NCBI GenBank assembly: GCA_947259075.1
Contig: CAMYKQ010000039.1
Span: 1 to 53,653 of the forward strand
Direction: 5' to 3'
Length of the DNA: 53,653 nt
DNA from: an uncultured Gammaproteobacteria bacterium
GTDB lineage: Bacteria > Pseudomonadota > Gammaproteobacteria > DRLM01
The position numbers were made by a program, and so were the translations under genes. Below, piece after piece: positions 1 through 53,653 of this stretch (positions within the stretch are counted from its first letter, which is position 1; the number at the start of each line of letters is the position of its first letter). Under the pieces are notes generated by a model. It did not search any database. It was given only the letters and a program-made list of their open reading frames with translations, and was not told the DNA's origin.

Positions 1-53
1 CGCTTCTTCGCCGCATAGCTGATGGGTATGTGACCGCGGCGGGATTTGCGCAT
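1..53 (-). CDS. possible N-terminus of a gene running off the window
   Basis: On the minus strand an ATG at 53 opens a frame reading MRKSRRGHIPISYAAKK and continues past the left edge. A weak AAGG sits just upstream. Only 17 residues are visible and I do not recognise the family. It could equally be a chance open frame. The orientation agrees with the transglutaminase cluster to its right, so it may be the next gene of that cluster. Confidence 0.3.
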   Translation of the reverse strand, partial: MRKSRRGHIPISYAAKK

Positions 54-135
54 GAGCCTTAATCGCGGCTAACGAGCGCGTCGATTTAATTCTTGGTTTT
101 TTCGATGGTCGATACGGCAACGATTAAACTTGGGA

Positions 136-1041
136 TTATTCAGAGCTTCCTGAAGTGTTCCGCTCCAAGGCGGTAACATCCACTGATACTTCGGCCTTAT
201 GATGCGCGCCGCCGCCGTAGATGACGCCTTTGAGCGGTGTGATGTCGGAATAGTCGCGGCCCCAGGCGGTGGTGATGTGGCGGTCGATGGGGACTTGATT
301 GTTGGTAGGGTCATAATCCAGCCAGCCGGCATCGGGATCATAAACCGCGAACCAGGCGTGTGAGGCATCGGCGCCTTGTAATTTTTCTTGTCCGGGAGGC
401 GCTTCGGTTTCGAGATAACCTGAGACGTAACGTGCCGGCAGGCCATGGCTGCGCAGGCAGGCGATGGCGAGGTGGGCGAAGTCCTGGCAAACGCCGCGGC
501 GATGTTTCAACACCTTTGAGAGCGGGGTGGCCACCGTGGTGAAGCCGGGGTCATAACTGAAATCGTGATGAATGCGCGACATTAAGTCATGCACCACTTC
601 CGCCACGGGGCGCCGCTGCCGGAATGAAAGGTCGGCGTAGCGTTTTATGTCGGGCGATCCCTTTACCATGGGGGAGTCGGTCAAGTATTGGATGGCATCG
701 AGGTCGGCGGCGGCATGACCTTTTTGTATTCGGTTCACCGCATCTTGCCACGACATATCGGAACGTAGCGTGAGTTGCTCGGGTTTATCTTCCAGTTGCA
801 CTTCGCTGGTGGCGGTGACGACTAAACGGTCGTGCGGGTGGTCGATGTCGAAATAGAGCGCGGGATTACCGAAGAAATCCTGGCGTTCGCCGCGATAATC
901 CGGTGTTGGCGTGATCTCGATGTGGTGATGCAAACACTGCTGGCTGGGGCTGTTGCGCGGCGTTAAATGCGCCTCGTTGTAGCAGCTTGTCACTGCTTTC
1001 TCGTAGGTGTAGATGGTTTGATGGGTAATGCGGTATTTCAT
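136..1041 (-). CDS. transglutaminase-like cysteine protease family protein
   Basis: 301 residues. The N-terminal half (about 1-90) is the beta-sandwich domain typical of bacterial transglutaminase-like proteins, with the signature start MKYRITHQTIYTYE. The C-terminal half is the transglutaminase core with a complete papain-like triad: Cys185 in RRGVCQDFAH, His228 in ASHAWFAVY and Asp244 in WLDYDPTNN. There is no signal peptide, so it is probably cytoplasmic. Its start overlaps the end of the ATP-grasp/alpha-E gene by 4 bp (ATGA), showing operon coupling. Members near ATP-grasp/alpha-E proteins are predicted to hydrolyse or transfer amide bonds of a peptide product; the real substrate is unknown. 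The stop is TAA at 136. Confidence 0.9.
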   Translation of the reverse strand: MKYRITHQTIYTYEKAVTSCYNEAHLTPRNSPSQQCLHHHIEITPTPDYRGERQDFFGNPALYFDIDHPHDRLVVTATSEVQLEDKPEQLTLRSDMSWQDAVNRIQKGHAAADLDAIQYLTDSPMVKGSPDIKRYADLSFRQRRPVAEVVHDLMSRIHHDFSYDPGFTTVATPLSKVLKHRRGVCQDFAHLAIACLRSHGLPARYVSGYLETEAPPGQEKLQGADASHAWFAVYDPDAGWLDYDPTNNQVPIDRHITTAWGRDYSDITPLKGVIYGGGAHHKAEVSVDVTALERNTSGSSE

Positions 1042-3602
1042 CGCGGCGGCTCCTTGCCCAGCAATTGCTGAGGGCCGCGCGCGTCGGTGAAGTAATCGTG
1101 GCCCAGCGCATCGGAGGTGTTACGCAGTAATTTTTCAACCCGTACCAGAAGCTGGTCAAGAGTGAGCCGTAAACCGCCATTCGTATTGCTGGCCACCAAC
1201 TGAGTGAGCTCGCTGAGGCGTACCGCGGTGGCCGCCTCCAGCACGTTACGCGCCTCCAGGCTCAATTGAACGCTGCCCGGATCGCGCGGCAGTGTCGCGG
1301 TGTGTTTTTCCAGGCTGACGAGTTGAAACATCAGCGCGCGCGGGTTGTGCTCGTTCAAGAGCAGCAATTCCAAGGCGGGGATCGCCTCGGGCGGGGCGTT
1401 GTAACCGCGGCGATAGGCCATAAAGCTTTCGCTGGTACGTAAGACAGCCGCCAGCAATGCGCTTTCCACCGCGGGCGGGCGCGGTGCGATCAGGGTGCTG
1501 CGCAAGAGGGTGATGAGGAGCATGCTGCGCTCGATGCGCCGGCCAATATCGATGAATAACCAGGCTTCGCCGCGCAGCATGCTTTCCATCATCAGGCCCG
1601 ACAGCGCTGAGAGCGTGGTGATGAACTGGTTGAGCGTGTCTTGCACTTCCGCGAGCCGTTCTTCAGGGATTTGCTCCAGCTGGGCAAGCTGATCCTCCAT
1701 ATCATTTATCAAACGGATGCTGTCACTGGAGAGGAGGTCACGCATGCCGTTGGCGGCTTGCAGTATCGCGCGCAGATTGTAGGCGATGCTGCCGCGGCGC
1801 TGCGGCTGGGTGATCAATGAGATGAGTTCGGCCGCCGTTGAGACCGGTGCCGTTGTTTCTTGCACCCCGGCAAAACCGGGATAGGTGCAGCTGGTATGGG
1901 TGAGGGCTTGCAGTAGAACCGCCAGCGTTTCCTGGTGGTGCGGTTCTTCAAATTGAGCGGTGTTGTGGTAGGCCGTGAGCACCGTGCGCATGAGGCGCAT
2001 ATTATGTTCCGCGCGTTCGGCGTAGCGGGCGAACCAGAATAAGTTGTCGGCCGCGCCTGGCGGCAGGGACGAATGCAGTGTCGGCGTAGCCGCCGTGGTG
2101 GTCGCGGCGTGCAAGAGGCTGGCTTGTTTTTCCGGCTCCGAGGCGATGACCCAGGTGTCTTTGGCGATGCCGCCGGATTGATTGGAGACGATGAGGCTGT
2201 CCTCCGTCGCCGCCACGCGCGTCAAGCCGCCGGGCATGACGATGTAACCGTCGTCGCGCCCGACCAGGAAGGAACGCAAGATGGCGTGGCGCCCCGCCAG
2301 TTGACCCTCTACGAGGGTGGGCGTGGTGGAGAAACTGACTTGCTCCTGGCCGATGTAGAGGGAGGGTTGGGCGCGGATGCGGCGGGTGAGTTCGCGCTGT
2401 TCCTCGCGGCTGAGCAAGGAACCGTACACCGGCCGCGAACGGGTGTTGCGATGGGTCATGCGCACCACCATGCGGTCGAGATTAGCGATGACGTGGTTAC
2501 ACTCGCTCTCTTGTCCGCACCACCAGGTCGCGACCGAGGGCAGTGTCAGCGCCTGGCCGAGAAAGTGCTGCGCGATGCGCGGCAGGAAGGCATGCAGGGC
2601 GGGATTTTCCAGCACGCTGGCGCCGAGCGGATTGGCGATGGTGACGCGGCCGCGCCGTGCCGCTTCGACTAACCCCGGAATGCCCAAGCGCGAATCGGGG
2701 CGCAGTTCGAGCGGGTCGCAGTAGTTGTCGTCGACGCGGCGCAGCAATACGTCCACCGGCTCCAAGCGTTTCAAGGAGCGCAGCCACACGCGGCCGTCGC
2801 GCACGGTCAAGTCGTCGCCGCGCACCAGGCTGTAACCCAGGTAGTTGGCGAGGAAGGCGTGTTCGAAATAGGTTTCGTTGAGCGGCCCGGGCGTGAGGAT
2901 GACGACGCGGGGATCGTCGCTAGCCGCGGGCGCGTGGGCCGTCAGGCTGGCGCGCAGGTTTTGGAAGAAGATAGCCAGCCGGTGCGCATGCGCATCGCGG
3001 TAGGCGCTGGGGAAAATTTGCGACATCACGGTGCGGTTTTCCAGCGCATAGCCCATGCCCGAGGGCGCTTGCGTGCGATCGCTGAGCACCCACATCTGAC
3101 CGTCGGGGCCGCGTGCCAGATCGGCGGCATACAGTATCAAGGCGTGGGGCTTGGGCGCTATCAGGGGGTGGCAGGGGCGCAAAAACCCGGGATGGCTATA
3201 AACCAGTTCCGGCGGCAACAGGCCACGGCGGATGAGGTCACGCGGACCGTAGATGTCGCGCAGGAGTAAGTTGAGGACTTCGGCGCGTTGCGTGAGGCCG
3301 GCCTCGATGCCCTGCCATTCATCACTCGAAATCAACAGCGGGATGGGATCCAAGACCCACGGCCGTTGGCCGCCGCGTTCATTCTCGCTGTAGACGTTAT
3401 AGGTGACGCCATTCTCACGTAACAGACGGCGTGCTTGATGACGCCGCTGTTCCAAGGCATCGGGTCCCAAACTGGCTAGGGTGCGCGCAAGATATTCCCA
3501 GTGCGGCCGCACCTCGCCATTCGCAGCGCGCATTTCATCGTAGCCCTCAGCGCGCGGACGATAGCGGGCGATCAAGGTTTCTTGCAGTTGCGTGGCCATC
3601 AT
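1038..3602 (-). CDS. fused circularly permuted ATP-grasp and alpha-E (DUF403) protein
   Basis: 854 residues, about the sum of two usually separate proteins. Residues 1 to about 490 match the circularly permuted type 2 ATP-grasp family (COG2308). Recognisable blocks are LRENGVTYNVYSE, LLLRDIYGPRDL, SGMGYALENR, VILTPGPLNETYFEH and the late PGGLTRVA / SNQSGGIAKDTWV. Residues about 515-854 are an alpha-helical alpha-E domain (COG2307), opening with PGAADNLFWFARYAERAEHNMRLMR. These families are predicted amide or peptide ligases with a helical partner; no substrate has been established. The fusion implies a 1:1 complex. The gene is translationally coupled to the transglutaminase at 136-1041. It is the intact counterpart of the decayed pair at 7230-9078. 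The start could be the second Met. Confidence 0.88.
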   Translation of the reverse strand: MMATQLQETLIARYRPRAEGYDEMRAANGEVRPHWEYLARTLASLGPDALEQRRHQARRLLRENGVTYNVYSENERGGQRPWVLDPIPLLISSDEWQGIEAGLTQRAEVLNLLLRDIYGPRDLIRRGLLPPELVYSHPGFLRPCHPLIAPKPHALILYAADLARGPDGQMWVLSDRTQAPSGMGYALENRTVMSQIFPSAYRDAHAHRLAIFFQNLRASLTAHAPAASDDPRVVILTPGPLNETYFEHAFLANYLGYSLVRGDDLTVRDGRVWLRSLKRLEPVDVLLRRVDDNYCDPLELRPDSRLGIPGLVEAARRGRVTIANPLGASVLENPALHAFLPRIAQHFLGQALTLPSVATWWCGQESECNHVIANLDRMVVRMTHRNTRSRPVYGSLLSREEQRELTRRIRAQPSLYIGQEQVSFSTTPTLVEGQLAGRHAILRSFLVGRDDGYIVMPGGLTRVAATEDSLIVSNQSGGIAKDTWVIASEPEKQASLLHAATTTAATPTLHSSLPPGAADNLFWFARYAERAEHNMRLMRTVLTAYHNTAQFEEPHHQETLAVLLQALTHTSCTYPGFAGVQETTAPVSTAAELISLITQPQRRGSIAYNLRAILQAANGMRDLLSSDSIRLINDMEDQLAQLEQIPEERLAEVQDTLNQFITTLSALSGLMMESMLRGEAWLFIDIGRRIERSMLLITLLRSTLIAPRPPAVESALLAAVLRTSESFMAYRRGYNAPPEAIPALELLLLNEHNPRALMFQLVSLEKHTATLPRDPGSVQLSLEARNVLEAATAVRLSELTQLVASNTNGGLRLTLDQLLVRVEKLLRNTSDALGHDYFTDARGPQQLLGKEPPR

Positions 3603-3662
3603 CGTTCAGATCCGTAGCGTATCGGCTCAGAATAACGTGTCGGCCCGATGGATGCGAGTCTC

Positions 3663-3845
3663 TAGGAGCCTGTCGGACTTGGGCGATCGTCGCGAGCAAG
3701 GTGGGAGGGCGAGGCCAGTTTTTCGATCGTTCGAGGGAAGAGCGAAGCGAAGGGTGGAGCCATAGCTATTTGACGAAAAGGATCGGGAAAATGGACCGCT
3801 CTCCCACCAGCGCAGTAGATCAGACCCAAGTCCGACAGGCTCCTA
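3663..3845. mobile_element. 183-bp MITE-like element with 21-bp perfect terminal inverted repeats
   Basis: Positions 3663-3683 and 3825-3845 are exact reverse complements over 21 bp; the arms contain GGAGCCTGTCGGACTTGGG. Similarity continues inward in degenerate form: GGTGGGAG and GCGATC-like words occur on both sides. CTAG is present at both outer junctions (3662-3665 and 3843-3846), which could be a 4-bp target duplication. No transposase fits inside, so this is a non-autonomous element, or the joined ends of an IS. The right arm supplies the TAG stop of the large transglutaminase gene. Confidence 0.75.
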
Positions 3846-6800
3846 GTCGGGGGGTCGCCGCAGGTCGAGGGTATAGGGGTATTCGCGATTGAACTCTTCC
3901 GCCGGCGGTGCCATGGGACTGGGTGTTTGCCCCTCGGACACGACGCGGTTCGCTTGCGTTAAATCAGGTGACGGCCGCAGCGCCCCGGGGGTGTGGCCGT
4001 AATTCCAGAAACGGCTGATGCGCCGTGACTCGGCCTCGTAGGCGTTGACGGGAAAGACCTCGTAATTGCGCCCGCCGGGGTGGCCGACGTGATAGGTGCA
4101 ACCGCCGATGGCGCGGCCGTTCCAGGTGTCGATGATGTCGAACACCAGCGGCGCGTGGACGCCGATGGTGGGGTGCAGCGCGGAGGGGGGCTGCCAGGCG
4201 CGGTAACGCACCCCGGCGACGTACTCACCCTGGGTGCCGGTGTTGTGCAAGGGCAGGCGCCGGCCATTACAGGTCACGACATAGCGGCCGTCGCTGAGGC
4301 CAGTGAGCTTGACTTGCAGGCGCTCGACCGAGGAGTCGACGTAACGCGCCGTGCCGAAGCTGCTGACTTCCTCGCCCAGCACATGCCAGGGTTCCAGCGC
4401 CATATTCAATTCCAGCTGGATGTCTTTCAGCGTGAGCCTGCCGTAATGGGGGAAGCGGAATTCCAGAAAGGGCGCGAACCATTCGGTTTGCAGTGGGTAG
4501 CCGCACTCCTGGAGTTCCCCCACCACCTCGCACAGGTCGGCCCACACATAATGGGGCAGCATGAAACGGTCGTGCAGTTCCGTGCCCCAGCGCACCAGCT
4601 TTTTGCTGTAGGGTTCGCGCCAGAAGCGCGCGATCAAGGCGCGCAGTAATAACATCTGCACCACGCTCATGCGGCTGTGCGGCGGCATTTCGAAATTGCG
4701 GAATTCCACCAAGCCCAGCCGGCCTTGCGCGCTGTCGGGCGAGTAGAGTTTATCGATGCAAAATTCGGCGCGATGGGTGTTGCCGGTCAAGTCCACCAGC
4801 AAATGCCGCAAGAGTCTATCGACCAGCCAGGGTTGCGGCACCTCGCCTTGCGGCAGTTGCTGGAAGGCGATTTCCAGTTCATAGAGCAGCTCATTGCGGG
4901 CCTCATCGACGCGCGGCGCCTGGCTGGTGGGGCCGATGAACATGCCCGAAAATAAATACGACAAACCGGGATGGTGCTGCCAGTACGTCACCAGGCTGCG
5001 CAGCAGATCGGGCCGCCGTAATACCGGGCTGTCGGCTGGCGTCGCCGCGCCGATGGTGATGTGATTGCCGCCGCCGGTGCCGCTGTGACGGCCGTCGAGC
5101 ATGAATTTTTCGCTGCCGAGGCGGGCGAGATGCGCCTCTTCGTACAGTGCGGTGGTGTTGGCCACCAATTCCTCCCAGGAGTGCGCGGGATGAATATTGA
5201 CCTCGATCACGCCGGGATCGGGCGTGATCAGCAGACGTTGCAGACGCGCATCGCGCGGGGGGTCGTAGCCTTCCAGCACCACCGGCATATCCAGTTGCCG
5301 CGCCGTGTCTTCGATGGAGGCCACGAGGTCGAGATAGTGTTCGAGATTTTCCAAGGGCGGCAAAAATACATGCAGGCAGCCGTCGCGCGCCTCGACGCAC
5401 AAGGCGGTGCGCGTCACCGGCGCGGGCTTGCCCTTGCCGTCGGCGTGGTGCTGTTCTTGAATTTCCTTATGCGTGTCCGCCATGGGCTGCCACGCGCTGT
5501 AGCGCCGCGCCACTTCGCCAAAATAATCACCCAAAGGCGTCAGCGGTTCGAACAGGCTGCGTTCACGCGTGGCTTCGTAAGCGTCTTCCGCCAGCCAGGG
5601 CAGGGCGTCGAGCGGCAAGCGCAAACCCATGGGCGAATCACCCGGCCGTAAAAACAAATGCTCGCGGCGGAAGGTCCACGGCGCGCTTTGCCAGGTTTCG
5701 GTGGCGTAGTCCCAGCGCAAGGGCAAGATGTAACCGATAGCCGTAGTCAGGCCATGCGAGAGGGCCGCCGCCAGTGAGCGGCGCTCCAAGGAATCGTTGA
5801 GATTGGCCTTGAGCGGATCGAGATTGATGGGCACATTGCTCTCGCGCCAAAGGTAATGAAGACTGTCTTCGTAGGCGGGCAGGACATGGTGAGTCTTGAT
5901 TCCCAGGCAACGGCACAATGCCGTGGCGAAACGCTGCGCCTCTTCGACGCCGTGGCCGAGATCACTGTCCTTGACCAATAATAAATCGAGATTACGCCAT
6001 ACCGGCACGCCGTCTTTGCGCCAGAAACAACCCAAGGCCCAGCGTGGCAGCGGCTCGCCGGGATACCACTTGCCCTGGCCGCAATGCAGTGCGGCGCCGG
6101 GCGCGAAACGCTGCGCCAGCCGTTGCATCAAGTCGCCCGCCAAACGGCGTTTATGCGGGCCGAGCGCGGCGGTGTTCCACTCGGCGGCCTCCATATCATC
6201 GATAGAGACAAAGGTCGGCTCGCCGCCCATGGTGAGACGCACGTCATGCGCCAGTAAATCTTCATCGACTTTGTGGCCCAGCGCGAGAATGGCGGCCCAT
6301 TGATCATCGCGATAAGGCTTGGTGACCCGCGGGTCTTCATGGATACGCGTCACCGAGTTGTGGTGATGAAAGCTGACTTCACATTTGCCGGTGTTACCCG
6401 TGAGCGGAGCGGCGCTGACGGGATCGGGCGTGCAAGCGAGAGGAATATGACCTTCACCCGCGAACAGGCCCGAGGTGGGATCCAGCCCCAGCCAGCCCGC
6501 GCCGGGTATGTAGACCTCGGCCCAGGCGTGCAGATCGGTGAAGTCCGCCGCCGGGCCGGAGGGTCCGTCCAGGCTTTTCACATCGGCCGTGAGTTGCACC
6601 AGATATCCGGAGACGAAGCGCGCGGCGAAACCGAGATGGCGCATGATCTGCACCAGCAGCCAGGCGCTGTCGCGGCAGGAACCGATGGCCCGCTCCAAGG
6701 TTTGCTCGCAGGTCTGGACGCCGGGCTCCATGCGGACACTGTAGGCAATGTCGCGTTGCAGGGCTTGATTCAACTCTACGATGAAATTATTGATTTCGCG

Positions 6801-7214
6801 GCGGTCGCGTTTGACGCCTTGCAGCCAGCGCCGCAGCCGCGGACCCTCCTCGACGATTTCGAAATACGGTGCCAATTCCTTGCGTAACTGCGCTTCGTAC
6901 TTGAAAGGGTAGTGTTCCGCGTATTCCTCGACGAAGAAATCGAAGGGATTGATGACGGTCATATCGGCGATGACGTCGACTTCGAGGTGCAGCTCATCGC
7001 TGGGTTCCGGAAACACCACGCGCGCCAAGTAATTTCCAAAAGGATCTTGTTGCCAATTGATGAAATGCTTTTCGGGGCGGATGCGCAGAGAATAGGCTTC
7101 GATGGGCGTGCGGGCGTGGGCGGCGGGCCGCAGGCGGATGATATGCGGCGACAGCTCGACTTTTCTATCGTAACGATACGAGGTGACGTGGTTGAGCGCG
7201 ACCCTGATTGTCAT
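3843..7214 (-). CDS. large transglutaminase-DUF2126 fusion protein
   Basis: 1123 residues, the usual length for this two-part family (COG1305 plus COG4196/DUF2126). Residues 1 to about 290 are a transglutaminase module with Cys180 (AIGSCRDSAWLL), His229 (DLHAWAEVYIPG) and Asp245 (WLGLDPTSG). The remaining about 800 residues are DUF2126, with blocks such as RLTMGGEPTFVSIDD, NLDLLLVKDSDLGHG, GTGGGNHITIGAATP and RNFEMPPHSRMS. The DUF2126 half is thought to be related to amidoligase enzymes, so the protein may both make and cut amide bonds. It is part of the minus-strand cluster. Its last codons and TAG stop lie in the arm of the 183-bp inverted-repeat element, so the C-terminus may have been altered by that insertion. 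Confidence 0.9.
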   Translation of the reverse strand: MTIRVALNHVTSYRYDRKVELSPHIIRLRPAAHARTPIEAYSLRIRPEKHFINWQQDPFGNYLARVVFPEPSDELHLEVDVIADMTVINPFDFFVEEYAEHYPFKYEAQLRKELAPYFEIVEEGPRLRRWLQGVKRDRREINNFIVELNQALQRDIAYSVRMEPGVQTCEQTLERAIGSCRDSAWLLVQIMRHLGFAARFVSGYLVQLTADVKSLDGPSGPAADFTDLHAWAEVYIPGAGWLGLDPTSGLFAGEGHIPLACTPDPVSAAPLTGNTGKCEVSFHHHNSVTRIHEDPRVTKPYRDDQWAAILALGHKVDEDLLAHDVRLTMGGEPTFVSIDDMEAAEWNTAALGPHKRRLAGDLMQRLAQRFAPGAALHCGQGKWYPGEPLPRWALGCFWRKDGVPVWRNLDLLLVKDSDLGHGVEEAQRFATALCRCLGIKTHHVLPAYEDSLHYLWRESNVPINLDPLKANLNDSLERRSLAAALSHGLTTAIGYILPLRWDYATETWQSAPWTFRREHLFLRPGDSPMGLRLPLDALPWLAEDAYEATRERSLFEPLTPLGDYFGEVARRYSAWQPMADTHKEIQEQHHADGKGKPAPVTRTALCVEARDGCLHVFLPPLENLEHYLDLVASIEDTARQLDMPVVLEGYDPPRDARLQRLLITPDPGVIEVNIHPAHSWEELVANTTALYEEAHLARLGSEKFMLDGRHSGTGGGNHITIGAATPADSPVLRRPDLLRSLVTYWQHHPGLSYLFSGMFIGPTSQAPRVDEARNELLYELEIAFQQLPQGEVPQPWLVDRLLRHLLVDLTGNTHRAEFCIDKLYSPDSAQGRLGLVEFRNFEMPPHSRMSVVQMLLLRALIARFWREPYSKKLVRWGTELHDRFMLPHYVWADLCEVVGELQECGYPLQTEWFAPFLEFRFPHYGRLTLKDIQLELNMALEPWHVLGEEVSSFGTARYVDSSVERLQVKLTGLSDGRYVVTCNGRRLPLHNTGTQGEYVAGVRYRAWQPPSALHPTIGVHAPLVFDIIDTWNGRAIGGCTYHVGHPGGRNYEVFPVNAYEAESRRISRFWNYGHTPGALRPSPDLTQANRVVSEGQTPSPMAPPAEEFNREYPYTLDLRRPPD

Positions 7215-7229
7215 GCCATAGTCCTTGTT

Positions 7230-7898
7230 TCACCCCGTGAGACTGAAGTGCAAGCCTGGGTTCGGAGTGCTATTAGCTTGCTGAAAGATACCATGCTTTT
7301 CAGTCCTTGGTTTGGCATTTATCGTAACCGTGAGCATGCCGCGCTTGACGGGGTATTGTACTTGGAACCAGGCGCGGAAGATCTCATTATGCACGAGATT
7401 GAGCGCGACTTGGAGTTCATCGATGAAGGTATGTCTATCCGCGAGATTCATGTCAACGATGTTCGCGGTATTAATGCGTTCATAATAAGCGCGAAATCCG
7501 CCGCAGAGAGGCCTTATTGCGCGGCAAATGGCGCAGACTGAGCTTGGCTTCGGCCACCGCGCGCGCGACGGCGCGGGGGAATTGGTGGTCTTGTAGGAGA
7601 AATTTGACCACCTCCGTTCCTTCGATGCGGCTCCGCACATGCGATGCGGCTCCGCACATGTTGACGATACATCTGATCGCCGCTGGTGGATTTGAGCACA
7701 TTTACCCATAACAGGTTGTCGTATTGCCCCGGCGCGTCTTGCCGCGGCATCAGAATGAAAATCGCGCTGTCGACGATGCGCGTGGTCATATCGGCGCGTT
7801 CGAGATTGCGGCCCAAACGAACCAGATCGTAAGCCACGTCGTGGCTCATGGCGCCGGCCAATAGGCCGGTCAATTGCTGGCAGCGGAAGATAACCTCC
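7230..7898 (-). pseudogene. alpha-E domain protein, frameshifted and missing its N-terminus
   Basis: Alpha-E (DUF403) sequence is spread over three frames. From right to left they read GLLAGAMSHDVAYDLVRLGR through QMYRQHVRSRI, then EGTEVVKFLLQDHQFPRAVA through PRNKASLRR, then YYERINTANIVDMNL to NEIFRAWF. The first switch is caused by the 19-bp tandem duplication at 7623-7660. The second lies near 7495-7520. The first half of a normal alpha-E protein (about 310 residues) is absent: the sequence starts abruptly after the truncated ATP-grasp reading frame. It is the dead partner of the gene at 7900-9078. Its function is presumably covered by the fusion at 1038-3602. Confidence 0.85.
7623..7660. 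repeat. 19-bp perfect tandem duplication
   Basis: Copies at 7623-7641 and 7642-7660 are identical (CGATGCGGCTCCGCACATG). Removing one copy restores a continuous alpha-E reading frame, QMYRQHVRSRIEGTEVVKFL, on the minus strand. The duplication is therefore the direct cause of one frameshift in the pseudogene, since 19 is not a multiple of three. Confidence 0.95.
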
Positions 7899-7899
7899 T

Positions 7900-9078
7900 T
7901 TAAAAATGCGTGACGGCCGGGCCGATGAGCATGCCGTAACCGCCGGGTTCGTTCGCGGGCTTGACCACCAGCTTGTGCAAATTCTTGAGCACATACTCGC
8001 GTTCCTTGTCATGCAGGCATACATAGGTCGGCACATTGGGGATCAGCGGCTCTTCCCCTAGATAATATTTATCTTGGGCACGAAGGCATAGACGACTTTA
8101 TCGTCGGCCACGCCCGCCCCCGGCGCATTCGCCAGGGTGACATTGCCCTTGCGCCACGCGCGCATCAGTCCCGCCACGCCCAGTGTCGAGTCTTTCGCGA
8201 ACGCTTCGGGGTCGAGGAAGAGATCGTCGATGCGGCGATAGATCACATCGATCCGCCGCAAGCCATAGATGGTGCTCATGTAGACGCAATCATCGTCGCC
8301 GACGATCAAGTCCGAGCCTTCCACCAGTTCCACGCCCATCTGTTGCGCGAGGAAGGAGTGTTCGAAGTAGGCCGAATTATAAATGCCGGGGGTGAGCACC
8401 ACGATCTCCGGATACTCGCCGCTGCGCGATGTGAGCGAGGCCAGCATGTCGAACAAATGGTTGGGATAATCCGCCACGGGTTGGATGCTGTAGTCCTTGA
8501 ACAGCTCGCCGAAAACTTGTTTGGTGAGTACGCGATTTTCCAGCATGTAAGAGACGCCGGAAGGTACGCGCAGATTATCCTCCAAGACGTAGAAATCACC
8601 GCGTTCGTCACGTATCAAATCACTGCCGCAAATGTGTGCCCACGCGCCGTGACGCGGCTGGATGCCGATGCACTCGCGGCGGAAATTCTTGGAGCCGGCC
8701 AAGAGCTCGTGGGGGAAAAACACCGTCGCGAACGATGAGCTGCGGGCCGTAGAGGTCGTTGATAAACAGGTTGAGCGCGCGCAGACGCTGCCGCAGCCCC
8801 GCCTCCGTGACCGCCCATTCCTGCGCGGCGATGATGCGCGGAATGATGTCGAAGGGCCAAGCGCGATCGATATTGCCGCCTTCGCTGTAGACCGTAAAGG
8901 TGATACCCATTTGCACAATGGCCGCTTCGGCGGCTTGCTGGCGGGCGCGGACTTCGTCGCTGCTGAGGGTCTGCGGGTAGTTCGCCATGCCCCGCGCCAG
9001 GGCGTGAGCTTGAGCGGGGGCACGCATCATCTCATCGTAAAAACCGTTGGGGTCGTAACCCCGCCATTCAATATTCAT
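7900..9078 (-). pseudogene. circularly permuted ATP-grasp protein (COG2308), frameshifted and C-terminally truncated
   Basis: The start is ATG 9078 ([18 protein letters not shown]). The N-terminal part runs to [17 protein letters not shown] frameshift near 8705-8720, in a GGGGGAAAAA run, moves the homology to [18 protein letters not shown] and on through [20 protein letters not shown] to AYAFVPKI-like sequence. A second shift near 8070 leads to [20 protein letters not shown] and [17 protein letters not shown], which ends at TAA 7900-7902. Family members are about 470-490 residues, so about 80-90 C-terminal residues are lost. A deletion appears to have joined this truncated end to the middle of the neighbouring alpha-E gene. 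Two independent shifts argue against a single read error. Confidence 0.85.
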
Positions 9079-9341
9079 GGGCGCTTGCTCTTGGAAACCC
9101 CGCTTATTGAGTGATAGCCGTGTCCGTGCCAATTGAAGTCCGGTTTCTTCCCCGGTGCCGGCTTGGCATGACTAAACCCTAGGACGTAGTGAATGCGGCG
9201 AGCGTGAATAATTAGTGCGTGGCGAAAGTAGGGCGATCCTAAATCAAAAATTCAAAAAGCGTGCGCCCCGTCGTAGTGCATCATCTCGCTGATAGCGCGA
9301 TTTGATGCGCCATAGTGCGGCATGGGCGCTGCTGGCCGCGG

Positions 9342-10583
9342 TTAAAGGCGCGGCTTCGCTTTCGCCTCCATCTCCATTAATTCCTCCTCCACGCCCGCAG
9401 CCCGTGTCAATTCCGCGACATTGTCCTTGGCGAAGAAGCCGTCGAAATCACCGAAACGCTGTACATACTCGATAATCAAGGAGGAGTGTTCCGAGGCGCT
9501 GGAGAATATCTGTTTCAAGCCTTCCTGCTTGGACCCCACGACATCGAGCAAAAAATCCTTGCCCTGTTCCCGTATCGCGCGTACTACGTATTCGATGTTT
9601 TCCAGACCGCCGGTTTCGCCATCGCGCACCGCAACGGCGATATGGTGCAGCCGCGGTCCATAGTTGCGCACGAAGGTCTCGGTGGGTGACGGGAGTTTTT
9701 CGAGATGGTTGACGAAATAGGGTGTGTTGTTGGCGGTGAAGACCTTGGCGGGACTGCGAAACTCCTGGGAATGGTGCACGCTTTTGGTGACATTGGTTGA
9801 GGAGTTCTGATCTTTGATGTCGTAAGAGCCCCAATAGTGGTAGCTCGACCACGACAGATATTCGAGGATGGCGACCTCGCGATTCTGGCTGTAGACGCGC
9901 GTGGCCAGGTGATCGATGGGTAGGATTAAATCATCGATGCGCAAGCGTTCTTGCAGCGCCTTCGCGGCCAGATAGGCGTCTTGGGCGTCGGCGCGGATGC
10001 TGCTCCATCCCAGGGCGTAGACGCGTGGTTCATCCGGTTCACGTTCGAGATAGGCGACGATGTTATGGGTATAGGGCGAGGGTTTGCTCACCGCGAGATT
10101 GCCCGGTAATTCCAGGTGGCGGATTTCATCCTGGGAAAAGAAACGAAAATCACGCTCCCGCTGCGCGCCCACCACGCCGTGAAGATCGGTGACACGCAGC
10201 ACTTCACCCATGTAACGGCTGTTGGGTTTGTAGGAACCGATGGGATAGACCTCGTTCAGGCTGCGGAAAATGCCGCGAATATTCGGGTCCTTCACCTCGC
10301 GCACGAGCAAGTCCGGTGAGTTCAAGTCGATGCGCAGGATGTGGGTCAGGTGGGACTTGCTCTCCAGCGTGACCAAATAGTGATAGGGCGTCATCAGGCA
10401 GAGTTCGGCGACGTAATCGATGGAATGGCCCGGCTCGACGGTAATCATCAGCGCATCGATTTCGTGAATCATTCCGGTCAGTCCGGTGCGGTCACGGTCT
10501 TCGAGCAGACGTGTCAAATACGTTTCAAAAAATTGCGAATTATGCTTGTCACCATGACGGGGAAGGTTGAGGGAGTTAATCAT
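9342..10583 (-). CDS. VOC-superfamily protein, HPPD-like
   Basis: About 413 residues from ATG 10583 (MINSLNLPRHG). The frame stays open to a TTG at 10640 and an ATG at 10631, but the extra leader is unconvincing and no start has a clear ribosome site. The C-terminal part resembles the two-module vicinal-oxygen-chelate fold of 4-hydroxyphenylpyruvate dioxygenase. Plausible iron ligands are a His in PIDHLATRVYS, a His in RLHHIAVAVRD and a Glu in LIIEYVQRFGDFDGFF. The first about 180 residues are unlike classic HPPD. I infer a metal-dependent dioxygenase or isomerase on an unknown keto acid. It lies in the same orientation after the ATP-grasp cluster, with 263 bp of featureless sequence between. 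Confidence 0.65.
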   Translation of the reverse strand: MINSLNLPRHGDKHNSQFFETYLTRLLEDRDRTGLTGMIHEIDALMITVEPGHSIDYVAELCLMTPYHYLVTLESKSHLTHILRIDLNSPDLLVREVKDPNIRGIFRSLNEVYPIGSYKPNSRYMGEVLRVTDLHGVVGAQRERDFRFFSQDEIRHLELPGNLAVSKPSPYTHNIVAYLEREPDEPRVYALGWSSIRADAQDAYLAAKALQERLRIDDLILPIDHLATRVYSQNREVAILEYLSWSSYHYWGSYDIKDQNSSTNVTKSVHHSQEFRSPAKVFTANNTPYFVNHLEKLPSPTETFVRNYGPRLHHIAVAVRDGETGGLENIEYVVRAIREQGKDFLLDVVGSKQEGLKQIFSSASEHSSLIIEYVQRFGDFDGFFAKDNVAELTRAAGVEEELMEMEAKAKPRL

Positions 10584-10840
10584 GATCAGGCGGCTCTTAA
10601 GGTTGATGACATTAATGTAAGTGTGACCCATGAATGACAAAGCACGATTCTTGCCAAATAATAATGGGATTTAAAAATGAACCGTACGCGCTATTTATGC
10701 CCGCCGGGTTATACCCGCCTGGGAAAATCGTCATGAGCCGGGTGGTGATTTGCATGGTGGTGAGCAAGGCGCCGCTCTATATTTAATTTATGTGCGATGC
10801 CAGTCATGCCTGCCAGGGTTTCGTGAACCGGCCTCAGAGT

Positions 10841-10875
10841 GCGTGGCGCCTGATTAAAGGTGTCAGGCGCCACGC
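10841..10875. terminator. strong hairpin between acs and the VOC gene
   Basis: A 13-bp perfect stem (GCGTGGCGCCTGA with its complement at 10863-10875) closes a 9-nt loop. It lies 57 bp beyond the acs stop. No run of T follows on either strand, so it is not a textbook intrinsic terminator. It may act with Rho, protect the acs mRNA end, or be a dispersed palindromic repeat. The rest of the 10641-10931 gap shows nothing I recognise. Confidence 0.4.
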
Positions 10876-10931
10876 CTCAATGCATTCAAATGGACCGCGC
10901 CTTGGAATAATTTGAATAACAGAAAACCTGT

Positions 10932-12899
<1,968 letters not shown>

Positions 12900-13041
12900 A
12901 GAGCCTCCCATGCAGAGTGTGCGATCGCTACGCAGTGACGGCACATGGTAGCAAGGGACCGGGGGTGATGCACTCACCTCAATGGATGGAGCGGCGGAGG
13001 CGGCGCGGTGATGCGGTTCGATGAAATGCCGCGTGGGTGCG

Positions 13042-13078
13042 GTAAAAAGAAAACGCCGCCCGCATTGCCGCGGGCGGC
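13042..13078 (-). terminator. intrinsic terminator of dksA
   Basis: On the minus strand, 20 bp after the dksA stop, GCCGCCCGC and GCGGGCGGC (13055-13078) form a 9-bp GC stem. It is followed by GTTTTCTTTTT, a classic Rho-independent terminator. Confidence 0.85.
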
Positions 13079-13097
13079 CTGTTTGATGGCGGCGGGT

Positions 13098-13700
13098 TTA
13101 ATCGCCTAATTGTTTTTCGCGGATCTCGTCCAAGGTTTTGCAGTCGATGCACAGGGTGGCGGTGGGGCGCGCCTCGAGGCGGCGTATGCCGATCTCGACG
13201 CCGCAACTTTCACATTCGCCGTATTCGTCCGCGTCCAGGCGCGCCAGGGCCTCGTCGATTTTCTTGATGAGTTTGCGTTCGCGGTCCCGCGCGCGCAGTT
13301 CCAAGGTGAAATCCGATTCCTGGGAGGCGCGATCATTGGGGTCGGGAAAATTGGCGGCCTCGTCCTGCATGTAATGCATGGTGCGGTCCACCTCTTCCAT
13401 CAAGTCGCGTTTCCATGCATGCAAGATGCCGCGGAAGTGGGCCACCTGACTGTCATTCATGTACTCCTCGCCCTTTTTGATGGGATAGGGCTTGAAGTCT
13501 TTGAAGGAGGTGAGCAGCGCTTCCGAGGCGGCAGGTGACCTGGCGGGCGCGGCTGATTTGGTGATCTTGGGTTTGCTGCTGGCGCTAGCCGCGGCTTTTT
13601 TAGGCGCGGTCTTTTTCACGGCCGGTTTGGATTGAGGCGCGGCCTTCTTGTTTCCCTTTGGCGCGGCGGCTTTAGCGCTCGCTTTTTTCGCTGCTGGCAT
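13098..13700 (-). CDS. dksA: RNA polymerase-binding transcription factor DksA
   Basis: 200 residues. DksA binds in the polymerase secondary channel and works with ppGpp in the stringent response. The coiled-coil tip carries the D-x-x-D-x-A motif (Asp120, Asp123, Ala125). The zinc finger has Cys163, Cys166, Cys184 and Cys187 in CESCGVEIGIRRLEARPTA and CIDC. The first about 60 residues are a Lys/Ala/Pro-rich tail absent from E. coli DksA (151 residues) but seen in some other gammaproteobacteria; it is probably disordered. AGGAG lies before ATG 13700. It is monocistronic with its own terminator. Confidence 0.96.
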   Translation of the reverse strand: MPAAKKASAKAAAPKGNKKAAPQSKPAVKKTAPKKAAASASSKPKITKSAAPARSPAASEALLTSFKDFKPYPIKKGEEYMNDSQVAHFRGILHAWKRDLMEEVDRTMHYMQDEAANFPDPNDRASQESDFTLELRARDRERKLIKKIDEALARLDADEYGECESCGVEIGIRRLEARPTATLCIDCKTLDEIREKQLGD

Positions 13701-13892
13701 GCTAAACGTCTCCTGCCTGAAATAAAGCTCGTTTCTATACCAAAACCATGTGGCCGACGCAAGAAATGTTTGTGCGCCACAGGCTTTCCTTGTGCCGTCG
13801 ATAGCGCCTTTTACCTGGCATAATGCGGGCCGGGTATGCGGCGCGCGGCTATGATAGCATACCGAGCTCTCGTTATTTTAGCGGATGAAAAA

Positions 13893-14699
13893 ATGGGTAA
13901 GCAGTTAGAAGCATTGATTTTTGACGTGGACGGCACCTTGGCCGACACGGAATTGGACGGTCATCGGCTGGCCTTCAATAAAACCTTTGCCGAGGCGGGT
14001 TTGGACTGGGAATGGTCCGTGGCGCTTTACGGGGAATTATTGAAAGTCACCGGCGGTAAGGAGCGCATTCGCCGTTACATCGACACCTATGTGCCCGGCT
14101 TTACCGTGCCGGGCGATCTGGACGCGTACATCGCTCGCCTGCACAAGGCGAAGAACGGCCACTACGCGGCGATGGCGGCGGCGGGAGAGATTCCCCTGCG
14201 CCCGGGGGTGCGGCGTTTGCTGCAAGAGGCGCGCGAACAAGGATTGCGGCTGGCCATCGCCACCACAACCTCCATGGAAAACGTCGAGGCTTTACTCGTG
14301 CATGCCTTGGCGCCGGACGCCATGAGCTGGTTCGAAGTCATTGGCGCCGGCGATATGGTGCCCGCGAAAAAACCCGCGCCGGATATCTATTACTACACCT
14401 TGGCCGCGCTAGAGCTGCCTGCGGCCGCCTGCCTCGCCTTGGAAGATTCGGCCAATGGCTTGCGCTCGGCTCTTGCGGCGGGCGTCCCGACGTTAATCAC
14501 CCAGTGCTATTACACCCGCGAAGATGATTTCGAGGGTGCGGCGCTGGTGGTGGATCAATTGGGTGAGCCCGGTCTGCCCTGCACGTTACTTGCCGGTGAT
14601 ATGGGTGACGCGCCGCTGAGCTTGATCGATGTGGCGGCATTACGCCGTATCCACCGTGACGCCAGCGGGAATAGCGCGTGTTCGCAGGCGGCGGGCTGA
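13893..14699 (+). CDS. CbbY-like HAD phosphatase
   Basis: 268 residues from ATG 13893, which places the nucleophile motif DVDGTLADTELDGHR at residues 11-25. An upstream in-frame ATG (13836) adds 19 residues that look unlike the family. HAD motifs follow in order: DVDGT, TTTSMEN (motif II), KKPAPDIY (motif III Lys) and LEDSANG (motif IV). The nearest family is CbbY, which in phototrophs hydrolyses xylulose-1,5-bisphosphate made by Rubisco; no Rubisco gene is visible here. Substrate is therefore uncertain beyond a sugar phosphate. It is followed after 18 bp by the aminotransferase, probably one transcript. Confidence 0.85.
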   Translation: MGKQLEALIFDVDGTLADTELDGHRLAFNKTFAEAGLDWEWSVALYGELLKVTGGKERIRRYIDTYVPGFTVPGDLDAYIARLHKAKNGHYAAMAAAGEIPLRPGVRRLLQEAREQGLRLAIATTTSMENVEALLVHALAPDAMSWFEVIGAGDMVPAKKPAPDIYYYTLAALELPAAACLALEDSANGLRSALAAGVPTLITQCYYTREDDFEGAALVVDQLGEPGLPCTLLAGDMGDAPLSLIDVAALRRIHRDASGNSACSQAAG

Positions 14700-14717
14700 G
14701 TCCGAAGGGCGCGCGGC

Positions 14718-15905
14718 ATGAGTGAGCCGCCGTCGCCCTTGTCGGCGCGGGCGCGGGAGATTGCGCCTTTCTACGTGATGGAATTACTGGCCCGGGCGCG
14801 CGATTTGGAGGCGGCCGGGCGCTCCATCATCCACATGGAGATCGGCGAGCCGGATTTTCCCAGTCCCGCGCCCATCGTCGCGGCGGGGCGGCGGGCCTTA
14901 GCGGAGGGCCGCACCCATTACACCCCGGCCCTTGGGCTGCCCGCTTTGCGCGAGGCGATCAGCGGGTTTTACCGGCAACGCTACGGCGTCAGCGTGGCGC
15001 CGGGGCGCATCATCATCACCCCGGGCGCGTCCGGCGCGCTGCAACTGGCCTTGGCGGTGCTGATAGACCCGGGCCGGGAAGTGCTGATCGCCGACCCGGG
15101 TTACCCCTCCAATCGTCATTTGGTGCGCCTGTTCGACGGCAAGGCGGTGGGGCTGCCGGTCGGTCCCGATACCCAATTTCAACTCAGCGCCGCGCACATC
15201 GCCAGCGCGTGGACGCCCGCCACCGTCGCGGCGTTGCTGGCCTCGCCCGCCAATCCCACCGGCACCCTGGTGCCCGAGGCGGAGCTGGCCGCGATCGCCG
15301 CCGCGGTGGAGGCGCGCGGCGGCCGCTTGATCGTCGATGAGATTTATCAGGGGCTGGTCTACGGCGGCGCGCCGCAGGGCACGGCCCTCGGCCTGTCCGA
15401 GCGCCTTTTCGCCGTCAACAGCTTTTCCAAATACTTCGGCATGACCGGCTGGCGCGTGGGCTGGCTGGTGGCGCCCGTGGAATACGTCCCCGCGATCGAG
15501 CGCTTGGCGCAGAATATGTTTCTCGCCGCCTCCACCCCGGCGCAGTACGCGGCCGTGGCGGCCTTTGAGCCCGAGACCCTGGCCATTCTCGAAGAACGCC
15601 GCCGCGAGTTCGAGCGCCGCCGTGACTACCTCGTGCCCGCCCTGCGGGACTTGGGTTTCGCGGTGCCGCTGCTGCCCGGCGGCGCGTTCTATATCTACGC
15701 GGGCTGTGAAAAATTCACCACGGACAGTCACGCCTTCGCGCTCGCGCTCTTGGACGAGGCGGGGGTCTGTGTCACCCCCGGCTTGGATTTCGGCCTGCAC
15801 CAGCCCAGCCGCCACCTGCGTTTTGCCTATACCACCTCACTTGAGCGCTTGAAGGAAGGGGTTGAGAGGCTGCGGTCTTATCTCTCCCGCCCCCCGCGAA
15901 GCTGA
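14718..15905 (+). CDS. class I/II PLP-dependent aminotransferase
   Basis: 395 residues, fold type I. The PLP-binding lysine is in NSFSKYFGMTGWRVGW (about residue 237), with the Asp/Tyr pocket in IVDEIYQGLVY and the substrate-binding Arg in RHLRFAYTTS. SPANPTGT supplies the cofactor-contacting Asn. The family includes aspartate, alanine and methionine aminotransferases, so the amino donor cannot be read from sequence alone. It lies 18 bp after the CbbY-like phosphatase. Confidence 0.88.
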   Translation: MSEPPSPLSARAREIAPFYVMELLARARDLEAAGRSIIHMEIGEPDFPSPAPIVAAGRRALAEGRTHYTPALGLPALREAISGFYRQRYGVSVAPGRIIITPGASGALQLALAVLIDPGREVLIADPGYPSNRHLVRLFDGKAVGLPVGPDTQFQLSAAHIASAWTPATVAALLASPANPTGTLVPEAELAAIAAAVEARGGRLIVDEIYQGLVYGGAPQGTALGLSERLFAVNSFSKYFGMTGWRVGWLVAPVEYVPAIERLAQNMFLAASTPAQYAAVAAFEPETLAILEERRREFERRRDYLVPALRDLGFAVPLLPGGAFYIYAGCEKFTTDSHAFALALLDEAGVCVTPGLDFGLHQPSRHLRFAYTTSLERLKEGVERLRSYLSRPPRS

Positions 15906-15982
15906 AACAACATCAGCTTCGATCAAGAAAATGCCCCCGCGCGCCGATAGGGTGATGGGGAATCAAAGCAGGTGAATGTGCA

Positions 15983-17149
15983 GTGTTTGGCGGCATCATC
16001 AAATTGGACGATGAGCTTCACAGATTAGTCAGCGCGGGCAATGAGCATGTGCGCGTCGGCGCAGGCATGCTGTGGACGCTGTTCGATAATCAAGGCCGCT
16101 TGCTGTTGCGTAAAGGCGCGCTGATTGAGTCGGAAGCGCATCTGCGCGAGTTGCTGGATAACGCGGTTTTTCGCACCAGTGGCGAATTAAGCAACCCCTC
16201 GGAGCCTAGCGCCGCGCGCACGGAAAAGGAACCGCGCAAAACCGCCTTCTTCGTCATCGGCGAACTGATGGCGCGGCTCAACACCATTTTGTACAACATC
16301 GCCATCCGCCGTGGTGATGATGCGGCGCGGCGTGTCAATGAACTCGCCATCGCCATTCAAGTATTGTGCGCGCAAGACTCCGACGCGGCGCTGGCCGCCA
16401 TTCATCTCGATCATGACGGCCGCTACATCGTGCGTCACCCCATCCATTCCGCCTTACTGGTGGAGCTGGTGACCTATCGTTTGGGTTATGCTCCCAATCA
16501 CCGCAAAAATTTCATCGCCGCCGCGTTGACCGCCAATGTCGGCATGCTCGATCTGCAAGAGCGCTTGCAGCGCCAAGGGCCGGTGACGCCCAGTCAACGC
16601 GAAGAAATAAATCAGCATTCGGAGCAGAGCGTTGAGCTGTTGCGCCAAGCGGGGGTGAACAACGAGACCTGGCTGGAAATCGTGCTGCAACACCACGAAC
16701 GCATGGATGGCAGCGGCTACCCCAAGGGTTTGCGCGGCGAACAAATTCATCAAGGCGCACGGGCCATCGCCTTGGCCGACATCTATCACGCCAAGATTTC
16801 CGAACGCACCAACCGCCCGCCGATGTTGCCCACGCACGCCTTGCGCCAAGTGTTTCTCGGTCAGGGCAATGACGTGGACCGGGTGATGGCCAAGGTTTTC
16901 ATCAAAGAGCTGGGGGTGTATCCGCCGGGCGCCTTCGTGCGTTTGTTTAACGGCGAACTCGCGGTGGTGACGCATCGCGGTCTCGACGGCGTGGTGCCGC
17001 GCGTGGCCAGCGTCATCAGCCCGCGCGGCGCGGCGTATCCGCGGCCGCTGTCGCGTGAAACCAATAACCGCGAATACGCGGTGAAGGAAACCGCCGGGCG
17101 TGATGAGTCGGTGCTCATCACCGAATTATTACCGTTGTGGGGTTACTGA
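15983..17149 (+). CDS. HD-GYP-like protein with a degenerate HD site
   Basis: 388 residues from GTG 15983, with AGGTG upstream. Residues about 150-320 resemble HD-GYP cyclic-di-GMP phosphodiesterases: HPIHSALL at the first His, and LQHHERMDGSGYPKGL, which matches the HHE...GYP part well. The metal-binding His-Asp pair that normally reads HDIG is AANVGMLD here, so two metal ligands are missing. The protein may bind rather than cleave c-di-GMP, or act as a scaffold. The C-terminal about 70 residues (ELGVYPPGAFVRLFNGELAVV) match the tail of related response proteins. Its 3' end overlaps convergent cysZ by 21 bp. Confidence 0.82.
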   Translation: MFGGIIKLDDELHRLVSAGNEHVRVGAGMLWTLFDNQGRLLLRKGALIESEAHLRELLDNAVFRTSGELSNPSEPSAARTEKEPRKTAFFVIGELMARLNTILYNIAIRRGDDAARRVNELAIAIQVLCAQDSDAALAAIHLDHDGRYIVRHPIHSALLVELVTYRLGYAPNHRKNFIAAALTANVGMLDLQERLQRQGPVTPSQREEINQHSEQSVELLRQAGVNNETWLEIVLQHHERMDGSGYPKGLRGEQIHQGARAIALADIYHAKISERTNRPPMLPTHALRQVFLGQGNDVDRVMAKVFIKELGVYPPGAFVRLFNGELAVVTHRGLDGVVPRVASVISPRGAAYPRPLSRETNNREYAVKETAGRDESVLITELLPLWGY

Positions 17150-17878
17150 GCCGCCGCGCTCACGGTCCAATTCTTCGCTCCACATCAAGGTGGCGCCCGC
17201 CACCGCCGCCGGCATCACGAAAAAATTCAACACGGGAATCGTCGTGCACAGCAGCGTGCCCGCGCCGAAAGATAGGTTGCGCAGCGGCCGTTGCCGCAGC
17301 CGCTGGCGGATCTCGGAAAACCCCAGGCCGTGATTGCTCATGGGGTAGTCGCTGTATTCCAGCGCCAGCATCCAGGCGCTGAACGCAAACCACGCCGCGG
17401 GCGCCGCCAGATTGAGGCCGGGGATCAAAAATAAAATCAGCAAGGGCGCGCTCCAGCCGATCAGGAATAAAAATTTCTTGAACTCCTGCGCGAAACTCGC
17501 GGCAGCCTCGCGCAGCAGGCCGCGGCCGTTCGCTGGCGCTACTTCGCCGCGCAGCTGGCGTTCCACCGCCGCGGCCAGCAGACTGTTGAACGGCGCGGCG
17601 ATCAAATTGGCGAGCAGGCTGAAGGTATAAAACGCGGCCACCAGCACGGTGAGCGCGAACAGCGGCCACAGCAGCCATTCCAGCCAATCCAGCCATGCGG
17701 GCAGCGAGTTATCGATGAAGGTGTTGAACTCGCTCGCGCCGTAGCCGATCAGCGCCGCGAACAGCAGCATATTGATCAACAGCGGCACGGCGACGTAGCG
17801 CCGCAGCCCCGGCCGCGCGATGAGGCGGAAACCTTGCCAGAGGTAGCCTGGGCCGGAGTGGCGTCGTGTGTCATTCAT
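17129..17878 (-). CDS. cysZ: sulfate transporter CysZ (EI24 family)
   Basis: 249 residues from ATG 17878; the frame extends to a TTG at 17905, but GGAAGG lies before the ATG. CysZ is an inner-membrane sulfate permease feeding cysteine synthesis. Hydrophobic helices are visible at VAVPLLINMLLFAALIGYG, LEWLLWPLFALTVLVAAFY, FLFLIGWSAPLLILFL and the final LLCTTIPVLNFFVMPAAVAG. The family hallmark ANLIAAPFNSLLAAAVE is present. In E. coli cysZ is next to zipA; here zipA is about 5 kb away, so the neighbourhood is partly conserved. Confidence 0.9.
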   Translation of the reverse strand: MNDTRRHSGPGYLWQGFRLIARPGLRRYVAVPLLINMLLFAALIGYGASEFNTFIDNSLPAWLDWLEWLLWPLFALTVLVAAFYTFSLLANLIAAPFNSLLAAAVERQLRGEVAPANGRGLLREAAASFAQEFKKFLFLIGWSAPLLILFLIPGLNLAAPAAWFAFSAWMLALEYSDYPMSNHGLGFSEIRQRLRQRPLRNLSFGAGTLLCTTIPVLNFFVMPAAVAGATLMWSEELDRERGGSVTPQR

Positions 17879-17932
17879 CTGCGGCTTTGTCCTTCCAATG
17901 TGCAATGTGCGGCGCGCGGTTCGCCGTTGAGT

Positions 17933-19207
17933 TCAAAGTCCCGCGGCCAAGCGCGCCGCGCCGTAGGCCGCCTCGCTGTGCGCGGGGGTGATGATGCCGA
18001 CACCCAAGGCGCGTTCACGGATGCGTGACCACGCCGGGTTGCGCGCGCCGCCGCCGGTGCTGCGCACCGAACCCGGATAGGGCGCGCCCAATTCCGCGAG
18101 CAGTGTATAACCCGCCGCCTCGATGGCCGCCATGCCTTCCAGCATACCTTGAAAGAAAAGCAGCGGGTCCGCCGGGCGCGGCGTCAGCCGCGGCGCGAGC
18201 GCGGGATCGCAGATCGGGAAACGTTCGCCGGGCGCGGGCAGCGGGTAATAATCGAGGCCGGTGGGTGCATCGGGCCGCAGCGCGGGGGTCATCGCCGCCA
18301 ATTGTTCACGGCTGAAGTGCTGCAACAGCACCGCGCCGCCGCTGTTGGAGGCGCCGCCCGCCAGCCAGCGGTCGCCGAGGCGGTGGCTGTACACCCCGTG
18401 CACGGGTGAGAACACCGGCCGATCGGCGAGCACCTTTAGCACCAGCGTCGAACCCAATGAAGTCACGGCCTCGCCCACTGCACTCGCGCCGGTGGCGAGA
18501 AAGGCGGCGATGCTGTCGGTGGTGCCGGCGGTGACGCGGCAGTGTTGGCCGAGCCCGAACGCGCGCGCGCTGTCCGCCGAGAGCGTGCCGATGACGCTGC
18601 CGGGCGGCATGACTTGCGGCAGCCAGGCGCGCGGCACGTCCAAGTCATCCAGCCAATCCGGCCAGCGCCGTTCAATGACGTCGTAACCCAGTTTCAAACA
18701 ATTGTTCTCATCGCCGCTATCGAAGCGCCCGAGCAAGCGGCCCGCGATCCACTCCGCTTGATTGAGTACGCGCGCGCTCCGCGGGGCGTAGTGCGTTTGC
18801 AGATGCAGCAATTTGGCGAGGCCGGAGGTGGCGCCGTGCGCGCCGCTCCGTGGCGGGGCGACGGCGGCGATGCGCGCGGCTTCGTCACGGGCGCGGCTGT
18901 CGTGGTACATCAGCGCGGGGCCCAGCGGCGCGCCGCCTTCATCACAGAGCAGCACGCTGCCCGAGGTGCCGTCCACCGCCAGCGCGGCGATTTGAGCGAG
19001 CGGCAGTTGTTCGCCGAGTTCGCCTATCACTTCGCCCACCGCCCGCCACCACAGCCCGGGGTCTTGCTCGCGGCGCGGCCCCTCGCCCAGCGGCGCGGGC
19101 AGATCGACGCGGGCGCCGCCCATCACCGCGCCGCCGCCGTCGATCACCACCGCCCGGCAACCCGACGTGCCGAGGTCGATACCGAGGAAGAGGGGAGTGT
19201 ACGGCAT
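17933..19207 (-). CDS. FGGY-family carbohydrate kinase
   Basis: 424 residues. The actin-like ATPase fold is clear: phosphate-1 motif GIDLGTSGCRAVVID at the N-terminus, AVDGTSGSVLLCD, the catalytic Asp in TAGTTDSIAAFLA, and the adenosine motif STGGGARNPAWSRIRE. FGGY kinases phosphorylate pentoses or glycerol. At this short length it resembles the D-ribulose/D-xylulose kinases of the cyanobacterial type, but the sugar is not determined. The gene ends 55 bp before the cysZ start, in the same orientation. Confidence 0.82.
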   Translation of the reverse strand: MPYTPLFLGIDLGTSGCRAVVIDGGGAVMGGARVDLPAPLGEGPRREQDPGLWWRAVGEVIGELGEQLPLAQIAALAVDGTSGSVLLCDEGGAPLGPALMYHDSRARDEAARIAAVAPPRSGAHGATSGLAKLLHLQTHYAPRSARVLNQAEWIAGRLLGRFDSGDENNCLKLGYDVIERRWPDWLDDLDVPRAWLPQVMPPGSVIGTLSADSARAFGLGQHCRVTAGTTDSIAAFLATGASAVGEAVTSLGSTLVLKVLADRPVFSPVHGVYSHRLGDRWLAGGASNSGGAVLLQHFSREQLAAMTPALRPDAPTGLDYYPLPAPGERFPICDPALAPRLTPRPADPLLFFQGMLEGMAAIEAAGYTLLAELGAPYPGSVRSTGGGARNPAWSRIRERALGVGIITPAHSEAAYGAARLAAGL

Positions 19208-19224
19208 GCCGGGCGCAGCCGCCC

Positions 19225-19614
19225 TCAGGGCAGCTGCACCAGCGGCGGCGGGGTCCAGCCCGGGTCGCGGTGTTCGGCGATGACGTTGGTGTAGATGCCG
19301 CCGCGCACGCCGAATTCGGCGGTGAGGCGCATGAAGCGCGGCGCCGTGGCCCGCACCAGGTCGTCGAGTATGCGGTTGGTCACGGCCTCGTGGAAGGCGC
19401 CTTCATTGCGGAAGGACCACACGTAAAGCTTGAGGGATTTCAGCTCGACGCACTGCCGGTCGGGGACGTATTCGAGGTGCAGGGTGGCGAAATCCGGCTG
19501 GCCGGTCTTGGGGCATAAACAGGTGAATTCGGGCACTCGGATGCGTATAGTATAGTCCCGTCCGGGGTTGGGGTTGGGGAAGGTTTCCAGGTCCTTGCTA
19601 GGCTGCGATGACAT
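19225..19614 (-). CDS. queF: NADPH-dependent 7-cyano-7-deazaguanine reductase (type I QueF)
   Basis: 129 residues, the length of the short unimodular QueF. It reduces preQ0 to preQ1 in queuosine tRNA modification. The thioimide-forming Cys34 is in [14 protein letters not shown], and Asp41 follows in the same motif. The substrate-recognition block [20 protein letters not shown] carries the QueF signature. It is divergent from smc with about 95 bp between. No preQ1 riboswitch-like structure is evident in that short gap. Confidence 0.95.
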
Positions 19615-19709
19615 GCTGTGCTCTCAATCATAAAAGGGCGGATAAGATACCGTATTCCCGCCCCGTCATGAAGACTCAGTTTTAAAATTCAACATTACGT
19701 AGAGACGCT

Positions 19710-22700
19710 ATGCGGCTGAAAAAAATTAAATTGTCCGGATTTAAATCTTTTGTTGATCCCACCACCGTGCCCTTGCCGAGCAATCTGGTGGGCATCGTCG
19801 GACCCAATGGTTGCGGCAAGTCCAATGTGATCGACGCGGTGCGCTGGGTGATGGGCGAGAGCTCCGCCAAGAATCTGCGCGGCGACTCCATGACCGACGT
19901 CATTTTCAACGGTTCCACCGGCCGCAAACCGGTGGGTCATGCCTTCGTCGAGCTGGTGTTCGACAACAGCGACGGCGGCCTCGGCGGCGAGTATGGCGCC
20001 TATGCGGAAATCGCGGTCAAGCGCCAAGTGTCGCGCGATGGTCAATCGATTTATTTTCTCAACGGCAGCCGCTGCCGCCGCAAGGATATTACCGATATTT
20101 TCCTCGGCACCGGCCTCGGCCCGCGCAGTTACGCCATCATCGAGCAGGGCACCATCTCCCGTTTGATCGAGGCCAAGCCCGACGAACTGCGCATCTTTCT
20201 CGAAGAGGCCGCGGGTATCTCCAAATACAAAGAGCGGCGCCGCGAGACCGAGACCCGCATGCGCCACACCCATGAAAACCTCAATCGCATTAACGATCTG
20301 CGCGACGAACTTGAGAAACGCATTCAAACCCTGAGCCGCCAAGCCAAGACCGCTGAGCGCTATAAAGAGCTGAAGCAGCAAGAACGGGTATTAAAAGGCC
20401 AGTTGCAAGCGCTGCGCTGGGCCGCGCTCAACGAGGCGGCTTCACAGCGCGAACGCCAGATTCAAAGCCTCGAGACTCAATTGGAGGCCGAGGTGGCGGT
20501 GCTGCGCAATGTCGAGGCCAATATCGAGCGCCAGCGCGAGCAGCACATCGAAGAGACCGGGGCCTTCAATAAAGTGCAGGCCAAGGCCTACGAGACCGGC
20601 GCCGAGATCGCGCGTCTCGAACAAGCCATTCAGCACGCCAAGGACACCCGCGAGCAACAGCAGCGCGAACTGCGCGAGGTGGAAAAGGCCTGGGGCGAGG
20701 TGCAGTCACATTTAGAGAGCGATCGCGCGCTCATCGACGAGCTCACTGGCGCGGTGGAAGAACACGAGCACGGTCTGAGCGAAACCCAGGCCTTGGAAGA
20801 ACGTTCCTCGCTGGCCTTGGACGAGGCCGAAGAGGCCATGCACACCTGGCAGCAGGCCTGGGAGGAATTCAACGCCCGCGCCGCGACGCAGTTGCAAGCG
20901 GCGGAGGTGGAGCGCGCGCGCATCAATCATCTTGAGCAGCACGTGCGCCAGTTGCAGGAACGCTTGGCCCGCCTCAATCAGGATCTGGCCACCTTGGCGC
21001 CCGAGACGGTTGAAACCGAGGTGCGGGACATCGCCGAGCGCAAGGAACAGCTCGACGCCAGCCTGGAACAATTGCAGGACACCATCGCAGCGCAGGTCAG
21101 CCGCATCACGGAAGAACGCCAGCGCCATCAGCAGTTGTCGAGTGAGTTGAGCTCGGTGCGCACCGAGCTGCAAAGCGCCCAAGGCCGCTACGCCTCGCTG
21201 GAGGCCTTGCAGGAAGAGGCGCTGGGCAAGAGCGAAGGCGGCGCGGTGAACAACTGGCTGGCGGCGCGCGGTTTGAGCAACGCGGCGCGGCTGGCGCAAA
21301 AAATCAAGGTTGAATCCGGCTGGGAACGCGCGGTGGAGACGGTGTTGGGTTATGCGCTGGAGGCGGTGTGCGTCGACGATATCGCGGATATCGGCGCGGC
21401 CTTGTCCGGCCTCGCCCAAGGTGAAGTGACCTTCTTCGATACCCGCGCCGCGGTGACGGCGGCGGCGCGCGGCGTGGATGCGCCTGGCTTGCTGGAAAAG
21501 ATCAAAGCGCCTTGGCGTTTGGACGGACTGCTGGGCGGCGTGTACGTCGCGGCGAATTTGGACGAGGCTTTGACCTTGCGTCCGCGCTTGAGCGCGCGCG
21601 AATCAGTCATCACCCGCGACGGCGTGTGGCTGGGTAACGGCTGGCTGCGCGTGGTGCGCAATCCCGACGAGCAGGCCAGCGTGCTGGTGCGCGAGCAAGC
21701 CTTACAGAACTTGCAGCAGCAGATCGCGCAATTCAACGAGCGTGTCGGCGAAGTGCAGGCGCAGGTGGAGCAGAGTAACGCGGCCTTGCGCGAGGCCGAG
21801 CAGCTGCGTGAAATCACCCAGGGACAAGTGCGCGAGACGAGTAATCAGCGCGCCGAAGCGCAATCGCAGTTGAGCGCGCGCCAAGAACGGCTCAATCAAA
21901 TGCGGGTGCGCGGCGAACGCTTGCGCGGCGATATCGATGCCTTGCGCGCCGACCTCGCCGCTGACGAAGACGAAATGGGCGGCGCCCGCGAGCGTTTGGA
22001 AGAGGCGCTGATGGCCACCGAAGGCCATGCCGCGCAACGCGAGCAATTGGTGCTGCAACGTGACGATAAACGCCGCACGCTGGAAGAGATCCGCCAGCGT
22101 GCCCGCGCCGATCGCGAGGCGCGTCACGCGGTGGCGGTGCGGGTGGAGAGCGCGCGCACGCATTTGAAGTCCACGCGCGATAGCTTGGAAAAGATGCAAG
22201 GTCAATTGCACCATTTGTCCTCGCGCCGTGAAGAACTCAGCGCGGCCTTGGCGGCGGGCGGCGAGCCGATTGAAGAGATGTCACTGACCTTGGAAACCCT
22301 GCTGCAAAAACGCATGGAAGTCGACGCGCAACTCAGCACCGCGCGTCAGCGCCTCGCCGAGGTGGATCACCTGTTGCGCGAGCTGGCGGAGCAGCGATCG
22401 CAGGCCGAGCGTAAATCCCATGAGGTGCGCGGCCAGCTCGACAATGTGCGCATGGCGCATCAAGAGACCCGCGTGCGCCGCCAAACCTTGGAAGAGCAAT
22501 TGGCCGAGGGCGATTACAATTTAAAACAATTGCTGGAAGAGATGCCCGAGGACGCGAGTGAATCCGTGTGGCACGACGAAGTGGAACGCCTCGCCGGACA
22601 GATACAGCGTCTCGGCGCCATCAACCTCGCCGCCATCGACGAATTCGCCGAGCAATCGGAGCGCAAGACCTATTTGGACGCGCAATTCGCCGACCTTACC

Positions 22701-23228
22701 GAGGCGCTCAGCACCCTGGAAAACGCCATCAGCAAGATCGACAAAGAAACCAAGGAACGCTTTCAAGAGACCTTCGACAAGGTCAACGCCGGTTTGCAGG
22801 CGATGTTCCCGCGTCTGTTCGGCGGCGGTCACGCCTATTTGGAACTCACTGGCGACAATATTCTCGAAACCGGCGTGACGGTGATGGCGCGTCCGCCCGG
22901 CAAACGCAATAGCACCATTCATCTGCTTTCCGGCGGCGAGAAGGCCATGACCGCGGTGGCGCTGGTGTTCTCGATCTTCGAGCTCAACCCCGCGCCCTTC
23001 TGTATCCTCGATGAGGTGGATGCGCCGCTGGACGATGCCAATGTCGGCCGCTTCTCGAAGATGGTGCAAGAAATGTCCGAACGCGTGCAGTTCATCTACA
23101 TCACCCACAACAAGGGCACCATGGAAATCGCGCAGCAACTCATCGGCGTCACCATGCACGAGCCGGGCGTGTCGCGCCTGGTCTCGGTGGACGTGAACGA
23201 GGCGGTGGAAATGGCGGCGGCCTCGTAA
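19710..23228 (+). CDS. smc: chromosome segregation ATPase SMC
   Basis: 1172 residues, full length. Walker A is at residues 31-39 (GPNGCGKSN). Long coiled coils, rich in Glu, Arg and Gln, cover about 170-500 and 670-1010. A hinge lies between (about 510-660, GGAVNNWLAARGL through VVRNPDEQASVLV). The ABC signature LLSGGEKAMTAVAL is near 1072, and Walker B CILDEVDAPLDD near 1097. SMC forms the ring that condenses and segregates the chromosome, normally with ScpA and ScpB, which are not in the window. It is followed by zipA after 27 bp. Confidence 0.97.
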   Translation: MRLKKIKLSGFKSFVDPTTVPLPSNLVGIVGPNGCGKSNVIDAVRWVMGESSAKNLRGDSMTDVIFNGSTGRKPVGHAFVELVFDNSDGGLGGEYGAYAEIAVKRQVSRDGQSIYFLNGSRCRRKDITDIFLGTGLGPRSYAIIEQGTISRLIEAKPDELRIFLEEAAGISKYKERRRETETRMRHTHENLNRINDLRDELEKRIQTLSRQAKTAERYKELKQQERVLKGQLQALRWAALNEAASQRERQIQSLETQLEAEVAVLRNVEANIERQREQHIEETGAFNKVQAKAYETGAEIARLEQAIQHAKDTREQQQRELREVEKAWGEVQSHLESDRALIDELTGAVEEHEHGLSETQALEERSSLALDEAEEAMHTWQQAWEEFNARAATQLQAAEVERARINHLEQHVRQLQERLARLNQDLATLAPETVETEVRDIAERKEQLDASLEQLQDTIAAQVSRITEERQRHQQLSSELSSVRTELQSAQGRYASLEALQEEALGKSEGGAVNNWLAARGLSNAARLAQKIKVESGWERAVETVLGYALEAVCVDDIADIGAALSGLAQGEVTFFDTRAAVTAAARGVDAPGLLEKIKAPWRLDGLLGGVYVAANLDEALTLRPRLSARESVITRDGVWLGNGWLRVVRNPDEQASVLVREQALQNLQQQIAQFNERVGEVQAQVEQSNAALREAEQLREITQGQVRETSNQRAEAQSQLSARQERLNQMRVRGERLRGDIDALRADLAADEDEMGGARERLEEALMATEGHAAQREQLVLQRDDKRRTLEEIRQRARADREARHAVAVRVESARTHLKSTRDSLEKMQGQLHHLSSRREELSAALAAGGEPIEEMSLTLETLLQKRMEVDAQLSTARQRLAEVDHLLRELAEQRSQAERKSHEVRGQLDNVRMAHQETRVRRQTLEEQLAEGDYNLKQLLEEMPEDASESVWHDEVERLAGQIQRLGAINLAAIDEFAEQSERKTYLDAQFADLTEALSTLENAISKIDKETKERFQETFDKVNAGLQAMFPRLFGGGHAYLELTGDNILETGVTVMARPPGKRNSTIHLLSGGEKAMTAVALVFSIFELNPAPFCILDEVDAPLDDANVGRFSKMVQEMSERVQFIYITHNKGTMEIAQQLIGVTMHEPGVSRLVSVDVNEAVEMAAAS

Positions 23229-23255
23229 GGGCGCCGGCGGAATAAAGGCCACGTA

Positions 23256-24068
23256 ATGGAAACGGTTAGTCTGATTTTAATAGTGATTGGTTTGGTGATT
23301 ATCGCCATGGTGTTCTTCGTGCGCCTGCGAATTAAGCGCGGGCACGATGCGACGCACGATGATAACCGGCGTCCCTTCGAGGGCGGGGCGCATGGCGATG
23401 CGCATGACTACGATCCCTTGTTCGCCATCGACAACGTGGACGCCGAACGCCGCGAGCTGGACAAACTCAGCACGATAGTGGCGACGCAAGATGCGCCCGA
23501 GATGGATGTGCCGCCGCGGCCAAGCGCCGCCGTTCAAACGCCGCCGCCGCGCGCTCAAACTGAATCTGCGCCACACGTCAGCGTGCCGCCGCGTGTCAGT
23601 GCGCCCGCGCGCCGCCCGCCGCGCGTTGCAGCCGTGCCGGAACAGGTCGTGGCCTTGAACGTCGTTGCGCCGGAGGGGCAAAGTTTCGCGGGGCCGGCCA
23701 TCGCCGCGGCGGCGGAGCGCGCGGGTTTGGAACTGGGCGCGTGGTCCATTTACCACTACTACTCGCGGCAAGCCGTGAACGCGCCGCCGCTCTTCAGCGT
23801 CGCCAATATGGTCAAACCCGGCAACTTCGATCCCGCGCGCATGGACGAGATGAGCACCGTGGGCTTGAGTCTGTTCATGGTGCCCGCGATGGACGGCACG
23901 GACATGGCCAGTTTCGATATGCTGCTTTCCACCGCGCGGCAGCTCGCGAGTGATTTAAGTGGCGAAGTCCGCGATGCCCGCCGCAGTTTGCTTACCCGCC
24001 AAGCCACGGAACGCATGCGCGAAGAACTCATCGAGTGGCGCCGCAAGGCGCAACTAGCGCATTCCTGA
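23256..24068 (+). CDS. zipA: cell division protein ZipA
   Basis: 270 residues. It anchors FtsZ to the inner membrane. A single N-terminal membrane helix (VSLILIVIGLVIIAMVFFV) is followed by a charged then Pro/Ala-rich linker (about 30-135), typical of ZipA. The C-terminal FtsZ-binding domain (about 140-270) has the characteristic block GLSLFMVPAMDGTDMASFDM. The smc-zipA order is common in gammaproteobacteria, where ligA usually follows; here a transglutaminase gene does. Confidence 0.93.
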   Translation: METVSLILIVIGLVIIAMVFFVRLRIKRGHDATHDDNRRPFEGGAHGDAHDYDPLFAIDNVDAERRELDKLSTIVATQDAPEMDVPPRPSAAVQTPPPRAQTESAPHVSVPPRVSAPARRPPRVAAVPEQVVALNVVAPEGQSFAGPAIAAAAERAGLELGAWSIYHYYSRQAVNAPPLFSVANMVKPGNFDPARMDEMSTVGLSLFMVPAMDGTDMASFDMLLSTARQLASDLSGEVRDARRSLLTRQATERMREELIEWRRKAQLAHS

Positions 24069-24207
24069 AGGCCGAGTCGCGGGACGGGGGCGCGTGTCAT
24101 TGCGCGGCAATAAGGTCTGAACTGATAGCCGCGGTCAGCGTGGCGCGGCCGTGAGCCTATCCCCGCCCGCCGTTCAACGCCGCTGCCAGCGGCGAACAGG
24201 ATGAACC

Positions 24208-25053
24208 ATGCAGCGCTATAAAATCCTTCATCGCACCTACTATAATTTTTCCGCCGCCGTGCGCCTCGATTCCCATGCCTTGCGCCTGCGTCCCAAAGAA
24301 GGCCATGAGCTGCGCATCGAGGCGTCACGACTGACGATCACGCCGCCGGCCACGCTGCGTTGGCACCGTGATATCGACGACAATTCCGTGGCGATAGCCA
24401 GCTTCAATACCGCCGCCGATCAGCTGATGATAGAAAGCGAAGTCATCATTCAGCAATTCAATGAGAACCCGCTCGATTTTCTGGTGGCCGATTACGCCAT
24501 GCACTATCCGTTCGCCTACACTCAGGATGACTTGGTTGTGCTCTTGCCTTATATGCGCTACGCCGAAAGCAGTCTGATGACTGACTGGGCCGCCACGCTA
24601 TGGCAGCCTGGCGAGCAGATGCAGACTTATGCCCTGTTGCAGCGCCTTAATCTCCGCATTAATCAAACGCTGTCGTATCGAGTGCGCGAAGAGCAGGGCG
24701 TGCAAGCCGCGGCGGACACATTATCTCGCGGCACCGGTTCTTGCCGTGATTTCGCCTATCTCTTCATGGAGGCCGCGCGGCGCTTGGGTCTCGCCGCGCG
24801 CTTCGTCAGCGGTTACCTCAACACGCCACCCTCACCGAATAATAATGGCGCGACCCATGCTTGGGCCGAAGTGTATCTGCCCGGTGCGGGCTGGAAGGGC
24901 TTCGATCCCACCAGCGGCGAAATCGCCGGCGCCAACCATATCGCCGTGGCGGTATCGCGACTCCCCGAGGCGGTGCCGCCCATCGCCGGTTCATTCATCG
25001 GGCCGCCGGGCGCGAGTCTTGATGTGGGCGTGTGGGTGACCGCGTTGAAGTGA
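24208..25053 (+). CDS. transglutaminase-like family protein (third copy)
   Basis: 281 residues with AGGA before ATG 24208. It has the same two-part architecture as the gene at 136-1041: an N-terminal beta domain (MQRYKILHRTYYNFS) and a transglutaminase core. The triad is Cys179 (GTGSCRDFAYLF), His217 (GATHAWAEVYLPG) and Asp233 (WKGFDPTSGE). It is 15 kb from the main transglutaminase/ATP-grasp cluster, on the opposite strand, and sits where ligA normally follows zipA. It could act in the same pathway; the sequence alone does not show that. Confidence 0.9.
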   Translation: MQRYKILHRTYYNFSAAVRLDSHALRLRPKEGHELRIEASRLTITPPATLRWHRDIDDNSVAIASFNTAADQLMIESEVIIQQFNENPLDFLVADYAMHYPFAYTQDDLVVLLPYMRYAESSLMTDWAATLWQPGEQMQTYALLQRLNLRINQTLSYRVREEQGVQAAADTLSRGTGSCRDFAYLFMEAARRLGLAARFVSGYLNTPPSPNNNGATHAWAEVYLPGAGWKGFDPTSGEIAGANHIAVAVSRLPEAVPPIAGSFIGPPGASLDVGVWVTALK

Positions 25054-25267
25054 AAATCGAGACCGCGCGGGCGACATTGCCAGGCATTAGCCAGGGAGCG
25101 GCAAGGCTGCGCCATGCGCGCGCGGCTCAAGGTAAACTGAATTTCATAAAATCAGGATCTGATTCGGCGCATTCCCATCCCGTCGAACCCAACTGGATAG
25201 CCATGAAGGACGGGATTAAAATTCCCCCTCGTTGTGATACACGCGCCGAGGAGGGGCCCGCTTTCGC

Positions 25268-25810
25268 ATGAACATCGTTAACACCCGCGACGAATTCGGT
25301 CTCATCTCCAAGTTGCTGCACTGGCTCATCGCCCTCATCATGATCGCGCTCATCTCCATCGGCTGGTATATGACCGGCCTCAGCGATCAGGACATCCTGT
25401 ATTGGCGCCTGCTCGATCTGCACGAATTCGCGGGTTTGCTGCTGTTCGTGTTGGTGCCGCTGAAATTCGTTTGGCGCCCCTTCAGCCCCAACCCGCCTTA
25501 CGTGCCCGGGCTGAAAAGCTGGGAGCGCCGTACCGCGCAAGCCGTTCGCGTCTTTTTCCTCACCGCCATGGTGCTCATCCCGCTCAGCGGTTTTCTGTTC
25601 GTCGCCTCCAACGGCGAGGCAGTCGAGCTCTACGGCTTTATCACCATTCCCGACATCGGCCAGTTCTCGGACGCGAACCGCAAGCTGCTTAGCAATATTC
25701 ACTACTATTTATCCTACGTCTGCGCGGCGCTCATCGTTCTTCACATCCTCGCCGCGCTGAAACACCATTTCATCGACGGCAATAGAACGCTTAGACGCAT
25801 GACCTTTTAG
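25268..25810 (+). CDS. cytochrome b561
   Basis: 180 residues, four predicted membrane helices and the di-haem b561 pattern. Likely haem-ligand histidines are in LLHWLIALIMIALI (helix 1), DLHEFAGLLLFV (helix 2), NIHYYLSYVCAALIVLHILAA (helix 4, two His) and LKHHFI. Members pass electrons from ubiquinol to periplasmic acceptors such as superoxide or oxidised partners. A GAGGAGG stretch lies about 12 bp before ATG 25268. The 295 bp between this gene and tamB shows no feature I can name. Confidence 0.9.
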   Translation: MNIVNTRDEFGLISKLLHWLIALIMIALISIGWYMTGLSDQDILYWRLLDLHEFAGLLLFVLVPLKFVWRPFSPNPPYVPGLKSWERRTAQAVRVFFLTAMVLIPLSGFLFVASNGEAVELYGFITIPDIGQFSDANRKLLSNIHYYLSYVCAALIVLHILAALKHHFIDGNRTLRRMTF

Positions 25811-26105
25811 GTGGTCCGGCGGCATCATCAAGGGGTGATGGCATCCATCATCGCGCCAGCGATGAACACGGCTTGAAACGCCGCTGCGCCGATGCCAACC
25901 AATCATCAGCGCGCATGCAAGTTGGTCCAGGAAGAAATATGGATTGCTGCAGGCGTTTTCGATCCGCCAATACAGACTTGCTTGGAGCCACGATAGGCTA
26001 GGCTGCTTACGCACGGCCAATATAGGGGTGAAATTAGTTCAAGGCGTATGTGCCACCTTTTTAGGGCGGACAGATCCTGCTTGCCTTTTCCAGCGTAAAG
26101 CAGTC

Positions 26106-29100
26106 TCAATCACGTTCTAAGGTGTAGAGCATGTCGGCGCTGCTGTGCGTGCCGCTTTCGGCCTGAAGCGCCCAGAGCTTGTTTATTTGATAACGCAACA
26201 CGAAGACATTGAGATTTTCAAACAAACCTAGCCCATAACTTACATAAAGTTTCGGTGATAAATAATGACGTATGACGATGGCGCCTTCGCCGTATCCGCC
26301 GCCCGACTCCAGACGCACATCATCGATGCCGAATTGATGTCCCAATTTACTGGCAAGAAAACCGCCGCCGAGCAGACCCAGCGCGGCGCCGTACATCTGT
26401 TCGCCTTCGGTGCTGGAGGCTTGAGACACGGGCCGGCCCAATAAGAGATAGGCGAGCGCGTCGGTCTCCGCCATCGCCGGTTCCGAGAACAAGCTGACTT
26501 GCGGTGTTTTAAGCGTGCCGCGAACCAGCAGGCCGGCGGTGACGTCTTCCACGACGCGCACGGCGCGCACGTCAAGGCCGGGATTATCCACCGGGCCGCC
26601 GAAGAACAAGAGACGGCCGCGTTCAATGGTCAATTCCTGTCCGTAGGCGCGGTACTCGCCCTCGGTGACGCGCAGCTCGCCCTTGGCGGCGGTGGGTTGT
26701 TGCGGCGCATCGCTGAGGGAAATTTCGCCGGCGAGCCGCGCCCGCAACCCGAAACCGTTGAAGCGTACGAAATCGCCGAGGCGAATACGCAGCTTGCTAT
26801 AAATTTGCCAGCGGCTTTCCGGCGCCGGTGGACCTTGATCGGTGAGAATCACGACATCGTCGGACACCGAGACGGCGCCGCTCAATTCCCGTGGCTGGAT
26901 ATTGGCTTCGGGGATGATGATTTCGCCATCAAGATCGATCCGGTTCTTGAGCAGTTTAAGATGGATGTCCGGCGAGGCGATGATGTGCATTTCCGCGGTG
27001 TGAATTAATTCGACATCTTGGCCGGAGACGGCGAGCGTGGTTTGCCAGCCGCGTTCCGCCAAGCGCCGGGTGTCACCGTCCAGATTTAAAACGCCTTTGC
27101 CCGAGCGCATGCTGGCGGTGATGCTGAAATGTTCCCGCCCTTCCGCCATCAGCACGACCCGCGCATCACGCGCTTGAATACCCAAGCCGGGTAATTCCGC
27201 GGCGCCATTCTCCAAGCGGATGTCTCCCGTCACTCCCGGTTGCGCGAGTGAGCCGGCGAGACGCAAGTCTACTTTTATTTGGCCTCGAGTGTTTTCCACC
27301 GCGGGGACGAACAGGGGTAACACGCTCAAGTCGCGGATATCCGCCTGTAATTGCCCGCTCAAGGCGCCGGCCAAATCGCTCTCACCGTTGCCGATAGGGG
27401 CGGGCAGCGCCGCGCGCCCGGCGTTCAGTGTCGCGGTGAGGCCGCCGTTTTCCTCCAAATCCAATTGCAGGCCGAGACGCAGATGGTCACGGTCGAGTTC
27501 AGCGCTGGCGCGGCCGTTGCGGTAACGGACGTCGATACTGTCCTCGCGTTTACTCAAGGCTTGCGAAATCACGCCGTCGCCGAGCCGTACCGCGACGCGG
27601 CCGGTTATGACGCCGTCGCGGCCGGCTTGGACCTCGGCGTCCGCATCGACATCACCTTTTATCAGGGCGTTGGGCGGCATGAGTTGTTGCGCCAAACTCA
27701 AGGGTAAGGCGCTGACCTCGGCGCGGGCCTGCCAGCCTTGCGCTTTGTCCCATTGCGCCTTGGCGCATACCCGGGCGGTGTTTTGCCCCAGGCACAGCTT
27801 GGCGAGTTCAGCATCATCGGCGCCGGCCCGTGCCGCGGCGGGTGATCGCAGCGACCACGGCCCAGTGAGTTTATGTTCGATGTTGAGCCGCGTGATGAGG
27901 CCGCGCCAGCGCGCATCCAAAAAGCTGCCGGACAATTCCGTGTCGAAACGTCCGGGCGCGCCGCTCAGCGCGGCGCGCAGGCTGTGCTCTTCACGGGTAC
28001 CGTCGGCGCGCAGCGAGGCGTGATCGAAATGCAAGTTATCGATGGTAAGTTTTTCGCCCTCGACTTCCAGCGCCGAGGGCAATACGCCGGCGGTGTCGAG
28101 CGACATCACCAGTTGCACTTGTTCGGCGCGGTAGGCCTGAAAACTCAGCGCGGCGCCGCTCAGCGCCGAGGTGAGCAGGGGCGTGTGGCGCGGGCCGCTG
28201 ATTTGACCGCCGCCTTGGAAGCGGCCGCCGCTCTCGGGCAGTAAGGCCGCCAGATTGTCGGCGTTGATCGACCAGCGTCCATCCCATTCTTCAGCGAGAC
28301 TGCCGCTGGCGCTCACGGTGTTGCCGCCGGATTGCACCTCGAAACGCGAGAGGGTGATCTCCGTGCCGTGCATCGCGGCCGCGGCGCTAGCGGTGAGCGG
28401 GTAGTCGAGTAAGCGGCCGCTGAGCCGCGGCAGTTCCACGCGCAGGCTGTGCTGTTCATCGCGCACTTCGCCCGCGGCGCTGCCGGTGAAATCGAGCGCG
28501 CCCGGCCAGTCCGGCCACTGGCGGCCGGGATTGATGCCGTCGGCTTGCCAGGACGCGTGCCACTGTAAAGCGGGTTTCCAGCGCACATCACCCTTGGCTT
28601 GCAGCTGGCCGTCGAGTAATGCGGCGTGGACCTTGGAGAGTGTTATTTGATCCGGCGTGCCCTGTGCCGTGACGCGCCATTGCCCGGCGGGGATGTCTTT
28701 GCCGCTGATATCCGCCCGCAGGCTGAGTTCATAAGCCTGCTGCGTGCCGCTGAGGCTGAAGTGACCCTTCGCGCTTTGCACCAGGGGCGTGTCGGTCAGC
28801 GGCCAGCGCAAGCCGCGCCATTCGCCTTTGAGGTCGGCGTGCATCCGGGTACTGAGTTCGCTGAGCCGGCCGCGCAGGGTCAAGGCGCCGCGCCCGCCTT
28901 GGAGTACGCTGTGCAGGCGGGTGATGTCGAGCGCGTCCGCGCCGTAGGCTAAATCGAGTTCATGCGTCACGTGCAGTTTCTTTTGCGTGGTGCGCACGCT
29001 GCCGGTGATATGCGTTTCCAGTGCCTTGAGCTGGCCGCTGCTGTGTAGCTTGCCGCCGATACTCAAGTCGGGCCAAGCGGGATTGATGGCGCGGAGCTTG

Positions 29101-29876
29101 AAATCAGGCGCGCTCAAGTTTGCATCCCAGCTCAGCGCGTTTAAGGGTGCGGTGACACGGCCTTCCAATGCGGCTTGCACCGGCAGCTTCAATTGCTGTT
29201 GCACGTGCACTTCGCCGAGCGTGCCGTGCAGCCGGCCGGCGCCCGCCCATTGGCCAAGATCAGTTATCTCGGCCTGCCATTGCACCTCAATGTCCAAGGG
29301 ATAGTCGTTTTGCGGCGTGATATCGCCACTGGCTTTTAATCGATAGCGCGGCATCTCCACGTTGAATTCTTGGATGTGGCCGCGATCTTTATTCCAGCCC
29401 GCCGCGAGCGACGCGGCGGTGACTTCAACGGCTGAAGTCCGACCCTGCGCTTGCAGGCGTAGATTGCTCACGGTGCCTTGATCGATACGTATCTTCAACG
29501 GCAGGCGAATATCGGGCAAGGTGATGGGCGTGCCGGGCTGACTCTCAGTGGCGGCATAACGCACCGTGAGATCATTGAGGTTCAGCGACTTGATGTGCAG
29601 CAGGCCAGCGGTAAGCTTGCCGGGCGACCAGTTCAGCTCCAGCTCGCCGAGTTGGATTTCAGTGTCTTGATGGCGGTAATGCAGGCCGCGTAAACGCAGC
29701 GGACCCAGCAGGCGGCCGTGTAATTCGGCGATGGTTAATTCTCCGGGAACCAGCGGCGCGAGGTTGCGATAGGCCCAGTGCAGGCCCCACTCGCTGCCGG
29801 CGATCAATAAAGTGAACAGCGCGAGGACGATCAGCAGGCTCAAGGTCGCGGCGAAGAGGCGGGCGAACCACTTCAC
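26106..29876 (-). CDS. tamB: translocation and assembly module protein TamB
   Basis: 1256 residues. An N-terminal signal anchor (LFAATLSLLIVLALFTLLIAG) leads into a very long repetitive beta-taco region, ending in the TamB domain (DUF490, about 900-1256) with ELTIERGRLLFFGGPVDNPGLDVRA and DALAYLLLGRPVSQ. TamB spans the periplasm and, with TamA, helps insert outer-membrane proteins and move phospholipid to the outer membrane. Its ATG overlaps the tamA stop by 4 bp (29873-29876), so the two are translationally coupled. Confidence 0.95.
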   Translation of the reverse strand: MKWFARLFAATLSLLIVLALFTLLIAGSEWGLHWAYRNLAPLVPGELTIAELHGRLLGPLRLRGLHYRHQDTEIQLGELELNWSPGKLTAGLLHIKSLNLNDLTVRYAATESQPGTPITLPDIRLPLKIRIDQGTVSNLRLQAQGRTSAVEVTAASLAAGWNKDRGHIQEFNVEMPRYRLKASGDITPQNDYPLDIEVQWQAEITDLGQWAGAGRLHGTLGEVHVQQQLKLPVQAALEGRVTAPLNALSWDANLSAPDFKLRAINPAWPDLSIGGKLHSSGQLKALETHITGSVRTTQKKLHVTHELDLAYGADALDITRLHSVLQGGRGALTLRGRLSELSTRMHADLKGEWRGLRWPLTDTPLVQSAKGHFSLSGTQQAYELSLRADISGKDIPAGQWRVTAQGTPDQITLSKVHAALLDGQLQAKGDVRWKPALQWHASWQADGINPGRQWPDWPGALDFTGSAAGEVRDEQHSLRVELPRLSGRLLDYPLTASAAAAMHGTEITLSRFEVQSGGNTVSASGSLAEEWDGRWSINADNLAALLPESGGRFQGGGQISGPRHTPLLTSALSGAALSFQAYRAEQVQLVMSLDTAGVLPSALEVEGEKLTIDNLHFDHASLRADGTREEHSLRAALSGAPGRFDTELSGSFLDARWRGLITRLNIEHKLTGPWSLRSPAAARAGADDAELAKLCLGQNTARVCAKAQWDKAQGWQARAEVSALPLSLAQQLMPPNALIKGDVDADAEVQAGRDGVITGRVAVRLGDGVISQALSKREDSIDVRYRNGRASAELDRDHLRLGLQLDLEENGGLTATLNAGRAALPAPIGNGESDLAGALSGQLQADIRDLSVLPLFVPAVENTRGQIKVDLRLAGSLAQPGVTGDIRLENGAAELPGLGIQARDARVVLMAEGREHFSITASMRSGKGVLNLDGDTRRLAERGWQTTLAVSGQDVELIHTAEMHIIASPDIHLKLLKNRIDLDGEIIIPEANIQPRELSGAVSVSDDVVILTDQGPPAPESRWQIYSKLRIRLGDFVRFNGFGLRARLAGEISLSDAPQQPTAAKGELRVTEGEYRAYGQELTIERGRLLFFGGPVDNPGLDVRAVRVVEDVTAGLLVRGTLKTPQVSLFSEPAMAETDALAYLLLGRPVSQASSTEGEQMYGAALGLLGGGFLASKLGHQFGIDDVRLESGGGYGEGAIVIRHYLSPKLYVSYGLGLFENLNVFVLRYQINKLWALQAESGTHSSADMLYTLERD

Positions 29877-31717
29877 AGGTCAGGACCCACGTTGATGTGC
29901 AAGCGGAAGGGGGTGCCGGGAGCGCTCAGGCCCCAGGCAAAATCAATGCGTATAGGGCCGACGGGGGAGACCCAGCGCAGACCGAAACCCGCGCCTTCCT
30001 TGAGCGGCTCCTGCCAATCGTTGATGGCATTGCCTTTGTCGAAGAACAGCGCAGCGCTCCATTTTTGCGCGAAGCGGTATTCGTACTCCAGACTGCCTAC
30101 CAATAAATGTTCGCCGCCGACCACCTGGTTTTGGTCGTTGCGCGGCGCAAGCGTGTTGTAGGCGTAGCCGCGCACGCTTTGGCTGCCGCCCGTAAAAAAG
30201 CGCACCGAGGCAGGCAGGCTGCGGATGGGGTCGAGCAAGGTGGTGCCCGCATCCCCGCGCGCGATGAAGCGATGGCGGCTGCCGAGGCTGGTGACCGCCT
30301 TGGCCTGCGTACGCAGTTGCACGAATTCGTGGTCCGAGATCACGGCGGGGTGCGCGCCGCGCACATCGAAGAGCAAGCGCAGTCCACGGCGGGGATAGGT
30401 GCGATTGTCCGCGCTCACCCGCGAATAGGTGATGCCGGGAATGAGCAGCACGGAGTCACCGCGGTCGCCGCCGACGCTGAAGGACTCGGTTTGGTATTTG
30501 AGATAAAGATTTTCCAGCCAGCCGGAGCCGCGGGCAAGGGTGCGGCTCAAGCCCACGGTGAAGGTTTCGCTGCGGCTGACATCGGGGTGTTCATCAGCCC
30601 AGCTGGTGGTTAGCGCGATTTCGTCGGTGCGCGGGTCACGGATCGGCCAGATATAGCGGGTGCTGAGACTTTCATCAATTTCGGAGAGCTGGTAATCGGC
30701 GCTGAAGCGATGACCGCGGTCGTTGATCCGCCGGTTTTCCCAGCCCAGCCGGCCGCGGGCGCCGGTGTCGGTGCCGTAACCGGCGCCCGCGGTGTAACGG
30801 TGCTTAGGACGCGGGGTGAGGTTAACCTCGATAGGCACTCGCAGCTCTTCGGCCAAATCTTGTTGCGGCTCAATTTCGATATTGGCGAAGTAATCGCTGT
30901 CGAATAAGGCGCCTTGTAAATCCAGTAATTCGCCGATCCGGTAGGGTGAGCCGGATTGAAATTGCACGAAGCGCTGGATGAAGTCGTCGCGCAAGACGTC
31001 TTGATGAAAAATCACCTCGCCGAATTGGTAGCGCTCGCCGCTGTTAACGTGGATTTGCACCTCGGCGGTGTTGGCCTCCGGATCGATCAGCAGTTCATTG
31101 GTGACGAACTTGAAATTGAAATAACCGCGTTCGTTGGCGAAGCGCTGAAAACTCTCTTTGCCCTTTTTGTACTCGCGTTGATCGAGGATGTCGCCGCGGT
31201 GTAAAGGAAAGTTCCGCAGCAATTTTTGGAAGTCAGGGTCTTGTTCGCCCGCGCCTTCGAGGGTGATGTTCACCTCGGTGACGCGCACCGGCGGTCCCGG
31301 GTCGATCTCATAGTGCGCGATCCACTGGCCGTTTTTTTCACTAAGGCTGGCGCTGGCTTTACTTTGGTAATAGCCGAAGGGCGCCAAGGCCTCGGCGATC
31401 TCCTTGACGGCTTTTTGGTGATAACGCCGCAGCCGGCCCTCGTCGAGGGCGGGGTCGGCGCGTTGTTGTTCGACGGTGAGGTAGGCCCGGACATTGTCCA
31501 GCAGCTCACCCTTGACCCCGTCGATGCGCACGTCCACGTTCAGCGCGGCGCGGGCGGGGGTGAGGAGACAGAGCCAGGCCAGCCAGAATAGCGCCCAGCC
31601 CGTCACGTTGCGTACACGGCAACGCGCGCTGTCCACCCCTGGCCGCGAACGCGGGGCGGCGGGCGGAGGCGAGCTTGTAGCTGGCATGGTTGGGTGAACT
31701 GGTGAGTTGCGGTCCAT
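29873..31717 (-). CDS. tamA: outer-membrane assembly protein TamA (Omp85 family)
   Basis: 614 residues, a little long because the N-terminus carries about 40 residues before the hydrophobic signal (GWALFWLAWLCLLTPARAALN). The true start may be internal, though no better ribosome site is visible. POTRA repeats occupy about 60-300 (DVRIDGVKGELLDNVRAYL onward). A C-terminal 16-strand Omp85 barrel follows, with the conserved lid motif region SVRFFTGGSQSVRGYAYN and terminal RIDFAWGLS. TamA is the outer-membrane partner of TamB, encoded directly downstream. Confidence 0.94.
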   Translation of the reverse strand: MDRNSPVHPTMPATSSPPPAAPRSRPGVDSARCRVRNVTGWALFWLAWLCLLTPARAALNVDVRIDGVKGELLDNVRAYLTVEQQRADPALDEGRLRRYHQKAVKEIAEALAPFGYYQSKASASLSEKNGQWIAHYEIDPGPPVRVTEVNITLEGAGEQDPDFQKLLRNFPLHRGDILDQREYKKGKESFQRFANERGYFNFKFVTNELLIDPEANTAEVQIHVNSGERYQFGEVIFHQDVLRDDFIQRFVQFQSGSPYRIGELLDLQGALFDSDYFANIEIEPQQDLAEELRVPIEVNLTPRPKHRYTAGAGYGTDTGARGRLGWENRRINDRGHRFSADYQLSEIDESLSTRYIWPIRDPRTDEIALTTSWADEHPDVSRSETFTVGLSRTLARGSGWLENLYLKYQTESFSVGGDRGDSVLLIPGITYSRVSADNRTYPRRGLRLLFDVRGAHPAVISDHEFVQLRTQAKAVTSLGSRHRFIARGDAGTTLLDPIRSLPASVRFFTGGSQSVRGYAYNTLAPRNDQNQVVGGEHLLVGSLEYEYRFAQKWSAALFFDKGNAINDWQEPLKEGAGFGLRWVSPVGPIRIDFAWGLSAPGTPFRLHINVGPDL

Positions 31718-31856
31718 CGTTATTGATCACTGAGCGCCGCCACAGTATAGCCGGATCGGACGCCCCGCCGCGAATCTCGCATCCGCCGCGGAAAATGGAC
31801 TGCGCGGGGCGCGGCGAATTTGTTTATCATGGCGGTTTTTCCGGCGGGAGTGGCCC

Positions 31857-32771
31857 ATGGCGGCGGTGAATGACGAGGTGATCGCGCAGTTGCACAGCCT
31901 GCGCGATTTTGTGCGCTGGGGCGCGAGCCGTCTCAATGAGGCGGGGGTGTATTTCGGCCACGGCAGCGATAATGCGGTGGACGAGGCCCTGTACCTGGTC
32001 TTGCACGCGCTGCATCTGCAGCCGGGCCTGCCCGCGGAGTTGATGTCCGGCCGTCTCACCATGGACGAGCGCCGCGCGGTGCTGCGGTTGCTCACGCGGC
32101 GCATCGATGAGCGCCTGCCCGCGGCCTATCTCACCCATCAGGCCTGGTTCGCGGGTCTGCGTTTTTACGTGGACGAGCGGGTGCTGGTGCCGCGCTCACC
32201 CATGGCCGAGCTGATCGAGCAAGGCTTTCAGCCCTGGTTACAGGCCGGGGTGGAGCGGGTGCTGGACATCGGCACCGGCAGCGGCTGCATCGCCATCGCC
32301 TGCGCCCACGCTTTCCCCGAGGCCGAGGTGGACGCGGCCGACGTCTCGGCGGACGCGCTGGCGGTGACGCGCAAGAATATTGAAGACCATGGCCTGGGCG
32401 GGCGGGTGCATGCGCTGCATTCCGATGTGTTTTCCTCTTTGCGCGGGCGGCGTTATCAACTCATCGTCAGCAACCCGCCCTATGTCGACGCCGCGGACAT
32501 GGCGGCCCTGCCCGCCGAATACCGCCACGAGCCGGCCCTGGGTTTGGCGGCGGGCGAAGACGGCTTGGACATCGTGCTGCGCATCCTGCGCGAGGCGCCG
32601 GATTATTTGAGCGAAGACGGCCTATTGGTGGTGGAGGTGGGCAACAGTGAAACGGCCTTGCTCGAACGTTTCCCCGACGTGCCTTTCGTGTGGCCCGAAT
32701 TCGCGCGGGGCGGCGGCGGTATACTCCTACTGGATTACTCAGCTTTGCAGCGCCATCACCACCTGTTTTGA
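31857..32771 (+). CDS. prmB: ribosomal protein L3 N5-glutamine methyltransferase
   Basis: 304 residues with GGGAG before ATG 31857. It methylates a glutamine of ribosomal protein L3. The N-terminal helical domain has the PrmB-type start with FVRWGASRLNEAGVYFGHG. The SAM site is VLDIGTGSGCIAIA, and the catalytic NPPY is in IVSNPPYVDAADM. VPRSPMAELIEQGF distinguishes PrmB from PrmC. It is divergent from tamA. Confidence 0.93.
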   Translation: MAAVNDEVIAQLHSLRDFVRWGASRLNEAGVYFGHGSDNAVDEALYLVLHALHLQPGLPAELMSGRLTMDERRAVLRLLTRRIDERLPAAYLTHQAWFAGLRFYVDERVLVPRSPMAELIEQGFQPWLQAGVERVLDIGTGSGCIAIACAHAFPEAEVDAADVSADALAVTRKNIEDHGLGGRVHALHSDVFSSLRGRRYQLIVSNPPYVDAADMAALPAEYRHEPALGLAAGEDGLDIVLRILREAPDYLSEDGLLVVEVGNSETALLERFPDVPFVWPEFARGGGGILLLDYSALQRHHHLF

Positions 32772-32840
32772 AGCGGCGCGGTACCGGCCCGGTGATGAAT
32801 GGCATACAATGCCAGTAGTTTTTTCAGTGGGAGCCTCGCG

Positions 32841-34229
32841 ATGTTTCAATCCCTGGTCTTTGATCCGGAGCTGATACGCCGCTACGACAAGTCCGGTCCG
32901 CGTTACACCTCTTATCCCACGGCGGTGCAATTTCACCACGAATTCGGCGAAGCGGAATACGCTAGCGCCGCGCGCTCCACCAACGGCGTGGTGCCACCCC
33001 GGCCCTTGTCGCTGTATTTCCACATCCCCTTTTGCGACACCCTGTGCTTCTACTGCGGTTGCAATAAAGTCGTGACCAAAAACCGCGCCCGCGCCGCGCC
33101 CTATCTGCAACGCCTGCACAGGGAAATCGAATTGCAGGCCGCGTTGTTCGATGACGAGCGGCCGGTGGAGCAACTGCACTGGGGCGGCGGCACGCCCACC
33201 TTCATCAGTCACGACGAGATGCGCGCGTTGATGGGCAAGACCCGCGAGCAGTTCACCCTGCGCGACGACGACAGCGGCGAATACTCCATCGAAGTGGACC
33301 CGCGCGAGACCGACGACGACACCATCGCCGTGCTGCGCGAGCTGGGCTTCAATCGTTTGAGCCTGGGCGTGCAAGACTTCGAGCCGCGGGTGCAACAGGC
33401 GGTGAACCGGATCCAGTCCGAGCTGAAAACCCTGGCGGTGATGGAGCAGGCGCGCAGGCAGGGATTCAAATCCATCAGCGTCGATTTGATTTACGGGCTG
33501 CCGCTGCAAACCGTCGACAGCTTCGCCCGCACCTTGGACAAGATCATCGCCGCCGCGCCCGACCGGCTGTCGGTGTTCAACTACGCGCATCTGCCCGAGC
33601 TGTTCATGCCGCAAAAGCGCATCAAGGAAGAAGAGCTGCCCAGTCCGGCGGAAAAGCTGGAGATACTCCAGATGTGCATCGAGCGCCTGGCCAAGGCCGG
33701 TTATATTTACATTGGCATGGACCATTTCGCCAAGCCCGACGATGAAATGGCGGTGGCGCAGCGTCACGGCACGCTGTATCGCAATTTTCAGGGTTACTCC
33801 ACCCACGCCGATTGTGATTTGATCGCGCTCGGCATTACCGCCATCGGCAAAGTGGGCGACACCTACAGTCAGAACGTTAAAACCATGGATGAGTATTACG
33901 AGCGCATCGACGCGGACAAGCTGCCGGTATTCCGCGGCGTGCTACTCAATGTCGATGACCTGCTGCGCCGCGAGATCATCACGCAGTTGATCTGTCATTT
34001 CGAACTGAATATGCGCAGTATCGAGCAGCGCTTTGGCATCGACTTCACCCGCTATTTTTCCAAGGAGCTGGCCGAGCTGGCGGCGATGGAAGACGACGGC
34101 TTGCTCGTGGTCTACAACCGCGTGATACGCGTGCAGCCGGCGGGACGCCTGCTGATCCGCAATATCTGCATGGTCTTCGACCGCTATTTGCGCGAGAGCC
34201 AGCCCCAGCGTTTTTCCAAGGTTATTTGA
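32841..34229 (+). CDS. hemN: oxygen-independent coproporphyrinogen III oxidase
   Basis: 462 residues from ATG 32841, where the family start FQSLVFDPELIRRYDKSGPR begins; a longer frame from 32799 is unlikely. It is a radical SAM enzyme decarboxylating coproporphyrinogen III to protoporphyrinogen IX without oxygen. The cluster motif is CDTLCFYCGC (CxxxCxxC). Other family blocks are HWGGGTPTF, SIEVDPRET and GLPLQTVDSFARTL. The C-terminal HemN domain ends with RLLIRNICMVFDRYL. I saw no clear FNR box upstream. Confidence 0.96.
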   Translation: MFQSLVFDPELIRRYDKSGPRYTSYPTAVQFHHEFGEAEYASAARSTNGVVPPRPLSLYFHIPFCDTLCFYCGCNKVVTKNRARAAPYLQRLHREIELQAALFDDERPVEQLHWGGGTPTFISHDEMRALMGKTREQFTLRDDDSGEYSIEVDPRETDDDTIAVLRELGFNRLSLGVQDFEPRVQQAVNRIQSELKTLAVMEQARRQGFKSISVDLIYGLPLQTVDSFARTLDKIIAAAPDRLSVFNYAHLPELFMPQKRIKEEELPSPAEKLEILQMCIERLAKAGYIYIGMDHFAKPDDEMAVAQRHGTLYRNFQGYSTHADCDLIALGITAIGKVGDTYSQNVKTMDEYYERIDADKLPVFRGVLLNVDDLLRREIITQLICHFELNMRSIEQRFGIDFTRYFSKELAELAAMEDDGLLVVYNRVIRVQPAGRLLIRNICMVFDRYLRESQPQRFSKVI

Positions 34230-34255
34230 GCCGCACTGCTAGTTGTCAGCCCGCG

Positions 34256-34425
34256 ACGCGTCACGGAAAGCGAAGCGGGGGCCGAGGGTTCGGCGGCGGA
34301 CGTGAAACGGCATCCGCCTTGAGGTCATCATGATGCGCTGCGCAGTAAAGCGCCGTGACGGACGCAGGGTGTCCGCGGCGTAAGGGGTTGACGTCGCGAG
34401 ACCGGGTTTGATCCGCACGCTTACG
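34256..34425 (+). repeat. diverged copy of dispersed repeat A
   Basis: The core GGACGCAGGGTGTCCGCGGC followed by GTTGACGTCGCGAGACCG matches the better conserved copies at 36232-36412 (inverted) and 52153-52340. The core is a short palindrome. The remaining hemN to cytochrome gap (34426-34611) is AT-rich near its end and carries no gene. Confidence 0.6.
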
Positions 34426-34611
34426 CGCGCCGCGTTTCCGGAGGGCGCGACACATCGGTAGTTGAGTGTCCGCCCGATGTTTTTTTGTCCCTTCTCCCCC
34501 AGGGAGAAGGCTAGGGCGAGGGGAGCAATTTTCCGGCATAAAAAAACAGAGACATTTTTTCAGAAAGTTTTTTCTAAATTTTTATTTTTTTATAAATGCC
34601 AGAGGTGCATC

Positions 34612-34920
34612 ATGAACAAGCAAATCAAGATACTCTCGTTGTCTTTCGCGGCCTTGATGATGGCGGGCGCGCTGAGCGCGGCGCATGCCGCGGGCGATGC
34701 CGCCGCCGGTCACGAAAAGGCCAGCGGTTGCGCCAATTGCCACGGCGCCGACGGCAAGGGCCGCGTGCCGCTCGCCGGTAAGAAAGAGGCCTATCTCCTC
34801 GAGCAATTGCAGGCTTTTAAATCCGGCGCGCGCCAAGAAGCGATGATGAATATGCTGACGAAGAAATTGAGCGATGCGGATATGGCCGATCTCGCCGCGT
34901 ATTTCGCCGCGCAAAAATAA
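34612..34920 (+). CDS. class I c-type cytochrome (c553-like)
   Basis: 102 residues from ATG 34612, with AGAGGTG before it; an open frame further upstream is not coding. A Sec signal peptide (MNKQIKILSLSFAALMMAGA to AHAAG) exports it to the periplasm. One haem is bound by Cys40-Ala-Asn-Cys43-His44. The axial Met is probably one of the two in QEAMMNML. The C-terminal helix DADMADLAAYFAAQK is typical of small electron carriers. It is monocistronic and followed by a REP hairpin. Confidence 0.93.
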   Translation: MNKQIKILSLSFAALMMAGALSAAHAAGDAAAGHEKASGCANCHGADGKGRVPLAGKKEAYLLEQLQAFKSGARQEAMMNMLTKKLSDADMADLAAYFAAQK

Positions 34921-34945
34921 GAGTGCTCGGCGCTAGCGGCAACAT

Positions 34946-34980
34946 CGCCCTCTCCCCGGCCCTCTCCCGGAGGGAGAGGG
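34946..34980 (-). repeat. REP family B palindrome
   Basis: CCCTCTCCC and GGGAGAGGG (34960-34980) form a 9-bp stem with a 3-nt loop, preceded by CGCCCTCTCCCCGG. It matches the inverted repeats bounding the DUF559 cassette inside hsdM, in the orientation of the right-hand copy. It lies just after the cytochrome gene and could also serve as a transcription stop. Confidence 0.8.
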
Positions 34981-35035
34981 GGAAAAGACGCACAAGTTGA
35001 GACCGGGCCAGCAAGCCGAGCGAGCAGTGGTTGCG

Positions 35036-35986
35036 CTATTTTATCCAGCCGATTTCACGCGCGGTGGCGGGGCCGATAATGACCTTGTCTAAGCGTTCGG
35101 GCATCTCGGCGCGCGCCTCGCTGAGAGGGATTCTGCCCGCCATCACTTCCGCCTTGCGTTGCGGCAGTCGCGGTTGCAGCCCGGGTTCGGCATAGCCGTC
35201 GGGATAGAGCGGTTGATTGCTGCCGAGGTCGTATTTGTCCGTCGCTCCCAAGGTGTGCAGCAATTCATGCAACATCACCGTGTCATTTTGCGCCGTCATC
35301 GCCTCGGCGGCGAAGAGCTTGATGACGCCGATCATGCCCTTCTCCAAACCCGTTGAGTGCTCCAGCAGCGGATGGGTCGCGGGATCGTAGTAGAGGGTGA
35401 AGGCGCGCACCTCCGGCGCGGGCCCGTCGTAATGATCCATGCCGTTCGCCCATAGGCGCAGCTTGAGACTCCACCAGATGATCTCAAATACATTGCCCTG
35501 CTTGGGCGGCAAAGGCGGCGCCTCCTTGAGCTCACTCGCCACGGCGATATTCACTGGCTCGCTGATGCCGACGCCATACCGCGCCGCTTCGGTTTTGACC
35601 AAGTGTTCGATGCCGTCAAACCGCGCGGCATCGAGCCGTTCAATATAACGCGCCGCCGCCTCGCTGCCATCGCCGTTGATCGGATACACCACCACGCGCA
35701 GCGGATGATCCCAGCTGGTGCTGCGCAGTTTGGTGAGCCAGGCATCCAAGCCCACCAGCACAAAAATAATCAGCAACAGCCACACCCGGAAGGTTTTAAA
35801 ACGATTGCGGGGCGCGCGTACACGGGCCACGGGATTGGTGCCGCCGCCCTCAACCTCGCGCGCCGCCGCTGGCGCGGCTTTGTCATAGGCCACGCCGCAG
35901 CGCGGGCATTGCCACGCGGGCGTGGCCTCGTCCTTACCGCGAATATGATGGCATTTGGGACAGGCTTTGGCTTCGTTCATGGTCAC
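35036..35986 (-). CDS. membrane-anchored zinc-ribbon metalloprotease-like protein
   Basis: 316 residues from GTG 35986 (an ATG is two codons in). An N-terminal zinc ribbon has CPKC and CPRC (residues 9-12 and 28-31). One membrane helix follows (VWLLLIIFVLVGLDAWL), then a domain with HELLHTLGATDKYD, an HExxHxxGxxD zinc site like that of metzincin peptidases with a third Asp ligand. The topology implies a cytoplasmic ribbon and a periplasmic peptidase domain. I know no characterised homologue. It is convergent with the cytochrome gene. Confidence 0.7.
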   Translation of the reverse strand: MTMNEAKACPKCHHIRGKDEATPAWQCPRCGVAYDKAAPAAAREVEGGGTNPVARVRAPRNRFKTFRVWLLLIIFVLVGLDAWLTKLRSTSWDHPLRVVVYPINGDGSEAAARYIERLDAARFDGIEHLVKTEAARYGVGISEPVNIAVASELKEAPPLPPKQGNVFEIIWWSLKLRLWANGMDHYDGPAPEVRAFTLYYDPATHPLLEHSTGLEKGMIGVIKLFAAEAMTAQNDTVMLHELLHTLGATDKYDLGSNQPLYPDGYAEPGLQPRLPQRKAEVMAGRIPLSEARAEMPERLDKVIIGPATAREIGWIK

Positions 35987-36151
35987 TGTGTCGGCCGTGC
36001 GTTTGACTTGATGAGCCCGGTCTTTCGTAGGCGGGCGAGCGCTTTTTTATTACTTCACCGCGCGCATTTTCCGGTGTGGCAGGGCAGGTGCAGCGGGGGA
36101 GGCGGTAGCAATTCAGGCGTGTTTGCGCCGGTGGCGCCGGGTTGCTGATGC

Positions 36152-36207
36152 GGTCTCAACGAGGCACGCATTCTCCCTCTCCCTCCGGGAGAGGGCCGGG
36201 GAGAGGG
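36152..36207 (+). repeat. 56-bp direct repeat with REP family B hairpin, copy 1
   Basis: It starts GGTCTCAACGAGGCACGCATT and continues into CCCTCTCCC-TCC-GGGAGAGGG (36175-36195), then CCGGGGAGAGGG. Copy 2 at 36439-36494 differs at only a few positions. The two copies flank dispersed repeat A as long direct repeats. Confidence 0.85.
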
Positions 36208-36231
36208 CCGATGTGTCGCGGTCCTCAAGAA

Positions 36232-36412
36232 ACGCTTCGCACCTCCCTGTGCGAATCAAGCTCGGTCTCGCGACGTTGATTCCTTTTGCCGCGGACGTCC
36301 CGCGTCCGCCCCGATGCGTTACTCCGCGGCGCGTCACGGCTAGCACAATGACTGACGCCGCTTCACCTCTGCCGCGGGCTTCTCGCCTTCGCTGCGCGCT
36401 CCTTGGCTCGTC
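36232..36412 (-). repeat. dispersed repeat A, inverted copy
   Basis: Its reverse complement aligns along nearly its whole length, by eye at about 80-85%, with 52153-52340. Shared blocks include GAGAAGCCCGCGG, GAAGCGGCGTCAGTC, GACGTCCGCGGCAAAAGGA and CGCACAGGGAGGTGCGAAGCG. No reading frame is conserved across copies, so it looks like a non-coding mobile or structural repeat. Confidence 0.8.
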
Positions 36413-36438
36413 GACTGCTAGCTCAGTTTGCCGCTCCG

Positions 36439-36494
36439 GTCTCAACGAGGCGCGCATTCTTCCTCTCCCTCAGGGAGAGGGCCGGGGAGAGGGG
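36439..36494 (+). repeat. 56-bp direct repeat with REP family B hairpin, copy 2
   Basis: A near-identical partner of 36152-36207, including GGTCTCAACGAGGC and the CTCCCTCAGGGAG-centred stem. It lies directly after dispersed repeat A. Confidence 0.85.
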
Positions 36495-36744
36495 ATGACT
36501 CGCCGTGATCTATCACCCCATTCTATCTTCACTCCCAGAGTGAGCAGAGACACAAACGCATGAGGCAGGTCTATTAGCCGGCCGTCTCCGCATTGCAACA
36601 GCGCGGATTAACTCTCATCTTTCCGGCCGCTGTGTTAGCATTTTCCCGCAAAGCGGTATCGCGGCCGTAAGCCATGGACAGGTCTGCCGCGCGCGGCGGG
36701 CTTAACTGCCAAGCTATCTGGCATCAAGATATAAGGAGGCGCGG

Positions 36745-37554
36745 ATGAGTGCGAACACCAATCAACCCGACTGGGACACATTGGCCGAGAAGTTCGATGT
36801 CTTTCTGCCGCAGCTTGCGCCCGTGGGCGAGGCCTTGCTCGAGGCGTTGGACGCGCGCCCGGGCGAGCGCATTCTCGACGTCGCCTCCGGCACCGGCGAA
36901 CCCGCGCTGAGTTTGGCGCGGCTGCAACCCCAAGTCGAGATCAGCGGCGTCGATGCCGCCGCCGGCATGGTGCGCGTCGCGCAAAAAAAGGTGACGGCCG
37001 CGGGCTTGCGCAATATCAGCTTCAGCGCCATGCCCGCCGAACAACTCAGCTACGCCGATAATCACTTCGACCGCGTGCTGAGCCGCTTCGGCGTCATGTT
37101 GTTCGAAGACCCGCTGCGCGGCTGCCAGGAAATGCAGCGCGTGCTCAAACCCGGCGGCCGCATCGCCCTGGCGGTGTGGAGCACGCCCGAGACCATGACC
37201 ACCCTGCAATGGGCCATGCAAGTTTTCAAAGACCGCGTGCCCGAAGAACACCAGCCGCCCATGGCCAAGGTCACCCTGCTGGGCCAGCCCGGCGTGTTCG
37301 ACACCTTGCTGCGCCGCTCCGGTTTCACCGCGGTGAAGGTCACGCCGGCCCGCTTCAATTATCACTACACCTCATTCGACGACTATTGGCGCTCGATAGA
37401 AGCCTCCGACATCCTCAAACAACAATTCGACGCCTTGGCCGCCGGGCAGCGCGGCAGCGTGCGCGACGACTTCGCCCGCCTGGCCCGCGGCTATCAAAGC
37501 GCGCACGGCCTGGTCATCCCTCACGAATTCTTGCTGGCGGTGGGGAGCAAGTAG
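36745..37554 (+). CDS. class I SAM-dependent methyltransferase
   Basis: 269 residues with a strong AAGGAGG ahead of ATG 36745. Motif I is ILDVASGTGEPALSLA, then the acidic motif II ISGVDAAAGMV, and motif IV/V region LSRFGVMLFEDPLRGCQEMQRVLKPGGRIALAVWS. It is similar in layout to UbiE/arsenite-type small-molecule methyltransferases; the substrate is unknown. It stands alone between two repeat-rich gaps. Confidence 0.85.
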   Translation: MSANTNQPDWDTLAEKFDVFLPQLAPVGEALLEALDARPGERILDVASGTGEPALSLARLQPQVEISGVDAAAGMVRVAQKKVTAAGLRNISFSAMPAEQLSYADNHFDRVLSRFGVMLFEDPLRGCQEMQRVLKPGGRIALAVWSTPETMTTLQWAMQVFKDRVPEEHQPPMAKVTLLGQPGVFDTLLRRSGFTAVKVTPARFNYHYTSFDDYWRSIEASDILKQQFDALAAGQRGSVRDDFARLARGYQSAHGLVIPHEFLLAVGSK

Positions 37555-37916
37555 GCGTGGTAGCGCCGCCCCTCGTACTCGCGGCGGCTCGCCGCGCCGG
37601 GCGGGTGTTGCTATCAGACAGTGCGCGGCCCGCCCGCCGCGCTGCAGCATGCCTTGCCGTGCAAGCAGTCACCGCCATTGCGGGCAGGGCGCGGCGAATC
37701 ACGGTGCCCGCGGGTGTTATCCGGGGAAGAGCGGCGCCGCCGGAGGGGTGAGCCAAGCAAGTGTCAACGCGCCCATGCCGCCCGTACCCAGCCGCGCCAC
37801 AGGCACGGTAAATTGAAACCGGGCTAGTGACGCCGCGAAATGAAAATAGTATTTTATGACCTTGCCGAGCGCAGCCATTCACAGCGCAACCATTCACACA
37901 TCGAGGAGGCAAGACC

Positions 37917-38015
37917 ATGAGCAAAGCCCAAGACAGTAAAAAAGAAACCAAGAAAAAGCCCGCCAAAACCCTGATGGAAAAACGGGCCGAGAAAAAATCC
38001 AAAAAAGATAAATAA
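37917..38015 (+). CDS. 32-residue lysine-rich small protein
   Basis: A short frame, MSKAQDSKKETKKKPAKTLM and on to KKSKKDK, with 14 lysines. It is preceded by GAGGAGG at ideal spacing (37903-37909) before ATG 37917. The strong ribosome site and uniform composition support a real gene. Similar tiny KKPxKTLxEKRxxKKxKK proteins occur in other gammaproteobacteria, to my recollection, without known function; the charge suggests nucleic-acid or ribosome binding. The 360 bp before it (37555-37916) holds no other gene I can support. Confidence 0.65.
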   Translation: MSKAQDSKKETKKKPAKTLMEKRAEKKSKKDK

Positions 38016-38023
38016 GCCAGCAA

Positions 38024-38055
38024 CACCTCACCCCTCCTTGCGCGAGGAGGGGTAG
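38024..38055 (+). repeat. partial REP family C hairpin
   Basis: ACCCCTCCTT-GCGC-GAGGAGGGGT forms a near-perfect 10-bp stem directly after the small lysine-rich gene. It is the first hairpin of the two-hairpin family seen complete at 38081 and 38241. It may also act as a terminator. Confidence 0.65.
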
Positions 38056-38080
38056 CCCGCAAACCCCAAAGCGCTCCCTG

Positions 38081-38138
38081 CCTTTCTCCCCTCCTCAAAT
38101 GAGGAGGGGTGGCCGCGCAGCGGCCGGGGTGGTTGCGC
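38081..38138 (+). repeat. REP family C, two-hairpin repeat, copy 1
   Basis: CTCCCCTCCTC-AAAT-GAGGAGGGG is followed by GGCCGC-GCA-GCGGCC and GGGGTGGTTGCGC. Copy 2 at 38241-38298 is almost identical in the same orientation. A variant in the opposite orientation lies at 53461-53506. Confidence 0.85.
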
Positions 38139-38240
38139 AAAGAATCCACTCTCGTCAAATCTCCCAGCCCCTTACCCCAAGCCTAGCGTCTTCACTCTCC
38201 CAACACGCGGCAAGCTCAATAAAGCCTCAAGCCCTCCACA

Positions 38241-38298
38241 TCTTTCTCCCCTCATCAAACGAGGAGGGGTGGCCGCGCAGCGGCCGGGGTGGTTGCGC
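38241..38298 (+). repeat. REP family C, two-hairpin repeat, copy 2
   Basis: It has the same two adjacent palindromes as copy 1, with a few substitutions in the first stem and loop. The sequence between the copies (38139-38240) carries no gene. Confidence 0.85.
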
Positions 38299-38744
38299 GC
38301 CCGCACAATACCTCAATCTTCCCGCACGGAGCTGCAGCCGGGCTGCCTCCCTGTGGTAGCATCTCGCACACACGGGGGAGGGAAGGGTGACGCCGCAAAC
38401 ACAACAAAAAGCGCGTGCGAGGAGCGATGGGTTATTAGCCAGTGTTGGCGGGCAAGTGTACACAATAGCGTCCGAGCGAACATGCGCGGTGTGATCCTCC
38501 ACGCCTTGCTATGCAAACAGGGCCACGCGCCTTTCGTTTATCAAGTCACCGGCAGCGGTTATAGTCATGACCTTAACCCGGTGCAACGCTCGCGCTTCAA
38601 CGCCACGGTTCAACAAGAAGGCGGGCGGGAAGTCCTGCATACTGTTGCGTCTTACGACCGAGGGACTCGGCCTGCTGTGATAAATAAGCACATACGAAAG
38701 ATACGGTCTGGCATCTTCTGCCAACCCTCAGCTTTGGACCCCCT
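38299..38744. other. upstream region of hsdM, no supported gene
   Basis: The 446 bp ahead of hsdM contain an open frame that I do not believe: it begins inside REP copy 2 and has no recognisable domain. The hsdM promoter must lie here or further up, but no clear -35/-10 pair stands out. The hsdM start has only a weak ribosome site. Confidence 0.45.
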
Positions 38745-40829
38745 ATGAAACCTGAAGAACAGCAATTCCTCAACGACCTCGACAAGCGCCTGTGGACCAT
38801 GGCCAACAAGCTGCTGCCCATGCTCGACGCCGCCGTGTACAAGCACGTCGTGCTCGGCCTGATCTTCCTCAAATACGTGTCGGATTCTTTCAAGGAACGC
38901 CGTGCGGAGCTGCAAGCCGCGTTCGCCGACCCGAACCACGACTACTACCTGGGCGATGACGGCGCCGAAATGATCGAACAGGAACTCGAAGCCCGCGACT
39001 ACTACACCGAGAAGAACGTCTTCTGGGTGCCGGCCCTGGCGCGCTGGGATTTTCTGCAAGCCAATGCCAAAGTCGCCGTCGGCACCATGCTTCAGGTCAA
39101 AAACGGCAAGACCAGCGAATACAAATTCAACGGCATCGGCCGCCTGCTCGACGACGCGCTCGAAGCCGTGGAGAAGGAAAACCCCAAACTCAAAGGCGTG
39201 CTGGAGAAAGACTACGCCCGCAAGCAGATCGACTCCGCGCTGCCGGGCCTCATCGACCTTATCGCCGAAATCCCATTTAAGCACGGCTCACTCCACGCCA
39301 AGGACATCCTCGGCCACGTGTATGAATACTTCCTCGGCGAATTCGCCATGGCCGAGGGCAAGAAGGGCGGGCAGTACTACACGCCCAAGAGCATCGTCAC
39401 CCTCATCGTCGAAATGCTGGAGCCTTACCAGGGCCGCGTGTACGACCCCTGTTGCGGTTCCGGCGGCTTCTTCGTGCAGTCGGAGAAGTTCGTCGAAGAA
39501 CACGGCGGCCGCATCGGCCAGATCTCCGTCTACGGGCAGGAATCCAACCCCACCACCTGGCGCCTGGCCTCCATGAACATGGCCATCCGCGGCATGGACT
39601 TCGACTTCGGCAAGGAACCCGCCAGCACCTACACCCGCGACCAGCACCCCGACCTGCGCGCCGACTACATCATGGCCAACCCGCCCTTCAACATGAAGGA
39701 GTGGAACGCCGGCGTCAAAGACGACGACCCGCGCTGGAAATACGGCATCCCGCCCGCCGGCAACGCCAACTTCGCCTGGATGCAGCACATGATCCACCAC
39801 CTGGCGCCCCACGGCAGCATGGCCCTCTTACTCGCCAACGGCTCCATGAGCAGCAACACCAACAACGAAGGCGAAATCCGAAAAGCAATCATCGAGGCCG
39901 ACCTAGTCGAATGCATGGTCGCGCTGCCCGGCCAGCTCTTCACCAACACCCAAATCCCCGCCTGCATCTGGTTCCTTACCAAAAATAAGAACCCCTCTCC
40001 CCCCGGGAGAGGGGCAGGGGTGAGGGCGGCGAGTACCCGCGACCGCAAAGGCGAAACCCTCTTCATCGACGCCCGCAACCTCGGCTATATGAAAGACCGC
40101 GTCCTGCGCGACTTTGCGCCCGCAGACATCCGCAAGATCGCCGACACCTTCCACGCCTGGCGCACTTCACCCCCTCTCCCCTTGGGAGAGGGCAGGGGTG
40201 AGGGCGTCCGTTTGAGCGAGGGAGCAAAACTTCCGGAAAACCTGCTTAAGAACGCCCGCGAACTGCGGAAAAACCAAACCGATGCGGAATCGCTCATCTG
40301 GCAATTGATTCGTAACAAACAAATAGCCGACTGCAAATTCCGGCGCCAGCATCCTCTCGACCCCTACATCCTCGATTTCTATTGCAGCGAGAAGAAACTT
40401 GCCATAGAACTGGATGGCGGCCAGCACAGCGGCGCGCCGGCCGTTTCCAGGGATAATAAAAGAACACAATTCCTGGAATCCAAAGGCATTACGGTACTGC
40501 GGTTCTGGAACAACGACGTACTGCAAAATACTGAATCGGTTTTGCAGCAACTCTATAACGCCCTCACCCCAACCCTCTCCCAGGGGGAGAGGGCTTACAT
40601 GGACATCCCCGGCTTCTGCAAATCCGCCACCCTCGAAGACATCAAGAAGCACGACTACGTCCTCACCCCCGGCCGCTACGTCGGCGCGGCGGAGCAGGAA
40701 GCCGATGGCGAACTGTTTGAGGACAAGATGGCGCGGCTCACCGCGCAACTAAACGATCAGTTCGGCGAGAGTGCGCGGCTGGAAACGGTGATTCGCGAGA
40801 ATTTGGCGAGGCTGGGTTATGGCAGGTGA
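38745..40829 (+). CDS. hsdM: type I restriction-modification methyltransferase subunit with inserted DUF559 domain
   Basis: 694 residues, about 150 more than expected. Residues 1-415 are a normal HsdM: N-terminal helical domain (QQFLNDLDKRLWTMANKLL), SAM motif VYDPCCGSGGFFVQ (near 232) and catalytic ANPPFN (near 310). Residues about 416-430 are the translation of a solo REP palindrome. Residues 431-475 return to HsdM (RDRKGETLFIDARNLGYMKD). Residues about 476-616 are a second insertion containing a complete DUF559 nuclease-like domain. From YMDIPGFCKSATLEDIKKHD the HsdM tail resumes to the end. Every junction is in frame. The enzyme N6-methylates adenine with HsdS; whether the enlarged subunit still works is unknown. 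It overlaps hsdS by 11 bp. Confidence 0.93.
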   Translation: MKPEEQQFLNDLDKRLWTMANKLLPMLDAAVYKHVVLGLIFLKYVSDSFKERRAELQAAFADPNHDYYLGDDGAEMIEQELEARDYYTEKNVFWVPALARWDFLQANAKVAVGTMLQVKNGKTSEYKFNGIGRLLDDALEAVEKENPKLKGVLEKDYARKQIDSALPGLIDLIAEIPFKHGSLHAKDILGHVYEYFLGEFAMAEGKKGGQYYTPKSIVTLIVEMLEPYQGRVYDPCCGSGGFFVQSEKFVEEHGGRIGQISVYGQESNPTTWRLASMNMAIRGMDFDFGKEPASTYTRDQHPDLRADYIMANPPFNMKEWNAGVKDDDPRWKYGIPPAGNANFAWMQHMIHHLAPHGSMALLLANGSMSSNTNNEGEIRKAIIEADLVECMVALPGQLFTNTQIPACIWFLTKNKNPSPPGRGAGVRAASTRDRKGETLFIDARNLGYMKDRVLRDFAPADIRKIADTFHAWRTSPPLPLGEGRGEGVRLSEGAKLPENLLKNARELRKNQTDAESLIWQLIRNKQIADCKFRRQHPLDPYILDFYCSEKKLAIELDGGQHSGAPAVSRDNKRTQFLESKGITVLRFWNNDVLQNTESVLQQLYNALTPTLSQGERAYMDIPGFCKSATLEDIKKHDYVLTPGRYVGAAEQEADGELFEDKMARLTAQLNDQFGESARLETVIRENLARLGYGR
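39992..40028 (+). repeat. solo REP family B palindrome inside hsdM
   Basis: CCCCTCTCCC (39992-40001) and GGGAGAGGGG (40005-40014) form a perfect 10-bp stem with a 3-nt loop, followed by CAGGGGTGAGGGCG. It is translated in frame as about PSPPGRGAGVRAAST between the HsdM words FLTKNK and RDRKGE. It has the same orientation as the left end of the DUF559 cassette. Confidence 0.9.
40172..40593 (+). mobile_element. DUF559 cassette flanked by inverted REP palindromes, inserted in hsdM
   Basis: The ends (40172-40206 and 40559-40593) are 35-bp inverted repeats with three mismatches by eye. Each contains a CCCTCTCCC/GGGAGAGGG hairpin with CAGGGGTGAGGGCG facing inward. Between them is a complete DUF559 domain, related to Vsr-like endonucleases, of about 115 residues: ENLLKNARELRKNQTDAE, FRRQHPLDPYILDFYC, the PD-(D/E)xK-like AIELDGGQHSG and FLESKGITVLRFWNNDVLQN. 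No ATG opens the domain, so it is probably expressed only as part of HsdM, or from an internal TTG. The cassette stays in the hsdM frame at both ends. Confidence 0.88.
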
Positions 40830-42039
40830 GTGGCCCCCTACAACGCTCGCTAAGGTGTTGTCGTTTTCCAACGGGAAATCGAGTCCCGACCGCGCCGATA
40901 ATTTGCCTTTTCCTGTGTATGGGTCAAATGGCATCATCGGATTCGCTTCCGAGACAAACGCCGAGCCAAACACAATCGTGATAGGCCGAGTTGGCAGCTA
41001 CTGCGGATCACTATATTTCAGCAAAGAGAAATGTTGGGTAACGGATAATGCGATTCGAGCAAGTGCCATCGATGATAACGATGCAAAGTTTCTTTTGTAC
41101 TTGCTACAGACCCTCGATCTGAACCACTGGCGAGCTGGGTCTGGTCAGCCACTACTTAACCAAACAATACTTGGTTCAATCCCCACGTCGATTCCCAAGC
41201 CCGACGAACAACGCGCCATCGCCCACATACTCGGCACGCTCGACGACAAGATCGAACTCAACCGTCGCACGAACGAAACGCTGGAGGCCATCGCGCGGGC
41301 GATCTTCAAGTCCTGGTTCGTCGACTTCGACCCCGTCCGCGCCAAAGCCAGCGGCGAAGCGCCCAAATCCATCTGCCGCCGCCTCGGCCTCACCCCCGAC
41401 CTCCTCGCCCTCTTCCCCGACCACCTCGTCGATTCCGAGCTCGGTGAGATTCCGGAGGGGTGGGAGGTGAAGCCCCTTGATGAAATTGCGGATTACCTTA
41501 ACGGCCTCGCACTCCAGAAATTTCCTCCCGAGAATGATTCCGAGTGGTTGCCAGTTATCAAGATTTCGCAACTTAAAAAGGGAGATTCAGTTGGCGCGGA
41601 TCGCGCTTCGCATAAATTGAAACCCGAATACATCGTGGGTGACGGCGATGTACTGTTTTCATGGTCTGGTAGCCTGGAAGTAGATATATGGTGCAGTGGC
41701 AAAGGCGCGCTTAACCAGCATCTCTTCAAAGTCACATCCACCAATTACCCCAAGTGGTTATATTTTTACTGGACGAAGTATCACCTTTCTAATTTTCAGG
41801 CGATTGCAGCGGGTAAGGCTGTCACGATGGGCCATATCCAGCGCAAGCATCTGACAGAAGCACTTTGTGCCGTGCCGTCAAAACTTCTCATGGAAAAAGT
41901 AGACGGCATCATTGCACCGCTGCTCGATAAACAAATCGAGGACCGCAAAGCATCACGCACATTAGGTCTAGTGCGCGACACCCTCCTCCCCAAACTCCTC
42001 TCCGGCGAGCTGCGCGTGCCGGTCGCGGGTGCGGCATGA
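40819..42039 (+). CDS. hsdS: type I restriction-modification specificity subunit
   Basis: 406 residues with two target-recognition domains and the conserved helical spacers. TRD1 covers about 1-125, followed by DEQRAIAHILGTLDDKIELN and NETLEAIARAIFKSWFVDFDPV. TRD2 covers about 210-350, ending with a repeat of the helix (LLDKQIEDRKASRTLGLVRD). HsdS sets the DNA sequence read by the M and R subunits. The two TRDs look lower in GC than hsdM and hsdR, as is usual for exchanged domains. The start overlaps hsdM, and the stop overlaps the next gene by 4 bp. Confidence 0.93.
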   Translation: MAGEWPPTTLAKVLSFSNGKSSPDRADNLPFPVYGSNGIIGFASETNAEPNTIVIGRVGSYCGSLYFSKEKCWVTDNAIRASAIDDNDAKFLLYLLQTLDLNHWRAGSGQPLLNQTILGSIPTSIPKPDEQRAIAHILGTLDDKIELNRRTNETLEAIARAIFKSWFVDFDPVRAKASGEAPKSICRRLGLTPDLLALFPDHLVDSELGEIPEGWEVKPLDEIADYLNGLALQKFPPENDSEWLPVIKISQLKKGDSVGADRASHKLKPEYIVGDGDVLFSWSGSLEVDIWCSGKGALNQHLFKVTSTNYPKWLYFYWTKYHLSNFQAIAAGKAVTMGHIQRKHLTEALCAVPSKLLMEKVDGIIAPLLDKQIEDRKASRTLGLVRDTLLPKLLSGELRVPVAGAA

Positions 42040-42737
42040 GATTCGAAGTCTACTGCGACGAAAGCCGCCCCGACCTGTTGTGCTCCCGGCGCCCGACCGC
42101 GCGATACATGGTGATTGGCGGATTATGGCTGCCCGCTGAAGAGCGAGTGCGCATGAAGAATGATATTCATGCGCTACGCGACAAGCATCACATAGGGGGT
42201 GAGTTCAAATGGCAAAAGGTGTCGCCGTCCAAGCTGGAGTTTTACCGTGATCTCGCCGATTGGTTTGCGGCGATGGGGGATAATCTACGTTTTCGTTGCA
42301 TTGCCGTTGAGCATGACAAGCTTGATTTGCTCCGTTTTCATAACGACGATCAGGAACTGGGGTTTTACAAGTTTTATTATCAGATGCTGCATCACTGGAT
42401 ACTCGACTTCAATGAATATGCCGTATTCTGTGACTTCAAAAGCAATCGGGTAAGGACGCGCCTGCGTGAGCTGGCCCGTTGTCTCGCCAATGCGAATCTC
42501 ACCTCGGACATCGTGAACGTACAAGCCGTTCGTTCCAGTGAGTCGGTACTGATGCAGGCGGCGGATGTGTTGACCGGGATTGCGGCCGGGCGGCTTAACA
42601 ATAATCTACGTGCCGGCAGTGCGAAGTGGGGACTGGCGACGCATCTCGAACAGGCGCTTGGACGTCCCATACGAGCCACTTATCGTTCAGAGCAGAAATT
42701 CAATGTATTCGTGATCGATTTGGCCGGAGGGTGGTAA
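42036..42737 (+). CDS. DUF3800 family protein
   Basis: 233 residues. The family signature VYCDESRPD opens it, followed by VIGGLWLP, GGEFKWQKVSPSKLEFY and a late acidic block LMQAADVLTGIAAGRLNN. DUF3800 is thought to have an RNase H-like fold with carboxylate residues, and members often lie in mobile or defence islands; activity is untested. It is coupled to hsdS by an ATGA overlap and followed 1 bp later by the next gene, so hsdM, hsdS, DUF3800 and the 139-residue gene form one operon. Confidence 0.85.
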   Translation: MRFEVYCDESRPDLLCSRRPTARYMVIGGLWLPAEERVRMKNDIHALRDKHHIGGEFKWQKVSPSKLEFYRDLADWFAAMGDNLRFRCIAVEHDKLDLLRFHNDDQELGFYKFYYQMLHHWILDFNEYAVFCDFKSNRVRTRLRELARCLANANLTSDIVNVQAVRSSESVLMQAADVLTGIAAGRLNNNLRAGSAKWGLATHLEQALGRPIRATYRSEQKFNVFVIDLAGGW

Positions 42738-42738
42738 G

Positions 42739-43158
42739 TTGGCCTATCCTCCGTTGGTTCGTTATGCGGCTGAGCAGGAATACCGAGTTCATTTCGAGCG
42801 GGTCTATTGCCGGGGAACGATTCGGACATTTGACGACATTGAAGTGCGTTTTCGCAAGGCGATGTTCGATCACTGCTTCTTCGACTCGGTGCGTTGGAAG
42901 GATGATACGTTCTCACCAAAGCGCGCGGAACGCATCGATTGGATTAAAGCTGCGCTGGAGGACCCCGCTGCGGAGTTGCGGTTGGGGTGGGACAACGAGA
43001 AGAAACGGGCGGCAAATGACCGGCGGGTGGCAATTGTCGTGGCTAACTATGTGGTGATAATCCGAATTTACCGGCCTGGTAAGGCGGAGTTTGTGACGGC
43101 GTTTGTCGCGGGGCAGAGGACGATCAACCAGATTCGGTCGAATCCGCTTTGGGCATAA
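42739..43158 (+). CDS. unrecognised 139-residue protein downstream of DUF3800
   Basis: The start is TTG 42739, one base after the DUF3800 stop. I do not recognise the family. The middle is charged (FRKAMFDHCFFDSVRWKDDTFSP). The C-terminus has paired strands, RRVAIVVANYVVIIRIYRPGKAEFVTAFVAG, a pattern also seen in small RelE/barnase-like nucleases, but no catalytic set is evident. Position and spacing suggest it works with DUF3800. Confidence 0.7.
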   Translation: MAYPPLVRYAAEQEYRVHFERVYCRGTIRTFDDIEVRFRKAMFDHCFFDSVRWKDDTFSPKRAERIDWIKAALEDPAAELRLGWDNEKKRAANDRRVAIVVANYVVIIRIYRPGKAEFVTAFVAGQRTINQIRSNPLWA

Positions 43159-43162
43159 AAAA

Positions 43163-43192
43163 ACCGCTGATTCGCCAGGCGGGCTCAGCGGT
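43163..43192 (-). terminator. hairpin with A-run, terminator-like on the minus strand
   Basis: ACCGCTGA (43163-43170) and TCAGCGGT (43185-43192) pair over 8 bp. Seven A residues (43157-43163) precede it on the plus strand, which is a T-run on the minus strand. No minus-strand gene now lies to the right, so it may be a leftover or a bidirectional signal ending the hsdM operon. The rest of the 43159-43354 gap shows no gene. Confidence 0.4.
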
Positions 43193-43354
43193 CAGGCCTT
43201 TATGGGTTCTGCTGCCACTGGCAGAGAACTGTCGAGAGTCTAGCAAAGACTAGTAAAAATGCACAGCTAGATTGACGGCTTATTTGGGGGAAGCTTGAGT
43301 GAAATTCAAACGTAAATAAAGGCAAATCAATACAAGACAACAAGATAGGCAATA

Positions 43355-43513
43355 ATGACAAGCGAATATCATCTCGAACAACGCGCCCTCACCTGGTTCC
43401 AGGACACTGACCGGGAATACCATCACGGCCCGGACATTGTCCCGGACGGCGAGACACTCGAGCGCCATAGCTTGTTGGGCGCCACGATGAAGGCCGGAGG
43501 CAGCGGAGAATAA
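43355..43513 (+). pseudogene. hsdR 5' fragment 1
   Basis: A 52-residue frame from ATG 43355. Residues 1-38 match the start of HsdR (EQRALTWFQDTDREYHHGPD aligns with EQLALTWFQDSGWEYRHGPD). The match then ends and the frame closes just before fic. Differences from the full gene are spread through codons, many of them third positions, so this is a diverged relative and not a fresh duplication. It may still be translated and could couple fic expression, since fic starts 3 bp after its stop. Confidence 0.85.
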
Positions 43514-43515
43514 AT

Positions 43516-44640
43516 ATGGCAAAACCGGTTTACTACCACCTCGGAAAATTTCCGCCCGCGGAATTGGACTGGAAACGGTTGATCCCGCTGATCGGCAAGG
43601 CCAATGCTGGTCTTGCCCGCTACGACGGTTTGCTGTCGGCGATCCCCAATGCGTCGGTGCTGCTGTCGCCATTGACCACGCAGGAAGCGGTGCTCTCGTC
43701 CAGGATCGAGGGTACCCATGTGACGATGGGCGAGGTGCTGGAACTGGAGGCGGGCGGCGAGCCGGAGGATGTGACCCAGCCCAAGCGCGACGATGCCGAG
43801 GAGATTCTGAACTACCGGATTGCGTTGCGCTCTTGCGTGGATGCCTTGAAGGAGCGTCCGCTTTCCCAGTATCTGGTTCGGCAGGCCCACTACCTGCTCA
43901 TGCAGGGTGTGCGCGGAAAAGAGCAAACACCGGGAAGTTTCCGTACGGATCAGAATTGGATCGGCACTAAGGGCTGCCGCATTGAAGAGGCGAGTTTTGT
44001 GCCGATTGCACCCGCGCAGCTTGGCTCGGGAATGGATGCCTGGGAAGCCTACATGAATGGCGATGGCGAGCTGGATGCGCTGGTGCAACTCGCCATCGTG
44101 CATGTGGAGTTCGAGGCGCTGCATCCATTCAAGGATGGCAATGGGCGCCTGGGGCGGATGCTGATTCCGTTATTCCTCTATAAGAAAAAAATTCTCAGCA
44201 GCCCCGATTTTTATATGAGCGGCTATCTGGAGGCGCATCGTGAGACCTATCAGGAACGGTTGCGCTCCGTTTCGCGCGATGGCACGTGGACGGATTGGTG
44301 TGCATTCTTCCTGGAAGGGATCGTGGAACAGTCCGCCGAGAATGAACAAAAGGCGAGAGCCATCCTCGCACTTTATGAGCAGGTCAAAACCCGGGTTGTT
44401 GACCTGACCCATTCGCAGCATGCCATCCGGGCGGTGGATTTCCTGTTTCAGACTCCAATATTCAAGGCTCCCGACTTTACCGAACAGTCCGAGATCCCCA
44501 AGCCGACCGCAGCCCGCATTCTTGCAATGCTCCGGGAGGATGGATTGCTTCATGCGCTACGTGAAGGGAGGGGGAGGAGATCGGGGATTTATGCTTTCCG
44601 CGAACTGCTGAATGTTGCAGAGGGTCGGCGGATTATTTGA
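43516..44640 (+). CDS. Fic-domain protein (AMPylase family) with C-terminal winged helix
   Basis: 374 residues. The N-terminal inhibitory helix reads SSRIEGTHV, the S/T-xxx-E-G motif of self-inhibited class II Fic proteins. The active site is complete: HPFKDGNGRLGR from about residue 203. A C-terminal winged-helix region (about 300-374, IPKPTAARILAMLREDGLLH) could bind DNA. Such proteins transfer AMP from ATP to protein targets, and they are common cargo in type I restriction loci. GGAG precedes ATG 43516. It lies between two hsdR start fragments. Confidence 0.9.
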   Translation: MAKPVYYHLGKFPPAELDWKRLIPLIGKANAGLARYDGLLSAIPNASVLLSPLTTQEAVLSSRIEGTHVTMGEVLELEAGGEPEDVTQPKRDDAEEILNYRIALRSCVDALKERPLSQYLVRQAHYLLMQGVRGKEQTPGSFRTDQNWIGTKGCRIEEASFVPIAPAQLGSGMDAWEAYMNGDGELDALVQLAIVHVEFEALHPFKDGNGRLGRMLIPLFLYKKKILSSPDFYMSGYLEAHRETYQERLRSVSRDGTWTDWCAFFLEGIVEQSAENEQKARAILALYEQVKTRVVDLTHSQHAIRAVDFLFQTPIFKAPDFTEQSEIPKPTAARILAMLREDGLLHALREGRGRRSGIYAFRELLNVAEGRRII

Positions 44641-44726
44641 GTCTCACGTATGCACCTTTAATCAATAAATGTCTCATTTTTTTATTAAAATGAGACATAA
44701 AATGGAGATTGTTTAATGCGTGAGAC
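44641..44726. promoter_or_regulatory. symmetric nested palindrome after fic
   Basis: The inner arms, 44669-44680 (ATGTCTCATTTT) and 44687-44698, are a perfect 12-bp inverted repeat with a 6-nt loop. The outer arms, GTCTCACG (44641-44648) and CGTGAGAC (44719-44726), are a perfect 8-bp inverted repeat. Both gaps are exactly 20 bp. The word GTCTCA/TGAGAC therefore occurs four times with 30-bp spacing on each side of the centre. The layout fits a cooperative repressor site or a recombination site. The region down to 44809 is AT-rich and has no gene. Confidence 0.6.
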
Positions 44727-44809
44727 GCAAACTCTGACACGTTAAAAACTATTATCTTATTGATATTTAATGACTTGTTTATTTAGACGCAAATCCAGGC
44801 GGACGTGAA

Positions 44810-44941
44810 ATGACCGAAGACGACCTCGAGCAACTCGCCCTGACCTGGTTCCAGGACTCCGGCTGGGAATACCGCTTTGGTCCTGACATCGCCCCGGACG
44901 GCGATATGCCTGAGCGCGCCGATTACCGGCAAGTCGCGTAG
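44810..44941 (+). pseudogene. hsdR 5' fragment 2, cut by the REP/RAYT element
   Basis: 43 residues from ATG 44810, matching HsdR closely (LEQLALTWFQDSGWEYRFGP, then ERADYRQV) until the REP palindrome begins at 44938 and supplies a TAG stop. It is nearer to the full gene than fragment 1 is, but still has many synonymous differences. The rest of this hsdR copy is gone. Confidence 0.9.
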
Positions 44942-45026
44942 GTCGGGTTAGCCCATCGGGCGTAACCCGACATTGCAGGGGGCTGGCAACAGGCACGTCG
45001 GGTTACGCTACGCTAACCCGACCTAC
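44938..45026. repeat. inverted pair of REP family D palindromes, left side
   Basis: Two REPs face each other (44938-44973 and 44996-45026), each with the GGTCGGGTTA stem, making a BIME-like unit 22 bp before the transposase start. Confidence 0.88.
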
Positions 45027-45048
45027 TGAATGAGGGATGGAATAACGG

Positions 45049-45582
45049 ATGAGATACCGGCGCGCGTTCACTCCCGGCGGTTCTTTTTTCTTCACCGTGG
45101 TGACGGAGCGGCGGCGGCCTGTGCTGGCTTCGGCGGCGGTGGAGGTGTTACGCACGGCATTGCGGGCGGTGTGTGACACGCGGCCTTTCGTGGTGGACGC
45201 GATGGTGGTCTTGCCGGATCACCTGCATTGCATCTGGACGTTGCCGCCGGGGGATGCCGATTTCGCGACGCGTTGGCGGTTGGTTAAAACGTGGTTCACC
45301 AAACATTGTGCCCCGGCGTTGCGTGCGGCGCCGAATCGCGCGCGGATGGCGAAGGGAGCACAGGCGTTGTGGCAGCATCGGTACTGGGAACACGCGCTGC
45401 GCGACGAGGCGGATTTCGCCCGGCATGTGGAATATATCCATTACAACCCGGTGAAGCACGGATTGGCGGTGTCGGCGCTGGCATGGCCGTATTCGAGCTT
45501 TCGCCGGTATGTCGCGGAGGGTGTTTATCCGGCGGATTGGGGACAGGGCGGGATGGATTTCGAGGGCGTGGGACATGAATGA
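45049..45582 (+). CDS. REP-associated tyrosine transposase (RAYT, Y1/HUH family)
   Basis: 177 residues, full length. The HUH motif is DHLHCIWTLP, and the nucleophile Tyr is in VEYIHYNPVKHGLA. Other family blocks are MRYRRAFTPGGSFFFTVVT, LWQHRYWEHALRDEADF and WPYSSFRRYV. RAYTs nick single-stranded REP DNA and are thought to spread REPs. All motifs are present and the frame is intact, so it may be active on the flanking palindromes. Confidence 0.93.
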   Translation: MRYRRAFTPGGSFFFTVVTERRRPVLASAAVEVLRTALRAVCDTRPFVVDAMVVLPDHLHCIWTLPPGDADFATRWRLVKTWFTKHCAPALRAAPNRARMAKGAQALWQHRYWEHALRDEADFARHVEYIHYNPVKHGLAVSALAWPYSSFRRYVAEGVYPADWGQGGMDFEGVGHE

Positions 45583-45617
45583 TTCAGGCAGGTTGTCCGG
45601 TTGCGATGGCGGAAAAA

Positions 45618-45648
45618 CGTCGGGTTACGCTGCGCTAACCCGACCTAC
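45618..45648 (-). repeat. REP family D palindrome, right side
   Basis: CGTCGGGTTACGC and GCTAACCCGACCTAC, differing at one base from the copy at 44996-45026 in the same orientation. Confidence 0.9.
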
Positions 45649-45652
45649 AGGG

Positions 45653-45673
45653 CTTGTAAGGATTTCTTACAAG
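45653..45673. promoter_or_regulatory. short hairpin between RAYT element and rhuM
   Basis: CTTGTAAG (45653-45660) and CTTACAAG (45666-45673) make a perfect 8-bp stem with loop GATTT. It could stop transcription from the RAYT gene or be an operator for the rhuM/fic gene 74 bp downstream; no T-run follows. Confidence 0.35.
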
Positions 45674-45746
45674 TTCAGGTCGAAGGCGGGCCGTGTGGTT
45701 TTGCTCATGGGCTTGCGGGTCAGAGTTAGTCTGAGGAAGCCTCGGT

Positions 45747-46739
45747 GTGAAAAATAATAAATTTGGCGAAGTTGTCCTGTACCAGACTCCCAGTGGCGAA
45801 ACTCGCCTGGAGGTTCGGCTGGAGCATGACACCGTCTGGCTGCGGCAGGAGCAAATGAGCCAGTTGTTCGGGCGCGAACGCTCCGTGATTACCAAGCATC
45901 TGCGCAACGTGTTTGCCGAGGGGGAGCTGGACGAAAAAAGCAATGTGCAAAATTTGCACATTGCTGGTTCGGATAAGCCTGTCAGGTTTTATAACCTCGA
46001 TGTCATCATATCGGTAGGCTATCGGGTCAAGTCGCCGCAGGGTACACGCTTCCGTCAGTGGGCAACAAATGTGCTGCGCGAGCACCTGACCCAAGGCTAC
46101 ACGCTGAACCGCCAGCGCTTCGAGCAGAACGCCCGCGAGCTGGAAGCGGCGCTGGCATTGGTGCGCAAGGCGGCCGTCGGGGAGGCACTGACCACGGACC
46201 AGGGGCGCGGGCTGGTGGATGTGATAGCACGCTATGCCCAAACCTTCCTGCTGCTGCAACGCTACGACGAAGGTTTGCTGGCTGAGCCGCAGGGGGTCGC
46301 GGGCGGCAGGCTGGCGTCGCTGGATGAGTCGCGCGCGGCGCTGGCTAGGCTGAAGGCCGATCTCATCTCGCGTGGCGAGGCAACGCCGCTGTTCGCGCAG
46401 GAACGGGGTGATGCCTTCGCGGCCTTGCTGGGCAATCTCGAGCAGACGGTGTTCGGCGAGCCGGCCTATCCCAGCGTGGAGGCGAAGGCGGCGCATCTGC
46501 TGTATTTCGTCATCAAGAACCATCCGTTCTCGGACGGCAACAAGCGCAGCGCCGCCTTCCTGTTCGTGGATTTCCTGAATCGCAACGCCCGCCTGCTGGA
46601 TGAGGCTGGCAATCCGGTCATCAATGACATCGGTTTGGCGGCATTGGCCCTGTTGGTGGCGGAATCCGATCCGGCACGTAAAGAGACGATGATCCGGCTC
46701 ATCATGAATATGCTCGCGGGAGTGGCGGATGATCACTGA
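45747..46739 (+). CDS. rhuM: RhuM/Fic-DOC fusion protein
   Basis: 330 residues from GTG 45747. The N-terminal about 150 residues are the RhuM domain (TVWLRQEQMSQLFGRERSVI, FYNLDVIISVGYRVKSPQGT), which resembles phage antirepressor-like DNA-binding modules. The C-terminal part is a Fic/DOC domain with HPFSDGNKRSAA from about residue 259. The last Arg of the canonical Fic motif is absent, making it closer to Doc kinases. RhuM homologues are frequent between hsdS and hsdR. It overlaps the start of hsdR by 11 bp, so it may set hsdR translation. Confidence 0.92.
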   Translation: MKNNKFGEVVLYQTPSGETRLEVRLEHDTVWLRQEQMSQLFGRERSVITKHLRNVFAEGELDEKSNVQNLHIAGSDKPVRFYNLDVIISVGYRVKSPQGTRFRQWATNVLREHLTQGYTLNRQRFEQNARELEAALALVRKAAVGEALTTDQGRGLVDVIARYAQTFLLLQRYDEGLLAEPQGVAGGRLASLDESRAALARLKADLISRGEATPLFAQERGDAFAALLGNLEQTVFGEPAYPSVEAKAAHLLYFVIKNHPFSDGNKRSAAFLFVDFLNRNARLLDEAGNPVINDIGLAALALLVAESDPARKETMIRLIMNMLAGVADDH

Positions 46740-49700
46740 AGACCAGCTCGAACAACTCGCCCTCACTTGGTTCCAGGATTCCGGCTGGGAATATAGGCAC
46801 GGCCCGGACATCGCGCCGGATGGTGATACGCCCGAACGCGCCGATTACCGGCAGGTGTTGTTGCAAGGGCGCTTGCACGATGCGCTGCACCGGTTGAATC
46901 CGGCTGTGCCCGATGCGGTGCTGGAAGAGGTGTTGCACCGGGTCGCCAAACTGCATGAGCCTTCGGTTATCCAGAGTAACCGCAGCTTCCACGAAGCGCT
47001 GCTCGACGGGCTGGCGGTGATTGTCGAGAAGAACGGCGAGAAGCGCGGCGACCGCGTGCGCTTGATCGATTTCGAGCATCCGGAACTAAACCAGTTTCTA
47101 GTGGTGAACCAGTACACGGTGCTGGGCACCAAACAGCCGCGGCGGCCGGACCTGGTGTGTTTTATCAACGGCATTCCCATCGCGGTGATCGAACTCAAGA
47201 ACCCGGCGACGGAGCAGGCGGCTATCTGGTCGGCGTTCAATCAGCTGGAAACCTACAAAGCTGAGATTACCGATCTGTTTGTGTTCAACGAGGCGTTGGT
47301 GATTTCGGATGGCCTGCACGCGCGCGTGGGTTCGCTGACGGCGGACCGGGAACGCTTTATGCCGTGGCGCACGCTGCGCAACGAGAACGACCGGCCGTTG
47401 CTGGAGTTTGAGCTGGAGAAAATGGTGCGCGGCTTCTTCGCGCCCGGGCTGCTGCTGGACTATCTGCGCTACTTCATTTTGTTCGAGCAGGGCGACGACG
47501 GGATCATCAAGAAGATCGCCGGTTATCACCAGTTTCACGCCGTGCGCGAGGCGGTGCGCGCCACGGTGATTGCAGCCACGCAGCCGCAGGTTGCGGCGAG
47601 CAAAGCAGAGGAGGAGCGCGCCACCTATGGTAAACGTGTGGTGCCCGGTTCGCGCAAGGGCGGCATCGTGTGGCACACCCAGGGCTCGGGCAAGAGCATT
47701 TCCATGGTGTGCTACACCGGCAAGCTGATGCAGCAGCCGGAGATGCGGAACCCGACGATAGTCGTGGTCACCGACCGCAATGATTTGGACGGGCAATTGT
47801 TCCAGACCTTTGCGGGTGCGCGATCGCTGTTGAAGGAAACGCCGCAACAGGCCGAAGACCGCGACCAGTTGCGAACACTGTTGAATGGACGGCCAGCCGG
47901 CGGCATTATTTTTACAACCGTACAAAAATTCTCGCCCGAAAAGGACGAGGAGCAGTTCCCGCGCCTGACCGATCGAACCAACGTCGTCGTCATCGCCGAC
48001 GAGGCGCACCGCTCCCAGTATGGCTTTAACGCGGTGCTGGACAAGAAGACGGGCAAATACAAATATGGTTTTGCCAAACACCTGCGCGATGCCTTGCCCA
48101 ACGCGACCTTTGTCGGCTTTACCGGTACGCCGGTGGAGACCGACGACAAGGACACCCGCGCGGTATTCGGTGATTACGTCAGTGTCTACGATATTCAAGA
48201 TGCCGTGGATGACGGTGCCACCGTACCGATCTACTACGAAAGCCGTTTGGCCAAGCTGGATATCAACCAAGCGGAGATCGAACAGCTCAGCGACCAAGTC
48301 GATGAGATTTTCGAGGACGAAGAGAGTCTCGCGCTGCGCGAAGCGGCCAAGACCAAGTGGGCCGCCTTGGAAAAACTGGTCGGCGCCGAGCCGCGTATCC
48401 AGCAAGTCGCCGCCGATCTCGTGCAGCATTTCGAGGCGCGTATCGCGGCGGTTGAAGGTAAAGCCATGATCGTGGCCATGAGCCGGCAAATCTGCGTCGA
48501 TCTATTCGATGCGATTATAGAATTGCGTCCGCACTGGAAAGGCACATTGGTGCCGGGAAAAGGCACGGATAAACCGAGTCACTACAGCTCGGATGATGGC
48601 GCAATCCGCATTGTCATGACAGGATCCGCCGCCGATAATGCGAAGTTGCAACCGCACATCTACAACGCCACCACCAAGAAGCAACTGGAAAAGCGCTTCA
48701 AGAACCCGAAGGACCCGCTGAAGCTGGTGATCGTGCGCGACATGTGGCTCACCGGTTTTGATGTGCCGTGCCTGCACACCATGTACGTGGACAAGCCCAT
48801 GCGCGACCACAACCTGATGCAGGCCATCGCCCGCGTGAACCGCGTATTCCGCGACAAGGAAGGCGGTTTGGTGGTGGACTACATCGGCATCGCCGCCGAG
48901 CTGCGCCGGGCGCTCAAGACCTACACCGAGAGCCGCGGCAAGGGCCAGCCGACACTCGATGCGGTGGAAGCGCTGGCCAAGCTCAAGGAACTGATGGACA
49001 TCGCGCGCGGGCTATTGCACGGCTTCGACTATTCGGCGTATCGCACGCAGGCCACCGGCTTGCTGCTGCCGACCGCCAACTTTGTGCTGGGGCTGGATGA
49101 CGGCAAGAAGCGCTGGTTCGACGTGGTGTTGGCCATCACCAAAGCCTTTTCGCTGTGCGGCACGCTGGACGAAGCGATTGAGCTGCGAGAAGAGATCGCT
49201 TTCTTCCAGGCGATCAAGAGCGTGATCGCCAAGGCAACGGTACCCGACAAGAAGCTCTCCGAAGACAAAAAGAATGCCGTTCTCAAGCAGATTCTAGATA
49301 ACGCGGTCGTAGCCCAGGGTGTGGAGGATATTTTCAAACTGGCGGGATTGGATCGGCCAGATATTGGCATCTTGTCCGATGCATTTTTGGAAGAGGTGCG
49401 CCAGCTACCCCAGCGTAACTTTGCCGTCGAACTGCTGCAAAAACTACTTAATGATGAGATAAAATCTCGCAGCCGCACAAACGTGATCCTGGAGAAGAAA
49501 TTCAGCGATCGCTTACTGGCCGCGCTGAACCGTTACCGCAGCAGAGCCATTGAGAGTGCTCAGGTCATCGAAGAACTGATCGAGATGGCCAAGGAGTTCC
49601 GCGAAGCGGCCAAACGGGGCGAGAACCTGGGCCTCACCGAATCCGAACTCGCCTTCTACGATGCCTTGGCGGTCAACGAAAGCGCTGTGCGCGAGCTGGG

Positions 49701-49917
49701 TGATGAAGTCCTGAAAAGGATTGCGAACGAATTGACCGAAAAACTGCGCAACAGCACAACGGTGGATTGGCAAAGGCGCGAGAGCGTGCGCGCGCGGCTG
49801 CGCAACCTGGTGCGCATCACCTTGCGCCGCTACAAATATCCGCCGGATAAACAGGAAGAAGCAATACGATTGGTTCTCGAACAGGCAGAACGGTTATCGG
49901 ATGAGTGGGTGAAATAG
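46729..49917 (+). CDS. hsdR: type I restriction enzyme motor/endonuclease subunit
   Basis: 1062 residues, full length. The N-terminal PD-(D/E)xK nuclease has RRPDLVCFINGIPIAVIELK (Asp near 140, Glu-x-Lys near 153-155). The SF2 translocase follows: Walker A HTQGSGKS near 315, DEAHRSQYG near 424, FVGFTGTPV, and late helicase block LMQAIARVNRVFRDKEGG. The C-terminal about 250 residues are helical and bind HsdM. HsdR cuts unmodified DNA after ATP-driven translocation. The nearest methyltransferase and specificity genes are 4.7 kb upstream, separated by accessory inserts. No terminator is evident after it. Confidence 0.95.
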   Translation: MITEDQLEQLALTWFQDSGWEYRHGPDIAPDGDTPERADYRQVLLQGRLHDALHRLNPAVPDAVLEEVLHRVAKLHEPSVIQSNRSFHEALLDGLAVIVEKNGEKRGDRVRLIDFEHPELNQFLVVNQYTVLGTKQPRRPDLVCFINGIPIAVIELKNPATEQAAIWSAFNQLETYKAEITDLFVFNEALVISDGLHARVGSLTADRERFMPWRTLRNENDRPLLEFELEKMVRGFFAPGLLLDYLRYFILFEQGDDGIIKKIAGYHQFHAVREAVRATVIAATQPQVAASKAEEERATYGKRVVPGSRKGGIVWHTQGSGKSISMVCYTGKLMQQPEMRNPTIVVVTDRNDLDGQLFQTFAGARSLLKETPQQAEDRDQLRTLLNGRPAGGIIFTTVQKFSPEKDEEQFPRLTDRTNVVVIADEAHRSQYGFNAVLDKKTGKYKYGFAKHLRDALPNATFVGFTGTPVETDDKDTRAVFGDYVSVYDIQDAVDDGATVPIYYESRLAKLDINQAEIEQLSDQVDEIFEDEESLALREAAKTKWAALEKLVGAEPRIQQVAADLVQHFEARIAAVEGKAMIVAMSRQICVDLFDAIIELRPHWKGTLVPGKGTDKPSHYSSDDGAIRIVMTGSAADNAKLQPHIYNATTKKQLEKRFKNPKDPLKLVIVRDMWLTGFDVPCLHTMYVDKPMRDHNLMQAIARVNRVFRDKEGGLVVDYIGIAAELRRALKTYTESRGKGQPTLDAVEALAKLKELMDIARGLLHGFDYSAYRTQATGLLLPTANFVLGLDDGKKRWFDVVLAITKAFSLCGTLDEAIELREEIAFFQAIKSVIAKATVPDKKLSEDKKNAVLKQILDNAVVAQGVEDIFKLAGLDRPDIGILSDAFLEEVRQLPQRNFAVELLQKLLNDEIKSRSRTNVILEKKFSDRLLAALNRYRSRAIESAQVIEELIEMAKEFREAAKRGENLGLTESELAFYDALAVNESAVRELGDEVLKRIANELTEKLRNSTTVDWQRRESVRARLRNLVRITLRRYKYPPDKQEEAIRLVLEQAERLSDEWVK

Positions 49918-50082
49918 CTGCGCTTAGGTGTTTGATGGGTACAAAGGTGAAGAGCAATTTTTATGAAGAGCTGGTGCCTATTAGTTTTAATTGGCCGGGT
50001 ATAAAGGTTTCAATTAGCCGGGAACACAGGCCCATTCCCGATTTATAATGATTTGTCTCCAGATCAAGTATAAGGTCAGAAA

Positions 50083-50583
50083 TTGATTAAAGTCATCGAC
50101 AAAGTCGGCATGCCCCATGTGTTGAGCTTTATCTTGCACAAGCTGGACGCCTATGATGTGTCGCTCATGGAGTGGATCAAGCTGCTGCCCTTGAATAAAA
50201 ATCATGCGATGCACGGCTGTTGCGCCTATCCGGTTTATTCCAGGTTGCGGAAAGACGAGATGCTCAAGGGTTATCGCATCCGCGCCAGTGTGAATGTGGA
50301 GATGGCGCCGCCCATCGTGTTTCAACATTGGGGGCGTATTCCGTCGAATAGTCATAAGCAGGGCTGGTATTCGGGTGAGCAGACTTTCGTGTTCGAGGAT
50401 TTGGAGGAGTGCGCCTTGCATACCTTGGCGCATGAGTGTTTTCATTTCTTGAGCCACACGCGGCAGCTGCGGCACAAGAATACCGAGGCGAACGCCAATT
50501 GGTGGGCGGATCAGTGGACGAATGAGTTCATGGGCATGGCGGCGCATGGGCCGGACTCAAATACTATGAAGGGTGTCATATGA
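50083..50583 (+). CDS. small HExxH putative metallopeptidase
   Basis: 166 residues from TTG 50083, with AAGG upstream. The zinc signature is [16 protein letters not shown] (HExxH), with a downstream [13 protein letters not shown] that could provide a third Glu ligand as in gluzincins. There is no signal peptide or membrane helix. I know no characterised homologue. It overlaps the FKBP gene by 4 bp. Confidence 0.65.
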
Positions 50584-51056
50584 GTGCAGAAAGAGTGCAA
50601 GGCAGGCGGGGTGGTATGATGGCGCCCTTAATGGTGGTGGGGGCGGCGCTGCTGCTGGTGGTGAGCGCCTGTACCGATACGGTGGATTCAAACAGCGGGG
50701 TGAGCGGCGTGACTGAGTTGATTAAGACTGATGTGGTGGTGGGCGAGGGTGAGGAAGCGATGGCGGGGCAGAACGTGTCCGTGCATTACACCGGCTGGCT
50801 GTATGACGAGGCCGCGGCGGATCACAAGGGCAAGAAGTTCGACAGCTCGCGCGATCGCGGCGACCCCTTTGAATTTCCCCTAGGTGGCGGCCGGGTAATC
50901 AAGGGCTGGGATCAAGGCGTGGCGGGCATGAAGGTGGGCGGTCAGCGCACTTTGACGATTCCACCCGCGCTTGGCTATGGGTCGCGCGGCGCGGGCGGGG
51001 TGATTCCGCCGAATGCGACCTTGGTGTTCGATGTTGAATTGCTAGGCGTGCGGTAG
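50580..51056 (+). CDS. FKBP-type peptidyl-prolyl isomerase, lipoprotein
   Basis: 158 residues. A hydrophobic signal with lipobox LLLVVSAC suggests export and lipidation; translation may begin at Met13 or Met14, which gives a better signal length. The FKBP fold is complete: [72 protein letters not shown] and [11 protein letters not shown]. It catalyses prolyl cis-trans isomerisation, probably in the periplasm. Confidence 0.92.
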
Positions 51057-51125
51057 TAATAAACACGTAGCGGTCAACGCTGATTGAGATTTTCGTAGAG
51101 TTGTATTGCATTCGGAGTCGTCCCC

Positions 51126-51671
51126 ATGGGGAATTCATTATTGGAGCAGCTGAAGAAGAGCGGCCTGGTTGATAAGAACAAGGCGCAGGCGCTGAAGCAC
51201 AGCCAGTATAAAAGTCAGAAGCAGAAGGCCAAAAAAGGCGCCCGCGACGCGCCGGGTGAGGCCGCGCTGCTGGCGCAAAAGGCCCAGGCCGAAAAGCTGG
51301 AGCGCGACCGCCTGCTTAATCAGCAGAAGCAGGAGGAGGCGCAGCGCAAGGCCATCGCGGCGCAGGTGCGGCAGTTGATCGAGACCAATCGCGTGCAAGC
51401 GCGTGAGGGCGATATTGCCTACAACTTCGCCGACGCCAATGTGGTCAAGCGCCTGTATGTGTCGCAGCAGATACACCAGCATCTCATGAGCGGCCGCCTC
51501 GCCATCGCCAAGCTGGGTGCGGCTTATGAGCTGGTGCCCATGGCGGTGGCGGAGAAGATCAAGCAGCGTGACGCCCAGTGCATCATTCAGGCGGATCACG
51601 CCGTCGAGCCGCAGCAGGACGGGGATGATCCCTATGCCGATTATAAGATACCGGATGATCTGATGTGGTGA
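51126..51671 (+). CDS. DUF2058 (YaiL-like) protein
   Basis: 181 residues with GGAG before ATG 51126. It starts with the family motif NSLLEQLKKSGLVDKNKAQA, followed by a Lys/Gln/Arg-rich coiled coil (about 25-90) and a compact C-terminal domain (YNFADANVVKRLYVSQQIHQ, AKLGAAYELVPMAVAEKI). DUF2058 proteins are annotated as nucleic-acid associated; the mechanism is unknown. It ends with an acidic tail. Confidence 0.88.
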   Translation: MGNSLLEQLKKSGLVDKNKAQALKHSQYKSQKQKAKKGARDAPGEAALLAQKAQAEKLERDRLLNQQKQEEAQRKAIAAQVRQLIETNRVQAREGDIAYNFADANVVKRLYVSQQIHQHLMSGRLAIAKLGAAYELVPMAVAEKIKQRDAQCIIQADHAVEPQQDGDDPYADYKIPDDLMW

Positions 51672-51715
51672 ATGGGCCATCCATGTCTATGTGCTGATGA
51701 GCAATCATGTGCTTG

Positions 51716-51785
51716 GACGCACGACGCACGACGCACGACGCACGACGCACGACGCACGACGCACGATGCACGATGCACGATGCAC
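51716..51785 (+). repeat. 7-bp tandem repeat, 10 units
   Basis: Seven copies of GACGCAC are followed by three of GATGCAC with no gaps. It begins 45 bp after the DUF2058 stop and runs straight into the RAYT remnant. It is a simple-sequence tract, able to change length by slippage. Confidence 0.95.
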
Positions 51786-51786
51786 G

Positions 51787-52145
51787 CTGATCGCGATGGC
51801 CTTGGCCGCATGCTGCAATACCTGGGGCGCGGGTACGTGCCTTATATAAATTGCAATTGCGGCACGAGCGGCACGCTGTGGGAAGGTGGTAAAAAGCCGT
51901 CTGGCCGGCGGCGATCATCTTTTGAGCCGCATGCGCTATATTGAACTCAATCCCGTGCGTGCCGGCATGGTCATGCATTCACGGGGCTAGCGTTGGCCCA
52001 GCTACCGGACGAACGCGGAGGAGCGGGAGGATGCGATCATTAGTCCGCATGCGTTTTATCTTGCCTTGGGAAAAACGGCAAGTCAGCATCAAGAAACCTG
52101 CCGTGCCTTGTTCAAAGCGCATCTTGATGAGGAAGACTTGAGTCA
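51787..52145 (+). pseudogene. RAYT transposase remnant
   Basis: Parts of a second, different RAYT are readable. DGLGRMLQYLGRGYVPYINC and SGTLWEGGKK are in one frame; LLSRMRYIELNPVRAGMVMH, with the nucleophile Tyr, is in another. Then an in-frame TAG occurs near 51989, followed by RWPSYRTNAEERED and SPHAFYLALGKT. The N-terminal half with the HUH motif is missing. A frameshift near 51920 and the internal stop make it inactive. It merges into dispersed repeat A. Confidence 0.85.
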
Positions 52146-52152
52146 ATCAGAG

Positions 52153-52340
52153 CCCTGGCGAGCCAAGGAGGGCGAAGCGAAGGCGAGAAGCCCGCGGTAG
52201 AGGCGAAGCGGCGTCAGTCTTGGGGTAGCCGAAATGCGCAGCGTAGTAGCGCATCGGGGCGGGCGCAGGACGTCCGCGGCAAAAGGAGTCAACATCGCGA
52301 GACCGAGGTCGATTCGCACAGGGAGGTGCGAAGCGTTTTC
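52153..52340 (+). repeat. dispersed repeat A, copy next to RAYT remnant
   Basis: It runs from GCGAGCCAAGGAGGGCGAAG through GAAGCGGCGTCAGTC and GACGTCCGCGGCAAAAGGAG to CGCACAGGGAGGTGCGAAGC, matching 36232-36412 in reverse. The core can fold into a short hairpin. Its position directly behind a RAYT fragment suggests it may be that transposase's REP-like substrate. From 52341 to 52473 no gene is seen. Confidence 0.8.
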
Positions 52341-52473
52341 CGTGGCCGCGCACATCCTGGTGAACGGGCACGCCCTTGGGGGATGAGTTGTTTAAGGCGA
52401 AAGTGGAGGTCGAGTTAATGATGGATGTGGAGCATGCTAGAAGAGGGCGCCCTTTTAAAGGGCTCTGCCGCCT

Positions 52474-53427
52474 TTGAAACAGGCTGTATTTCTCGATCGC
52501 GGCGCGCTGGACCGGGGTGATGTCGATGTGTCGCCGCTGGCCGTCGCTGATTTGCAGTGGACCTTTTATGAGGCGACGCCGCCCGCCGATCTGACGGCGC
52601 GCATCGCCGCCGCTCACGTGGTGATTACCAACAAGGTGCTGTTGAACGACGCGGCCTTTGCCGCCGCGCCGGCGTTGAAGTTGGTGTGTGTCTCGGCCAC
52701 GGGGACGAATAATGTGGATTTGGCCGCCGCGCGCGCCCGGGGTGTGGCGGTGTGTAATGTGCGCGGCTATGCCACGCCGTCGGTGGCGGAGCACGTGTTT
52801 GCTTTGTTGCTGGCCTTGTGCCGCAATCTGCCAGGTTATCGCGCCGCGGTGCAGCGCGGGCGCTGGCAACAAGGGCCGCATTTTTGTTTTCTCGATTATC
52901 CAATCGTGGAGTTGCGCGGCAAGACGCTGGGCATCGTCGGTTATGGTGAGTTGGGGCAGGCGGTGGCGAAACTCGCCGAGGCCTTTGGCATGGGGGTGTT
53001 GATCGCGGCACGCCCCGGCGCGGCGGTGGCGGCGGGGCGCGTGCCCTTGGCGGCGTTGTTGCCGCAAGTGGATGTCTTGAGTTTGCATTGCCCGCTCACG
53101 CCCGAGACCGCGGGTTTGATTGGCGCGAAGGAGTTGCGTTTGATGCGGCGCGGGGCGCTGCTGATTAATACCGCACGCGGCGGCATCGTCGATGAAGCGG
53201 CGCTGGCCGCCGCGCTGCGCGCCGGTGAATTGGGCGGCGCGGGAATGGATGTGCTCAGCCGTGAGCCGCCGCTTGAGAATCCTTTGCTCGCCGCCGATGT
53301 GCCTAATCTAATCGTCACGCCGCATATCGCCTGGGCCAGCCAAGAGGCGCGTCAGCGCCTGGTGAACGAGGTGGGCGAGAATATCCGTGCTTATCTCGAT
53401 GGCGAGTCGCGGAACCGCTTGGTGTGA
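52474..53427 (+). CDS. D-2-hydroxyacid dehydrogenase (glycerate dehydrogenase-like)
   Basis: 317 residues from TTG 52474 with only a weak AAGGG upstream. The NAD site is GIVGYGELGQAVA (GxGxxG). The catalytic set is Arg in INTARGGIVDEAAL, Glu in SREPPLENPLL and His in VTPHIAWAS. VCVSATGTNNVDL is typical of the HprA group, which interconverts hydroxypyruvate and D-glycerate. The family is broad, so the substrate is inferred. It is monocistronic. Confidence 0.88.
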   Translation: MKQAVFLDRGALDRGDVDVSPLAVADLQWTFYEATPPADLTARIAAAHVVITNKVLLNDAAFAAAPALKLVCVSATGTNNVDLAAARARGVAVCNVRGYATPSVAEHVFALLLALCRNLPGYRAAVQRGRWQQGPHFCFLDYPIVELRGKTLGIVGYGELGQAVAKLAEAFGMGVLIAARPGAAVAAGRVPLAALLPQVDVLSLHCPLTPETAGLIGAKELRLMRRGALLINTARGGIVDEAALAAALRAGELGGAGMDVLSREPPLENPLLAADVPNLIVTPHIAWASQEARQRLVNEVGENIRAYLDGESRNRLV

Positions 53428-53460
53428 CGCGGACGTGATCAGGGTTCGTACCGCCCCCCG

Positions 53461-53506
53461 CACCACCCCGCCCCTGCGGGGCACCCCTCCTCGGAGAGGA
53501 GGGGAG
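53461..53506 (-). repeat. REP family C variant
   Basis: CACCCCTCCTCGGAGAGGAGGGG preceded by CCCCGCCCCTGCGGGG. It is the inverted and slightly altered form of the two-hairpin repeats at 38081 and 38241, just after the dehydrogenase gene. Confidence 0.75.
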
Positions 53507-53653
53507 AAATAAAAAAACACACCGCCCCTCCTTTTCCAAGATGGGAGAAATGAAAAAGCATATCGCCCTTCTTTTTCAAAGAGGGGTGGGCGCGAAAATG
53601 AAAAAGCATGTCTCCCCTCCTTTTCAAAGGGGGTGGACGTGAAAATGAAAAAG
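53506..53653. repeat. degenerate 41-47-bp direct repeats at the window end
   Basis: Units begin GAAA(A)TGAAAAAGCAT and contain CCCCTCCTTTTCAAAG. Starts are at about 53506 (most diverged), 53547, 53594 and 53641, the last cut by the window edge. The spacing between the last three is 47 bp. The purine-rich GAAAATGAAAAAG word is exact in the last two. Confidence 0.8.

What the first reader, a model, noticed from the sequence alone, without database searches (positions are those of the whole stretch)
44641..44726. Perfectly symmetric nested palindrome between fic and hsdR fragment 2
Inner 12-bp and outer 8-bp inverted repeats share one centre, with identical 20-bp gaps, so TGAGAC-type half sites repeat at 30-bp intervals on both sides. 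Chance is unlikely. It could be an operator for fic or for the old hsdR, bound perhaps by the winged-helix tail of Fic, or a recombination site.
Basis: partly seen in the sequence, partly recalled or inferred. Interest (0 to 1): 0.55.

Follow-up and report, generated by a model that had tools for sequence, protein, structure and literature searches.

The report
Six-site DNA docking array for Fic
A symmetric DNA repeat behind a bacterial defence-toxin gene is part of a rigid six-site array that recurs beside related toxin genes in many bacteria, and is probably where the toxin's own DNA-binding tail docks, which would make control of this toxin testable.

Summary
The palindrome is exactly as described. 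It is the visible part of a larger element: six 11-bp half-sites (window consensus TGAGACRYAAA) at 44636-44731, in alternating orientation with fixed spacing 15-15-25-15-15 bp. The first half-site overlaps the fic stop codon; two half-sites (F2, R5) are degenerate, which explains the two equal gaps. Scanning with this grid, 44636 is the best of 53,558 window positions (97; next 78; mean 43). Among 66 Fic-homologue loci the best position of the whole locus lies within 9 bp of the fic stop in 20 and upstream of fic in 12. In 21 loci fetched afterwards it is 14 and 3. The half-site sequence changes between clades; Arg334 of the Fic recognition helix goes with a TG start (24 of 25 with, 0 of 19 without). 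Best reading: the docking operator of the Fic protein's own C-terminal winged helix (SoFic-type defence toxin). Binding and its consequence are inferred. Only half of the loci have hsdR downstream, so it is not simply an hsdR operator. The nearest precedent, CccR, binds two boxes in its own promoter. A partial-Mantel helix/site signal in the first set did not replicate alone in the later 14 loci.

The parts
43516..44640 (+). fic: 374-aa class II Fic protein with C-terminal winged helix (recognition helix about residues 329-342)
   Evidence: Pfam Fic_N and Fic; PADLOC SoFic E 1.3e-110; AF2 model pLDDT 90.8 with HTH and wing; best PDB match SoFic 3zec
44636..44731 (.). six-half-site array, whole element
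   Evidence: grid score 97, best of 53,558 window positions
44636..44646 (-). half-site R1 TGAGACTCAAA, overlaps the fic stop codon TGA
44651..44661 (+). half-site F2 TGCACCTTTAA, degenerate in this window
   Evidence: the same slot is closer to the consensus in L009, L010, L011, L013, L021, L024
44666..44676 (-). half-site R3 TGAGACATTTA
44691..44701 (+). half-site F4 TGAGACATAAA
44706..44716 (-). half-site R5 TTAAACAATCT, degenerate; the weakest slot in the loci with a downstream array
44721..44731 (+). half-site F6 TGAGACGCAAA
44810..44934 (+). 5' fragment of hsdR (scar), 82% like the intact gene
46729..49917 (+). intact hsdR, possible downstream target
   Evidence: Pfam

Best explanation
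The element is a specific DNA docking array for the Fic protein encoded immediately upstream. Shown: six 11-bp half-sites in alternating orientation with fixed spacing, conserved in register with the fic stop codon in many loci and placed upstream of fic in other clades; half-site sequence that differs between clades, with Arg334 of the predicted recognition helix tracking a TG start. Inferred: two or three Fic dimers bind the array through their winged helices. Inferred with less confidence: the bound protein (a) reduces its own expression and read-through into the next gene (hsdR here), and (b) may be held in a non-toxic dimeric state while bound.
For: Window grid optimum exactly at 44636. 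In 66 homologue loci the best grid position of the whole locus is at the fic 3' end in 20 (one of them, L036, weak at 72) and in the upstream window in 12. In 21 loci fetched later and scanned with the same grid: 14 at the 3' end, 3 upstream, 4 neither. Half-site columns 1-6 correlate with the recognition helix after allowing for distance in the Fic domain (partial r 0.49, p 0.0002, n=23; of 61 protein windows the three best lie in the winged helix). R334 with TG start: 24 of 25; without R334: 0 of 19; about 4 changes of R334 on the tree. The model has a helix-turn-helix and wing. Precedent: CccR, a Fic with HTH, footprints on two inverted 10-bp boxes and autorepresses (PMC9755527, section 10 part 1 read). 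A single inner pair in the whole genome suits a one-target regulator.
Against: No binding experiment exists. The partial Mantel test fails in the 14 later loci taken alone (partial -0.12, p 0.74) and is weaker when all 37 are pooled (0.23, p 0.0055; 0.20, p 0.04 deduplicated). Only about four R334 changes, and the clades are few, so the association partly follows phylogeny. Single half-sites occur elsewhere in the genome (3 besides this array). No promoter could be shown in the array (5 of 19 loci against 2.9 expected, 31 of 200 shuffles as good), so the regulatory outcome is unproven. Some close homologues show no grid (L022/L034, L023, L025, L031, L040, L056; L200, L202, L203).
Confidence: 0.76

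Rival explanations
1. Operator or attenuator dedicated to hsdR: Fic bound between fic and hsdR lowers hsdR expression so that methylation precedes restriction.
For: 12 of 24 array loci have hsdR downstream; in L009 and L014 the hsdR start lies at +100 and +93 from the fic stop, just behind F6.
Against: 11 of 24 array loci show no restriction subunit next (L032, a helicase, is ambiguous), including fic genes without RM neighbours found (L015, L018-L021, L024), yet keep the array close to the fic stop; in L020 and L021 the next called gene is on the opposite strand. No promoter demonstrated.
Confidence: 0.3
2. RNA element: a long hairpin in the fic mRNA 3' end (terminator, mRNA protector or processing site).
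For: Folds at -34.7 kcal/mol, z -7.2; terminator-like hit on the minus strand; R3:F4 is the most similar pair of sites (8.78 of 11).
Against: Any palindromic operator folds. Nested partners are not significantly more alike than non-partners (16.6 against 16.1 of 22, Wilcoxon p 0.12, 23 loci, one, L012, out of register). Where column 7 of R1 is T, as the stop codon requires in most loci (16 loci, L012 included), F6 has the matching T in only 2. The same grid appears upstream of fic in other clades. No Rfam family at gathering score; one sub-threshold miRNA hit.
Confidence: 0.1
3. Mobile-element end or recombination site that moves fic cassettes.
For: fic sits in a hot spot between hsdS and hsdR with three copies of the hsdR 5' end.
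Against: The array is on one side of fic only in nearly all loci (L018 has both), varies in sequence with the Fic clade, and no integrase or transposase is tied to it; the scars are hsdR sequence, not array sequence.
Confidence: 0.04
4. Operator of a different, unlinked regulator that happens to sit beside fic.
For: Phage contigs L095/L174 carry a four-site version although no Fic was found in their records.
Against: The common neighbour of the array in the homologue loci is fic, and site sequence differs between Fic clades. The loci were collected by Fic, so this is a one-sided sample.
Confidence: 0.12

Closest known systems
CccR of Yersinia pseudotuberculosis (PMC9755527; passages and section 10 part 1 read)
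   Same: Class II Fic with C-terminal HTH; specific inverted DNA boxes beside its own gene; wide spacing between half-sites; shown to autorepress.
   Different: Two boxes AGATAATCAT-N26-ATGATAATCT in its own promoter; here six half-sites, 15/25-bp grid, at the 3' end of the gene, other sequence.
SoFic / Sofic (PDB 3eqx, 3zec; PMC12249575, abstract and section 4 read)
   Same: Same architecture; PADLOC SoFic model 1.3e-110; best fold match.
   Different: Another paper says DNA binding of SoFic had not been shown (passage, PMC10628234); EcSofic is controlled by a downstream 47-aa protein AS1, not tested for here.
CbFic2 of Coxiella burnetii (PMC10628234; passages only)
   Same: Fic with HTH whose activity is switched by DNA: deAMPylating dimer when bound.
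   Different: Random DNA used, no specific site known; host-directed effector.
RptR of type I RM islands (PMC12255303; abstract and outline only)
   Same: Regulator with conserved repeats in type I RM loci carrying an embedded toxin system.
   Different: Separate small repressor, three direct repeats in the island promoter, minimal site TAGCTA.

Membership tests
Class II Fic / SoFic defence protein | Fic motif HPFx(D/E)GNGRxxR | tested here: met
   H203 P204 F205 D207 G208 N209 G210 R211 ... R214 invariant in 18 aligned homologues
Class II Fic / SoFic defence protein | N-terminal inhibitory helix (S/T)xxxE(G/N) | tested here: met
   S61, I64, E65 invariant, G66 nearly so; motif as given
Class II Fic / SoFic defence protein | C-terminal winged helix | tested here: met
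   AF2 model helices 303-312, 318-324, 329-342 and strands 346-349, 358-360
SoFic (curated models) | PADLOC SoFic profile | tested here: met
   368 bits, residues 8-368
SoFic (curated models) | NCBIfam SoFic equivalog cut-off 550 bits | tested here: not met
   165 bits; so a SoFic-like relative, not an equivalog
SoFic (curated models) | AS1-type small antitoxin gene downstream | not tested
   ORFs under 60 aa were not listed in the window
CccR-type self-operator | Inverted boxes next to own gene | tested here: met
CccR-type self-operator | Located in own promoter, upstream | tested here: not met
   no array in the 200 bp upstream of the window fic (34 of 40 shuffles as good); upstream placement is seen in other clades
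CccR-type self-operator | Bound by the Fic protein in vitro | not testable with these tools
   needs gel shift or footprint
Structured RNA | Base-pair covariation specific to partner arms | tested here: not met

The most novel reading that the evidence does not exclude
The array is a cis-encoded DNA lock: SoFic-type toxin made near its gene docks on the adjacent array and is held there as a harmless (perhaps deAMPylating) dimer; loss, occlusion or competition of the array during phage infection frees the toxin and triggers abortive infection. Phages carrying the same array without a fic found in their record (L095/L174) would then be carrying a DNA decoy for this toxin.
Probability: 0.13. Interest if true: 0.88.

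Novelty: new variant of a known kind. Interest (0 to 1): 0.62.

Why it matters
The CccR paper says nearly nothing is known about the functions and activity control of class II Fic proteins although they make up 80% of Fic proteins (passage). A rigid, sequence-specific array beside the gene, shared by Fic homologues on contigs labelled Betaproteobacteria, Desulfobulbaceae, Hydrogenedentes, Verrucomicrobiales and Phycisphaerales, gives a defined DNA ligand, a geometry and a candidate specificity residue (334) to test directly, including whether DNA binding switches toxicity.

Tried and rejected
Rfam: nothing at gathering score; mir-246 at 23.6 bits against 60 is chance. Sigma-70 promoter inside the array: F4 as -35 and TTTAAT (44712-44717) as -10 looked attractive in the window and near relatives but is not above shuffles with sites held fixed. 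RNA pairing: not supported. Fic homologues in viral contigs: none by peptide patterns. Bare inner pair as a search word: 2 of 369 class genomes (the second, L070, has only a distant Fic match of 24.9%, E 2.7e-6, and a chance-level grid score of 43). Automated motif finding gave wrong or mixed motifs for several loci (for example WIN, L007, L010, L018, L036); the grid replaced it. It was read off the clean ones (L009, L011, L013, L021, L024).

Rows dropped: 12 of 67 loci left out of the alignment (L003-L006, L023, L025, L026, L031, L034, L040, L044, L066: distant, truncated or duplicate). The coevolution tests use only loci where an array was found; L201 was misregistered and left out. L012 was out of register. 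Neighbour families were scanned only for the first set, not for L197-L217.

Full report
What is there. In a scan of all centres of the window it has the best two-sided symmetry (33 of 48, next 29). The single word is common, and the inner pair is unique in the 3.1-Mb genome.

Context. Upstream is a 374-aa Fic protein (Fic_N plus Fic) with intact Fic motif and inhibitory helix, a confident model with a C-terminal winged helix (pLDDT 90.8), best fold match SoFic 3zec and a strong PADLOC SoFic match, though it misses the NCBIfam SoFic equivalog cut-off (165 of 550 bits). The locus is a type I RM operon (hsdM, hsdS, hsdR) with extra genes between hsdS and hsdR. Downstream of the palindrome is a 125-bp scar of the hsdR 5' end (44810-44934), then a REP-associated transposase, a RhuM-Fic gene and the intact hsdR.

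Homologues. One scan of genome contigs gave 20 Fic loci. By eye most carry GTCTCA/TGAGAC-like quartets directly behind fic. One search ran a 9-mer repeat statistic on the flanks of 67 loci including the window; many near relatives exceeded all 40 shuffles downstream, several distant ones upstream (upstream flank of the window fic: 34 of 40 shuffles as good). Motif finding revealed in the clean loci a fixed grid: half-sites R1 F2 R3 | F4 R5 F6 with starts at 0, 15, 30, 55, 70, 85 and alternating orientation.

Grid test. Scoring all positions for agreement among the six oriented 11-mers, the window's optimum among 53,558 positions is 44636 with 97 (next 78, mean 43.3, sd 6.4). Of 66 other loci, the best position of the entire locus lies at -7 to +9 from the fic stop in 20 (L007-L011, L013-L016, L019-L021, L027-L030, L032, L033, L038, and weakly L036, tied at 72), and in the upstream window in 12 (L018, L039, L041-L043, L046, L055, L057, L058, L060, L063, L068; three of these, L046, L055 and L063, score only 69-71). 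L018 also has a top-ranking position at its 3' end. L017 and L024 fit with a 26-bp centre (scores 119 and 134), and L012 has a rearranged array. The remaining loci, mostly distant or truncated homologues, show none. As an out-of-sample test, 21 new loci from 398 phylum genomes were scanned with the unchanged grid: 14 of 21 have their optimum at -4 to +11 from the stop, 3 of 21 upstream, 4 of 21 neither (L200, L202, L203, L216). The later loci carry other half-site sequences (CGATACACAAA, CCGTACACAAA, TGAGCCACAAA and others) on the same grid.

Who reads it. The 3' half of the half-site (CACAAA-like) is common to many clades, the 5' half varies. In the first 23 array loci without L038, distance in columns 1-6 correlates with distance in residues 327-339 after allowing for the Fic domain (partial r 0.49, p 0.0002), and of 61 protein windows the three best are in the winged helix (319-331, 325-337, 355-367). 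Against this: the 14 later loci alone give -0.12 (p 0.74), the pooled 37 give 0.23 (p 0.0055), the 31 deduplicated 0.20 (p 0.04), and L201 was misregistered in that run. A simpler association holds across 44 loci (36 downstream and 8 upstream arrays): Arg334 with TG-starting sites 24 of 25, no Arg334 0 of 19, with about four changes of R334 on a tree of the Fic domain. Position 334 was chosen after seeing the alignment.

What it is not. RNA pairing is not supported: nested partner arms are not significantly more alike than non-partners (p 0.12; 10 loci for, 4 against, 9 ties), and where R1 has T in column 7, as the stop codon requires in most loci, F6 matches in 2 of 16. A promoter inside the array was not above shuffles. 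An hsdR-only operator is too narrow: hsdR lies downstream in 12 of 24 array loci examined; L032 has a helicase that may be a restriction subunit; the other 11 have something else, nothing recognised, or (L029) a neighbour that was not scanned.

Mechanism. I propose that Fic dimers dock on the array through their winged helices. CccR is a direct precedent for specific binding and autorepression by a Fic protein. CbFic2 shows that DNA can switch such an enzyme to a deAMPylating dimer, and its authors speculate the same for CccR on its promoter. Whether the array here mainly limits expression, shields hsdR, or locks the toxin is not decided by sequence. That the array sits behind fic genes with no RM neighbour found and no upstream counterpart (L015, L019-L021, L024) argues for an effect on Fic itself.

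Novelty. Paper searches listed no description of such an array beside SoFic-type genes; only PMC papers under open licences are held and most hits were seen as listings only, so absence is provisional. I rate it a new variant of a known kind (a self-operator of a Fic-HTH protein) with new geometry and position.

Noticed in passing
43358-43482, 44810-44934, 46732-46856: Three copies of the hsdR 5' end (66% and 82% identity to the middle copy) between hsdS and hsdR: before fic, after the array, and in the intact gene; similar scars near fic in L007, L008, L009. Suggests cassettes that enter together with a foreign hsdR 5' end.
   Followed up: partly
L095:1027-1092 and L174:1979-2044 (IMG/VR contigs): Four-site version of the array (10, 9, 10, 10 of 11 matches on the exact grid) at the start of a 118-aa gene beside an RNA ligase gene; no Fic found in the records, which may be fragments; reversed-sequence control gave 0 hits. 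Possible phage decoy or a phage operator.
   Followed up: partly
42036-43158: DUF3800 protein and partner match PADLOC candidate PDC-M04A/B; 45747-46739 matches PDC-S23: the hsdS-hsdR gap stacks several candidate defence genes.
   Followed up: no
44995-45026 and 45617-45648: 97% identical 32-bp REP-like repeats around a REP-associated tyrosine transposase gene (45049-45582), apparently inserted after the hsdR scar; L007 shows RhuM-Fic directly after its scar.
   Followed up: partly
38745-40829: HsdM carries an in-frame DUF559/MTES_1575 endonuclease-like domain (residues 500-607) near its C-terminus.
   Followed up: no
L023: Nitrosomonas sp. Nm132 locus where fic is truncated and hsdR matches begin at residue 171, so Fic C-terminus, array and hsdR start appear deleted together.
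   Followed up: no
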